DNA of 46,649 bases from Ignavibacteria bacterium CG1_02_37_35 (GTDB lineage Bacteria; Bacteroidota; Ignavibacteria; Ignavibacteriales; Ignavibacteriaceae). Where the stretch lies: NCBI GenBank assembly GCA_001871325.1, contig MNVA01000007.1, positions 1 to 46,649 on the forward strand, in the 5' to 3' direction. A program made the position numbers and the translations under genes. The notes below the pieces were generated by a model, which was not told the DNA's origin, did no database searches, and saw only the letters and a list, made by a program, of their open reading frames with translations. Positions 1-46,649 of this stretch are shown in pieces. Each line of letters begins with the position of its first letter. Position 1 is the first letter of the stretch.

Positions 1-484
1 CCCGCTTAAACGGCATTACTTCACCGCTTTTGCTTCGTGTTCCTTCAGCGAAGACTAATACCGAGATACCTTCATTTATAATTGTTTGTTTCGCGCGATC
101 CAAACTTTCCATTGCCCTGTCGGCTTTTTGTCTATCAATAACAATGTAGGGACCTAATTGCAGCGCCCAACCGAAGATGGGAATTTTTGCAAGTTCTTTT
201 TTAAAGATTATAACAGCATCGTCAGGGAAAGATGCTTGCATGGCTAAAATGTCGTACATGCTTGAGTGATTGGAAACATAGACATGAGGTTTTGATTTAT
301 CAAAATTTTCCAATCCGCTTGTGGTAAGTTTTATTCCGCTTAAGAAAAGCCCACCGTAGGATAATAGCCGTGAAATCCAAAAATAAGTTCTGTTGCTTCT
401 GTCGAAAATCGCACTTATCAATGCAAGCGTAGAACAAAACATAAGGTGCAGAGTAACTAAGAAAAGTTTAATGTATGTGATCAT
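1..484 (-). CDS. plsC: 1-acyl-sn-glycerol-3-phosphate acyltransferase (PlsC family), partial
   Basis: The gene runs off the left edge, so only about 161 N-terminal residues are visible. The reverse-strand translation shows the acyltransferase block I as NHSSMYD (the HxxxxD catalytic pair), then KKELAKIPIFGWAL and the block III motif FAEGTRSKSG followed by PFKRG. These are the signature motifs of membrane lysophosphatidate acyltransferases, which move a fatty acyl chain to lysophosphatidic acid in phospholipid synthesis. A hydrophobic N-terminal stretch fits membrane association. The start ATG (484-482) overlaps the TGA stop of the upstream protease gene as ATGA, so the two are probably translationally coupled. 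The family call is firm; acyl-donor and substrate specificity cannot be read here. Confidence 0.88.
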   Translation of the reverse strand, partial: MITYIKLFLVTLHLMFCSTLALISAIFDRSNRTYFWISRLLSYGGLFLSGIKLTTSGLENFDKSKPHVYVSNHSSMYDILAMQASFPDDAVIIFKKELAKIPIFGWALQLGPYIVIDRQKADRAMESLDRAKQTIINEGISVLVFAEGTRSKSGEVMPFKR

Positions 485-1590
485 ATTTTCTCAACGTTAT
501 TATTTATAAATGAAAGGATCGCATTTTTTCTTTTATTGATCGAAGGATGACTATAGAAAAACCATTCGACAAAGGGATGCGGCTCTCTATCTCCCAAATT
601 TTGCTTGGTTAGTTTATCAAGAGTGTTTAAAAATGCTTCATGTTTCCCGGTAGTTGTAACGGCAAATTCGTCCGCTTCATATTCAAACTTCCGGGAAATA
701 ATATTTGAGACAGGTTGGATCAATAAAGAAATCAACATTCCCCACAAAGCCAAAACCGGCAGAACAAAAATTTGAGTCAGTTTTTCAGCATTAAAAAACG
801 GCAATGAAAAAGAATAAAGTTTTGCAATCAAAAACAAAGTTAAAAAACTGAACAAGGTGCCGAACAAAATATTTTTTATACTATGTTTCTTCTTATAATG
901 ACCAAATTCATGCGCTAAGACGGTTTCAACTTCATCTAAGGAGTAATTCTCAAGTAAAGTATCAGCAAGTAGAACGCGCTTCGATTTTCCAAGCCCGGTA
1001 AAAGCAGCATTCGCTTTTTTAGTAGTTTTGCTCATGTTGAACGAAAACACATTTTCAATTTTCATTTTGGCAATTCCCGCCAGTCGAATAATCCGTTCCT
1101 TCAGTTCCACATTTTCAAGCGGAACGATTTTATAAAAGAGCGGTAGAATAAACACCGGAACGATCCGGGCTAACACAACGGAAACAAGAAAAAGAAAAAC
1201 TGCAAACGGAAGCCACCAGTTTTCTCCGAATTTCCGGATCATATAAAAAAAGAAAAGCAAAATGGGCAGCCCGATGATAAGCGAGATGAGAATTCCCTTT
1301 GTTCCCTCCCAAATCCATTGGAAGAAAGTTTGATTTGAAAGTTGATACTTATGCTCCAAAATAAATCCACCGTAAAATGAAAACGGAAAAAATAATAGAG
1401 CAAAACAACATCCGGTTGTAATTAGATAAAGCAAAAATAAGAGATAATCATTTTGTGTAGAACCCGACAAGTAATTTTCAACTGAGCTGCTCAACCCGGT
1501 TTTTACAAAAATGAACAGTAAGATAAAAGTTATAATGCTCTGGCTGATACTTAATGCGAGTTTGGTGTTGTTATATTTTTTGGAATTCAT
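481..1590 (-). CDS. M48 family metalloprotease, Ste24/CAAX-protease-like membrane endopeptidase
   Basis: This is a 369-residue integral membrane zinc protease. The zinc-binding HEFGH motif is at residues 227-231, the third ligand lies in the EYEADEFA segment around residue 303-307, and the family-typical SHPSINKR motif is near residue 347. About six to seven hydrophobic segments flank the catalytic region, at roughly residues 15-32, 48-70, 98-117, 127-150, 240-260 and 273-293. That layout and length match the Ste24/CAAX prenyl protease 1 branch rather than the shorter HtpX. In bacteria these proteins are thought to act in membrane-protein quality control; true CAAX processing is not expected. 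The next gene (PlsC-like) overlaps its stop codon. Confidence 0.88.
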   Translation of the reverse strand: MNSKKYNNTKLALSISQSIITFILLFIFVKTGLSSSVENYLSGSTQNDYLLFLLYLITTGCCFALLFFPFSFYGGFILEHKYQLSNQTFFQWIWEGTKGILISLIIGLPILLFFFYMIRKFGENWWLPFAVFLFLVSVVLARIVPVFILPLFYKIVPLENVELKERIIRLAGIAKMKIENVFSFNMSKTTKKANAAFTGLGKSKRVLLADTLLENYSLDEVETVLAHEFGHYKKKHSIKNILFGTLFSFLTLFLIAKLYSFSLPFFNAEKLTQIFVLPVLALWGMLISLLIQPVSNIISRKFEYEADEFAVTTTGKHEAFLNTLDKLTKQNLGDREPHPFVEWFFYSHPSINKRKNAILSFINNNVEKI

Positions 1591-1628
1591 ATTTGAAAGA
1601 TAGGGAGAGGAAGAAAGGATTGCAAAGC

Positions 1629-1665
1629 GAAAAAAGGAGTGGTTTCACCTCGGAGATGAAACCAC
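1629..1665 (-). terminator. Rho-independent terminator of the small Cys-rich protein gene
   Basis: On the minus strand a perfect 9-bp stem (GTGGTTTCA / TGAAACCAC, 1639-1665) with a 9-nt loop is followed by a T-rich run (TCCTTTTTTCGC). It lies about 10 nt beyond the stop codon of the 1675-1911 gene. Confidence 0.75.
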
Positions 1666-1674
1666 TGTAATACC

Positions 1675-1911
1675 TTATTTAGAATCAGCGCAGCCTTTTT
1701 CAGCTTCACCGCAGCAGCTTTTTTCTGATGCATCGGTACAAGCTTTTTTAGTTGACTTTTTGTCCATTTTAGCTTTTACTTTTGTGGTTTTATTGTTTGT
1801 TGCAGCTGTTGTTGTGGTAGCAGCTTTCTCTTTCTTCGGGGAAGTTGATTGAGCCTGAACGCCTAAAGAAACGACAAATAAAAACACGAGACTTAAAACA
1901 ATATTTTTCAC
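1675..1911 (-). CDS. small exported Lys/Thr-rich protein with Cys-rich tail, unknown function
   Basis: I do not recognise a family. From the preferred GTG start the product is 78 residues: a signal peptide (VKNIVLSLVFLFVVSLGVQAQ), a low-complexity Lys/Ala/Thr middle, and a C-terminal tail with four cysteines (KACTDASEKSCCGEAEKGC). The longer reading from a TTG at 1959 adds 16 residues. I prefer GTG at 1911-1909 because AAGAAAGG sits 7 nt upstream and the signal peptide then begins normally. The tail could bind metal or form disulfides after export, but no known motif proves it. The gene stands alone, with its own terminator at 1629-1665 and with batE ending upstream on the same strand. Confidence 0.65.
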   Translation of the reverse strand: MKNIVLSLVFLFVVSLGVQAQSTSPKKEKAATTTTAATNNKTTKVKAKMDKKSTKKACTDASEKSCCGEAEKGCADSK

Positions 1912-2017
1912 AGAGAAACCTTTCTTATAGATGAATTGATTATTGATTTTTTTTACCAATTTTTTGGTGAACTAATTTAATGAACTTCTTGAAAAGAACA
2001 AGAACAAAAATTGATGA

Positions 2018-2770
2018 CTAAATTCTCCCGAGAGTTGAAGATTCAACCCATCCGAGTTTTCCGTCGGAGAGGCGGATTTTGTTCCACCCTTCCAATTTAT
2101 CCTCAACTTTAATTTTAATTCCTTCGTGGAGAATAAACGTATCCGAACTTTTTTCATCTGGAGAAGATTTGACGTTTACCGTTTGCTCCAAAACAATTCC
2201 ATAATGATAATTTTCAGCTTGATGCTGCTTCGTTAAGAACAAAACGACACTTAGAGAAAAAAGAACAAGTATTGCAGCTCCGCCGAAGAACGAATATTTT
2301 TTTGTTGACGATTTTCTTGTTGTAAAAAATATTCCCATCACAATAAGGAGGACGAGATAAACGATAAATATAAAAACCTTCCAGCCCGACGGATGAAATA
2401 AATTTTGCATCGCCTCCCACCAGGCGAACAAAAAGAATTTCGGAACAACATCAACTCTATCAACAATTTTTGAATTTGCGATTGCCAAATTATGCCGGAT
2501 ATCTTCATCGTCCGGTGAAAGTTGAGATGCTTTTTCGAGGTATAAAATTGATAGCCCGAATTTCCCTGTTCTGTAATAGGCGTTTCCTAAATTATAAAAT
2601 AGCGAACTGCCATGATATCCATCATGCAAAGCAGTTTCATAAGCTGTAATGGCTTCATTATAATTTCCGGATTTGTAAAATTGATTTCCCTCTTTCAATT
2701 TTTGCTCAAGAGATTGGGAAAACCCCAGCACTGTCGGAAGAAAGAGACAAAAAAAGATGAATTTCCTCAT
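2018..2770 (-). CDS. batE: BatE-like TPR and SH3 domain protein
   Basis: This is the last gene of the Bat operon, 250 residues. It has a signal peptide ending near FSQS (residue 19), two to three tetratricopeptide repeats over roughly residues 22-95 (GNQFYKSGNYNEAITAYETAL; SLFYNLGNAYYRTGKFGLSILYLEKA), two transmembrane segments near residues 130-150 and 160-180, and a C-terminal bacterial SH3-like domain (residues about 185-247, ending in GWVESSTLGRI). This TPR-TM-SH3 order is the BatE architecture of Bacteroidota aerotolerance loci. TPRs usually scaffold protein contacts, and the SH3 domain probably sits in the periplasm. The ATG overlaps the TGA of batD as ATGA. Confidence 0.85.
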   Translation of the reverse strand: MRKFIFFCLFLPTVLGFSQSLEQKLKEGNQFYKSGNYNEAITAYETALHDGYHGSSLFYNLGNAYYRTGKFGLSILYLEKASQLSPDDEDIRHNLAIANSKIVDRVDVVPKFFLFAWWEAMQNLFHPSGWKVFIFIVYLVLLIVMGIFFTTRKSSTKKYSFFGGAAILVLFSLSVVLFLTKQHQAENYHYGIVLEQTVNVKSSPDEKSSDTFILHEGIKIKVEDKLEGWNKIRLSDGKLGWVESSTLGRI

Positions 2771-4611
2771 TTTGTCCCTCTTTTCAATAATATTTTTGCT
2801 TCTAACAAAGCGATCAATGCTGCGGTGCGTTTGTATAAAAGGTTCATATCTTCTAAAATATTTTGAGATGGAGCAAAACGAACGAACTCACATTTTTCTA
2901 AAATAAATCTCATCTCAGCTATCATATCCTCATCAACTTCATTAATTAGTAGTCTCGAAATAGCAGCTTCAACGGTAAAGTCAGCTTTATTTATAGATAG
3001 TTTATCTTCGAGGTATCCATAGACCGCCAGGGATATTTCTGCAAAGAACAGAGTATCGTTTTGCTCCTTTAAATATTTTGCGGCAGTTTTCAATCTGGCT
3101 TTGGCAATTTTTTCCGCACGCAAATTTTTTAACAGAGTGATGTTTCCGGAAAGTTTTTCTTGCTTTTGTTTCCAGAAGAGAAATCCCAGCAACACCAGTA
3201 ATGGCAGCGAGTAGAGACCTAAATCAACAAGAAGTGAGTTCTCAACCGGTTTGATCTTCTTTGTTACATCGCTAAAATCAGTTTTAATAAAACGAATATC
3301 CTGACTAAGCAGTTTAATTTCTTCCTTCGATAATCCACTTGTTCCGCCAGAATACTCAGCGCTTCCCTGTTCCACAATAATTTGATAAGCCGGAGAAGAT
3401 TCGGTTTGATATATTTTCTTTCGGGGATTAAAAAAAGTGAATTGCATTGCAGGAATTTCAAAGTTTCCGGAAACACGGGGAATAACTAACAATTCAAAAT
3501 TCTTTTTCCCGCTAATTACACCGCCTCTCGAAACATTGGTGGAAATTTTTGGTTCATACTTTTCAAATCCGTTTGGTATTTGCATTTGCGGAGGATCCAA
3601 TAAATTGATGTTCCCTTCGCCGCTTACCATCACTTTTAAAGTGACTGGCTCGTTCTGCCTTACAATTTTCTTATCCACCGAAGTTTGAAGTGTATAATCC
3701 CCGACCGCACCGGTAAAGGACGATAAGGTGGTCTGTGGAAGAGGTAAAACTTTTACTTTCACCGTATTGGATTTAGCCGTGTACTCAACTGATTCAGTTC
3801 TTCCAAAAAACGGATCATCAAAAAAATTATCGAAAGGACTATTCGATCTTTTCTTCCGTTGAATAAGAACGGGAATTTTCAATTCAAAAGGAGTAACTGA
3901 TAATTCGCCGGTTTGAGTCGGGAATAATGCTGCCCGCTTGAGAACGGCAACATTAAATACTTTCCCTTCATAATTTTCACGTGCGAACGTAATTTGATTT
4001 GACGTTTCAATTTCTTCAGACCAAAATCCTTGATACGAGGGAAGTTTCGATACCTGCGGAGACTGAATATTCAACCTTGTATAAAGCTTATACGTAACGG
4101 TAACTTGTTCACCTTGATACACTGAGTTTTTATCTACAAGGGCACGTATAAAAACGTTTTCGCTAATTTCCTTTGATGAGACGTCTTGACCGCCTTGCGT
4201 TTTTTTCGACTGTTGAGGAGTGCCTCCTTTAACAACTTCAATTGGAAGGGGGTCTGATTTTAGCGTTTGTCCTTTGACGGAAATTGCTGCGCTTCCGATA
4301 GTAAATTTGCCAACAGATCGAGGCTGCAAATAATAAGTAAAAGCACGCGAACCGGAGACTGCGCCATTAATTATTTGCATGTTTGAGGATTGATTCGGAC
4401 CTGAGAGAATTAGGAAAGAATTAAAATTCGGAGGTTGAAAATTTCCAATTGAATTCATTTCTGTACCTGAATAGGTAAACGTGACTTCAAATTGTTCTCC
4501 CTCGCCAACTTTAGTGCTGCTGGTGGAAGCGGTAAAGGATTGGCAGAAAATTCCCAATGGAAAAATTGCCACCATTAAAACAATTACCGACAAGGCTTTC
4601 TTCAGTCTCAT
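2767..4611 (-). CDS. batD: BatD-like exported/inner-membrane protein
   Basis: A 614-residue protein with a signal peptide (residues 1-24, ending GIFCQS) followed by repeated immunoglobulin-like beta domains carrying GEGEQF..FTYSG, NSVYQGEQVTVTYKLYT and VRQNEPVTLKVMVSGEGN segments. One transmembrane helix near residue 460-477 (LYSLPLLVLLGFLFW) and a helical cytoplasmic tail follow. This is the BatD 'oxygen tolerance' family pattern, and the gene sits between batC and batE as in other Bacteroidota. The biochemical role of BatD is not established; it is thought to form a membrane complex with the VWA proteins BatA and BatB. The call rests on both domain pattern and gene order. Confidence 0.88.
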   Translation of the reverse strand: MRLKKALSVIVLMVAIFPLGIFCQSFTASTSSTKVGEGEQFEVTFTYSGTEMNSIGNFQPPNFNSFLILSGPNQSSNMQIINGAVSGSRAFTYYLQPRSVGKFTIGSAAISVKGQTLKSDPLPIEVVKGGTPQQSKKTQGGQDVSSKEISENVFIRALVDKNSVYQGEQVTVTYKLYTRLNIQSPQVSKLPSYQGFWSEEIETSNQITFARENYEGKVFNVAVLKRAALFPTQTGELSVTPFELKIPVLIQRKKRSNSPFDNFFDDPFFGRTESVEYTAKSNTVKVKVLPLPQTTLSSFTGAVGDYTLQTSVDKKIVRQNEPVTLKVMVSGEGNINLLDPPQMQIPNGFEKYEPKISTNVSRGGVISGKKNFELLVIPRVSGNFEIPAMQFTFFNPRKKIYQTESSPAYQIIVEQGSAEYSGGTSGLSKEEIKLLSQDIRFIKTDFSDVTKKIKPVENSLLVDLGLYSLPLLVLLGFLFWKQKQEKLSGNITLLKNLRAEKIAKARLKTAAKYLKEQNDTLFFAEISLAVYGYLEDKLSINKADFTVEAAISRLLINEVDEDMIAEMRFILEKCEFVRFAPSQNILEDMNLLYKRTAALIALLEAKILLKRGTK

Positions 4612-4623
4612 TATTTTCTACTC

Positions 4624-4657
4624 TTCACTTTCAACTTTTCACTTTCAACTTTCAACT
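4624..4657. repeat. tandem short repeat in the batC-batD spacer
   Basis: The plus strand reads TTCACTTTCAACTTT twice in near tandem (4624-4638 and 4638-4652), then a third partial TTTCAACT. It fills most of the 52-nt gap between the batC stop and the batD start. Read on the minus strand it is a GTTGAAAGT-type repeat. Confidence 0.7.
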
Positions 4658-4663
4658 ATTTAA

Positions 4664-5419
4664 TCACCAATCTTTTTCAACTTTAACATTTTCGCCGACT
4701 TTCTTTCTCAATTTTTTTTGCATGTTTTTTTCGTTCTCCTTCAAGGCATTTAATATCTGTTCAGCTTGATCTTTAGAAATTTTTTGTTTTTGTGGTTGTT
4801 GCTGCTGTTTGCCTTTGTCTTTTTTATCATCTTGATTTTTGTTTTGCTGATCCTGTTTATCGTTCTTATCTTTATTCATATCGTCTTTGTTCTGCTTATC
4901 GTCTTTCTTCTTCTGATCTTTATTCTGCTTGTCTTTTTGTTTATCGTCCTTTTTATCCTGCTTCTTTTGATTTTCCTCTTGCCGCAATTTCTTAAGAGCA
5001 TAGGATAAATTATATTTTGCTTCATCGTCTTTCGGATTCATTTTCAGCGAGTTTTTATAAGCCTCAATGCTTTCTTTCAATTTATCGTTTTCGAGCAAGC
5101 TGTTCCCGATATTGTAAAAAGCCTTTCCTTTCAACTCCTTATCTTTAGTTTTCGAGAGGACGGATTGATAAGCTTTCATCGCTTCATCGTACTTTTTCTG
5201 TTTATAATACGAATCTCCCAAATTGAAATAAGGAATAACGGCAGCTGAATCTTTTTCAATTCCTTTCCGGAAATTGATTTCCGAGTCGCCAAATTTTTTC
5301 TGATTGAACTGCTCAACTCCATCATTATTTAATGAACGGAGCGATTGACTATACCCGCTATTGGAAAGAGCAAGCAAAAGAACAACTACAGAATAATATT
5401 TTAGCGAAGCATAGTTCAT
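4664..5419 (-). CDS. batC: BatC-like TPR protein with charged low-complexity C-terminus
   Basis: A 251-residue protein with a signal peptide (ending NSGYSQS, residue about 25) and three TPR units over residues 28-145 (GVEQFNQKKFGDSEINFRKG; FNLGDSYYKQKKYDEAMKAYQ; YNIGNSLLENDKLKESIEAYK). From about residue 150 to 215 it is almost wholly K, D, Q and N. The TPR plus charged-tail layout is the BatC type. The TPR part is likely a periplasmic or membrane-associated scaffold for the BatA/BatB complex. The low-complexity tail may be disordered. Its ATG directly abuts the TAA stop of batB, so expression is probably coupled. Confidence 0.87.
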   Translation of the reverse strand: MNYASLKYYSVVVLLLALSNSGYSQSLRSLNNDGVEQFNQKKFGDSEINFRKGIEKDSAAVIPYFNLGDSYYKQKKYDEAMKAYQSVLSKTKDKELKGKAFYNIGNSLLENDKLKESIEAYKNSLKMNPKDDEAKYNLSYALKKLRQEENQKKQDKKDDKQKDKQNKDQKKKDDKQNKDDMNKDKNDKQDQQNKNQDDKKDKGKQQQQPQKQKISKDQAEQILNALKENEKNMQKKLRKKVGENVKVEKDW

Positions 5420-6454
5420 TTAAACATTTCGTTTTAATATTTGCATTAAAAATTTTGATTTCCGCTCGGTAAGAAACAGTTCAACAACTAAAAACAACAA
5501 GGCAGGGATAAGAAAATAAAAATACTTGTCGTCAAAATCAGTAATCCGTTTTGAACCATATTCGGTTTTTTCAAGTGCAGAAAGATCGTTGTAAATCATA
5601 TCTAATTCGTTTTGATAACTTGAAGCCAGATAGTATTTGCCCCTGCCATTTGAGGCAATTTGCTGAAGAGTTGCCTCATCAAGTTTTGTTAAAACGGTAT
5701 TTCCATCCGCGTCCAGCTTAAATCCCACACGGTTATTATTTGTGCCGTATACGGGAATCGGCGCTCCTGATGGAGATCCCATTCCAATCGTGTAAATTAG
5801 CATATCTTTATCAGCGGCGTCTTTCACAGCGCTATCAATATCGCCTTCATGATCCTCACCGTCGGTAATGATAACGATAACTTTTTTCGTTGCCGCTTTC
5901 GAGTCGAATGATTTAGCAGCCAAATTAATTGCCGATGCGATTGCTGTTCCCTGCTGAGGAATTGAATTTACATCAACCGTGGAAAGGAAAAGATTTGCGG
6001 CTGAATAATCTGTCGTTAGCGGAAATTGCACATAAGCATCGCCCGCAAAAATAATTAAACCGATTCTATCCCCCTGCAGTTTTCTAATCAACATGGCAAT
6101 TTCATTTTTTGCTTTTTCTAACCTGCTTGGTTTAAGATCTTCGGCTTTCATGCTCGCCGAAATATCGAGAAGAATATAAACATCAATTCCGATTTGCTTC
6201 ACTTCTTCAACGCGGTTACCTATTTGCGGTCGCGCCAGAGACAGTATCAATAATGCAATTCCAAAGATCACAGACCCAAACTTTATTGACTCCATATAAA
6301 AGCTTTTTATTCCAAATAAAACATCATGGATTCGTTCATCCGCAAATTTCTTTAGGAGTGATTTTTTCTTCCTCAAATAAAAGAAAGAGAGCACAGCCAA
6401 TACCGGTAAAAGGTATAACATGTGCAAATATTCCGGATGAGCAAATCGAAACAT
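5420..6454 (-). CDS. batB: BatB-like VWA domain membrane protein
   Basis: A 344-residue protein with two N-terminal transmembrane segments (about residues 8-26 and 58-75), a von Willebrand factor A domain (about 90-285) and a C-terminal transmembrane helix near residue 312-328. The metal-ion-dependent adhesion site is complete: DISAS at residues 97-101, the threonine in QQGTAIA near 170, and ITDGEDHEGD near 196. Together with its near-twin BatA upstream it defines the Bat locus, linked in Bacteroides to oxygen tolerance and elsewhere to MoxR-assisted complex assembly. An SD-like AAGGAAAAG precedes the ATG. Confidence 0.92.
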   Translation of the reverse strand: MFRFAHPEYLHMLYLLPVLAVLSFFYLRKKKSLLKKFADERIHDVLFGIKSFYMESIKFGSVIFGIALLILSLARPQIGNRVEEVKQIGIDVYILLDISASMKAEDLKPSRLEKAKNEIAMLIRKLQGDRIGLIIFAGDAYVQFPLTTDYSAANLFLSTVDVNSIPQQGTAIASAINLAAKSFDSKAATKKVIVIITDGEDHEGDIDSAVKDAADKDMLIYTIGMGSPSGAPIPVYGTNNNRVGFKLDADGNTVLTKLDEATLQQIASNGRGKYYLASSYQNELDMIYNDLSALEKTEYGSKRITDFDDKYFYFLIPALLFLVVELFLTERKSKFLMQILKRNV

Positions 6455-6471
6455 AAAAGTTTTCTTTTCCT

Positions 6472-7470
6472 TTAAGGGAGTTTTCTAAAAATTGTTTTTG
6501 ATAAACCTACTTCAAGCAGCAAGAGGAACAAACCGCTCCAAAGCCATGGGAAGTAAAGTTCTTTCTTATTCTTGTAAGAAGTTACTTCAAATTTTGTTTT
6601 CTCAAGTTTGTCAATCGCTTGATAGATCTCTTCAAGTTTTTTGTTCCCGGTTGCGCGGAAATATTTTCCGTCCGTAGTTTGCGCAATTGAACGAAGTACC
6701 CCCTCATCAATTTCAACAGGAACCATTTGGTACCTGGTGCCGAAAGGAGTTTGAAATGGATACGGTGCTTGCCCTATAGTTCCAATGCCAATTGTATAAA
6801 CTCTTATTCCATAATTCTTGGCGAGTTCTGCTGCGGTTAGAGGATCAATTTCGCCAGCATTACTTACTCCGTCCGTCAGCAAGATCATTACCTTGCTTTT
6901 TGCTTTAGAATCTTTAAGGCGGTTCACACCATTTCCAATTGCATTACCGATTGCCGTTCCGTCTTCAATCATTCCGCTTTTAACTTCTTTAAGTAGATTA
7001 CTTAACACGGCATAATCAATTGTCAACGGACATTGAGTAAAAGCATCGCGCGAAAAAATTACCAATCCGATCTGATCCGAAGTTCTGCCGGAAATAAAAT
7101 CCTGTGTTATTTTTTTTGCCGCTTCCATTCTGTTTGGCTTAAAATCCTCGGCGAGCATGCTGCCGGAAATATCAAGCACAAGCACAATATCAATTCCTTC
7201 CGTATAAACATTTTCTCCGCTCGAAAAGCTCTGTGGTCTTGCAAGTGCAATGATCAAAACGGTAAAAACCAACATGCGCAAATAGATCGGAGTATCGGAA
7301 AATCTTTCTTTCCAACTACTTTTCCTTTTATCAAATAACCCAACGTTTGAATAAACGATTGATGGCTCTACCCTTTTCATCTTTTTGTAATAAAGAAAAA
7401 TGAAAACCGGGATCACCAACAACAACCACAGCACAAGCGGATAAGCAAACGAGGCTCCGAAATTAAACAT
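6472..7470 (-). CDS. batA: BatA-like VWA domain membrane protein
   Basis: A 332-residue protein from the ATG at 7470-7468. A longer frame exists from a TTG at 7503, but that start would lie inside the upstream gene. The ATG has GGTGAG 4 nt upstream and gives a normal N-terminus (MFNFGASFAYPLVLWLLL). Two N-terminal transmembrane helices precede a VWA domain with an intact MIDAS: DISGS near residues 100-104, a DGTAIGNAIG threonine, and LLTDGVSNAG. A C-terminal transmembrane helix closes the protein. The ATG overlaps the TAA of the upstream BatD-like gene by 8 nt. Paired VWA proteins BatA and BatB probably form a membrane complex that the MoxR ATPase acts on. Confidence 0.9.
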   Translation of the reverse strand: MFNFGASFAYPLVLWLLLVIPVFIFLYYKKMKRVEPSIVYSNVGLFDKRKSSWKERFSDTPIYLRMLVFTVLIIALARPQSFSSGENVYTEGIDIVLVLDISGSMLAEDFKPNRMEAAKKITQDFISGRTSDQIGLVIFSRDAFTQCPLTIDYAVLSNLLKEVKSGMIEDGTAIGNAIGNGVNRLKDSKAKSKVMILLTDGVSNAGEIDPLTAAELAKNYGIRVYTIGIGTIGQAPYPFQTPFGTRYQMVPVEIDEGVLRSIAQTTDGKYFRATGNKKLEEIYQAIDKLEKTKFEVTSYKNKKELYFPWLWSGLFLLLLEVGLSKTIFRKLP

Positions 7471-8407
7471 TTTGCTCACCGTTATTTTGTTCCGCCTTAA
7501 CAACCGGTATGGTTACCGTAACAATTTGTCTTGCCTGCTTGAGCATTGTTTCATTAATTTCATTCAGCGGGATGAACTTTGCAAATTTTACCATATCCGC
7601 ATTTTGTAGAAACTCTTTTGTGAGGGGAATAATTTTCGAAGTTTCACTTTTTACTTTTAAAAGTTTGAGCGTTTCATCAGTAGTTAATTCCAAAGCCGGG
7701 AGTAAAAATCGTTTTTCAAAATACGTTCGGATGATCTCGGTAATTTCCGTATGATATTCTTTTACTTTTCCGCTTTGCCAAAGTTTTTTCGCTTCCAAAT
7801 CATCAAGCGAATTTAAAGCAATTTCATAAGGGGTTTTTTGAATTTCAATTTCTTCTTCGCCTTGATCTTTTCGTTTAAGAAATTTTTTGTAAATGAAATA
7901 TATTAATGCGACAACAAGCACCACAGTTGTTATCCAAAACAGCAATTCCAACCAATTAAACGGAATGACGATCGGTTCTTTGATATCTTTCGCCTCTTTT
8001 GTTGTATCTACCGGAAGCGTGTGAATAACTAAGTTTATCGAATCGGTTGTTAAGACAGAAAAACTCGTGTCCTTTGGAGTTTTAAAAGGAATCGAATAAG
8101 AAGGAATTGTAGCTAAACCGGAATCATACCCTGCCAAAATGAAATGATAAATAAAAGTATTTTTTCCATTTTCTTCTTTTTTCCGAAGAGGAAGCTGTTC
8201 GATGAATTCAAGCTTGTTCAGCGAATCTTTAATGGATGGGAAAAAGAATTCCACATTCTTCGGCGCGGAAAGCTCCACCAGATAGTTAATGTAGTCACCA
8301 ACTAAATAATTTGTTGAATCAACCGTTACTTTGCTTTCTACTTGCTGAGAAAAACTAAAAGAAGTAAAAAGAAGAAGTGAAAAAACTAACTTAACCCGCT
8401 TTACCAT
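7463..8407 (-). CDS. short BatD-like single-pass membrane protein of the Bat operon
   Basis: A 314-residue protein with a signal peptide (ending FSFSQQ, about residue 22), an exported beta-rich region (VESKVTVDSTNYLVGDYINYLVEL resembles the Ig-like repeats of BatD), one transmembrane helix near residues 153-172 (LLFWITTVVLVVALIYFIY), and a cytoplasmic helical tail with ELTTDETLKLLK. That tail resembles the cytoplasmic end of BatD-type proteins. It lies exactly between DUF58 and batA and overlaps both genes (8407/8401 and 7470/7463). I read it as a shortened BatD paralogue rather than a truncated gene, because start, stop and coupling are all intact. No enzymatic motif is visible. Confidence 0.75.
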   Translation of the reverse strand: MVKRVKLVFSLLLFTSFSFSQQVESKVTVDSTNYLVGDYINYLVELSAPKNVEFFFPSIKDSLNKLEFIEQLPLRKKEENGKNTFIYHFILAGYDSGLATIPSYSIPFKTPKDTSFSVLTTDSINLVIHTLPVDTTKEAKDIKEPIVIPFNWLELLFWITTVVLVVALIYFIYKKFLKRKDQGEEEIEIQKTPYEIALNSLDDLEAKKLWQSGKVKEYHTEITEIIRTYFEKRFLLPALELTTDETLKLLKVKSETSKIIPLTKEFLQNADMVKFAKFIPLNEINETMLKQARQIVTVTIPVVKAEQNNGEQNV

Positions 8408-9276
8408 CGTTTCTCGCGCATTCTGAAAAAATTAACCAACGGTTTAATATACGACTCACTTGTGTTTATGGTAATTCCGTCGAGTTTACTTAAAAGAAAA
8501 AGTGATTTTTGTTCATTGCGGAATTTTTCTCTTTGGTGATGCAGCCAGAACTGAAATGAGGCATCACTTGTATCCAATGTCTTTTCTTTCCCGGTTTCAG
8601 GATCAACAAAACGAACTAATCCCATCGGAGGAATTTTTTGTTCCCGCTCATCTAATAACGTTATACCGATAAAATCATGCTTCTTTCCAACCATGCGCAA
8701 TATTTTATCGTAACCTGAATCTTGAAAATCCGAAATAAGAAATGCGATACTTCTTTTCTTTATCGCTTTATTAAAATACTCTAAAGCTCCACGAATGTTC
8801 GTCCCTTTCCCGGTAGGTTCAAATGAGAGGACTTCACTAATGATCCGAAGCGTATGCGATTTAGATTTTTTCGGAGGAATAAATTTTTCGATTTTATCTG
8901 TGAAGAGAATGAGTCCGACTTTATCGTTGTTTTTCAAAGCAGAGAAAGCCAGAATAGCGCTGATCTCAGCAGCTATCTGCTGTTTGGTTGAAGCTGCACT
9001 TCCAAAATATTGAGAACCGCTTAAATCAACGATCAACATTACGGTAAGCTCGCGTTCCTCTTCAAATATTTTGATAAAAGGATGACCGAAGCGGGCAGAG
9101 ACGTTCCAATCAATATTCCGAACATCGTCACCAATCTGGTATTCACGGACTTCAGAGAATTCCATTCCTCTTCCTTTAAATACCGAATGATATTCTCCGG
9201 AAAAAACTTGATTCACCAAACCCTTGGTTCGGATCTCTATCTGTCTTACTTTTTTTAGAAGTTCTTTTGTTAACAT
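8401..9276 (-). CDS. DUF58 (VWA-like) domain protein
   Basis: A 291-residue soluble protein with the DUF58 hallmark GRGMEFSEVREYQIGDDVRNIDW (residues about 35-57), followed by a VWA-like fold starting ELTVMLIVDLSGSQYFG, where DLSGS matches DxSxS. DUF58 genes next to moxR are the usual partners of this AAA ATPase and are thought to link it to the membrane VWA proteins. The gene starts at ATG 9276-9274 with no good SD, and its TAA lies inside the start of the next gene (7-nt overlap). The 44-nt space upstream carries a low-complexity repeat. Confidence 0.92.
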   Translation of the reverse strand: MLTKELLKKVRQIEIRTKGLVNQVFSGEYHSVFKGRGMEFSEVREYQIGDDVRNIDWNVSARFGHPFIKIFEEERELTVMLIVDLSGSQYFGSAASTKQQIAAEISAILAFSALKNNDKVGLILFTDKIEKFIPPKKSKSHTLRIISEVLSFEPTGKGTNIRGALEYFNKAIKKRSIAFLISDFQDSGYDKILRMVGKKHDFIGITLLDEREQKIPPMGLVRFVDPETGKEKTLDTSDASFQFWLHHQREKFRNEQKSLFLLSKLDGITINTSESYIKPLVNFFRMREKRW

Positions 9277-9306
9277 GTTTTGTTAGTTGATGGTTGTTTG
9301 TTGTTA
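9277..9306. repeat. TTGTTAG-type low-complexity repeat in the moxR-DUF58 spacer
   Basis: The plus strand reads GTTTTGTTAGTTGATGGTTG and then TTTGTTGTTAGTAG, an imperfect reiteration of TTGTTAGT units in the 44-nt gap between two operon genes. It shows no stem. Confidence 0.45.
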
Positions 9307-9320
9307 GTAGATCGTTTCAA

Positions 9321-10304
9321 TTACGGAACTTCAACTTTGTTTAATATTTCGCTAATAATATTTTCTGAGGTTATTTCTTCAGCTTCGGCTTCGTATGTTA
9401 CGGCAATTCTGTGCCGTAAAACATCGTAAGCAATCGTTCTCACATCTTCCGGGATAACATAACCACGCCGTTTTATGAATGCCATCGCACGGCTTGCAAT
9501 TGCTAAGTTGATCGAAGCTCTGGGTGAAGCGCCGTAACTGATCAGATCAGTTAATTTATCAAGATTAAAATCTTTTGGAGTACGCGTTGCAAAAACAATG
9601 TCAAGAATATATTTCTCGATTTTCTCATCCATATAAATTTGCTGGAGCAGTCCTCTTCCTTTAAGAATGTCTTGCGAGGAAACGACCGGATTAATGATAT
9701 TTTCAACACCGGAAACATTTTGCCTCATGATCTTTATTTCTTCATCTCTTTGCGGGTACGTTATTTTCACTTTCAACATAAACCTATCTACTTGTGCTTC
9801 CGGGAGCGGATACGTGCCTTCCTGCTCAATTGGATTTTGTGTCGCGAGAACTAAGAATGGTTCTTCAAGTTTAAATGTTTCTTCTCCAATCGTAACCTGC
9901 CGTTCCTGCATCGCTTCAAGCAATGCGCTCTGAACCTTGGCAGGGGCTCGGTTAATTTCATCCGCTAAAATAAAATTTGAAAAGATAGGACCTTTACGGA
10001 TGAAAAAATTTCCATCTTTTTGATTATAGATTTGCGTTCCGATAATATCTGCGGGAAGCAGATCCGGAGTAAATTGTATGCGTTGAAACTTTGCCTTCAT
10101 TGCGGATGCGAGCGATTTGATCGCCAGCGTTTTAGCCAGACCGGGGACGCCTTCCAATAAAATATGCCCGTTCCCAAGTAAGCCGATGACCAACCGTTCA
10201 ACCATTGCTTTTTGCCCGACAATGACTTTCCCGATTTCCACCATTAATAAATCAACAAAAGCGCTTTCTCCTTTAATTTTTTCGTTCAAGACCGATATAT
10301 CCAA
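9321..10304 (-). CDS. moxR: MoxR family AAA+ ATPase
   Basis: A 327-residue AAA+ ATPase. Walker A is EGVPGLAKT at residues 51-59 and Walker B is FILADE at about 111-116, followed by INRAPAKVQSALLEAMQERQV and the sensor region LATQNPIEQEGTYPLPEAQVDRF, which is typical of MoxR/RavA-type proteins. These act as chaperone-like ATPases that assemble or activate partners, usually VWA proteins, and this gene heads exactly such an operon. The start is TTG (10304-10302), supported by GAGG about 7 nt upstream; an ATG at 10317 is out of frame. The AT-rich 89 nt upstream must hold the operon promoter, but I cannot fix it. Confidence 0.95.
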   Translation of the reverse strand: MDISVLNEKIKGESAFVDLLMVEIGKVIVGQKAMVERLVIGLLGNGHILLEGVPGLAKTLAIKSLASAMKAKFQRIQFTPDLLPADIIGTQIYNQKDGNFFIRKGPIFSNFILADEINRAPAKVQSALLEAMQERQVTIGEETFKLEEPFLVLATQNPIEQEGTYPLPEAQVDRFMLKVKITYPQRDEEIKIMRQNVSGVENIINPVVSSQDILKGRGLLQQIYMDEKIEKYILDIVFATRTPKDFNLDKLTDLISYGASPRASINLAIASRAMAFIKRRGYVIPEDVRTIAYDVLRHRIAVTYEAEAEEITSENIISEILNKVEVP

Positions 10305-10393
10305 TTCGACACCTCATTAGTTGAAATTTTGATTTATTTTAAGATTAGACGAACACTAAATTAAAAATGTTGCAAGAATATTAAAAAATAATT

Positions 10394-11566
10394 TTACCCG
10401 GTAATTTTGAAAACAGCAAATTTAAGATAAGAGGTCTCTTCCATTGCGGGAAGCTTGGGATGATCAAGCGAAGCTTCATTAAAATGAATAAGTTGGATAG
10501 TTCTCTTTGCCTTAAGAGCTGCCCGCACAATTACGGCTAAAAAATCGGCTCTTTTTAAATGAAAAGAACATGAAGATGTTGCAAGAAAACCTCCGCTGTT
10601 TAAGGATTGCATTGCTAACCTGTTAAGTTTTTCGTATCCCTTCTCAGCCGTTTTTAGCGTCTTCTTGTTTTTTGCAAATGCCGGGGGATCAACACAAACA
10701 AGATCATATTTTTTATGGCTGGCAACTTCGCGTTCAAAGAAATCAAAAACATCAGCGATAACAAATTCCGCCTTACCGGAAAGTTTATTTAACTCTAAAT
10801 TCTTTTTAACTTTTTCAATTTCAATTGCGGACGAGTCCACAAACATCACCTCGCTTGCACCCGCTTTCAAAGCATGTAAACCAAAGCCGCCGGAATTACA
10901 GAAGGCGTCAAGAACGGTTTTCCCGGAAGAAATTTTCTCTATAAAAAATCTATTATCCGATTGATCAAAATAAAAACCGGTTTTCTGTCCATGCGAAAAA
11001 TTAATTTCATAGCTTATTGAACCGTCATAGATAATCTCATCATCAGCATTACCGAAGAGAATGCTATTCTCCTCTGGAAGTCCTTCTAATTTTCTAAAGT
11101 AGGGTTCGTGCTTGGTAAAGATATTTTCAGCGGAAAAATCTTCTTTCAATAGTTTAGTGATCAACTCAAGATTTTTCTCCATTCCGGCAGAGTAAACTTG
11201 AAAAACAAAAGTGCTGTTATACTTATCAATGACCAAACCGGGGAGAAAATCACTTTCGCTAAAAACCATTCTAAATGCTTCACGGTTAGGATAAAACGTT
11301 TTCCTCAGATCGTAAGCTGATTTCATTTTTTCACGGAGAAAACTTTCCATATCGCTGATTGTCTTGCTGGAAAGCATCCGAACAGCAATGAGTGAGTTCT
11401 TGTTAAAGAATCCCGTTCCAAGCAGATTATTTTTTACGTCGAAGACTTCAACGGTATCACCGCTTTGTGGGTCTTCCTCCATTTTTTCGATTTCATTACT
11501 AAAAACCCATAAATGTCCGCTGGTAATTCTATGTTCTTCGTTTTTCTTGAGAAATATTTTTTTCAA
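10394..11566 (-). CDS. class I rRNA (cytosine-C5)-methyltransferase, RlmI-like, with PUA domain
   Basis: A 390-residue protein. An N-terminal PUA domain (residues 1-80, GHLWVFSNEIEKM; TGFFNKNSLIAVRML) is joined to an EEHEE linker and a Rossmann methyltransferase. The SAM-binding motif is VLDAFCNSGGFGLHALKAGA (218-237), the catalytic-site motif is DPPAF (293-297), and a second conserved cysteine lies in SSCSF (331-335). This is the RlmI/YccW family that methylates a cytosine in 23S rRNA; the exact target base is inferred from family. It starts at TTG, because an in-frame TAA lies 9 nt upstream. A terminator for the previous gene lies only about 22 nt from the start. Confidence 0.9.
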   Translation of the reverse strand: MKKIFLKKNEEHRITSGHLWVFSNEIEKMEEDPQSGDTVEVFDVKNNLLGTGFFNKNSLIAVRMLSSKTISDMESFLREKMKSAYDLRKTFYPNREAFRMVFSESDFLPGLVIDKYNSTFVFQVYSAGMEKNLELITKLLKEDFSAENIFTKHEPYFRKLEGLPEENSILFGNADDEIIYDGSISYEINFSHGQKTGFYFDQSDNRFFIEKISSGKTVLDAFCNSGGFGLHALKAGASEVMFVDSSAIEIEKVKKNLELNKLSGKAEFVIADVFDFFEREVASHKKYDLVCVDPPAFAKNKKTLKTAEKGYEKLNRLAMQSLNSGGFLATSSCSFHLKRADFLAVIVRAALKAKRTIQLIHFNEASLDHPKLPAMEETSYLKFAVFKITG

Positions 11567-11588
11567 TTCGTTTTACCGTTTATATTTT

Positions 11589-11630
11589 AAAAATGCCGTA
11601 GCAAACCTATGAAGATTTTTCGCTACGGCA
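11589..11630 (-). terminator. Rho-independent terminator after the DUF302 gene
   Basis: On the minus strand a perfect 9-bp stem TGCCGTAGC / GCTACGGCA (11594-11602 with 11622-11630) is followed immediately by TTTTT. The loop is long at 19 nt. It ends the long pgeF-to-DUF302 gene string, 20 nt past its last stop codon. Confidence 0.7.
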
Positions 11631-11649
11631 AAAGTAATAATTTCTACTC

Positions 11650-12036
11650 TTAAACTTTTCCAAGAACCTTCAGGATACGTTCAGCCACTTCACCCGCAAT
11701 AGCTTTAAGGTTTTCATTTTCGACTGCTTTCATGGATTCAAGAGGATTAACGGCAGATATTTGTACCCCCCCTTCTGCTTTTTCCTGCACAATAAAATTG
11801 CAAGGGAGTAAAACTCCGATATTATCCTCGGCTTGCAAGGCTTTGTAAGCAAATGGCGGATTGCAAGCGCCGAGAATTTTGTAATTGCGGAAATCAACGT
11901 CTAATTTTTTCTTTAAGGTTGCTTTCACATCAATTTCGGTTAATACTCCGAATCCCTCTTTGTTCAGTTCCTCTGTAACTCTTTCAATCGCTTTTTCAAA
12001 AGAAAGATCAACTGCTTTTGAATGATAGTAAGGCAT
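11650..12036 (-). CDS. DUF302 domain protein
   Basis: A 128-residue soluble protein matching the DUF302 family: an N-terminal segment with FEKAIERVTEELNKEGFGVLTEIDV, then DFRNYKILGACNPPFAYKALQ and NIGVLLPCNFIVQE. DUF302 proteins are small alpha/beta proteins of unclear function; the conserved GACNP and LLPC cysteines may matter for redox or ligand binding. No signal peptide is present. It lies 35 nt downstream of the Ppx/GppA gene and precedes a terminator, so it is probably the last gene of the operon. Confidence 0.85.
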   Translation of the reverse strand: MPYYHSKAVDLSFEKAIERVTEELNKEGFGVLTEIDVKATLKKKLDVDFRNYKILGACNPPFAYKALQAEDNIGVLLPCNFIVQEKAEGGVQISAVNPLESMKAVENENLKAIAGEVAERILKVLGKV

Positions 12037-12071
12037 AATTTGTCCATTTTTTTATTGATGAGATAAAATAA

Positions 12072-13028
12072 TCAGTTTTCCGATTCAACGTTTTCAAGTA
12101 TTTCCAACAGTTTTCCTTCGCGCATTGAATAATCAGACAAATAAAGACTTGATAAATTCAACATGCTGAAAAATGACTGCAGAATTAATGCGCCGGCTGG
12201 CAAAATTGCGGCTCTATCGGGTTCAATACCGGGAATCGTTTTTCGCTCTTTAATTGTTTTATGAGATAAAAGCAAGTCCACGGCTTTCTCTAATTCTTCC
12301 CTCGTTAATATTTTTTCTTCTTGAGGTTCTAATCCTAAATTCGAACGATTAGCCAATGCAAGAATTTTCATTGCATAAATAGTCCCTGAATTGCCTGTAA
12401 CAAAATCCATATTTGCAGCAACTACTCTTTGTTTAATTGGTTCAATTGCCTTGTGGATGAAACTGCGGCACACTTCAATTTTATTCCGGTCTAACTTATC
12501 ACCGGGGAAAAATTGCATTGATAAACGAACAGCACCAAGCACCAAACTTTCAACAAAAAGAATTTTACCCTTTTCGCCGAGAATACATTCGGTGCTTCCC
12601 CCGCCAATATCAAGACAGAGAATTCTTTTAGAGAAAGCATCTTTATTATAGTGTGCTACCGCTTTATAAATAAGCAGGGCTTCTTTCTCACCGGATAACA
12701 ATTCAATTGAAACACCGGTAGTTTTTTGGACATGTTCTAAATAAGCATCTTTGTTTGAAGCCTCACGAATGGCGCTGGTCGCAGTTGCGGTGATGCTACA
12801 TGAGTATTGAGATGCGATTTTCTTTAGTTCTTCTATAATTATTAGCGTCTGAGCAAAATCTTCATCGGATAAAAAAGATTTTTCATTCTGCTTCTGAAGC
12901 GCCAAACGATAGACAATTCTTTTTCGATAAATTGTTAGGAAGGATTTATCATCTCTCACTTTATAAACGACAAAGTGGAACGAATTTGTACCAATATCAA
13001 GGATGGCTTTATGCTGCTGCGAATTCAT
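12072..13028 (-). CDS. Ppx/GppA family exopolyphosphatase / guanosine pentaphosphatase
   Basis: A 318-residue protein of the sugar kinase/actin-like ATPase fold. The phosphate-1 motif is AILDIGTNSFHFVVYKV near the N-terminus, and the phosphate-2 motif is LCLDIGGGSTECILG near residue 136. The length (about 310) fits the short form that lacks the C-terminal HD domain of E. coli Ppx. Such enzymes hydrolyse polyphosphate termini or convert pppGpp to ppGpp; sequence alone does not tell which. Its ATG overlaps the TAA of the GT9 gene as TAATG. Confidence 0.9.
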   Translation of the reverse strand: MNSQQHKAILDIGTNSFHFVVYKVRDDKSFLTIYRKRIVYRLALQKQNEKSFLSDEDFAQTLIIIEELKKIASQYSCSITATATSAIREASNKDAYLEHVQKTTGVSIELLSGEKEALLIYKAVAHYNKDAFSKRILCLDIGGGSTECILGEKGKILFVESLVLGAVRLSMQFFPGDKLDRNKIEVCRSFIHKAIEPIKQRVVAANMDFVTGNSGTIYAMKILALANRSNLGLEPQEEKILTREELEKAVDLLLSHKTIKERKTIPGIEPDRAAILPAGALILQSFFSMLNLSSLYLSDYSMREGKLLEILENVESEN

Positions 13029-14107
13029 TATGAAAGATCTTTCTCATTTGATAAAAGTGTCCTGCATAGGGAAAACACTTCTTCAACGGTTACATCATTT
13101 ATAAGATCGGAGTGACGAAGAAAATATTTTTGGTTCCCAACCGGAGCCCAATTAAATGGATTTGTCGGTCCAAAGATTGAAATTTGAGGTGTTGGAGTAG
13201 TTCCGGCAACATGCATGATGCCGGTATCGTTTGTAATAAAGAGACTGCTTTGTGCAATAAGAGCCGCTACTTCTGAAATGTCCTTATTTAAAAATACTTT
13301 TGTTTCGGAAGAAATGGCGCTACTAATGAGTTTAATTATTTCTAAATCAGCCGTGCTGCCGGTAAGATAAATAATCGGTTGATAGGTTTTTTCCAAAAGA
13401 TTAATTAACGAAATAAAATTTTCAAATGACCATCGGTTAGGAGGCTTCCCTGCACCAACGTGCAGCCCGATAATCTTTCCCATTTTACGAGTAAAAGAAT
13501 GAATAAATTTTTGTGATCCGGCTTTGTCTTTTTCATCAAAAGAAATCTCGGAGCTGAAATTGTAAGTCGAAATTCCAAATGGGCGCAGGATGTCCAGGCT
13601 AAAATCCGCAACATTTGCATCCGGATATTTTTTCCAATTTAAATCAATTCTTCTATCGAAAAGAAATGCAGAAGAATTCTCTTTTCCATTCAACGAATTG
13701 GGACCTATTCTAACTTTGGCTTTAGCAGCCCGACAAAGTAAATTGCTGGTAAGGGATAGAGAAACCGTTACAGGAACCACTGCAAGATCGTAATCTTTTC
13801 TTAAGAATCGCATCAGTTTATTAAAATAAACGAATGAAAGTATTTTACTTTTATCGAACACAAAGAGTTCCTCAATAAATTTACTTTTGTGCAGCGCATT
13901 TTTATTCGCCGGACTAACTATCACGGATACTTCAGCCGAAGGGAATTTCTCTTTTAATGCTCGAAATACAGATATACAGGCGAGTAAATCTCCAAGTTGA
14001 TTATGCTGCCGGACTATAAGAATTTTTTTTGGTTGGTCAAATTCACGACTGTTGTTTTCATCCAGTCCCCAAAAAAGTTTTAAAAATGGGTAAAGTAAAT
14101 TTTTCAT
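13028..14107 (-). CDS. glycosyltransferase family 9 (ADP-heptose:LPS heptosyltransferase-like)
   Basis: A 359-residue protein with the GT9 N-terminal signature KILIVRQHNQLGDLLACISVFRAL (the conserved NxGD) and the C-terminal nucleotide-sugar motif FITNDTGIMHVAGTTPTPQISIFGPTNP. These transfer heptose or related sugars to the lipid A core on the cytoplasmic face of the inner membrane. The acceptor cannot be told from sequence, and no other LPS genes sit nearby. A GxHVGAGKPPNRW segment near residue 215 is also typical. It lies 6 nt past the small membrane protein gene in the same operon. Confidence 0.9.
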   Translation of the reverse strand: MKNLLYPFLKLFWGLDENNSREFDQPKKILIVRQHNQLGDLLACISVFRALKEKFPSAEVSVIVSPANKNALHKSKFIEELFVFDKSKILSFVYFNKLMRFLRKDYDLAVVPVTVSLSLTSNLLCRAAKAKVRIGPNSLNGKENSSAFLFDRRIDLNWKKYPDANVADFSLDILRPFGISTYNFSSEISFDEKDKAGSQKFIHSFTRKMGKIIGLHVGAGKPPNRWSFENFISLINLLEKTYQPIIYLTGSTADLEIIKLISSAISSETKVFLNKDISEVAALIAQSSLFITNDTGIMHVAGTTPTPQISIFGPTNPFNWAPVGNQKYFLRHSDLINDVTVEEVFSLCRTLLSNEKDLS

Positions 14108-14113
14108 TCTACG

Positions 14114-14320
14114 TTACTGCTGATCATTTCCAACAGTTTTATGATCATCCTTAATTTCCTTAAAATCAACGTCAATTATATCTTTCTCACTGTACGATCT
14201 TTTGCCTGGTTCTTGTTCTCTTTTCTTCACAATGGAAGCAGAATAGATCGCCCGCACAAAACGAATGACTTTAAGTGAAACATAAATAAGCAAAGCATAA
14301 AAGATCAGCTTGAAAAACAT
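14114..14320 (-). CDS. small single-pass membrane protein
   Basis: A 68-residue protein with one N-terminal transmembrane helix (FKLIFYALLIYVSLKVIRFV) and a charged tail containing SEKDIIDVDFKEIKDD. It resembles short Bacteroidota membrane proteins with a conserved acidic tail (DUF4834-like), but I cannot confirm the family by eye. The ATG overlaps the TAA of the deoxynucleoside kinase gene by one base (TAATG), and the GT9 gene follows after 6 nt, so it is a real coupled gene and not a chance frame. Confidence 0.72.
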   Translation of the reverse strand: MFFKLIFYALLIYVSLKVIRFVRAIYSASIVKKREQEPGKRSYSEKDIIDVDFKEIKDDHKTVGNDQQ

Positions 14321-14985
14321 TATAATATCCTTTTAGCTTCAGGTTGAAAATATTCGGTAAATCCTCTGTCGTTTCTAAAAATCGCCTGAAACAATTCTTC
14401 GAAATCTTTTTGATTGTTCACAAAATCCATCTCGGTTGTATTTACAATTAGCAGGGGGGTTGTTGCATACCGGAAGAAAAAATCGTTGTACGCTTCACTC
14501 AATTCTTCAATGTAGTTCCTTGTTAAGTTGCGCTCAATTTGACGGCTTCGTCTTTTAATATTGTACATTAAGCGATCAACGCTTGATTGCAAATAGACCA
14601 CCAAATCCGGTTGGCGGAGATTCTTAAATAACAGGGGAAAGACCGACTCATACAATTTTAATTCTTCCCCGGAGAGATTAAGATAAGCGAATATTTTATC
14701 TTTTTCAAAAATATAGTCGGCAACAAGAAATTCAGAAAACAAATTCTCTTGATGAAGCTGCTGCTGCTGCTTGTAACGGTTCACTAAAAAAAACATTTGA
14801 GTTTGGAATGCATACCGGGTTCGTTCGTTGTAAAATTTTTCCAAAAAAGGATTTACTTCGAACTGCTCAACAATTAACTGTGCATTAAGCCGCTCTTTTA
14901 ATTTAACAGCAAGTGAAGTTTTACCCGCACCGATAGCTCCTTCAACCGCTATGTAGCGTATCTCTTTTTCATTTGGCGAGGCCAT
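14320..14985 (-). CDS. deoxynucleoside kinase (deoxyadenosine/deoxyguanosine kinase family)
   Basis: A 221-residue P-loop kinase. The Walker A motif is VEGAIGAGKTSLA (residues about 14-26), the middle has SEFLVADYIFEKDKIFAY, and the lid/arginine region is NIKRRSRQIERN near residue 160. This matches the dNK/dGK/dAK family that phosphorylates deoxynucleosides in salvage. Pairing with folK in Bacteroidota/Ignavibacteria operons is common, and here the two coding regions overlap by 17 nt. Substrate preference is not decided by the sequence. Confidence 0.9.
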   Translation of the reverse strand: MASPNEKEIRYIAVEGAIGAGKTSLAVKLKERLNAQLIVEQFEVNPFLEKFYNERTRYAFQTQMFFLVNRYKQQQQLHQENLFSEFLVADYIFEKDKIFAYLNLSGEELKLYESVFPLLFKNLRQPDLVVYLQSSVDRLMYNIKRRSRQIERNLTRNYIEELSEAYNDFFFRYATTPLLIVNTTEMDFVNNQKDFEELFQAIFRNDRGFTEYFQPEAKRIL

Positions 14986-15508
14986 ACGTTTCCTTTAAAC
15001 TTTTTGGAGATGAAAATATTTTAATAACATACTGCTCATTTTCCTGCAATACAATATCGCAAATACTTATTTGCAATTTAGGGTGAAAAAACCCTGGCGC
15101 AATTTCACAAAGCGGAATGAGGACGAAATCTCTTACCGAAATATATGGATGCGGGACGGTTACCCGATCGTCAGAAAAAACAAGTTCATCGTAGAAGAGA
15201 ATGTCTAAATCTATTTCCCTGCAATCCCACTTTTCCCGCTTCCTTCTGCCCAGCCGATGCTCAATTCCCTTTAAAAAATCCAACAAAAGATGAAGTTCCA
15301 GATCAGTTTCTAACTCAAGAGCTCCGTTCAGAAAATTTCCCTGCTCTTTGATACCAAAAGGTTTAGTCTCATAAACCGATGATAGTTGAACTATCCGGCA
15401 ACCGGGTGAATCTTCAATAAGTTGCACAGCTTTCTGCAAATAGGAAAACCTATCACCAAGATTTGAACCGAACCCGATGTAGCTAATATGCTTCTTGGCT
15501 TGAGCCAT
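14969..15508 (-). CDS. folK: 2-amino-4-hydroxy-6-hydroxymethyldihydropteridine pyrophosphokinase
   Basis: A 179-residue enzyme of folate synthesis that transfers pyrophosphate from ATP to 6-hydroxymethyl-7,8-dihydropterin. Its motifs are YIGFGSNLGDR at the N-terminus, SSVYETKPFG and NFLNGALEL in the pterin/ATP site, the RKREKWDCREIDLDILFYD block with the magnesium-binding D-x-D, and VPHPYISVRDFVLIPL. The length is slightly above the usual 160. The ATG overlaps the folB TAA (TAATG), and the 3' end runs 17 nt into the kinase gene. No other folate genes besides folB are in the window. Confidence 0.95.
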   Translation of the reverse strand: MAQAKKHISYIGFGSNLGDRFSYLQKAVQLIEDSPGCRIVQLSSVYETKPFGIKEQGNFLNGALELETDLELHLLLDFLKGIEHRLGRRKREKWDCREIDLDILFYDELVFSDDRVTVPHPYISVRDFVLIPLCEIAPGFFHPKLQISICDIVLQENEQYVIKIFSSPKSLKETYGLAK

Positions 15509-15900
15509 TACAATTTCTCAATAATTACATTCCATTCATCGCGGGTTTTCACTACTTCTACTTCAACACAATCAACAACTCCGCCAATCGGAGGATTGTT
15601 TTTTCTCACACGCAAAGCAATTTTATAAACTAAAGGAAATGTTTGGAATAATTCGTCAACCATTGCATTGGAAAGAGTTTCGATCAAATAAAACTTTTTC
15701 TTTAGCGCAAGATCACTCATCAATTTATAAACCTGTTCATAATTAATTGTTTTTTGCAATTTATCTGTTGTGGCTGCTTGAGTAAAATTTGTGTAGAGAT
15801 CCACATCAGCTTCGAACTTTCCGCCGATATTTTGTTCTTGCTGAAAAACTCCGTGGTATCCATAAAAGGATGCCTTTTTAATTCTGATAATGTTTAACAT
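15508..15900 (-). CDS. folB: dihydroneopterin aldolase
   Basis: A 130-residue enzyme that converts dihydroneopterin to 6-hydroxymethyl-dihydropterin and glycolaldehyde, the step just before FolK. The visible motifs are KASFYGYHGVFQQEQNIGGKF at the N-terminus, TINYEQVYKLM, the catalytic glutamate in FYLIETLSNAMVDEL, and the catalytic lysine in ALRVRKNNPPIGG near residue 104. The family usually forms octamers. It lies directly upstream of folK with a 1-nt overlap and 3 nt downstream of the EamA gene. Confidence 0.93.
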   Translation of the reverse strand: MLNIIRIKKASFYGYHGVFQQEQNIGGKFEADVDLYTNFTQAATTDKLQKTINYEQVYKLMSDLALKKKFYLIETLSNAMVDELFQTFPLVYKIALRVRKNNPPIGGVVDCVEVEVVKTRDEWNVIIEKL

Positions 15901-15903
15901 AAG

Positions 15904-16806
15904 TCAATTTGTCTTTATAAATTTTTGTTTCAAACTTGATAGATTCGCTATCAACAAACCGGTTAATACAAAAATACTTCCGAAAATCTGATTTGGCATA
16001 AGCGTTTCATCTAAAATTACCCAACCAATCAGTAAAGCAATAATTGGAGTTATAAACGCGGTTAGCGATAGTAAAATAATATTTATTCTTTTCAACAACC
16101 AATAATATGCAGTAAATGTAACAACGCTGCCAATAATTCCCAAATACAAAACTGAAGAGACCGCTTTAACATCAAACTTTAACGTTGAAGTATTTTCAAA
16201 AAGTACTCCGATTAAAAGCATCCCTATCCCGGCAATTGACATCGGGATCAAATTCATCGAAAGGGCATGCAGATGCTGCCCATATTTTTTGATGGAAACC
16301 CCAATGATGGATTGCAAAAATCCGCTCAATAAAACAGCCAGCATCCCAAGGAAATAATTCATCCCGATTGTCATGAGATTGTTTGAAAATATGATAACAA
16401 TTCCGCTAAAGCCAATTACCATCCCGATTATCCTTATTACACCAATTTTTTCTTTGGGAATAAAAATCCTTGTAAAAAGAGCAATGAAGAATGGATAGAC
16501 TGAGAAAAGAACAGCAGCTAACCCGGACGGGATGAATTGTTCTCCCCAGTATACTAATCCAAATGGAAGGATGAACGAAAAAATTCCCATGAAATAATAA
16601 AGCCGCATGGCTATTTTATCTCTTTGAATCGAGATTGACCTGATTCGCATGATAAGATAAATAACCATTGCCGCAACGGAAAACCGCAAACCAGCAGAAA
16701 TAAATGGGGTAAGCGAGTCTAATCCAAGTCTGATTGCGAACCAGGTGGAACCCCAGATCAAACATATCAAGATATAATTTGAAGCTATTTTGAAATTAGA
16801 ATCCAA
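15904..16806 (-). CDS. EamA/DMT family transporter
   Basis: A 300-residue membrane protein with about ten hydrophobic helices in two EamA repeats. The first repeat opens with YILICLIWGSTWFAIRLGLD, the second is centred near SIIGVSIKKYGQ, and both carry the small-residue-rich helices of drug/metabolite transporters. Substrates in this family range from amino acids to nucleosides and cannot be inferred. The start is TTG (16806-16804) with AAAGG 7 nt upstream, which overlaps the end of pgeF. It appears to be a passenger in the housekeeping operon. Confidence 0.88.
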   Translation of the reverse strand: MDSNFKIASNYILICLIWGSTWFAIRLGLDSLTPFISAGLRFSVAAMVIYLIMRIRSISIQRDKIAMRLYYFMGIFSFILPFGLVYWGEQFIPSGLAAVLFSVYPFFIALFTRIFIPKEKIGVIRIIGMVIGFSGIVIIFSNNLMTIGMNYFLGMLAVLLSGFLQSIIGVSIKKYGQHLHALSMNLIPMSIAGIGMLLIGVLFENTSTLKFDVKAVSSVLYLGIIGSVVTFTAYYWLLKRINIILLSLTAFITPIIALLIGWVILDETLMPNQIFGSIFVLTGLLIANLSSLKQKFIKTN

Positions 16807-16809
16807 GAA

Positions 16810-17541
16810 TTAACCTTTCATGGCAAGCACGCCGAGTGTTCTACCTGAGCACTTGCCGTCTCGTCTAAAGGAATGGAACAAAGAATTCCATTCATAACTG
16901 CATAATGTTGAAAGCTGAATATTTTCTTTCCTCACCTCAAATTTACGCAAAATGTCATAATTAATTTTAGCTACATCAAGGAGGAATTTTTCCCCATCCG
17001 GCAATAAATATTTTTCATCAAAATTCCGGGCAACTTCCTCACCAACTTCGTAATTTTTCTGACTAATCGAAGGACCCAGATAAACAATAATTTCTTTCGG
17101 ATCTGCTTTGCAATCTTCTTCAAGCATAAGCATTGTTTTTTCTAAAATTTTAAGAGATGTGCCCCGCCAACCCGAATGAACCCCTGCAATAATTTTCCGT
17201 TTGGGTTCATAAAGAAAAATGGAAGCGCAATCCGCAGTACTGATCGCCAGACCAAGATTAAGTTTATCTGTAATCATAGCATCGCTCTCTCCCTGATCCC
17301 CGGGTTTATCAACGAAAATAATTTTATCTCCATGAACCTGATGCTGAGTAGCCACCCGGTTCGACAAAGTAAGCGATTGAAAAAACCTTTGTCTATCCAT
17401 TTGCACCCTTTGGTTATCATCTCCCACTGTTAATGATAGATTAAAACCAAACGGGGATTTCGATTCGTCATCAATTTTAGAAGCCATCCCGAAAATAATG
17501 TTTGGCGAGCCGTTAAATAAAAGAGATTTGAGGATTACCAT
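16810..17541 (-). CDS. pgeF: peptidoglycan editing factor / YfiH-type multicopper-fold protein
   Basis: A 243-residue protein of the YfiH/PgeF (formerly 'polyphenol oxidase laccase') family. Its landmarks are ATQHQVHGDKI, the cysteine-histidine metal site in STADCASI and AGVHSGWRGT, and the C-terminal SLFHSFRRDGKCSGRTLGVLAMKG. In E. coli PgeF removes mis-incorporated amino acids from peptidoglycan precursors; related proteins also show purine nucleoside activity, so the exact reaction is uncertain. It is the first gene of the operon reading down to DUF302, and is divergent from surE. No clear promoter motif is visible in the gap. Confidence 0.9.
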   Translation of the reverse strand: MVILKSLLFNGSPNIIFGMASKIDDESKSPFGFNLSLTVGDDNQRVQMDRQRFFQSLTLSNRVATQHQVHGDKIIFVDKPGDQGESDAMITDKLNLGLAISTADCASIFLYEPKRKIIAGVHSGWRGTSLKILEKTMLMLEEDCKADPKEIIVYLGPSISQKNYEVGEEVARNFDEKYLLPDGEKFLLDVAKINYDILRKFEVRKENIQLSTLCSYEWNSLFHSFRRDGKCSGRTLGVLAMKG

Positions 17542-17671
17542 AAAAGTTAGTTAGAATAAGAGAAATACTTTATTTTAGGAAAGAAAATTTAATATGCTTT
17601 TAAATTTCTTTCCCAAAGATATTAAAATAATTCCTCGACACTCATTATTCGCAATAGAAAAGGATAATTTT

Positions 17672-18436
17672 TTGAAGATTCTTATTTCAAACGATGACGG
17701 CATTGATTCCCTCGGCATTTTTCATTTATGCAACGCTTTAAAAGAAATTGGCGAAGTTACGGTTGTTGCCCCTTTGAGTGAGCAAAGTGCAGTTGGGCAC
17801 GCTATAACGATGATGCATCCTTTACGGGTTATAAAATTTTATAAAGACGGCACTTTTTTCGGTTATGCAGTGGATGGAACGCCTGCCGATTGTGTAAAAA
17901 TGGGGGTTAGAAATATTCTCGGTTTTCTTCCCGATGTTGTTGTCTCCGGTATTAATCACGGTTCCAATACTGCAACCAGTGTAATTTATTCGGGAACTGT
18001 TTCAGCAGCAAGAGAAGCGGCTATCATGGATATTCCGGCAATCGCCATCTCCGTTACCAGTCACAATGTTTTCAACTTTGAAACCGCGTGCAACACCGCA
18101 AAAAAACTTGTTAAGTTGATCGGTGAAAAAGGATTGAAAAAAGGCACTCTTCTTAATGTAAATGTTCCTGACCTCCCTGCCTCAGAAATAAAAGGAGTGC
18201 TGCTGACTAAACAGGGAAAATCTAAATGGGATGATGTCTATGAAAAAAGAGTTGATCCTTATGGAAAGGAATATTTTTGGCTTACGGGAGACTTTGTTCA
18301 AACAGACGATAACCTTAATCTCGACCAATTTGCCGTTTCACAGAATTACGTTTCCGTTACACCTATTCACTTTGACTTAACCGATTATAAAACTTACGAC
18401 GAAATGAGCGAGTGGAAAATTGATTCACTCCTTTAG
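17672..18436 (+). CDS. surE: 5'/3'-nucleotidase SurE
   Basis: A 254-residue metal-dependent nucleotidase. The metal-binding ISNDDGIDSLG lies at the very N-terminus, followed by VVAPLSEQSAVGHAIT, YAVDGTPADCVKMG and VVSGINHGSNTA, which together make the SurE active site. An open frame extends upstream to an ATG at 17594 and would add 26 residues of no family resemblance. I place the start at TTG 17672 because AAAGGA lies 7 nt upstream and because family members begin directly with a short strand before NDDG. SurE dephosphorylates nucleoside monophosphates and is a stationary-phase survival enzyme. Confidence 0.9.
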   Translation: MKILISNDDGIDSLGIFHLCNALKEIGEVTVVAPLSEQSAVGHAITMMHPLRVIKFYKDGTFFGYAVDGTPADCVKMGVRNILGFLPDVVVSGINHGSNTATSVIYSGTVSAAREAAIMDIPAIAISVTSHNVFNFETACNTAKKLVKLIGEKGLKKGTLLNVNVPDLPASEIKGVLLTKQGKSKWDDVYEKRVDPYGKEYFWLTGDFVQTDDNLNLDQFAVSQNYVSVTPIHFDLTDYKTYDEMSEWKIDSLL

Positions 18437-18468
18437 TATTCGCTTTGTTTTAAGCATTTGATTTTACA

Positions 18469-20589
18469 ATGAATATCTCATTTCAGATTAATGGATTTAT
18501 TTTAGCCGGGGTTGCTATACTGCTTACCGGATATGCGATGTTTGTGTACATGAATACCATCCCAAATATTTCAAAGAAGAAAAAGATAGTTCTTGTGGTG
18601 TTAAGAATCCTTGCTTTGATCTTACTTTTTGCGATGATCTTTGAGCCTCTCCTCAAAATTGAAAAGGAAAAGATCAATCAGCCGGTACATTTTTTCTTTG
18701 TTGATAATTCAAAATCACTCAAGCAATTTGAAGACAAATCTCCCTTTATTTCAGAGCAGTTTTTAACTGAAGTTAAAAAACTTCCATCAAGTTCATTCAA
18801 ATTATTTACGTTTGGAAGTACTGTTTCTCAAGAGCTGCCAGTTGATTCTGCAGATTTTTCATTTACCAAACCCTCGACCAATTTCTCAAAAATATTTTCC
18901 TCTCTTCAAAAAGAAGAAACTCTTGCTTCGATAACCATTGTGAGCGACGGTATCATTACTGAAGGGACAAGCCCGCAATATCAAGCTGAAAAGCTTAACG
19001 TGCCGATTTTTACTATCGGAGTTGGAGATTCAACTACAAAAAAAGATATTTCAATTCAAAATATTCTTCATAACGAATTTCTTTACACCGGTACAAACAC
19101 GCCATTTCTTATTTCGGTTGCACACCATGGTTTTAGCGGCGCAAAATCTACGCTTTCTCTCTTCGAAGATAATTCCTTCTTACAGGCAAAAGAAATTTCA
19201 TTTACAGAAAGTGAACTTCAGAACATTGAGTTTTTGTACAAGCCTAAATCACCGGGTGAGAAAAAGATCTCGTTCGTGCTTGCTCCTCTAAAAAATGAAT
19301 ATTCCATCGAAAACAACCGGCAATCCATTTTTGTAAAAGTATTGGCTAATAAACTTTCGGTCGTCCTACTGGCAGGCGCTCCGTCTGCCGATATAACTTT
19401 TATTAAAAATTCTTTACAAGCTGATACCAACAATTTTGTTCGATCATTTACACAAATAACCCCAACGCAGTACCTTGAAAAAATTTTGCCGGACAAGGCT
19501 CTGGATGATGCGGATGTTCTTTATTTAGTAAATTTTCCCTCTTCGCAAACTGCAAATGGGCTGGTAAATAAAGTAGCTCAGCTTATTAAAGAGAAAAATC
19601 TTCCTTATTTTTTTCTGTTGACTTCTTCCGTTGATCATGCAAAGCTTCGTATTATGCAAAATGAATTGCCATTTAGTTTTAGTAAGACTGACAAATCGGT
19701 AGTTGAGGCTCAACCTGTAATAACGGATGAATTTCTTCGTAATCCTATCTTACAATTCAGCGGAAAAAATGTCCTTGAACAATGGAACAATCTTCCCCCC
19801 GTTTATAAACCTAATTGGGAGCTATTTGCAAAGCCCGGAAGCGAAGTTCTTGCCAAAACAAGAATCAATAACATTGCGCTGAATTCTCCATTAATAATTT
19901 CGAACCGACTTGGCGGCAAGCGTGCGATTGCTTTGTTTGCAAGCGATATCTGGAAATGGAAATTACAGAAAGCCTCAACACAGCTTGATCTATTTGACCG
20001 CTTTTTGTCAAATGGACTAAAATGGTTGCACGCCGTTGAGCAAAAGAAACCAGTGACAATCTCAACCAATAAAAAGTTTTATTCAACCGGGGAAAAAATC
20101 TATGTTACCGCCGAAGTATATGATGAAGCTTTCAACGCTTTAAATGACGCGGATATCAAGGGATCGGTCAAGAGCAAGGATACTGAAGTTCCCATCTCAT
20201 TTTCAAATATTGGAAATGGATTGTACGAAGGTGATCTTACCGCACCCGGAAAAGGCGATTACATTTTGTCCGGAGAAGCATTTCTCGATCACAAATCTCT
20301 TGGAACGGATAATGAAAGATTTTCTATCGGTGATCTTGATTATGAGCTTCAAAATACAAAGATGAATAGCGACTTGCTCAAACTTTTAGCGAAAGAAACA
20401 AAGGGTAAATTCTTTTATAACTCAACCGGAAATTTAATTAATATACTGAAAGAGATAAGTAAGAACACTGGTAAAAGTAAAATTGAAGTAAAAGAATACC
20501 GGCTATGGTCAAGTGACCTTCTGCTTGCGCTTATCATTTTCTTATTTGCCGCTGAATGGTTCATAAGAAAACGGGAAGGTCTATTATAA
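18469..20589 (+). CDS. large membrane VWA-domain protein
   Basis: A 706-residue protein with two N-terminal transmembrane helices (about 8-28 and 38-60), a VWA-like domain whose MIDAS reads DNSKS at residues 79-83 and continues to SITIVSDGIITEG and IGVGDST near 165-195, then a long exported beta-rich region and a final transmembrane helix near 685-698 (LLLALIIFLFAAEWF). Helices at both ends around a large exported part resemble Bacteroidota VWA-containing membrane proteins with a glutamine-amidotransferase-like section (VLLAGAPSADITFIKNSLQ). The function is unknown. It lies 32 nt after surE and 6 nt before the ComF gene. Confidence 0.75.
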   Translation: MNISFQINGFILAGVAILLTGYAMFVYMNTIPNISKKKKIVLVVLRILALILLFAMIFEPLLKIEKEKINQPVHFFFVDNSKSLKQFEDKSPFISEQFLTEVKKLPSSSFKLFTFGSTVSQELPVDSADFSFTKPSTNFSKIFSSLQKEETLASITIVSDGIITEGTSPQYQAEKLNVPIFTIGVGDSTTKKDISIQNILHNEFLYTGTNTPFLISVAHHGFSGAKSTLSLFEDNSFLQAKEISFTESELQNIEFLYKPKSPGEKKISFVLAPLKNEYSIENNRQSIFVKVLANKLSVVLLAGAPSADITFIKNSLQADTNNFVRSFTQITPTQYLEKILPDKALDDADVLYLVNFPSSQTANGLVNKVAQLIKEKNLPYFFLLTSSVDHAKLRIMQNELPFSFSKTDKSVVEAQPVITDEFLRNPILQFSGKNVLEQWNNLPPVYKPNWELFAKPGSEVLAKTRINNIALNSPLIISNRLGGKRAIALFASDIWKWKLQKASTQLDLFDRFLSNGLKWLHAVEQKKPVTISTNKKFYSTGEKIYVTAEVYDEAFNALNDADIKGSVKSKDTEVPISFSNIGNGLYEGDLTAPGKGDYILSGEAFLDHKSLGTDNERFSIGDLDYELQNTKMNSDLLKLLAKETKGKFFYNSTGNLINILKEISKNTGKSKIEVKEYRLWSSDLLLALIIFLFAAEWFIRKREGLL

Positions 20590-20595
20590 GCTGTA

Positions 20596-21279
20596 ATGAA
20601 GATGCTTTCCGCCGTATTTGATTTCATTCTTCCGCGCTTCTGCCCTTCGTGCAAAAACAAATTAACTCTTGGCGAAAATTGCATCTGTGCTTCATGCCGG
20701 AATGCTTTTGTTTATACAGACGAGAAACTTCTTCTTAATGAATACGGGAGAAAGTTTTCAGAGTCCAATATCATTTCTGACTTTTATCCCCTTTTAGTTT
20801 TTGAGAAGAGCTCTTCGTTACAGGAAATAATTCATCAAATAAAATATCAGAAAAAATTCTTGCTGGCTGTTGAACTTGGCAGGATGCTTGGGAAAACATT
20901 GTCAGCAAAGAAACCAAATTGGGGAATTGATCTCACTATTCCGGTGCCGCTTCATTCATTAAAGAAAGCTGAACGTGGTTATAATCAATCGTTTTACATA
21001 GCTAAAGGAATTAGGCAAGTTGTCAATTTTCCCGTTTCTCAATCAATCTTAAAAAGAAAAAGATACACAGAATCCCAGACGAAAAAAAATTTAGCTGAAC
21101 GTGCGGAAAATATGACGGAGGCTTTCTCGGTGAGACACGCAGATAAAATTAAAGGATATAATATTTTGTTGGTTGACGATGTAATTACTACCGGTGCAAC
21201 GATAAAAGAGTGTGGGAAGATTCTGAAAGCAAGCGGAGCCGCCAATATTTATGCGGCTTCCATAGCCCTGGCTGTCTAA
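20596..21279 (+). CDS. ComF family protein (zinc ribbon plus phosphoribosyltransferase)
   Basis: A 227-residue protein. The N-terminal zinc-ribbon-like motif has cysteines at 16, 19, 29, 31 and 34 (RFCPSCKNK; ENCICASCR). The C-terminal phosphoribosyltransferase domain carries the PRPP-binding LLVDDVITTGATIKECGKIL near residue 190, and the IPVPLHSLKKAERGYNQSFYIAKGI motif. These are ComF/GntX hallmarks. In competent bacteria ComF helps bring transformed DNA into the cytoplasm; in others the role is unclear. It directly follows the VWA gene, so surE, the VWA gene and this one may form an operon. Confidence 0.9.
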   Translation: MKMLSAVFDFILPRFCPSCKNKLTLGENCICASCRNAFVYTDEKLLLNEYGRKFSESNIISDFYPLLVFEKSSSLQEIIHQIKYQKKFLLAVELGRMLGKTLSAKKPNWGIDLTIPVPLHSLKKAERGYNQSFYIAKGIRQVVNFPVSQSILKRKRYTESQTKKNLAERAENMTEAFSVRHADKIKGYNILLVDDVITTGATIKECGKILKASGAANIYAASIALAV

Positions 21280-21297
21280 CTTATTTTCCTCAATTTT

Positions 21298-21351
21298 TCT
21301 TAATCGTAATCTTTTTCATAACCTTAATCTTCTTTATTTTGTGGATTAAGA
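21298..21351. terminator. possible weak bidirectional terminator between comF-like gene and argS
   Basis: TCTTAATC (21298-21305) pairs perfectly with GATTAAGA (21344-21351), and the gap also holds several T-rich runs. Convergent genes on both sides would need termination here. The stem is short, AT-rich and has a 38-nt loop, so this is weak evidence. Confidence 0.25.
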
Positions 21352-21403
21352 TAAGAATTTAAATTAGGAATTATTTTTCTATTATAAATCCAATACAAAT
21401 ACC

Positions 21404-23032
21404 TTACATTCGATCCGGTGCAGTAACTCCAAGAATACTTAATCCGTTTTTCAAAACAATTTTAGTGGCAAGCGCCAGGGCAATACGCGCTTCTGCAAGA
21501 TTTTTTTCAGTTCCTAAAATTCTGCAAAATGTATAAAATTTATGAAATGATGCTGCCAATTCTTCCAGGTACGCTGCAATTCTGTTCGGCTCAAAATATT
21601 CTGCAGCAAGCAATACTTCTTCTTCAAATTGGTGAAGTTTTCGTATAAGTTTAAGTTCTTCATCTGCTTGTAAGAGATTTAAATGATCGGTTGCGGCTGC
21701 CAGTTTTTCGTTTTCGATTGCACGAACAATTGAACATATTCTTGCGTGAGCATATTGCAAATAGAAGACGGGGTTTTCATCCGAATGTTTTTTTGCAAGC
21801 GCAAGGTCAAAATTCATATGCGTTGAAATGTTCCGCATATTAAAAAAGTAGCGCACCACATCGGCTCCAACCTCATCTGTCAATTCGTCAAGTGTAACGT
21901 AATTTGCTTTACGGGTTGACATTTTTACAATTTCGCCGTTTTGAGTGATTGTAACAAATTGATGAATAAGTACTTTCACTTTACTTGAATCATAACCCAG
22001 CGCTTGTAATGCCGCCAAAACATCGGGATAAGTTGCGTTATGGTCCGAGCCAAATAAATCAACAATGAGGTCGAACTTTCTATCAAATTTTGTAATATGG
22101 TAAGCAACGTCAGGCAAGCGGTACGTCGGTTCACCGGTTGATTTCACTATTACTTTATCCTGTTCGTTTCCAAGCTCAGAAAGTTTCAGCCAAATAGCTC
22201 CATCTTTTTCATAAGAGAGATTTTTATCGGCGAAAGTTTTTAAGAGGTTTTCAATTTTCTTCTCTTCGTATAAAGTGTTCTCGTTAAAGAAACTTTTATG
22301 TTTTATTTTTAAACGTTGGAGAGTTTTTTCGATGTCAAGAAATATTTCCTTTTCAGCTTTCTCTTTAAACTTTCCCTCAGCTTCTTCATTTCTGAGCGTA
22401 TCTCCAAATTCATTATTTAAACTTTCGGCAATGGCTTTTATATATTCACCTTGATAATAATCCTCCGGGAATTCAATTGTATCGCCGAGCGATTCCAGAT
22501 ACCGGAGCCGGACAGAATCGCCAAGCACACGCATCTGTCTGCCTGCGTTGTTAAAATAATATTCACGGTCAACTTCGTATCCGGTCCATTCTAACAGATT
22601 GGCAAGCGTATCGCCGCAAACCGCGTTTCTGCCATGCCCAACAGTTAATGGACCTGTTGGATTTGCAGAGACGAATTCAACGTTTGCACGTTTACCGGCA
22701 TGCTTTTTTGATTTACCAAATTCATCTTTCTCTTTAAGGATGATTTCAATTTTTTTAGCAAGAAAATCTGGATGAAAAAAGAAATTGATGAATCCCGGTC
22801 CGGCAATTTCAACTTTTGTAATTTTGGTTGAATCAATGGTTAGGTTAGCAATAATTTCATTAGCAATTTCACGCGGATTTTTCTTCAATGTCTTCGAAAG
22901 CAGCATTGCGGCATTTGAAGAAATATCGCCGTGGGTTTCTATCTTCGGGCGATCAAAACTAATTTGAATTTCACGCAAATGAGGTAATTTATAAGCAGCT
23001 TCATCAAAAAGTGAAGCCAAATAATTTTTCAA
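21404..23032 (-). CDS. argS: arginyl-tRNA synthetase
   Basis: A 542-residue class I synthetase that charges tRNA-Arg. The HIGH-like signature is in NPTGPLTVGHGRNA near residue 112, the KMSKS-like motif is VKMSTRKANYVTL near residue 377, and the C-terminal anticodon-binding domain has YLQYAHARICSIVRA followed by helices. The N-terminal Add-1 domain is present and the length is normal. The start is TTG (23032-23030) with GAGGGAG about 7 nt upstream, and it overlaps the rsfS stop as TTGA. It is the last gene of its operon. Confidence 0.95.
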   Translation of the reverse strand: MKNYLASLFDEAAYKLPHLREIQISFDRPKIETHGDISSNAAMLLSKTLKKNPREIANEIIANLTIDSTKITKVEIAGPGFINFFFHPDFLAKKIEIILKEKDEFGKSKKHAGKRANVEFVSANPTGPLTVGHGRNAVCGDTLANLLEWTGYEVDREYYFNNAGRQMRVLGDSVRLRYLESLGDTIEFPEDYYQGEYIKAIAESLNNEFGDTLRNEEAEGKFKEKAEKEIFLDIEKTLQRLKIKHKSFFNENTLYEEKKIENLLKTFADKNLSYEKDGAIWLKLSELGNEQDKVIVKSTGEPTYRLPDVAYHITKFDRKFDLIVDLFGSDHNATYPDVLAALQALGYDSSKVKVLIHQFVTITQNGEIVKMSTRKANYVTLDELTDEVGADVVRYFFNMRNISTHMNFDLALAKKHSDENPVFYLQYAHARICSIVRAIENEKLAAATDHLNLLQADEELKLIRKLHQFEEEVLLAAEYFEPNRIAAYLEELAASFHKFYTFCRILGTEKNLAEARIALALATKIVLKNGLSILGVTAPDRM

Positions 23033-23568
23033 CCGTTCGCTCCCTCAGTTTCAACCTTTTTCGTTTTTGTTTTCACAGCGCTATCTTTTGGGGGTTCGCC
23101 TTTAGCTTTTACTACTTTGGATTTAGCTTTAGGTTTTTCCGTCTTCTGCTTCACCGCACTAACTTTAGCTGATTTTTCATCAGTTTTTTCGGCTTTCGAT
23201 TTCACCGCGCGAACTTTTGTGGGGGTATCCTCGATCTCCATGATAGGCGCATCTCCCCAAAGCTTTTCTAAATTGTAATATGTTCGTCTATCTTTTTGAA
23301 AGACGTGAATGACAACGTCAACATAATCAAGCAATACCCATTGAAGAGCTGTTGTTCCTTCTTTATGCCAAAGTTTGATCCCTTCATCACGCAAAGATTT
23401 ATCAATATTATCTGCAATAGCTCTTACCTGCGTATCGGAATCAGCCGAGCAGAGAATGAAATAATCTGCAATCGTTGAAACTGCCATTAATTCAATTACC
23501 TTAACTTCGCTTCCTTTTTTTTCAAAAATAAGCCGGGTAATTTTTTTTACCAGTTGTTTTGTTGTCAA
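23029..23568 (-). CDS. rsfS: ribosome silencing factor RsfS (Iojap family) with basic C-terminal extension
   Basis: The first ~108 of 179 residues are the RsfS/Iojap domain, with VIELMAVSTIADYFILCSA, SLRDEGIKLWHKEG and WVLLDYVDVVIHVFQKDRR. RsfS binds ribosomal protein L14 and blocks subunit joining in starved cells. Beyond the domain lies a Lys/Ala-rich tail with three similar units, AVKSKAEK (121-128), AVKQKTEK (138-145) and AVKTKTKK (164-171), which is not part of the family core. The start is TTG (23568-23566) with a strong AAAGGAG upstream, and it overlaps the previous stop as TTGA. Confidence 0.93.
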   Translation of the reverse strand: MTTKQLVKKITRLIFEKKGSEVKVIELMAVSTIADYFILCSADSDTQVRAIADNIDKSLRDEGIKLWHKEGTTALQWVLLDYVDVVIHVFQKDRRTYYNLEKLWGDAPIMEIEDTPTKVRAVKSKAEKTDEKSAKVSAVKQKTEKPKAKSKVVKAKGEPPKDSAVKTKTKKVETEGANG

Positions 23569-24047
23569 AGTTTCTCCTTTGAATCTTTGTAATTTGAAAA
23601 ATCTTTTCCTGCTAAAACTGTTACATCTAAAAATAAAGTTTTATTTATCTGCCGGATAATTTGTTGATCAGAAACACCAAGTATCCCGGCAATTTTTTTT
23701 GCTTTTAACAGATTGCCGGATCTATCAATAATAAGAGTCTCGTCAACATTAAATTGATAATAATTCCCTGACTGAATAACATCAATCTTATTGCTTCTTA
23801 AGAGATCTGTAAGTTTATCTCCCATCCCTTCTATCCCGCAACCATTTACAATTTCAGCCTTGATGGGAACCGAAGAGTTCTGTGTAGTTGTTGAACCTTC
23901 AGCGGGGAAAATTTTGATAATTTTGATAGAAGAGGAATAGCCCAAATATCCGATGATCGAAAGAAGTAGAAAAACTGACAGTAACACAATCAGGGATGAA
24001 GAAGTAGTGGAATTAGTCTTTTTTTTATTTTGCGATGTATCTCTCAA
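23565..24047 (-). CDS. LytR C-terminal (LytR_C) domain protein
   Basis: A 160-residue single-pass membrane protein: a short N-terminal cytoplasmic part, a transmembrane helix near residues 19-38 (SLIVLLSVFLLLSIIGYLGYSS), and an exported LytR_C domain with AEIVNGCGIEGMGDKLTDLLRS, VDETLIIDRSGN and ALVTVLAGKD-like ends (LDVTVLAGKDF). The stand-alone domain, without the LytR-CpsA-Psr catalytic part, is found next to rsfS in this phylum, and its role is unknown. The start appears to be TTG at 24047 without a convincing SD, so it is less certain than the others. Confidence 0.82.
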   Translation of the reverse strand: MRDTSQNKKKTNSTTSSSLIVLLSVFLLLSIIGYLGYSSSIKIIKIFPAEGSTTTQNSSVPIKAEIVNGCGIEGMGDKLTDLLRSNKIDVIQSGNYYQFNVDETLIIDRSGNLLKAKKIAGILGVSDQQIIRQINKTLFLDVTVLAGKDFSNYKDSKEKL

Positions 24048-24062
24048 AAGCGAATGTCTTAC

Positions 24063-24557
24063 TTATCTTCCAAATAAAAGGTTTTCAGAAAACCCGCTGC
24101 CAAACCGGTTGTACCCATAAAAATCATTGTAAAACCCACCCGGAATATTTCTGTATTGAAGGCTGATATTCACGTCTTTCCATGGCTGATAATTTAACTG
24201 TGCGCCGCTTAAATAAATTCCATTGATCTGATTTTGATAATTCTTTCCGAATGAACTATATGGTGAGTGAACCAGGCTTGCATCTACCTGCATATTAAAA
24301 TTATCTGCTAATTTATATCTCATGGTATTTGTATAGACACCGAGCGCCAAACCGTAATTTCCGCCCGCTGTATAGGACATACTGTAGGAATGTGACATAG
24401 AAAAATTCTCCGGGTTGATGAATCCAATCAACAACGAAGGAGTGTTGTTATTTATCATTCCTTCCTGAATTGAAGGTTTAAAGATATTTTTGTCCTTAAA
24501 CTGGGAAAAGCAGTTAATCGAAGCAACTGCAAATATCACTAAAAGAATTTTTTTCAT
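24063..24557 (-). CDS. small exported protein, probably surface associated, unknown function
   Basis: A 164-residue protein with a signal peptide (ending INCFSQF, about residue 19). The mature part is rich in aromatic and Asn/Gly/Ser residues and alternates in a beta-like way (SMSYTAGGNYGLALGVY; ISLQYRNIPGGFYNDFYG). I do not recognise a family; similar small proteins accompany lytR_C/rsfS genes in Ignavibacteria-like genomes, as far as I recall. The ATG has GAGGAAG upstream. A TTG/TATATTTG promoter precedes it, so it is the first gene of the operon reading into argS. Confidence 0.7.
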   Translation of the reverse strand: MKKILLVIFAVASINCFSQFKDKNIFKPSIQEGMINNNTPSLLIGFINPENFSMSHSYSMSYTAGGNYGLALGVYTNTMRYKLADNFNMQVDASLVHSPYSSFGKNYQNQINGIYLSGAQLNYQPWKDVNISLQYRNIPGGFYNDFYGYNRFGSGFSENLLFGR

Positions 24558-24632
24558 CGCTCTTCCTCTTACTTAATTTTTAAAAAATGACTGTTGCAGT
24601 AAAGACATCAGGAGTTAAATCATTCTTCTCTG

Positions 24633-24664
24633 CAAATATAACCAGAAAAGGAGGCGTTATGCAA
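24633..24664 (-). promoter_or_regulatory. Bacteroidota-type promoter of the 24557-to-argS operon
   Basis: On the minus strand a -7 element TATATTTG (24640-24633), matching TAnnTTTG, lies 21 nt after a TTG -33 core (24664-24662). Transcription would start near 24626, about 70 nt before the ATG. Confidence 0.6.
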
Positions 24665-24722
24665 CATTAATTAGTCGCTTTTTCCACAAGAAAGTTTCTT
24701 TTTCACTTGTAATACTTTAAAA

Positions 24723-24754
24723 TAAGAAAAGCCGCATCTCAGCGGCTTTTCTTA
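24723..24754 (-). terminator. Rho-independent terminator closing the five-gene surface operon
   Basis: A perfect 13-bp stem TAAGAAAAGCCGC / GCGGCTTTTCTTA with a 6-nt loop, followed by TTTTAA on the minus strand. It lies about 50 nt past the stop of the 24804-27185 gene and is the strongest hairpin in this part of the window. Confidence 0.88.
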
Positions 24755-24803
24755 AAAGAACAGAACAATGAAATTACTTCATCAAGACCTGTCCGCCAAC
24801 GTT

Positions 24804-27185
24804 TTAACGAAGGAGGATCATTTTCTTGGTTGAAGAGAAATCATTTGCTTTAATTGTGTAGAAGTAAATTCCACTGGTCAAGTTTTTCGCGTTAAACGAA
24901 ACATTGTACGTTCCGGCAGTTTTAACTTCATTCAACAAGGTTGCAACTTCTTCACCTAAAGTATTAAATACTTTTACGGTAACAAAGCTTTCTTGCGGTA
25001 TACTGAAACGAATTGATGTTTCCGGGTTGAACGGATTCGGATAATTCTGTTCCAACAAATAGGTTGAAGGAAGAGTATTTCCGAGTTTTTCAACTTTGGA
25101 AATATCCGTTGTATGAACAATACCAAAAGTATCAACAACAGTTCCAACAGCGGTATATCTGCCCATGGTTAACTTTTTGTCAGCGCCGACTCCGGCTTCA
25201 TTATCATTTGAACCGCCATTAGCTCCTGCTATGCCCCAGTTTGCGCCGTATTTGTAAACAACATTTAAAGTTGCATACTGCGGGAAGATGATAGTATTTG
25301 TAGTAAATATTTTATCACCGGCTGTTAGATCACCGTGAGTACCGTCATCAAAAAGTTCTATAGCTTTGGTGATTTCAGCATCACTCCATCCACCGCTTGG
25401 CCATTGGAGTGGAGAATTACCACCACATATATGAACACTCGTAAATGGAGTACCGGCAGGTGCGTCAATAATTGATGCGCCGTTGGTATTACACATAAAG
25501 GTGATATTTGCATCTTGATTTAATACCGTTTCTATTGAACCATTATTAAAGTTGCCATCAAAAGCAAAAGCGGCTGCATCAAAGATTGCCTGATCTATAT
25601 CAAAATATCTATTGTCTTGGGTAGGATCAGTTAAGTTATTTACTTCCCAGGTTCCGGGGCTATAGAAATATTTGAAATTAACCCTTTCTCCAACAGAAAC
25701 AATAGCATCTGCTTCAGCTTCATAGAGATCAGCGTTTATGGCAGAGGCAGTCATCATGGTTTCGCCCCATCCGTTAAATGATCCACGAACAGAAACCGTA
25801 CTTGTCGCAGGATTAAATAAACCAGATAATCTTTCAAGTTCCATGTTTACTGAGAAAGCGACTTTTATCGTTTTTGAAGGTTTGTAAACATCAACATTTT
25901 CCCAATAAGCTGAAGTAACATTTGCTCCGGCAGCCACAGTGAACAATCTATTGTCTGTACTTTCCCAAACATCAGGACTGTGTACGTATTTGAAGACTAA
26001 TGATTGACCATTTGTAAAGGTGTCAAAAACACCGGTATAAATTGAATCGCTATCAGTGTCTTTCAATTCAAAGGCTTTTCCTGCCCAGTCGTTAAAGTTA
26101 CCACGAACCCAAACTGAATCTCCAACTGCGAATGTTCCTTTTTTAAGTTGAACACTCATATTAGCGCGAAACTCTACGGTTGGAGGAGTGCTGCTCTTAG
26201 TAAATTTTTGAACAGGTGGGTATGCGCTAGTACCGAAAATAGCAATATAAGCGGTATTCCCATCTTTACTAAAGGCGATACCACGTGATCTTTCATCAGG
26301 ATTATCCGGGACATTAAATTGCCATTTAAGGCTATCAACTTTCTGCCAGGTAGTTGTATTAAATTCATAATACGTTCCGGCAGAACCCGCAAAATCACCA
26401 AACGGTTGATTATACGCATTATTTCCAGCGCTTAACCATAGGTTACCACTAATAGGATCCCAAGCACCTGATTCAATTTCAATACCTTGTAAAAGAGTAT
26501 CTTTTAATGTGAAAGCGGTTAATTCATCAGGTCTTTGGTAAATTCTTAATTTATTCTCAGAATATCTAGGTACATACATAGTGTTTCCATCAGCCGAAAC
26601 TGTCATCCATCTACCGTACTCAGTAAGCGTATCAATAGCATTTTGAATAAAGTTAAAATTGTTATCATAAATCTGAATTGGTTTCTGTGGAAGCACCGGA
26701 GTAACAAAAATATTTCCTGCGGCATCAACGCCAGGAACAGCTAATGAGCCAATACCAGGCGCTAACCGATTCAATCCTTGACCTGTTTTATAATCAATTT
26801 TGTATAGAACACTTGCATTGCAATAAAGAATATTTCCGTCTTTATCCTGTGTTATACCATAACCCGTATTATAAAAAGGATAAAGTACGCCGCCAACAGT
26901 AACAGATCTTAGTGTATCCCATGGTGTTCCATCAGGGTTATACACATGAATGCGACGAACTGTTTTATATTTAGCGCTATCAGGGACGAACATCGAGTCA
27001 GCCTTCGGAGTAGTATATGGCGCAATCCATACTTTTCCATCAAGATCAACTGTAACAAACTGCACCCCGGTACCACCCCTAAAACTTGTATCAGGAAAAA
27101 CACCCTGATACTCCCAATTTTGAGCAAAAGAACGAGCACCGAACAAGAACGCAAAGACAAAAACTAAAGTCGCTAGTTTTTTCAT
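24804..27185 (-). CDS. T9SS-sorted secreted protein with beta-propeller and E-set modules
   Basis: A 793-residue protein. It has a signal peptide (residues 1-21), a propeller-like region of NHL/YVTN-type strands (about 30-330, with repeats like DKDGNILYC, DAAGNIFVTP and SADGNTMYVP), two E-set/CBM-like modules (about 337-425 and 439-545, each with RGNFNDW or RGSFNGW), a third beta module with two cysteines (555-690), and a C-terminal T9SS type A sorting domain starting NYPNPFNPETS at 714. The RGxFNxW motifs resemble starch-binding-like modules, but no catalytic site is seen. AAGGAG sits 9 nt before the ATG. It is the last gene of the operon and is probably secreted or cell-surface anchored. 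Confidence 0.85.
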   Translation of the reverse strand: MKKLATLVFVFAFLFGARSFAQNWEYQGVFPDTSFRGGTGVQFVTVDLDGKVWIAPYTTPKADSMFVPDSAKYKTVRRIHVYNPDGTPWDTLRSVTVGGVLYPFYNTGYGITQDKDGNILYCNASVLYKIDYKTGQGLNRLAPGIGSLAVPGVDAAGNIFVTPVLPQKPIQIYDNNFNFIQNAIDTLTEYGRWMTVSADGNTMYVPRYSENKLRIYQRPDELTAFTLKDTLLQGIEIESGAWDPISGNLWLSAGNNAYNQPFGDFAGSAGTYYEFNTTTWQKVDSLKWQFNVPDNPDERSRGIAFSKDGNTAYIAIFGTSAYPPVQKFTKSSTPPTVEFRANMSVQLKKGTFAVGDSVWVRGNFNDWAGKAFELKDTDSDSIYTGVFDTFTNGQSLVFKYVHSPDVWESTDNRLFTVAAGANVTSAYWENVDVYKPSKTIKVAFSVNMELERLSGLFNPATSTVSVRGSFNGWGETMMTASAINADLYEAEADAIVSVGERVNFKYFYSPGTWEVNNLTDPTQDNRYFDIDQAIFDAAAFAFDGNFNNGSIETVLNQDANITFMCNTNGASIIDAPAGTPFTSVHICGGNSPLQWPSGGWSDAEITKAIELFDDGTHGDLTAGDKIFTTNTIIFPQYATLNVVYKYGANWGIAGANGGSNDNEAGVGADKKLTMGRYTAVGTVVDTFGIVHTTDISKVEKLGNTLPSTYLLEQNYPNPFNPETSIRFSIPQESFVTVKVFNTLGEEVATLLNEVKTAGTYNVSFNAKNLTSGIYFYTIKANDFSSTKKMILLR

Positions 27186-27236
27186 GGTATTGATCTCCTT
27201 TTTGATTGTTGTTTGTTTAACTAAGTAAATAAATTT

Positions 27237-28493
27237 CTAATTGTTCCCAAAATATGGCGCGCCGCCTAAAGTATTTTTAGTATTCACTTTAATTATTGCA
27301 ACAGGGGCTGTTGCCGCATCCGCAGCGTCCATTGCTTGTCTTATAAAATATAAATAAACACCGCTCCCCCAATAGAATGAATTAAACAATGATTTATTTA
27401 AAGGATTTAAAACCCCGCTAAATAAAACTTGAGAACTTTTATCGGTTTTTACGACAACAATAGTTTCAACTCCGCCCGTTCCGATATACAAATCACCGTC
27501 GGCAGAAAAAGTTATTCCCAGAATTGCTCCGGTTGGATAGACAGCTTTATAATCATAATAGAGTTCGGCTGTTCCCAGACTATCCGGGTTAATAATCGGG
27601 AATCTCCAAACGCCTTCGGTTCCGTCTTGTAATCCGCCGACATATAAAAAGTTGTTGAATACTCTAACTGATCTAACAATACCGGTAAAAGGAAAAGCTT
27701 TAACATTTTTAGTTTGGGTTACTCTATAAACAGCAGTATTATTTCCGCCTGCCCAGAGCATTCCATTTTGATCAAAATCAAAATCTGTAACATTTCCAAT
27801 TCCACTAGATGGGGCAATCCATACCGCAGGCGCTGTGTTTTGAGCGACTTTATAGATACCCTTAAGATTTCTGGCAGCATAAAGATCACCGGATTGACCA
27901 AACTTCAAACTACTCCAAAAGGTTTCAGTTCCTTTAGGAGCAAAATTTGTTATTGTTCCATCAGGTGTAATTTTTTTAATACCGTCCCCTGTTTTATCTA
28001 ATTTCAAAGATACATAGGCATTGCCATTTTTATCAAATGTTAGCGCATAAGGTGTATTTAGCGGATTAAATTTCACAAAAGTGAGTGTCGCGGAAATCAA
28101 TTTATAATTAAAAATATTACTAAGTTGATCCGCATCAAATTTGTTAACCTTGATACCAATAGAATCACTTACAAGATTTGGCGCTTTGACCACAATTTTA
28201 TTAGCATCAACCGAAAGAATTGTTACAGGCACATTGTTAAAAAAGACGGATAATTTATTTGGTGAAGTGGGAAAATTGTTCCCGGTAATCGTAATTTCAT
28301 CAACACCGGCAAAGGCGCTGTCCGCAGGAGAAATCGAAAGAATTTCAGGAGCGGCAATATTTGAAAATGTTTTGTCATAAAGCGGAGCAACATTTTCCTC
28401 TTCATTGCAGCCCCAAGAGAATAACACAAAAATAAAGATTAAAGCTGTTAGAGCTATTGTAGCATTGAAGAATTGTAGATATTTTTTTTTCAT
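27237..28493 (-). CDS. IPT/TIG-domain lipoprotein with beta-propeller
   Basis: The product is 418 residues from the ATG at 28493; the longer frame from 28505 starts with TTG and adds four residues. The N-terminus is a lipoprotein signal with cysteine 29 in LFSWGCNEE, so the protein is probably lipidated on the outer membrane. Residues about 49-130 form an IPT/TIG immunoglobulin-like domain (PEILSISPADSAFAGVDEITITGNNFP). The rest is a propeller-like region with FDKNGNAYVSL, DFDQNGMLWAGGN and FSADGDLYIGTGG repeats. It lies between the PorV-like gene and the 793-residue propeller protein gene. The two propeller proteins may bind the same partner, but that is a guess. Confidence 0.8.
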   Translation of the reverse strand: MKKKYLQFFNATIALTALIFIFVLFSWGCNEEENVAPLYDKTFSNIAAPEILSISPADSAFAGVDEITITGNNFPTSPNKLSVFFNNVPVTILSVDANKIVVKAPNLVSDSIGIKVNKFDADQLSNIFNYKLISATLTFVKFNPLNTPYALTFDKNGNAYVSLKLDKTGDGIKKITPDGTITNFAPKGTETFWSSLKFGQSGDLYAARNLKGIYKVAQNTAPAVWIAPSSGIGNVTDFDFDQNGMLWAGGNNTAVYRVTQTKNVKAFPFTGIVRSVRVFNNFLYVGGLQDGTEGVWRFPIINPDSLGTAELYYDYKAVYPTGAILGITFSADGDLYIGTGGVETIVVVKTDKSSQVLFSGVLNPLNKSLFNSFYWGSGVYLYFIRQAMDAADAATAPVAIIKVNTKNTLGGAPYFGNN

Positions 28494-28519
28494 AAGTCTT
28501 ACCAAAATTTTATTAGCTG

Positions 28520-29524
28520 TTAAATTCCAAAATGGATAGAAAATTTATGAACGTCAGAAAAAGTAGTCCAGGGAATATACGCATAATCTAAGCCCACATT
28601 GAATCCTTCAATCGTTTTACTAAAGCCAATTCCGGTAGTTATACTATATTCATCTTTTCCAGACAAATATCCACCGCGTAAAGCAAATGAGTTCATAAAC
28701 TTGAATTCTGCACCGAGATCAATTTCTTCAACATTATCCCGCGGAACAACCGAATCGAATGCAAGTTGAATTGAGTATTCGTTCTTATCAAGTTTTAACA
28801 TATCGCTTAAATTATAGGCAAAGCCAACACGAAACGTAAGCGGAAGTTGAAATTTTTCCTGTTCTCTTTCTAATTGAATATCTTTTGAGAAATTTTTAAT
28901 AGAGGCAGCAAAATCTAAACTCTGAATACCGGTATGATAGAGAACTCCAAAATCAAATACCAGGGAATTCGGGTTATAATTTGTTTTCGTCAGTTCGTTT
29001 TCCGTAATGTTAACAATACCGGAAGTTAAATTTTGCAAAGCGTATTTAACTGAGCCGCCAATAGAGAATTTATCATTCAATGCTTTGCCATAAGTAAGCC
29101 CGAAGGCATAAGCGTTTGGGTTGAAAATTCCGGTTTTTACATACCCCTGATTATTCCGTATAGTACCTATTAAATCACCGTAATTCACGTAAAGAAAAGA
29201 AACACCTAAAACGCCATAATCACCGTTCTCCGGGGCAAAAGTAACTCCTCCGCAATAGTAGTTTATATCTGCAATCCAGCGGATTTGCCCGGTAGTTGCA
29301 TCAACAAAATTTGTTTGTCTTGCGATGGATGCAGGATTGGAAAAAAGTCCACTTGCGCCAAGATTATCAAGGGCGGTAGTCGCATCTCCCATTCCTGATA
29401 GTCTTGCATCCAAAGAAACTTGAAGGAATTTCATCCCGGTTTGGGCTAACTTCTTTTGGGCAAATCCGGAAGAAGTTAAAAACAGGGCAACAATTGAAAG
29501 CGTGGTTAATATTTTTATTTTCAT
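28520..29524 (-). CDS. PorV/PorQ-family outer membrane beta-barrel protein
   Basis: A 334-residue protein with a signal peptide (ending SSGFAQK, about residue 22) followed by the family opening TGMKFLQVSLDARLSGMGDATTALDNLGASGLFSNPAS, and then alternating beta strands to the C-terminus, which ends in aromatic-rich strands (DYAYIPWTTFSDVHKFSIHFGI). This is the pattern of PorV/PorQ (FadL-like barrel) proteins. PorV shuttles T9SS cargo to the attachment complex; here the gene lies inside an operon of T9SS-sorted proteins, which suggests a dedicated accessory barrel. A genome has several paralogues, so this need not be PorV itself. Confidence 0.82.
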   Translation of the reverse strand: MKIKILTTLSIVALFLTSSGFAQKKLAQTGMKFLQVSLDARLSGMGDATTALDNLGASGLFSNPASIARQTNFVDATTGQIRWIADINYYCGGVTFAPENGDYGVLGVSFLYVNYGDLIGTIRNNQGYVKTGIFNPNAYAFGLTYGKALNDKFSIGGSVKYALQNLTSGIVNITENELTKTNYNPNSLVFDFGVLYHTGIQSLDFAASIKNFSKDIQLEREQEKFQLPLTFRVGFAYNLSDMLKLDKNEYSIQLAFDSVVPRDNVEEIDLGAEFKFMNSFALRGGYLSGKDEYSITTGIGFSKTIEGFNVGLDYAYIPWTTFSDVHKFSIHFGI

Positions 29525-29540
29525 AAAGTTTCCCGTGCCT

Positions 29541-31637
29541 TTATCGGATTATTACAAATTTTTGAATTTTCGTTTCGCCGGAATCACCATCCCTTAATAC
29601 TGCGATATAAATTCCACTGACAATAATCTGATTGGCATCAGTATTTAATTGATTCCAATCTACTTTTTTTGAACCTTTAGTGAATCCAGGGTCTTTATCT
29701 GTAAACGTTTTAATTAATTCACCGTATTCTGTGTAAATCTTAAGGTTGTGATTATCCGGGATGCCATAAAAAGAAAGCCGTCTATCCGAACCGCTTGTTC
29801 CCAGGTTTGTTGAATTAGCTGCAGAAATAAAAGGATTGGGGACAACCACAAATTCATTAAAAACTACGACCGGTCCCGGAAGAGCGGGGCTGTATAGTTG
29901 GGAATAAAATCTGTTACTTTTAAGATTGCCGACAGGAATATTTAATGCAGCGTCTCCGGCAAAATTTTCCCCAACGGTAACTATATAATAATAAGAGTTA
30001 ATACTTGATGGAGCTGAATAATCATTATATGTACGTGCTGCTTTATCTAAATCAGCGATCTTATAATAATTACTATCTACCCTTCCAACTGCCCGGTAAA
30101 TTTCAAACCCACTAACATCAGGATCGTTTTCATTGAAAAGTGTCCACTTCAAACCGACGCTTCGAGGAGCGGCATTAGCGGAAAAAGTGCTAACCGGAGC
30201 CGGAGTATTTATTACTTCCGGGAGTTGCCAGTTAGCATCATAATTTGCTTTTGCACGTTTAAATGTTTGAAATAATGAATCTTTACCTGTAAAAAATGCT
30301 GTATTTTTAACTAGCACGTTTTTATCCGCTTTAAACTGTCTTCCAACCTCCACGGCTCTTTCACGACTAATTCCGGCAACCGCTTCTACAACAACAATAT
30401 GAACACTATCACCAAAATTAAGGGTATAAGGACCATAACCATTTGCCATTGTGTAACCACCGCTACCACCTCCTAACGCAGGGTCTTTTGTTGGCAAAAT
30501 GGGATTTGTCTCCTCAATTTTATCTAAATGACGTTTGTCATGTCCGGTAGTCATAAGGGTAGTGTATTCGGCTTCCATTTTACCGGAATTATATGTATCA
30601 TTTTGCGATTGAAGCGCTCCATCAGATTGAACCGTATTAGTTGTAAAAGGTTGGGCAGTATCATCTGATTTGTCTGTGGGAGAAGTATCTGCATGTAAAG
30701 TAACGACACCGGCAAATTGTGGTGCTCCTAAACGACCGGAAGTATCACCTGAAGGGATATATAAAGCAGATTTCCAGATTGGACCACCCACATTATCATA
30801 ATCCGTAAAAGCAGGAAACCTGCCATGCCAAACATATTGGGCGCGAAATTGTTTTTCGTCCGGTTTTTCCCAGCCGGGAATTGAACTGGTATTCCCATCA
30901 CCACGAGCATCATAAGTGGAGTTCATCCCCCAGCTTGTAGGATTTCCTATAAGTGGAGCAGTTTGTTTGCAAACCGCTAACCGATATTGAAAATAAACCA
31001 CCAGTTCTTTTACTATGCTGTCTTTTTTTTCAATTGTTGTTAACTCACCGTCTGTATCTCCTGTGTTTTTAAAAACGTAATCATTAACTATATAATTTTC
31101 GTGAAATTGATTTTGAAATTGGAAAATACGGCGTGTCATTGTAACACCTAACTGAGTACCGACAATACTAACAATTTCTCTATCCCAGGGCATGGAAGGA
31201 TCGATTTCATCAACCGAATATGGTTTCCCTTCAGTAACTGCTCCGTTTACCTGAATATCCGGTTTTTCATATTTACTTTTCATTTTAAATGAAATCGGAA
31301 AGACTTCGCCTCTTCCTAAAACACGGGGACCAACATGAACAACTTTGTAAGGAGCCATATCTCCGATTTTTGCATCCCAAAAATCTTTGGCTCCAATCCA
31401 CATAGCTTTAGCAGCCTGAGCATCCTGATAGGAATAAATTGCGGGCCATTGCAAACCATCTTGTTGATCTCCTGCTGCCGGACCTCCAACTTCAATTTCG
31501 CATCCATATTCTGAGTACCAATTATGTAAAGAACCAACAGACATATATTTAATTTCCTGGGAAAATGTAAATACACTAACCAAACTTAAAAGTATGAAGG
31601 TTTTTTCAAGTGCATTCTTTAAGGGTTTATAATTCAT
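29541..31637 (-). CDS. secreted FnIII protein with C-terminal sorting domain
   Basis: A 698-residue protein with an N-terminal signal (ending FTFSQE, about residue 27), a large uncharacterised N-terminal part (residues 30-470) rich in Trp, Gly and aromatic residues, a fibronectin type III domain (about 478-575; GLKWTLFNENDPDVSGFEIYRAV), and a C-terminal domain (about 595-698; VVVPNPF at 597 and GIYIAVLRD near 675) like the T9SS type A sorting domains, although it lacks the YPNPFNP form. AAGGA lies about 8 nt before the ATG. It follows the TonB receptor by 11 nt and precedes the PorV-like gene by 16 nt, so all three are almost certainly co-expressed. Confidence 0.82.
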   Translation of the reverse strand: MNYKPLKNALEKTFILLSLVSVFTFSQEIKYMSVGSLHNWYSEYGCEIEVGGPAAGDQQDGLQWPAIYSYQDAQAAKAMWIGAKDFWDAKIGDMAPYKVVHVGPRVLGRGEVFPISFKMKSKYEKPDIQVNGAVTEGKPYSVDEIDPSMPWDREIVSIVGTQLGVTMTRRIFQFQNQFHENYIVNDYVFKNTGDTDGELTTIEKKDSIVKELVVYFQYRLAVCKQTAPLIGNPTSWGMNSTYDARGDGNTSSIPGWEKPDEKQFRAQYVWHGRFPAFTDYDNVGGPIWKSALYIPSGDTSGRLGAPQFAGVVTLHADTSPTDKSDDTAQPFTTNTVQSDGALQSQNDTYNSGKMEAEYTTLMTTGHDKRHLDKIEETNPILPTKDPALGGGSGGYTMANGYGPYTLNFGDSVHIVVVEAVAGISRERAVEVGRQFKADKNVLVKNTAFFTGKDSLFQTFKRAKANYDANWQLPEVINTPAPVSTFSANAAPRSVGLKWTLFNENDPDVSGFEIYRAVGRVDSNYYKIADLDKAARTYNDYSAPSSINSYYYIVTVGENFAGDAALNIPVGNLKSNRFYSQLYSPALPGPVVVFNEFVVVPNPFISAANSTNLGTSGSDRRLSFYGIPDNHNLKIYTEYGELIKTFTDKDPGFTKGSKKVDWNQLNTDANQIIVSGIYIAVLRDGDSGETKIQKFVIIR

Positions 31638-31648
31638 ATTTTTTCCTT

Positions 31649-34600
31649 CTACTTTAATTCAACTGAAATTTTGAGACCCCAATAAATATTCCGGGGATTT
31701 AAGAAAGAAGCCCATTCCTGATTAGGCATATCAATGTATTGTTTTTTATCAAGCACTTCTTTCATTTTATCTGCCGGAACCGTCATCCATGTATCTCCAT
31801 CAAATTGCAAATAATTACCGCTTTCCACTACATAATAAATCGCGTTTGTACTTGGTGAAGTTACGGAAGAAAAATTTGTTATGGGAACAATCGGAATAAA
31901 AGATCCTTGTCTATAATCTCCGGGTCTATCATTTCCATCAATGTTGATGTAACCGAACTTTCCTTTTGATTCATCAATTGAAGACTTGGGTAGATGAAGT
32001 GAACGCATATAATCGATATAGTCGTTATTATCAATAAATCCGTAAGAACTAAGATATTTGATATTTAAAGCATTATTAAGATCTGCAAAAACTTGTAGAT
32101 TCACCGGACCTAATTTGAAGTTTTTGCTAATACGCAAGTCTAATCCGTACGAATCTCGCCATTGTACATTATTAGAAATTCCGGTAATAGTACCGCCGCC
32201 GCCAGTCCAAGTAGCATAAGCCCCTGACCGCCAGTTACCAATAACACTCAATCGCCAATCAGTTAGAAGTCCAATCCCTTCAAAATCAGGTCCAAAATCC
32301 TGACCTGGCGTGAACAAATCAAGATTAACTCTTGCAAAAGGTCGCGGAACCGGTTTAGACTGTTCACCTTCTTGAGTATCTCGTAAATAAGACAGCATCA
32401 ATTGAGAATTTTCATAGTATGTTGAATAATTAAAAAATCCGGAGGTTGCTAAAGAATAAGTATAATTAGCAAACCCCTGAATCCAATTTCCTCTGTTTTT
32501 AGTTACTGTAACTTCCACACCTCTAATATCTTCATAAGAATCATTTGTAGGAGTATAATAATTAACGGCATTATCTTTACTTATATAATGAACTGGCCGT
32601 TGTTGTTCGGAAATATTTTTATAATATCCAGCAACACGCAAGAAGTATTCTTCGAACAAACCTTGTTCATACCCTAATTCGTAAGCAATTGTTTTTTGAA
32701 GAGAAAGATTCGGATCCGATAATTGGTCAATTCTTCCTGAGTTTGTCTGAATTCTTACTCTATAAAGGTTTTCAGGGGTTGGCATCTGACGAAAAAATCC
32801 ATAATTAAAATATAACTTACTCGTTTCCGTTATCGGGAAAGCAACCCCAAGACGCGGGCTTACGTTAAGTTGCGGATCAGCAGGTTCTTTTTTAACTAAT
32901 TGATCTATTGCAGCAGCGTTTTTTGCTGACAAGGAATAATCATAAGGACTGGATAAAACATACCAATCGGCATCAGGGCTGGAGTAATCAACCCGGACAC
33001 CAATGTTTGCGATCATCCCTTCAAATTCAATTTTATCTTGGGCGTAAACAGAGCCTCGTATCGGTTTTGTATGCCATCTTGTATTTGAATTATTATCCGG
33101 TAAATATATATCGAAAGAGCCGTAATTAATAGAATTATCGGTCAAATTGAATTCAACTCCAGCTTTCAAACTATTGTATTTATCAATTTGGTTTGTATAA
33201 TCAAATCTTAAGTTAAAGGCTGTAACTTTACTTGTATCGCGGGCATTGCTCATTCCAACACCCATTCTCATAAGGCTGCCAATACCAGGGGCATCACTGT
33301 CTTCAAATCCGAATGGAGCTTCATCAGTAAACATACCGGGAGCGTATTCGTAGACTTTTGAGTTATCTCTTGATCTTCCCGGGTAAGTAAAATATCTAGA
33401 CTGAAAAACACTCAATACACCTTCAAAAAATGATGTAGGAGATAAGACATTGGTATATTTTGAACCTAGCATCCTTCTTTTAATAATACTCGGAGCCCAA
33501 TAATCGGTCGAAAAAATTCTTGAATCTCCGTAACTTCCTCGTGAGTAATAGAGCCCATTTGCAATCCCTTCAGAAGAAGTAAACAATCCTGGAGACCCAT
33601 CTCGATTAGCCGCTGTTCCGTCAGATTCACTTAAAAGTCCTTCAATAGAAAGTTTTTGGGTTGTTGTTAAATCTGTAGTAAACTTAATGTTGGCCGTATA
33701 ATCTAAGTATGCATCGCGTGAAAGAGGGATAAGATACATAGATTGTGAGGCTCTGAAAGAAGCTAAAAAACGTAAATTACCTAAAGCTTCTCCACCTGGA
33801 ACCGGACCTGTAACAGACATATCTAGATCATAGTCAGGTCTAAGAATACGCATATCTTTTCTATGCTGGAATAAGAAAAGTCGTTGTGCGGCTTCAGGAG
33901 TTAAATCATTAGTTGGATCGTTATCACTTAGTAATTTTTGTGAGACGGAGTTCCATCCTTCAAAACTTGGATATTGTTTTATCGTGTATTGCTCCCAAGC
34001 TCCGTTATTCGTCCCTGTCCATGCGACTGCATCATCAAGATATGGACGGATCCAATACGCATTAGGGGAAGAAGGGCCATCACCAAAATACTTTTTCCCG
34101 GCAGGGCGAACTCTTGAAAAAAGGCTAATAGAATATCTATCGCTCTTCCCTTCCTTTGTTACAATGTTTACTAAACCGGATCGGATATTACCATACTCGG
34201 CATTAAAACCGCCTGTTTGAATTTGAATCTCTTCAACAGAAGTAAAACTGATGCCAGTAAACGGAGTATTATTTCGTTCATCTCTCATTACCATTCCGTT
34301 CAGTAAATAACCTGTTTGGTTTGTGTAATCAGTTTTGGATGAAGAACCACCACGAAAGGCGCCGCCTACAATTCCAGCCTGTAGTCCAACAACAGAAGTA
34401 ACATTAGCAATTGGCAAATTTTCAAAATCCTCTGAACCAATGTTTACAACACTATTTGAAACATCTTTTTGTACAACCGGCGGCGTAGCAACAACTACTA
34501 CCTCTTGTGCCTGGATAGATTCTTCTTTTAAAGAAATATTTAATTCAAATGTCTGGTTGATATTAACCCGGATATTACGAAGGATGGATGAAGTGTATCC

Positions 34601-34834
34601 GATCATTGAGGCTTTTATAGTATATATTCCGGGGGGAACATTAAGGATGGAATAGTATCCATCTAAATTTGTAGCGGCGCCTGCGTTTGTCCCTTGTATC
34701 ATCACGCTGGCTGATATTAGCGGTTCACCGGTTGCAGCATCTTTCACAACACCGGAAATTTTTCCCGTTTGTGCTTGCAACAAAAAAATTGGAATGAATA
34801 TGAACAGAAAAACAACTTTGTACCGAGATTGCAT
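31649..34834 (-). CDS. TonB-dependent receptor with carboxypeptidase-regulatory-like domain
   Basis: A 1061-residue outer membrane receptor. The parts in order are a signal peptide (1-22), a CarboxypepD_reg-like domain (about 25-110; GKISGVVKDAATGEPLISASVMIQGT), the TonB plug (about 115-230; VVATPPVVQKDVSNSVV, GIVGGAFRGGSS, AEYGNIRSGLVNIVTKEG), and a long barrel ending in the C-terminal strand NPRNIYWGLKISVELK with a NIYWGL signature. The CarboxypepD_reg domain is the Bacteroidota 'SusC-type' feature. No SusD-like partner follows. AGGAG lies 8 nt before the ATG. It is the first gene of the operon. The transported ligand cannot be inferred. Confidence 0.93.
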   Translation of the reverse strand: MQSRYKVVFLFIFIPIFLLQAQTGKISGVVKDAATGEPLISASVMIQGTNAGAATNLDGYYSILNVPPGIYTIKASMIGYTSSILRNIRVNINQTFELNISLKEESIQAQEVVVVATPPVVQKDVSNSVVNIGSEDFENLPIANVTSVVGLQAGIVGGAFRGGSSSKTDYTNQTGYLLNGMVMRDERNNTPFTGISFTSVEEIQIQTGGFNAEYGNIRSGLVNIVTKEGKSDRYSISLFSRVRPAGKKYFGDGPSSPNAYWIRPYLDDAVAWTGTNNGAWEQYTIKQYPSFEGWNSVSQKLLSDNDPTNDLTPEAAQRLFLFQHRKDMRILRPDYDLDMSVTGPVPGGEALGNLRFLASFRASQSMYLIPLSRDAYLDYTANIKFTTDLTTTQKLSIEGLLSESDGTAANRDGSPGLFTSSEGIANGLYYSRGSYGDSRIFSTDYWAPSIIKRRMLGSKYTNVLSPTSFFEGVLSVFQSRYFTYPGRSRDNSKVYEYAPGMFTDEAPFGFEDSDAPGIGSLMRMGVGMSNARDTSKVTAFNLRFDYTNQIDKYNSLKAGVEFNLTDNSINYGSFDIYLPDNNSNTRWHTKPIRGSVYAQDKIEFEGMIANIGVRVDYSSPDADWYVLSSPYDYSLSAKNAAAIDQLVKKEPADPQLNVSPRLGVAFPITETSKLYFNYGFFRQMPTPENLYRVRIQTNSGRIDQLSDPNLSLQKTIAYELGYEQGLFEEYFLRVAGYYKNISEQQRPVHYISKDNAVNYYTPTNDSYEDIRGVEVTVTKNRGNWIQGFANYTYSLATSGFFNYSTYYENSQLMLSYLRDTQEGEQSKPVPRPFARVNLDLFTPGQDFGPDFEGIGLLTDWRLSVIGNWRSGAYATWTGGGGTITGISNNVQWRDSYGLDLRISKNFKLGPVNLQVFADLNNALNIKYLSSYGFIDNNDYIDYMRSLHLPKSSIDESKGKFGYINIDGNDRPGDYRQGSFIPIVPITNFSSVTSPSTNAIYYVVESGNYLQFDGDTWMTVPADKMKEVLDKKQYIDMPNQEWASFLNPRNIYWGLKISVELK

Positions 34835-34857
34835 ATTTCAGCTCCTATTTTTACTTG

Positions 34858-34873
34858 CCTGCCTGCTGGCAGG
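34858..34873. repeat. GC-rich hairpin in the TonB-operon leader
   Basis: CCTGCC (34858-34863) pairs perfectly with GGCAGG (34868-34873) across a TGCT loop. The GC-rich 16-mer stands out in the AT-rich 5' region just upstream of the TonB receptor's AGGAG and ATG. Confidence 0.6.
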
Positions 34874-34973
34874 GGAGGACGTGATTTTCAAAAGAAAAAT
34901 TTTTCCTTTCGAAATTTATAAACTCTTACAATATAAATCAAACTATTTTTAATAAATATTTTATTTTTTTTTC

Positions 34974-35004
34974 TTGAATATTGATAAAAGATAAACTAAT
35001 TTTA
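34974..35004 (+). promoter_or_regulatory. possible promoter of the 35039 lipoprotein gene
   Basis: TTG at 34974-34976 and TAATTTTA at 34997-35004 (seven of eight positions of TAnnTTTG) are 20 nt apart. The -7 element lacks the final G, so this is weak; the surrounding 200 nt is very AT-rich and hard to judge. Confidence 0.3.
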
Positions 35005-35038
35005 AAAAGAAATAAATTTTTACTAAGGAAACCAAATC

Positions 35039-36031
35039 ATGAAAAAGACACTTTTTTTTCTTCTTCCGATTATGCTCTTCGTCTCCTCGTGTACGGATGT
35101 TAAAACTACCGAAGCTGTCCAAAACCAAAACGGAACCTTAACTTTTAACTTAATTAATCTTCCTGTGTTAGATGATAGTTTGGTTTTAGCCGCATGGATA
35201 TTGAATGACGCTGGAAAAGTTGTGCACAAATTTGGCAAGCTTTCTCCTTCCGGAAATGCTTTCAGCGGTTCTTTTCCTTTAACGCTTAACGCATACCAGC
35301 AAAATACCAATAATCAATTTGTATGTATTAGCATAGAACATCGAGACTCTACTTTAAATGATACAACTACTTCAAACCTTTTCTTAATGGTCAGTAAAAT
35401 TAGAACAAATTCTTCCGAACTTAATCTTGTCCCCAAAGACCCTGCGGCAATAGCTTTTGGAAGTGACTTTGATGATCAAAAATATCTGGGAAGTGATACT
35501 TCTTCGGCATTACCACCTTCATTTAAAACTGCAAAGGGCGTTTACACGGTTTTCACTCCAACCAATACAGCCGCAAATACAAATTCCGGAATTTGGTTTT
35601 TGAATTATCTAAGCGCAGGCGTTTATGGAACCGGATTAAGATTACCCGAACTTCCGGCCGGCTGGGTTTATAAAGGCTGGGTAAAAGTTAACGGGAAGTA
35701 TCTTCCGACCGGAGAATTTAAATTAGCTGCCGGAAACGACGCACAGAATCTTTACATAGGCGCAAACCCGATGCCTGGTTTCCCAGGAGAAGATTTTCTG
35801 CAGAACGATACACTCGGAGTTGCATATCCGATTGACTTAGCAAGCCAGGAAGTTATTATCACTGTTGAACCTAACGGCTCTAATCGTTATAATAAAAGCA
35901 AACCCTTTCCTCTTGTTCTGTTAAAAGGAACTATTCCATCTCCGGTTTCAAACACAACTTCATACCCCTTAGAAAATAATTATGTTAATTTCCCTTCAGG
36001 TACAGCAGTTTATAAGATAGATCTCTATTGA
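35039..36031 (+). CDS. lipoprotein, unknown function
   Basis: A 330-residue protein with a lipoprotein signal (cysteine 18 in FVSSCTDV), so it is probably lipidated. The first ~115 residues form a beta-rich region (NGTLTFNLINLPVLDDSLVLAAWILNDAG), which resembles the anti-sigma-factor-like exported domains of Bacteroidota. The rest has repeats of Gly/Asn-rich segments with no known motif. AAGGA precedes the ATG by about 9 nt. It is divergent from the TonB operon and stands alone, ending in a strong terminator. A role as a surface-exposed partner of the TonB system is possible but unproven. Confidence 0.78.
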   Translation: MKKTLFFLLPIMLFVSSCTDVKTTEAVQNQNGTLTFNLINLPVLDDSLVLAAWILNDAGKVVHKFGKLSPSGNAFSGSFPLTLNAYQQNTNNQFVCISIEHRDSTLNDTTTSNLFLMVSKIRTNSSELNLVPKDPAAIAFGSDFDDQKYLGSDTSSALPPSFKTAKGVYTVFTPTNTAANTNSGIWFLNYLSAGVYGTGLRLPELPAGWVYKGWVKVNGKYLPTGEFKLAAGNDAQNLYIGANPMPGFPGEDFLQNDTLGVAYPIDLASQEVIITVEPNGSNRYNKSKPFPLVLLKGTIPSPVSNTTSYPLENNYVNFPSGTAVYKIDLY

Positions 36032-36049
36032 TCAATTTGAACAGAAAAG

Positions 36050-36080
36050 AAAAAGGATGTCGCACTGACATCCTTTTTTT
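36050..36080 (+). terminator. Rho-independent terminator of the 35039 lipoprotein gene
   Basis: A 12-bp stem AAAAAGGATGTC / GACATCCTTTTT with a 5-nt loop, followed by more Ts, 19 nt past the stop codon. It also reads as a hairpin on the minus strand with a TTTTTC run, so it could serve both directions. Confidence 0.88.
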
Positions 36081-36144
36081 GTTTTAAATTGTTTTGTCAC
36101 TGATATTTTTTGAAGACATTTAATTGTGAAATCCAAATATAAAA

Positions 36145-36195
36145 TATTGAACAAGGAATGATGAAGTTTTTTCCATTCGTAATTCGTCATTCCTT
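36145..36195. repeat. fragment of the dispersed AT-rich inverted repeat
   Basis: ATTGAACAAGGAATGATGAAGTT matches the 46499-46599 repeat arm with an internal deletion. It forms an imperfect hairpin: AAGGAATGATGAA (36153-36165) pairs with TTCGTCATTCCTT (36183-36195) at 12 of 13 positions. It lies between the converging lipoprotein gene and the aminopeptidase gene. Confidence 0.6.
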
Positions 36196-36216
36196 TTAGG
36201 GTTTGATTATGCCGGC

Positions 36217-37179
36217 TTAGATAAGGAGTTTTCCTTTTTTCATAAGGAGCGTATCATCCAGGAAAACTGAAGGCTTTTTGATAACGCCATCTAGATGCAA
36301 AGCAACACCGACACTGCCCCCCATTGATTTATTATTCCCGAGTGCGATGTGGATGGTTCCAAGCACCTTTTCATCTTCCAGCAAAACACCGCTGAGTTTT
36401 GCTGCATGGTTTGTTCCTATACCAAACTCTGCAATGTTTCTTGCTTCAGCCCCGGCAGCCTCAAGCATTTTAACTAATTTTTTTGCCATCTTCCCGCCGG
36501 TTATCTCGGTAGCATATCCATTCTCAACTTTTATTTTGATGTTCGCATTTTTAACTAATCCCAATCCAGCCATCGAACCATCAACTATAAAAATTCCGTT
36601 CGAGGTTCCTTCAACAGGGGCAAGAAATGTTTCTCCTGTAGGCAGATTTCCGCTTTCACTTTTTGCATGAAATAATCCTTTGGAAGCATACGAAGTTCTT
36701 CCTTCAATTGAAAATGAAATATCTGTCCCAATCTTTGTAGTAATGCGTACGCGTTTACCATTTTCTAAAATACTTTTCAATTTTAAAGAAAGGTCGGAAA
36801 TTTTGTTGTAATCTGTATTTAAACCACGAATCATTACCGCTTTTGTGATACCGGGAAATGTAGCGATGCGGGCACCCAGGGAAGAGGCATTTCTTCTGGC
36901 ATCAGTATGGGTGAGCGAAGTTGATGTGGGGCATAGAACAACATCAAATTTTTTCATTAATTCAGAAATTTCGTTTGATGGTTCTTCACCGTTCACCTTT
37001 CCCGGAATGATTTCAACATACAACGAATGATGACCCAGCCGCTTTGCATTTTCAAAAAGAGATAAGCCGATTTCTCTTTTTTTAGCATCGCTGATAATCA
37101 GGACACTTTCGTCTTGGGTTGTTCCCATGCAATCTCGAATTGCAATTACGGACGCTTTGTCAAGTTTTGATAGTTTCAT
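36217..37179 (-). CDS. M29-like aminopeptidase (leucyl aminopeptidase, aminopeptidase T type)
   Basis: A 320-residue cytoplasmic protein. The likely metal ligands are visible as E190 (APVEGTSNG), E251 (AEFGIGTN), H277 (LGTIHIALGNN), H295 and the aspartate of DGVIKKPSVFLDD. That is the short-form M29 pattern of two-metal aminopeptidases, with an N-terminal region that ends in the TSTSLTHTDARRNA motif. These release N-terminal residues from peptides. The gene begins 6 nt downstream of the 251-residue exported protein gene, with GAGGAG before its ATG, so the two are probably co-transcribed. Confidence 0.82.
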   Translation of the reverse strand: MKLSKLDKASVIAIRDCMGTTQDESVLIISDAKKREIGLSLFENAKRLGHHSLYVEIIPGKVNGEEPSNEISELMKKFDVVLCPTSTSLTHTDARRNASSLGARIATFPGITKAVMIRGLNTDYNKISDLSLKLKSILENGKRVRITTKIGTDISFSIEGRTSYASKGLFHAKSESGNLPTGETFLAPVEGTSNGIFIVDGSMAGLGLVKNANIKIKVENGYATEITGGKMAKKLVKMLEAAGAEARNIAEFGIGTNHAAKLSGVLLEDEKVLGTIHIALGNNKSMGGSVGVALHLDGVIKKPSVFLDDTLLMKKGKLLI

Positions 37180-37185
37180 AACTCC

Positions 37186-37941
37186 TCATAATGGAAAATT
37201 AAAGTTTAGTTGAATTGTTCCAGCAAGTCCGCCGTTATTAATAGCGGCAGGCATTGGCTGATCTGACTGTTCATTCACGGTCAAAACTGTACCATCGGCT
37301 TTTTTTAATTCTTCAAACCGGAATAAATTATAACCTGCACTTCCCTCCAGGCTAATATAATTTCCAATGAGATAGACTACAAATCCGGTTGAAATTGAAT
37401 AACCAATGTTTGTTTTTGCAGATTTGTAATCATCCTGCACGGTTAAGATACCGGGGCGGTCTTCAGATTCTATAAAATCAGCGTTCGAAAAAATTACTGC
37501 CGCTTTAATAATTTTCCAATTTAACATTTCCGTAATGTGCGTGCCGAAATCAACACCCAAACCAAACATGGTGATCTTTACTTCAAATGTTTTTGCAATT
37601 TCAATCGGCGGTGACTTGATAATCGCCTTATTTTTTTCAGAAAATTTTTGATAAAATCCTTTAAAAGAAAGGTTGAACCCGGAGAATTTTTGGTCAAAAA
37701 AGTTAATACCAAAACGGTATCCCGCCGCTTGTCCAAAATTTTTCAGCGGAGAATTAAGCGAATCTTTATGGAAGGCATTTAAGAAATCAACTCTTTCATT
37801 GATGCCTTGTGTTTGATAGGTTTGCATTCCATAGCCGGCGAAACCACCGACAAGTCCCAGGCAGCCAAAGCCTAAATCCTGAGCAGCAATTTTAAAGGTG
37901 GCTAAAAAAAGAAAAGAAAGTATATAAATAATTTTCTTCAT
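37186..37941 (-). CDS. exported beta-barrel-like protein, unknown function
   Basis: A 251-residue protein with a signal peptide (ending KIAAQDLG, about residue 21) and many alternating beta-like segments (INFFDQKFSGFNLSFKGFYQKF; YISLEGSAGYNLFRF) ending in aromatic NFNFPL, which is the usual outer-membrane-barrel C-terminus. The family is not recognised. It lies directly upstream of the M29-type aminopeptidase gene with a 6-nt gap, and it shares that transcript. It may be a surface protein with no peptide link at all. Confidence 0.7.
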   Translation of the reverse strand: MKKIIYILSFLFLATFKIAAQDLGFGCLGLVGGFAGYGMQTYQTQGINERVDFLNAFHKDSLNSPLKNFGQAAGYRFGINFFDQKFSGFNLSFKGFYQKFSEKNKAIIKSPPIEIAKTFEVKITMFGLGVDFGTHITEMLNWKIIKAAVIFSNADFIESEDRPGILTVQDDYKSAKTNIGYSISTGFVVYLIGNYISLEGSAGYNLFRFEELKKADGTVLTVNEQSDQPMPAAINNGGLAGTIQLNFNFPL

Positions 37942-38085
37942 AGAACTTATAGAGTTAGTAAATATATTCTCCGCTTAAAAGGCGAGAAAGAAAAAATTTA
38001 AGAACAAGGATTAACGAAATTTGATTTTTGATGTTGATTAAATCTTCTAACATTGCTAATACTTGTTCATTGTAATCTGTCTTGT

Positions 38086-38127
38086 AACTTCATCATTCGA
38101 AATTTCTTTTTCTCTATTCATTATTCA
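38086..38127. repeat. dispersed AT-rich repeat arm (copy of 46558-46599)
   Basis: This 42-nt stretch beginning AACTTCATCATTCGAAATT and ending TATTCATTATTCA matches the right arm of the 46499-46599 repeat at 38 of 42 positions with no gaps. The left arm is absent here. It lies in the 190-nt gap between the MFS and 251-residue protein genes, a gap that otherwise shows no features. Confidence 0.8.
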
Positions 38128-38131
38128 ATTT

Positions 38132-39643
38132 TTACTTTTTACCTTCGACAGACATCCCTTGTTCAAGCCCATGTTTATGGGGTCCCATTTCATGCATACG
38201 AAGCATAAAAGCAAAAAATAAACCAAAGAAACCCAGCAGCGAGAAAATCCACATCCCTAAATTATAACCGGTTGGGTTAGCCGCGCTCGCCTTGGAAAAA
38301 TCATTAGCATAGCCAATTATCAAATTAAATCCGAACAAACCGATATTTTGGATCATCGTCATTAAACCGTAAGCTGTACCAAGTTTTGCCGAGTCAACCA
38401 CAAGTGAAACTGAGGGCCACATCACCGCAGGAACAAGCGAGAACGCAATTCCCATCAGCGACATCGGGATCAAAAGATAGATCGGGATTTGCGAATGAAT
38501 ATCAAAAAAATCTAAGTTGAGCGAAAGAAAACCGTGCAAACCCAACGGGGTAGCTAAATCAATTTTGTACGCCATGATTAAATAGACGGGAATAATAAGA
38601 AGCGACCCGAACATCATTAATAAAGAACGTTTTCCGATTTTATCTGCAAGCAACCCGAACAGCGGTGTAAAAAACATTGCAGCCAGCGTTAACATACTCG
38701 AAAGATTTCCCCCGACTTCTCGCGTAGTGCCGTGCGCTTCCTGAAAAAATTTAATTGCAAAAGTTTGGAACGGAAACATTGCCGAGTAGAAGGTAACACA
38801 TATCGCCGTTATGTACCAGAATGAAGTTGGGAATGAATTTGATTTCAAGAAAAGAATTAACGCCGCAACAATTATTGCGATAAGATAAATCGTCCATTTA
38901 TCACCGTTGACAAAAATTAGAATAATTGCAGCAACTGCTAAGGCTGAAAAAATATACCAGCGTTTTCGTTCTTTTATCTTTAGAATATCTGAGAGTAAAA
39001 CTGCATCCTGCTCACCGTCTTTCGGCATTTTGAATTTTTTTGTTGCAGCTAAATCAAGAACAAAATAAATGAGAATAAATACGACCGCCGAAACTCCGGC
39101 AAATACGGAAATCCACAGCGGTGTTTGCCAATTCGCATAAAGACTTTTTCCCCAAGAAGGAGAATTTAAAGCGAGAAATGACCCAAGTCTGGCGACGGTT
39201 AAATTTAATCCGAAGGCAAAAGACAATTCTTTCCCTTTGAACCACCGGGCAATAATTGTGGTGATGGCAACGATCATTGATTCAGCACCCAAGCCAAAGA
39301 TCAAACGCCCGCCAGCCATAAAATAAAGGTTGGAACTCATCGCCGTTACAACCGCGCCGATAAAAATCAACAGCGTAAAAAGTACAACGGAAATTCTTGT
39401 TCCGATTTTGTCAATTAGTAGTCCGCCGATTAAAACCATAATGATATTCGGAAAACTGTAAATGGCTTGTAGCAGACCAATATTGGAATCGGTAAAATGT
39501 AATTGTTTAGAGAGGAGATCGGCAAGCGGACTGATGCAATCGTAAATATAATAATTGCCGAACATCGCAAGACTGACAAAGAGAAGGACTGTCCATCGGA
39601 AAAATTTAGACGGTTCTGGTTTCAATAAAAGTGTTTCTTCCAA
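38132..39643 (-). CDS. MFS transporter
   Basis: A 503-residue membrane protein with about twelve hydrophobic helices. The family loop-2/3 motif is in LLIDKIGTRISVV (near residues 78-90), a second equivalent is LLADKIGKRSLL near residue 335, and both halves show the usual glycine-rich helices. Substrate is not evident; the neighbours (PepD, OPT, aminopeptidase) hint at peptides or amino acids, which is inference. The start is TTG with AAGGA 6 nt upstream. The C-terminal tail (EMGPHKHGLEQGMSVEGKK) is short and cytoplasmic. Confidence 0.85.
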   Translation of the reverse strand: MEETLLLKPEPSKFFRWTVLLFVSLAMFGNYYIYDCISPLADLLSKQLHFTDSNIGLLQAIYSFPNIIMVLIGGLLIDKIGTRISVVLFTLLIFIGAVVTAMSSNLYFMAGGRLIFGLGAESMIVAITTIIARWFKGKELSFAFGLNLTVARLGSFLALNSPSWGKSLYANWQTPLWISVFAGVSAVVFILIYFVLDLAATKKFKMPKDGEQDAVLLSDILKIKERKRWYIFSALAVAAIILIFVNGDKWTIYLIAIIVAALILFLKSNSFPTSFWYITAICVTFYSAMFPFQTFAIKFFQEAHGTTREVGGNLSSMLTLAAMFFTPLFGLLADKIGKRSLLMMFGSLLIIPVYLIMAYKIDLATPLGLHGFLSLNLDFFDIHSQIPIYLLIPMSLMGIAFSLVPAVMWPSVSLVVDSAKLGTAYGLMTMIQNIGLFGFNLIIGYANDFSKASAANPTGYNLGMWIFSLLGFFGLFFAFMLRMHEMGPHKHGLEQGMSVEGKK

Positions 39644-39705
39644 TCGAGTTCCTTAATTTTTTTTCTTGGTCTTGATCGTGCTCATATTCTTACCCTTGTA
39701 GAATC

Positions 39706-39733
39706 GTAGAGACTTGCCATGGCAAGTCTCTAC
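39706..39733. repeat. 28-nt perfect palindrome, GTAGAGAC...GTCTCTAC
   Basis: The 28 bases from 39706 to 39733 read the same on both strands (GTAGAGACTTGCCA followed by its reverse complement). They lie in the 100-nt gap between the MFS gene start and the pepD stop. GTAGAGAC...GTCTCTAC palindromes are known as dispersed repeats in several bacterial groups. Confidence 0.85.
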
Positions 39734-39746
39734 AGAATTTGATTTT

Positions 39747-41207
39747 TTATTTAGCGGGAATATTTTTCAAAACATTCGCGAGCAAATCATAGAACGGTTG
39801 AACAGATGAAATCATTAATCGTTCATCGGGTGAATGCACACCGAACATTGTTGGTCCGAAGGAGATCATATCCATCTTCGGATATTTTTCACCGATGATG
39901 CCGCATTCCAGACCCGCATGAATAGCGGCTACTTCCGGTTCTTTGCCGTTCATCTCTTTGTAAACCGATTTGAAGACTTTCAGAATCTCCGAATGTACAT
40001 TCGGTTTCCAACCAGGATAACCGTCTCCATGAGAAATTTCTGCGCCGGCTAAATCAAAAACCGAATGGACCATATCAACAATATCTTGATTCTCGGACGC
40101 AACGGAGCTTCGCTGGCTTGTAACGATATTTACATTATTACCTTCAGTGATGATAGTTGCAAGGTTAGTTGAAGTTTCAACTAATCCTGCGATATCGGGA
40201 GACATAGTGATAACACCATGAGGAACCGCATAGAGAGCATTCAATAATTGAGCGGTAGTTTTTTCATCCATAATATTCGAAGGTGTATTGAAAACCGCTG
40301 CCGATACTATCAAGTTCGGTTCGTTAGTGGCTAATTCCTCTTTAATGGTTTTATTATAATTTGCTAAGGAAGATAGAAAATCAGCTTCCTTTGCTTTCGG
40401 AACGGTTACTACCGCAAACGCTTCACGCGGGATGGCGTTGTGTTTGTTACCGCCTTCAATTTGTGCAAGGCGAATTGACAATTTTGTGGTTGCGTTCCAA
40501 AGGAAACGATTAAGAATTTTAACCGCATTTCCTCTTCCGGTTTGAATTTCAAGACCGGAGTGCCCGCCTTGTAAACCGGCAACTTTAATTTCGTAGGAGA
40601 CGGAATCAGCGGGAACATTTTCAGGCGTAAAAGTAAATTTAGCGGAAGTATTTTTACCGCCCGAACAGCCTATGAAAAAGGTACCGAGTTCTTCCGAATC
40701 AAGATTAAGTAGAATATCCGCTTTTAGAATTGATGGGTCTAAACTAGCGGCGCCGGTTAATCCGGTTTCTTCATCCAAAGTGAATAAGCATTCAAGCGGT
40801 CCGTGTTGAATTGAACTATCTTCTAACACCGCCAATGCAGAAGCAACCCCGATACCGTTATCAGCGCCGAGTGTTGTTCCATTGGCTTTTACGAAATCGC
40901 CATCAATATAAACTTGAAGAGGATCATTGTCGAAATCATGTTCAACATCGCGATTTTTTTCGCAGACCATATCAATATGACCTTGAAGCACAACAGTTTT
41001 TAAATTTTCTTTCCCGGCAGTTGCTGGTTTTCGGATAATGATATTTCCAAAAGCATCTTTAACGGTTTCGAGATTTAATTTTTTCCCAACGGAGAAAATG
41101 TATGCAGCAACTTTTTCTTCATGCTTTGAAGGACGCGGATGCTGTGAAATTTCTTCGAAATATTTCCAGACCAAAGCTGGTTTTAATTGAGCCAATACAG
41201 TTCCCAT
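39747..41207 (-). CDS. pepD: aminoacyl-histidine dipeptidase, M20 family
   Basis: A 486-residue dipeptidase of the M20C branch that cuts dipeptides such as carnosine-like X-His. The metal site is read from H77 and D79 (LQGHIDMVCEKN), D116 (LGADNGIG), the catalytic glutamate pair E146-E147 (FTLDEETGLTG), and the C-terminal histidine in HAGLECG near residue 439. AGGA lies upstream of the ATG. The gene is 2 nt downstream of the PqqD-like gene on the same strand, with the OPT transporter upstream. Confidence 0.94.
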   Translation of the reverse strand: MGTVLAQLKPALVWKYFEEISQHPRPSKHEEKVAAYIFSVGKKLNLETVKDAFGNIIIRKPATAGKENLKTVVLQGHIDMVCEKNRDVEHDFDNDPLQVYIDGDFVKANGTTLGADNGIGVASALAVLEDSSIQHGPLECLFTLDEETGLTGAASLDPSILKADILLNLDSEELGTFFIGCSGGKNTSAKFTFTPENVPADSVSYEIKVAGLQGGHSGLEIQTGRGNAVKILNRFLWNATTKLSIRLAQIEGGNKHNAIPREAFAVVTVPKAKEADFLSSLANYNKTIKEELATNEPNLIVSAAVFNTPSNIMDEKTTAQLLNALYAVPHGVITMSPDIAGLVETSTNLATIITEGNNVNIVTSQRSSVASENQDIVDMVHSVFDLAGAEISHGDGYPGWKPNVHSEILKVFKSVYKEMNGKEPEVAAIHAGLECGIIGEKYPKMDMISFGPTMFGVHSPDERLMISSVQPFYDLLANVLKNIPAK

Positions 41208-41209
41208 AA

Positions 41210-41587
41210 CTAATTTCCTTTTTGTTGAATTTCTAAAAATGTAATTAATCTTTGTTCATAAATACCGGTGAAGAATCTTGTTAATCTTTCTTCAGACGGG
41301 TGAATCCTCTCCCCAAACTTTTTCACCAACTCATTTGCAATTTCCCCAACACTTCTTCTCCCATCAATTAACAGCCATGCCGCCGAGCCAAATTCATCAA
41401 GCTTTAATTTGAAGAAAGAATATTTCATATAAGGTAAAAAAAATCTGACGGCAAAACGATTTTTAAACTTGGGGATCAAAACAGTAACCATCTCTTTTTC
41501 ATCAATTGATTCACTATAATTTCTAATTGGACGCACCTCAAGATAGTTAAGATTCTTTAAAACCGCACGTCGTTGAAAAAAATTCAT
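41210..41587 (-). CDS. orphan PqqD-like protein
   Basis: A 125-residue protein with the PqqD fold signature in its C-terminal two-thirds: KLDEFGSAAWLLIDGRRSVGEIANELVKKFGE, followed by helices that end in LEIQQKGN. PqqD proteins are chaperones that present peptides to radical-SAM enzymes, but no radical-SAM enzyme is near. An extra N-terminal ~45 residues (FFQRRAVLKNLNYLEVRPIRNY) precede the fold. It is coupled to pepD with a 2-nt gap. The function is uncertain. Confidence 0.78.
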   Translation of the reverse strand: MNFFQRRAVLKNLNYLEVRPIRNYSESIDEKEMVTVLIPKFKNRFAVRFFLPYMKYSFFKLKLDEFGSAAWLLIDGRRSVGEIANELVKKFGERIHPSEERLTRFFTGIYEQRLITFLEIQQKGN

Positions 41588-41600
41588 GATTGATCTTTCT

Positions 41601-41634
41601 AAAAAAATTGTCCCGGTTTTAACACCGGGACAAT
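41601..41634 (-). terminator. Rho-independent terminator of the OPT transporter gene
   Basis: On the minus strand an 11-bp stem ATTGTCCCGGT / ACCGGGACAAT with a 6-nt loop is followed by TTTTTT. It sits 13 nt past the OPT stop codon and ends only 13 nt before the ATG of the PqqD-like gene. Confidence 0.88.
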
Positions 41635-41647
41635 AAAAACACCATTG

Positions 41648-43597
41648 TTACATAGATATTTGCGGTGGCAGCGGATCATCCGGTTTGCCCGCATTCCCAA
41701 CCGGAATTTTAATCAGCATAAACGCTATTATCGCTAAAACGACTGCACTAAGCGTTAATGAAAACGGAGATGACAGATCTGCAATTTGAATTTCAAAAAA
41801 GGCAAAGCCCGCAAAGAGCAGCCCTATTAGCGCCTCCCCGGCTATCAGTCCGGCTGCAATAAGTACTCCGTTATTTTCAACTCTTGATTTTTGTCCGGTA
41901 TTAAATTTTTTCTTCTCATTTATTCTTTCAACAACGCCCTTAATTAAACCGCCGACAAAAATTGCGAATGTGGTTCCCAACGGAAGGTACATTCCTACAC
42001 TAACAAGCATTGGACTTTTAACGTTCATCATAATAAAGCCAACACCCATTAACATACCGGTGAAGATAAGAATCCATTCCATATCTCCGGCAACTATCCC
42101 TTTAGATAATATAGCCATTAAACTTGCCTGCGGCGCAGGTAATTGATCTCCGCCAAAGCCGGTTCCGCCGGCTTTAATATTTCCTTCGTGTAAAATTAAA
42201 AGAGGAATGAACATTACTGCGGCAGCAATAAGAATCCCGATCAAATCACCAACCTGCATTTTCCATGGCGTTCCGCCGAGGATATGCCCGGCTTTTAAAT
42301 CTTGTAACATTTCTCCGGCAACTGCCGCGGCAACGCAGACAACTGCCGCCACACCCAGAACTGCAGCAACTCCTTGCACTCCCTTCATTCCGAGTGCGAC
42401 CATTAATAAAGCTGCAATCACAAGTGTAGAGAGCGTCAATCCGCTTATTGGGTTATTACTTGAACCAATGATACCAACTAAATAACCGGAAACCGCCGCG
42501 AAGAAAAATCCTGCTACGATCATTACTAATGTTGCAACTAGCGCGGCAAGAACATCCTGTGCGAAATAATTGTAAATGAAAAAAGTAGCTAGAGAGGACA
42601 ACCCTATCCCGAGCATCACATAAGTAAACGGAATATCTTTTTCTGTTCTTTCGGTTGTTGATTCTCCCGAAGCAGCTTTTTTCACATCGCTTACCGAACG
42701 GGAAATTCCGGTCGCAAGGCTTTTTCTCATTTTCCATAATGTATAACCGGCGCCAACCAACATTCCGCCAATTGCTATTGGTCTAACATAACTTTTCCAG
42801 ACAGTGGTAATCTCTTTAGCCCAATCCAAAGTTGAAGGGTCAACGTTTCCAAATTTGAAATAAGCAATGATTGGAGCTAATAATCCCCAGGCAAGCACAC
42901 CTCCGCTAAAATTTAAAGCCGCTAAACGGGGACCAATAATATATCCAACGCCCATGTAAGCAGGACTAACATCAGGTGATTTGAAAAGAATATTTCCTTT
43001 ACCGAATGAAACCAATTTATCTGCGCTGGTTGCAAATAATTTGAACTGTCCCAAAGCTTGAATAAGTGCGCCCACTCCCATTGCACCAAATAAAAACTTG
43101 GAACCTGAACCGCCGTGTCTTCCTGCTTTGTGAATTTCTGCTGCTGCAACTGATTCAGGAAAAGGAAGATCAACATCCTCAACCATTACACGCCTAAGCA
43201 ACGCAACAAACATAATTCCGAGCACACCGCCGGCAAACATAATCGCGGCGGAAATTGCATAATTCCCCGGAGTGAAGAATGGATCCCAAATCCCTGCGAT
43301 ATAGAAAGCAGGAAGGGTAAAAATTGCTCCGGCGGCAATTGATTCACCAATTGACCCAACAGTACGGGCAAAATTTTCTTCAAGGATTGTCCCCTTGAAC
43401 AGCTTGATAATCGCCATACCGATAACGGCGGCTGGATACGTAGCAGCGATGGTCATACCGGCTTTAAGCCCTAAGTAGGCGTTTGCCGCGCCAAGAACTA
43501 CTGCTAACACCAGACCGATAACAAGGGCGCGAACGGTAAATTCAGCGATGTTCGTTTCTGATGAGACAAAAGGGACAAATTTTCTTTGTTCGGACAT
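41648..43597 (-). CDS. OPT family oligopeptide transporter
   Basis: A 649-residue membrane protein with about fifteen hydrophobic helices, the N-terminal LGAANAYLGLKAGMTIAATYPAAVIGMAI, and the central GSSNNPISGLTLSTL motif of the OPT family. These move small peptides (or metal chelates) with protons across the inner membrane. GAGGT lies 4 nt before the ATG, and a TTG/TATATTTG promoter lies about 50 nt upstream. It is followed by its own terminator; the pepD genes lie beyond it. Confidence 0.93.
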   Translation of the reverse strand: MSEQRKFVPFVSSETNIAEFTVRALVIGLVLAVVLGAANAYLGLKAGMTIAATYPAAVIGMAIIKLFKGTILEENFARTVGSIGESIAAGAIFTLPAFYIAGIWDPFFTPGNYAISAAIMFAGGVLGIMFVALLRRVMVEDVDLPFPESVAAAEIHKAGRHGGSGSKFLFGAMGVGALIQALGQFKLFATSADKLVSFGKGNILFKSPDVSPAYMGVGYIIGPRLAALNFSGGVLAWGLLAPIIAYFKFGNVDPSTLDWAKEITTVWKSYVRPIAIGGMLVGAGYTLWKMRKSLATGISRSVSDVKKAASGESTTERTEKDIPFTYVMLGIGLSSLATFFIYNYFAQDVLAALVATLVMIVAGFFFAAVSGYLVGIIGSSNNPISGLTLSTLVIAALLMVALGMKGVQGVAAVLGVAAVVCVAAAVAGEMLQDLKAGHILGGTPWKMQVGDLIGILIAAAVMFIPLLILHEGNIKAGGTGFGGDQLPAPQASLMAILSKGIVAGDMEWILIFTGMLMGVGFIMMNVKSPMLVSVGMYLPLGTTFAIFVGGLIKGVVERINEKKKFNTGQKSRVENNGVLIAAGLIAGEALIGLLFAGFAFFEIQIADLSSPFSLTLSAVVLAIIAFMLIKIPVGNAGKPDDPLPPQISM

Positions 43598-43651
43598 TTC
43601 AACCTCTTATAATCATTAAGAACTAAATTAATTAATTTGAAAATGTTAGTT

Positions 43652-43683
43652 CAAATATAAGAATGATTTCTTAGCACTTCCAA
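43652..43683 (-). promoter_or_regulatory. Bacteroidota-type promoter of the OPT transporter gene
   Basis: On the minus strand TATATTTG (43659-43652) follows a TTG -33 core (43683-43681) after 21 nt. The element and the spacing are the same as in the promoter at 24633, which supports both calls. The start would be near 43645, about 48 nt before the ATG. Confidence 0.65.
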
Positions 43684-43842
43684 GAAATCTTTTGAGAAAT
43701 ATTTTCCCCTGAAAATTTTTAATAAACGATAATCTCTATTCTTCTCTGGTTTTGTTCCCTATTAAAAGTAAATTTAGTGTGAAAGAAAAATTATTTTATT
43801 CGAAACTTCTTTTTAATTGAAAATTATCGGAGCAGATAAGTC

Positions 43843-46269
43843 ATGCGATACAAGATCATAACAATTTTAAGTCCAATATTTTTTATCACTCTTCTTTTTG
43901 CTTTTGTAACAAATGGGCAGAGCAAAGTGAAAAGAATAAACCTCCCCAACGGCTGGTCGGTTTCGCCGGTTGGAAAAAGTTTGCCGCTGGGAGATTTGCC
44001 ATTGCAGATCGCTGTCTCCCCTTCCCAAAAGTATTTAGCTGTAACCAACAACGGACAAAGTGAGCAATCCATCCAATTAGTTTCTACAAAACCTTTTAGG
44101 TTGTTGAGCGAAATTTCTATTGCAAAATCCTGGTTCGGTTTAGTTTTTAGCGATGACGAAAAATTTCTTTACGCTTCCGGTGGAAATGATAATTGGATTC
44201 TCAAGTACGCAATCAAAAAAAATAAATTAGTTGTTGCAGACACTCTAATCCTCGGAAAGAAATGGCCCGAAAAAATTTCTCCCGCAGGCTTAGCTGTTGA
44301 CGATCAGAAAAATATTTTGTACGTGGTAACAAAAGAAAACAATTCTCTCTATCTAATAGATACAAAATCCAAATCCGTTATTGGAACTTATCCTTTGGGC
44401 GGAGAAGGTTACCAGTGCCGTTTATCTCCCGACAAAAAAGAGTTGTACATTTCCTCTTGGGGAGGTGATAAAGTTTTGGTTTTTGATACCGTTAAAAAAT
44501 CTTTCATCTCAGAAATTAAAGTTGGCGATAATCCGAACGATCTCTGTTTAACGAAAGATGGAAAGTTTCTCTTTGTTGCAAATGCAAACGACAATTCCGT
44601 TTCGGTTATCGATATAAAAGAACGCAAAGTAATTGAAACGCTTAACACCGCCCTTTATCCACAATCTCCAATCGGTTCAACACCAAATAGCGTTGCGTTA
44701 AGCGGGGATGATAAAACACTTTTTATAGCAAACGCCGATAACAATTGCCTAACGGTTTTTGATGTAACAAATCCCGGTTCAAGTAAAGGGAAAGGATTTA
44801 TTCCAACCGGTTGGTATCCAACAAGTGTTCGCGTTGCGAACAATTTAATTTATGTCGCTAACGGAAAAGGTTTTTCATCGCTCGCAAATCCGCAAGGACC
44901 AAATCCAACAAGAAAAGGACGCAGCGTAATTTATCAAAAAGGTGATACTTCAAAAGTTGTAAAAGAGCAGTACATCGGCGGATTGTTTAAAGGAACGCTT
45001 AGTTCAATTAAAATTCCCGATGAAAAAACGTTAGCCCGTTATTCAAAACTTGTTTATGAAAATACTCCCTATCAAAAAGAAAAAGAATTAGCCGCGCATG
45101 GAGAAAAAGGAAATCCGATCCCGCAAAAAATCGGCGGAACTTCTCCGATCAAATATGTTTTTTACGTGATAAAAGAAAACCGCACATATGATCAAGTGCT
45201 TGGAGACGTACCGCAAGGCAACGGCGATACAAGTCTAACATTGTTCGGTGAATTTTATACACCGAATCAACACGCGCTTGCAAATGAATTTATCCTGCTC
45301 GATAATTTTTACGCGGATGCGGAAGTAAGCGCCGACGGACACAACTGGAGTACGGGCGCTTATGCAACCGATTATCTTGAAAAAACCTGGCCAACAAGTT
45401 ACGGCAGCCGCGGCGGAGGATATGATGCTGAAGGAAATCGTGCAATTGCTAACAACAAAGAATTTATTTGGGATGTCTGCAGAAAACATAATGTTTCCTA
45501 TCGTTCTTATGCTGAATTTACAAATTATGGGAAGGCATCTATTCCGGTTTTAGAAAATAATTTTTGCTCTACTTATACGGGATGGGATATGAAAGTAAGA
45601 GACACCACCCGCTTCTATCAATGGAAAAATGATTTTGATTCTCTTCTTGCGATTGGCAAAGTTCCGCAGTTTAATACGCTAAGATTTATTAACGACCACA
45701 CCGAAGGATTACGCAAAGGAAGACCAACACCTTACGCGCACGTTGCCGATAATGATCTTGCAGTTGGATTGTTTGTTGATTATTTAAGCCGCTCGCCAAT
45801 CTGGAAAGAGACCGCGATTTTTATAATTGAAGACGATGCGCAAGACGGTCCCGACCATGTTGATGCGCATAGAACAACCGCTTACGTTGCGGGAGGATTT
45901 GTGAAACGCAATTTTGTTGATCACACGATGTATTCAACTTCTTCGATGTTAAGAACAATGGAATTAATTCTCGGACTTCCCCCGATGAGCCAATACGATG
46001 CCGCCGCCGAACCGATGTGGAGATGTTTTTCTACCGTTCCGAATATTGCTCCGTTTACTTCGCGCCCCATTAATGTTGATCTCGGCGCGAAGAATACCGC
46101 AGAGAATATTTGGCAAGAGAAGAGTGAGACATTGGACTTTACCGAAGCCGATAGAATTCCCGATGACGAGTTTAATAAAATTATCTGGTACGCGGTTAAA
46201 GGCTTGGATGCTGAATATCCCGGAACAAGAAGAGCAGCGTTTTTGAGAGTGATTGAGGATGAAGAGTAA
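43843..46269 (+). CDS. secreted YncE-like beta-propeller fused to a phosphoesterase domain
   Basis: An 808-residue protein with a signal peptide (ending FVTNGQS, about residue 26). Residues 45-350 form a YncE-type beta-propeller with repeats such as SPSQKYLAVTNNGQ, LTKDGKFLFVANANDN and LSGDDKTLFIANADNN. Residues 435-745 form a phosphoesterase domain of the phospholipase C/acid phosphatase type, with KENRTYDQVLGD (about 443-454), SADGHNWSTGAYATDY and a metal-site block EDDAQDGPDHVDAHR (about 663-677). The substrate is unknown. The fusion suits an exported, probably surface-associated hydrolase whose propeller binds a partner. It is a stand-alone gene with a likely terminator at 46412. Confidence 0.87.
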   Translation: MRYKIITILSPIFFITLLFAFVTNGQSKVKRINLPNGWSVSPVGKSLPLGDLPLQIAVSPSQKYLAVTNNGQSEQSIQLVSTKPFRLLSEISIAKSWFGLVFSDDEKFLYASGGNDNWILKYAIKKNKLVVADTLILGKKWPEKISPAGLAVDDQKNILYVVTKENNSLYLIDTKSKSVIGTYPLGGEGYQCRLSPDKKELYISSWGGDKVLVFDTVKKSFISEIKVGDNPNDLCLTKDGKFLFVANANDNSVSVIDIKERKVIETLNTALYPQSPIGSTPNSVALSGDDKTLFIANADNNCLTVFDVTNPGSSKGKGFIPTGWYPTSVRVANNLIYVANGKGFSSLANPQGPNPTRKGRSVIYQKGDTSKVVKEQYIGGLFKGTLSSIKIPDEKTLARYSKLVYENTPYQKEKELAAHGEKGNPIPQKIGGTSPIKYVFYVIKENRTYDQVLGDVPQGNGDTSLTLFGEFYTPNQHALANEFILLDNFYADAEVSADGHNWSTGAYATDYLEKTWPTSYGSRGGGYDAEGNRAIANNKEFIWDVCRKHNVSYRSYAEFTNYGKASIPVLENNFCSTYTGWDMKVRDTTRFYQWKNDFDSLLAIGKVPQFNTLRFINDHTEGLRKGRPTPYAHVADNDLAVGLFVDYLSRSPIWKETAIFIIEDDAQDGPDHVDAHRTTAYVAGGFVKRNFVDHTMYSTSSMLRTMELILGLPPMSQYDAAAEPMWRCFSTVPNIAPFTSRPINVDLGAKNTAENIWQEKSETLDFTEADRIPDDEFNKIIWYAVKGLDAEYPGTRRAAFLRVIEDEE

Positions 46270-46330
46270 CTATCGGAATAAATTTTTACTAAATCATTTT
46301 AAGAATATTAATGATACAAATAAAATGATG

Positions 46331-46361
46331 GAATGGATGAATGAAAATGAATGGATGAATG
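46331..46361. repeat. 13-nt direct repeat GAATGGATGAATG
   Basis: GAATGGATGAATG occurs at 46331-46343 and again at 46349-46361, and an inverted GAAAA...TTTTCCATTC segment follows. It lies in the 380-nt non-coding end of the window; a frame across it is not convincing. Confidence 0.5.
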
Positions 46362-46411
46362 TTTTCCATTCAATCATACAAATATTTAATCATTCTTCAA
46401 TAATTATTTGT

Positions 46412-46435
46412 TTCGCCGCGGCGAATTGTTTTTTT
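46412..46435 (+). terminator. likely terminator of the phosphoesterase gene
   Basis: TTCGCCGCGGCGAA (46412-46425) is a perfect 14-nt palindrome that can form a TTCGC/GCGAA stem with a CGCG loop, and it is followed by TTGTTTTTTT. It lies about 145 nt past the stop codon of the phosphoesterase gene. The stem is GC-rich in an AT-rich region. Confidence 0.5.
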
Positions 46436-46474
46436 GATTTTCGGTTTATCCGGGTTAGGCACTTAGAGAATCGC

Positions 46475-46496
46475 TATCGCTAACATGTTAACGATA
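46475..46496. repeat. 22-nt near-perfect palindrome TATCG..CGATA
   Basis: The 22 bases from TATCGCTAACATG to TTAACGATA read alike on both strands except one pair. The palindrome abuts the large inverted repeat at 46499. Confidence 0.6.
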
Positions 46497-46498
46497 AT

Positions 46499-46599
46499 TG
46501 AATAACGAATAATGAACAAGAAATAATGAATTTCGAAGTTAAAGCAATAAGCAGTTCAACTTCATCATTCGAAATTCCTTGTTCGATATTCATTATTCA
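46499..46599. repeat. large imperfect inverted repeat of a dispersed family
   Basis: Two 42-nt arms (46499-46540 and 46558-46599) pair at 32 of 42 positions around a 17-nt loop. The right arm is found again at 38086-38127 with 38 of 42 identities, and a shortened copy lies near 36145. The arms are made of repeated GAAC/TGAAT units and look like a mobile or REP-like intergenic family rather than a terminator. Confidence 0.75.
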
Positions 46600-46649
46600 T
46601 TTTTTCCTTTAGCTTTTTTCACAAGCAGGGTCTTGGGAAAAACGTAGTA

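What the first reader, a model, noticed from the sequence alone, without database searches (positions are those of the whole stretch)
46499..46599. Dispersed inverted-repeat family with three copies in this window
The 42-nt arms at 46499-46540 and 46558-46599, the right-arm copy at 38086-38127 (38 of 42 identical) and the deleted copy near 36145 (GAACAAGGAAT joined to GATGAAGTT) share a distinctive unit. All lie between genes. The right arm alone has spread, so it may be a mobile or recombination-derived element.
Basis: seen in the sequence. Interest (0 to 1): 0.5.

Follow-up and report, generated by a model that had tools for sequence, protein, structure and literature searches.

The report
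Self-targeting mini-transposon family in Ignavibacteria
The repeat is one copy of a roughly 180-base mobile element, present dozens of times in this environmental bacterium, that inserts beside a short DNA motif which its own end also carries, so copies pile up head to tail and break the genome assembly.

Summary
The 42-nt arms are the inside of a 189-bp element at window 46456-46644. Its genome (G000, Ignavibacteria) has at least 39 matches of 117 nt or more (one search scored 40 of 156 candidates); 31 of these 39 lie within 250 bp of a contig end and 19 of 39 show head-to-tail junctions. What is conserved is the two ends: a hairpin end (LE) and an end (RE) finishing TAAGNGCCTA. Interiors vary (161-447 bp) and lack the arms in two relatives. 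LE sits directly 3' of TAAGNNNCTA-like host sequence: CTA at 38 of 39 junctions in a first count, and TAAG within one mismatch at 26 of 33 after strict screening. The RE side is unspecific apart from a first A. None of 20 complete elements shows a target duplication; removing one 230-bp copy restores a gapless polyphosphate kinase frame. RE ends in the target motif, so each copy is a landing site for the next. Longer versions in two relatives carry an ORF, but only its last 17-31 residues are assembled, without family match. Best reading: non-autonomous IS200/IS605-like (PATE-like) elements; mechanism inferred, transposase unidentified.

The parts
46456..46644 (-). Complete A/B-type element, 189 bp (element's own left-to-right direction is the minus strand)
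   Evidence: Profile match 208.4 bits over positions 1-189; boundaries from comparison of the genomic loci
46456..46494 (-). RE: TCGTTAACATGTTAN4TAN9TAAGNGCCTA on the minus strand; last 10 nt equal the target motif
46499..46540 (+).
46558..46599 (+).
46614..46642 (-). LE hairpin, two bases (46643-46644) from the element's tip
46645..46649 (-). TAGTA: start of the target motif (TAGNNNCTTA as read on +), cut by the contig end; the usual C-type module here begins TAGTACCTTATC
46302..46458 (-). Degraded C-type module abutting the RE of the unit (profile positions 48-177)
   Evidence: 49.3 bits; best in 60 random windows 7.2
38000..38137 (-). Degraded A/B-type copy: interior only, both arms, no ends
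   Evidence: 35.6 bits, E 1.9e-10
36135..36253 (-). Possible heavily degraded copy
   Evidence: 14.8 bits against a best random score of 12.7

Best explanation
A family of short non-autonomous transposable elements with palindromic ends and neither terminal inverted repeats nor target duplications. SHOWN by sequence: both ends are conserved while interiors differ; insertion is precise and directly 3' of TAAGNNNCTA-like sequence, with almost no specificity on the other side; RE ends in the same motif; head-to-tail arrays and A-on-C stacks exist. INFERRED: an enzyme supplied in trans by longer, ORF-bearing members recognises the LE hairpin and RE stem, cuts after CTA at both ends, joins them, and inserts the circle or strand after a target CTA, as single-strand (HUH Y1) IS200/IS605 transposition does. 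Because RE supplies a fresh target, the element feeds its own tandem arrays.
For: Copies and arrays. Target: first count, 39 distinct host-LE junctions from 6 genomes, CTA 38 of 39, TAAGNNNCTA exact 18 of 39, TAAG within one mismatch 32 of 39, exact TAAG at 14 other offsets 0-2 of 39. Stricter count, with looser recognition of other element ends and contexts repeated elsewhere removed: 33 junctions from 7 genomes, CTA 32 of 33 (that scan admitted only CTA, TTA, CAA or CTG there), exact 11 of 33, within one mismatch 26 of 33 against 0-4 of 33 at 20 other offsets. RE side: first base A in 56 of 76 contexts, next bases mixed (59 of 81). No duplication: 0 of 20. Removing the 230-bp copy in G028 gives a 379-codon frame aligned without a gap over 349 residues to polyphosphate kinase 1xdo; joining one or two bases off loses the frame. 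LE hairpin 95.4% of cells paired, slid controls 33.5-71.8%; RE stem 231 of 252 cells, slid controls 52-166. ORF-bearing versions: in G138 the frame ends PEEMSELDNRYIKIKDEINAICQSYGIKAAA, in G028 KDEINAICKYYGIKAAA, each running into RE; 7 of 17 codons differ, 5 silently (counted by eye). PATE definition: PMC3119063 (passages). IS200/IS605 rules: PMC7290912 (passages), PMC6006769 (passages).
Against: No HUH transposase has been tied to these ends: 9 Y1 genes in G000, none with a unit in its fetched locus. The known ORF tail hits nothing significant in Pfam, NCBIfam, PHROGs or PDB sequences. Only 2 nt separate LE's hairpin from the cut, so no tetranucleotide guide lies 5' of it as described for IS608. 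The target is bipartite over 10 nt rather than 4-6 nt. No strand bias relative to GC skew (25 of 58 stretches), though skew there follows gene direction, so the test is weak. Two-sided base-pair changes in LE are no commoner than in shuffles (288 of 500). RE folds better than shuffles in only 1 of 4 versions tried (z -2.42; the others -1.38, 0.22, 1.20). Of 22 insertion sites joined, only the polyphosphate kinase one gives a decisive reading frame; the frame test at a second gene (HTH_3, L286) did not separate the true joint from shifted ones.
Confidence: 0.55

Rival explanations
1. Recombinase-type element like IS110/IS1111: a double-stranded circle recombines with a target at a CT core, guided by a bridge RNA supplied in trans by the ORF-bearing member.
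For: CT(A) stands at both junctions, there are no terminal repeats or duplications, insertion is precise, and RE-LE joints read TAAGNGC-CT-A like the target TAAGNNN-CT-A. IS110 elements typically lack TIRs, form circles and often target repeats (PMC11208160, passages).
Against: Specificity is one-sided: beyond a first A the RE-side host bases are near background, and the three bases left of CT are unspecific, unlike continuous guide pairing. No Rfam hit in the window. The ORF tail has no family match. DEDD genes were not searched for in these genomes.
Confidence: 0.2
2. Another ssDNA or rolling-circle enzyme (IS91/Helitron-like, or a RAYT acting on an unusual REP) moves the ends.
For: Hairpin end, one-sided target and tandem arrays are compatible; the genome holds 9 Y1_Tnp genes.
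Against: No Y2_Tnp (PF04986) in G000, but that family rang in none of the 14 control genomes either, so this is uninformative. The GTAG tag of REPs lies 5' of their hairpin (PMC6006769, PMC8266576, passages); here the base order is CTA-NN-hairpin.
Confidence: 0.15
3. Ordinary tandem and dispersed repeat spread by recombination and slippage without a transposition enzyme.
For: Low-complexity interior; direct tandem units of 182 bp.
Against: Exact shared ends, a strong target motif at unrelated host sites, and precise insertion into a gene.
Confidence: 0.03

Closest known systems
PATEs (palindrome-associated transposable elements) of Haloquadratum walsbyi, related to IS605-type elements (PMC3119063; passages read)
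   Same: No terminal inverted repeats, near-terminal palindromes, no target duplication, too short for a transposase, ends shared with longer elements, frequent stacking with other mobile elements.
   Different: Target is bipartite TAAGNNNCTA instead of 4-6 bp; the palindrome is 2 nt from the LE tip and about 15 nt from the RE tip, whereas in those PATEs the 5' distance is the longer one; head-to-tail arrays through the element's own end (such arrays were not described in the passages I saw).
IS200/IS605 family (IS608, ISDra2) (PMC7290912, PMC6006769; passages read)
   Same: Insertion 3' of a fixed motif; the last bases of RE resemble that motif; hairpins at both ends.
   Different: No guide tetranucleotide 5' of the LE hairpin; transposase not seen.
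REP/REPIN elements with RAYT (TnpA-REP) (PMC3733652 abstract; PMC8266576 passages)
   Same: Dispersed palindromes next to a CT dinucleotide like the REP cleavage site.
   Different: 160-450 bp with two different ends, directional, no GTAG 5' of the hairpin; no Y1 gene of G000 found flanked by them.
IS110/IS1111 elements (PMC11208160; passages read)
   Same: Precise insertion, no duplication, CT at the junction.
   Different: Target information on one side only; no recombinase or bridge RNA seen.
BrickBuilt-type MITE with internal minisatellite in Porphyromonas gingivalis (PMC4596501; start of abstract in search listings only; the name BrickBuilt is recalled)
   Same: A mobile repeat of a Bacteroidota genome that combines a miniature element with tandem units.
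   Different: That is described as a MITE with an internal minisatellite; here whole elements, not internal units, are tandem.

Membership tests
IS200/IS605-derived PATE | No terminal inverted repeats | tested here: met
   Ends read TAGGC[AT]CTTAGA and, reverse-complemented, CGTTTTTCCC
IS200/IS605-derived PATE | No target duplication | tested here: met
   0 of 20 complete host-flanked elements repeat 3 or more bases across the insertion; the target's variable bases never equal those of RE; gapless polyphosphate kinase alignment
IS200/IS605-derived PATE | Near-terminal palindromes at both ends | tested here: met
   LE hairpin; RE stem 231 of 252 cells paired, but RE folded better than shuffles in only 1 of 4 versions tried
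IS200/IS605-derived PATE | Insertion 3' of a short fixed motif matching the RE terminus | tested here: met
   TAAGNNNCTA counts and RE consensus TAAGNGCCTA; motif longer than the usual 4-6 nt
IS200/IS605-derived PATE | Guide tetranucleotide 5' of the LE hairpin | tested here: not met
   Only two bases lie between CTA and the stem in 33 of 33 distinct LE sequences, a spacing that the search pattern required
IS200/IS605-derived PATE | Ends shared with an element encoding a Y1 HUH transposase | tested here: inconclusive
   ORF-bearing versions found, but only the last 17-31 residues are assembled, with no family match
IS200/IS605-derived PATE | Lagging-strand insertion bias | tested here: inconclusive
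   25 of 58 with the G-rich strand (60 stretches taken, 2 without a recognised end); skew follows gene direction, 27 of 27 where skew is strong
MITE | Terminal inverted repeats and target duplication | tested here: not met
REP/RAYT | GTAG 5' of the hairpin and flanking of a RAYT gene | tested here: not met
   (Y1 genes of G000 only)
IS110/IS1111 | DEDD recombinase (PF01548/PF02371) | not tested
IS110/IS1111 | Target specificity on both sides of the core | tested here: not met
   RE-side host positions 2-22 near background

The most novel reading that the evidence does not exclude
The ORF-bearing members encode a transposase of an undescribed family (or a strongly divergent HUH branch) that reads a bipartite TAAG-N3-CTA target one-sidedly and re-creates that target at its own right end, so the element is self-targeting by design and grows arrays at its sites.
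Probability: 0.3. Interest if true: 0.7.

Novelty: new variant of a known kind. Interest (0 to 1): 0.5.

Why it matters
It explains why many contigs of this genome end at one repeat and gives a sharp, testable insertion rule for a mobile element in a sparsely cultured class. An element whose end re-creates its own target is a simple route from a dispersed transposon to a tandem array. If the enzyme is new, it would be a sequence-specific integrator with a 10-nt bipartite target.

Tried and rejected
Right-arm-only spread: rejected, since the 38 kb relic holds both arms. Arms as the functional unit: rejected, because G017 and G028 elements lack them. Integron attC: considered from memory (GTTRRRY core recalled); joints read ACGTAGGC, so dropped without a formal test. 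Autonomous copy in G000: odd hairpin sites were read, and the ORFs beside the C177 one proved to be host genes (by eye); Y1 genes not flanked; Y2 search uninformative. Transposase tail: no useful hit. One search gave 0 of 395, but G138 and G028, which match within its threshold, cannot have been in that sample, so its zero says little. In one search only G138 and G028 (of 164) matched below E 0.1; 11 of the weaker loci were read and looked like chance matches in unrelated frames. One search used a pattern one base too long that missed its own genome, so its zero is void; one search repeats it correctly, but in 164 genomes of the order rather than 391 of the class. Viral contigs: searches gave no exact match; one search carried the same wrong pattern, so its zero is void too. 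Plasmids: none by DNA, one insignificant protein hit, E 7. Rfam at gathering score: none in the window. First junction count mixed in some diverged element ends and shared repeats and put at least one true host site (L286) with the A ends; a first stricter screen flagged too much by chance and was replaced. That screen dropped three false hairpins and, through its downstream filter, also the polyphosphate kinase copy (target GAAGCATCTA). Literature: searches listed no paper on such elements in Ignavibacteria (titles and abstract starts of the rows shown; passages only where cited).

Full report
WHAT WAS CHECKED. A profile from 22 distinct genomic copies without the window copy finds the full unit at 46456-46644 (208.4 bits), a relic at 38000-38137 (35.6) and a marginal one at 36135-36253 (14.8); the best of 60 random windows with the same three-letter statistics is 12.7.

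THE GENOME. The window is a complete contig, G000:C142, of a 3.66-Mb assembly in 242 contigs. The same-genus genome G001 appears to be the named MAG 'Ignavibacteria bacterium C18_metabat.bin.46', since contigs of 164227, 33881 and 7945 bases carry the element in both. In G000, one search scored 40 of 156 candidate places and lists 39 matches of at least 117 nt, so 39 is a lower bound. They lie on 36 contigs; 31 of 39 are within 250 bp of a contig end, where about 3% is expected by chance. The repeat breaks the assembly.

ANATOMY. In the window's direction the unit begins TAGGC[AT]CTTAGA and ends GGGAAAAACG, directly followed by TAGNNNCTTA. Read in the element's own direction (minus strand): host TAAGNNNCTA | two bases, hairpin TTTTTCCCAAGACNNNGCTTGGGAAAAA (LE), interior, TCGTTAACATGTTAN4TAN9TAAGNGCCTA (RE) | host. 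Two main lengths occur in G000, 182 and 189 bp. One search pairs 50 LE-RE combinations: 49 of 161 to 447 bp, and one of 555 bp that I read as ends of neighbouring elements. G017 and G028 interiors lack the arms. LE is found in 6 of 80 family genomes, with no match to the reversed control pattern; RE in 5 of 164 order genomes: G000 76, G001 18, G138 13, G017 4, G028 4, with two reversed-control hits in other genomes. That makes 7 carrier genomes in all.

STRUCTURE. Of 33 distinct LE sequences 31 were aligned (two divergent ones were left out): 95.4% of cells pair, against 33.5-71.8% when slid, but changes on both sides are no commoner than in shuffles. In 42 distinct REs, 231 of 252 cells pair, slid controls 52-166; variation is almost all one-sided and keeps G-T or A-T pairing. 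Single-strand folding supports LE (z -3.40) and only one of four RE versions (z -2.42; others -1.38, 0.22, 1.20).

INSERTION RULE. First count: of the distinct LE upstream contexts, 39 were taken as host, 11 as C-type module ends and 7 as A-type RE ends. At these 39, CTA occurs in 38, TAAGNNNCTA in 18, and TAAG within one mismatch in 32; exact TAAG occurs 0-2 times at 14 other offsets. On checking, some of the 39 proved to be diverged element ends or shared repeats, so I recounted: other ends recognised more loosely, contexts whose upstream 24-mer recurs elsewhere removed (10 of 43). In the remaining 33, from 7 genomes, CTA occurs in 32 (the scan admitted only CTA, TTA, CAA or CTG), TAAGNNNCTA in 11 and TAAG within one mismatch in 26, against 0-4 of 33 at 20 other offsets. 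On the RE side only the first base is informative: A in 56 of 76 contexts without a following LE. Of 20 complete elements with host on both sides, none repeats 3 or more bases across the insertion and none has the RE's variable bases in its target. A 230-bp copy in G028 interrupts polyphosphate kinase: with flanks joined the frame is 379 codons and aligns without gap over 349 residues to 1xdo; joining one or two bases off loses the frame. A 179-bp copy in G138 sits near the 3' end of an HTH_3 gene whose frame continues when joined, but the shift control there is not informative. The other 20 of 22 joined sites give no decisive frame.

SELF-TARGETING. RE's last ten bases fit the target. 19 of 39 G000 loci show an RE joined directly to an LE, and 10 of 39 an LE placed on a C-type module end. 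C-type modules (159-235 bp; hairpin CTGG..CCAG; end TAAGGTACTA) are a second family with related logic that mostly follows CCTA. C-modules without an A unit exist (L144, L145), so the motif was there before the A unit. In the window a degraded C-module (46302-46458) abuts the RE, and the five bases after the unit fit the start of another.

ENZYME. In G138 (another family of the order) and G028, longer versions have an ORF whose stop codon touches RE; the assembled tail is 31 and 17 residues. Seven of 17 shared codons differ and five changes are silent (by eye), so it evolves as protein. No significant library match. The rest of the ORF is missing because these contigs end there. The nine Y1_Tnp genes of G000 have other palindromes around them (palindromes by eye).

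JUDGEMENT. Mobile, precise, one-sided and self-targeting insertion is shown by sequence (about 0.93 confident). A single-strand IS200/IS605-like mechanism is the best fit (0.55); an IS110-like recombinase is the main rival (0.2). The recount did not change these odds: it lowers the share of exact TAAG but leaves the offset contrast. Membership in IS200/IS605 is not claimed: the guide arrangement at LE was tested and not met, and the enzyme is unseen.

Noticed in passing
L064-L070 (G000 C100, C168, C147, C57, C77, C8, C204): Seven of nine Y1_Tnp genes have a Y---Q--HH tyrosine motif, like subclass 1.2 of PMC6006769 (passages), said there to be generally without typical terminal IS200 structures, yet each lies among short palindromes that look like cognate REPs (by eye).
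   Followed up: partly
window 46302-46458; L016, L023, L024, L030: C-type module family (37 matches in G000) with its own hairpin and a CCTA insertion preference; hybrids with C-type LE and A-type RE occur in G001 (L226, L228, L229).
   Followed up: partly
L013, L024, L026, L043 left flanks: Several insertion sites lie in short AATTAGG-like repeats (AATTAGGAATTAGG), possibly earlier footprints or a preferred landing zone.
   Followed up: no
L077, L088, L150: Palindromes such as CCGCCGCGGCGG sit inside element interiors in several relatives, another nested repeat family.
   Followed up: no
L074 (DAOVVI010000332.1, Cyclobacteriaceae MAG): Exact 21-nt RE core in a distant lineage with no other part of the unit found; chance or transfer not resolved.
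   Followed up: no
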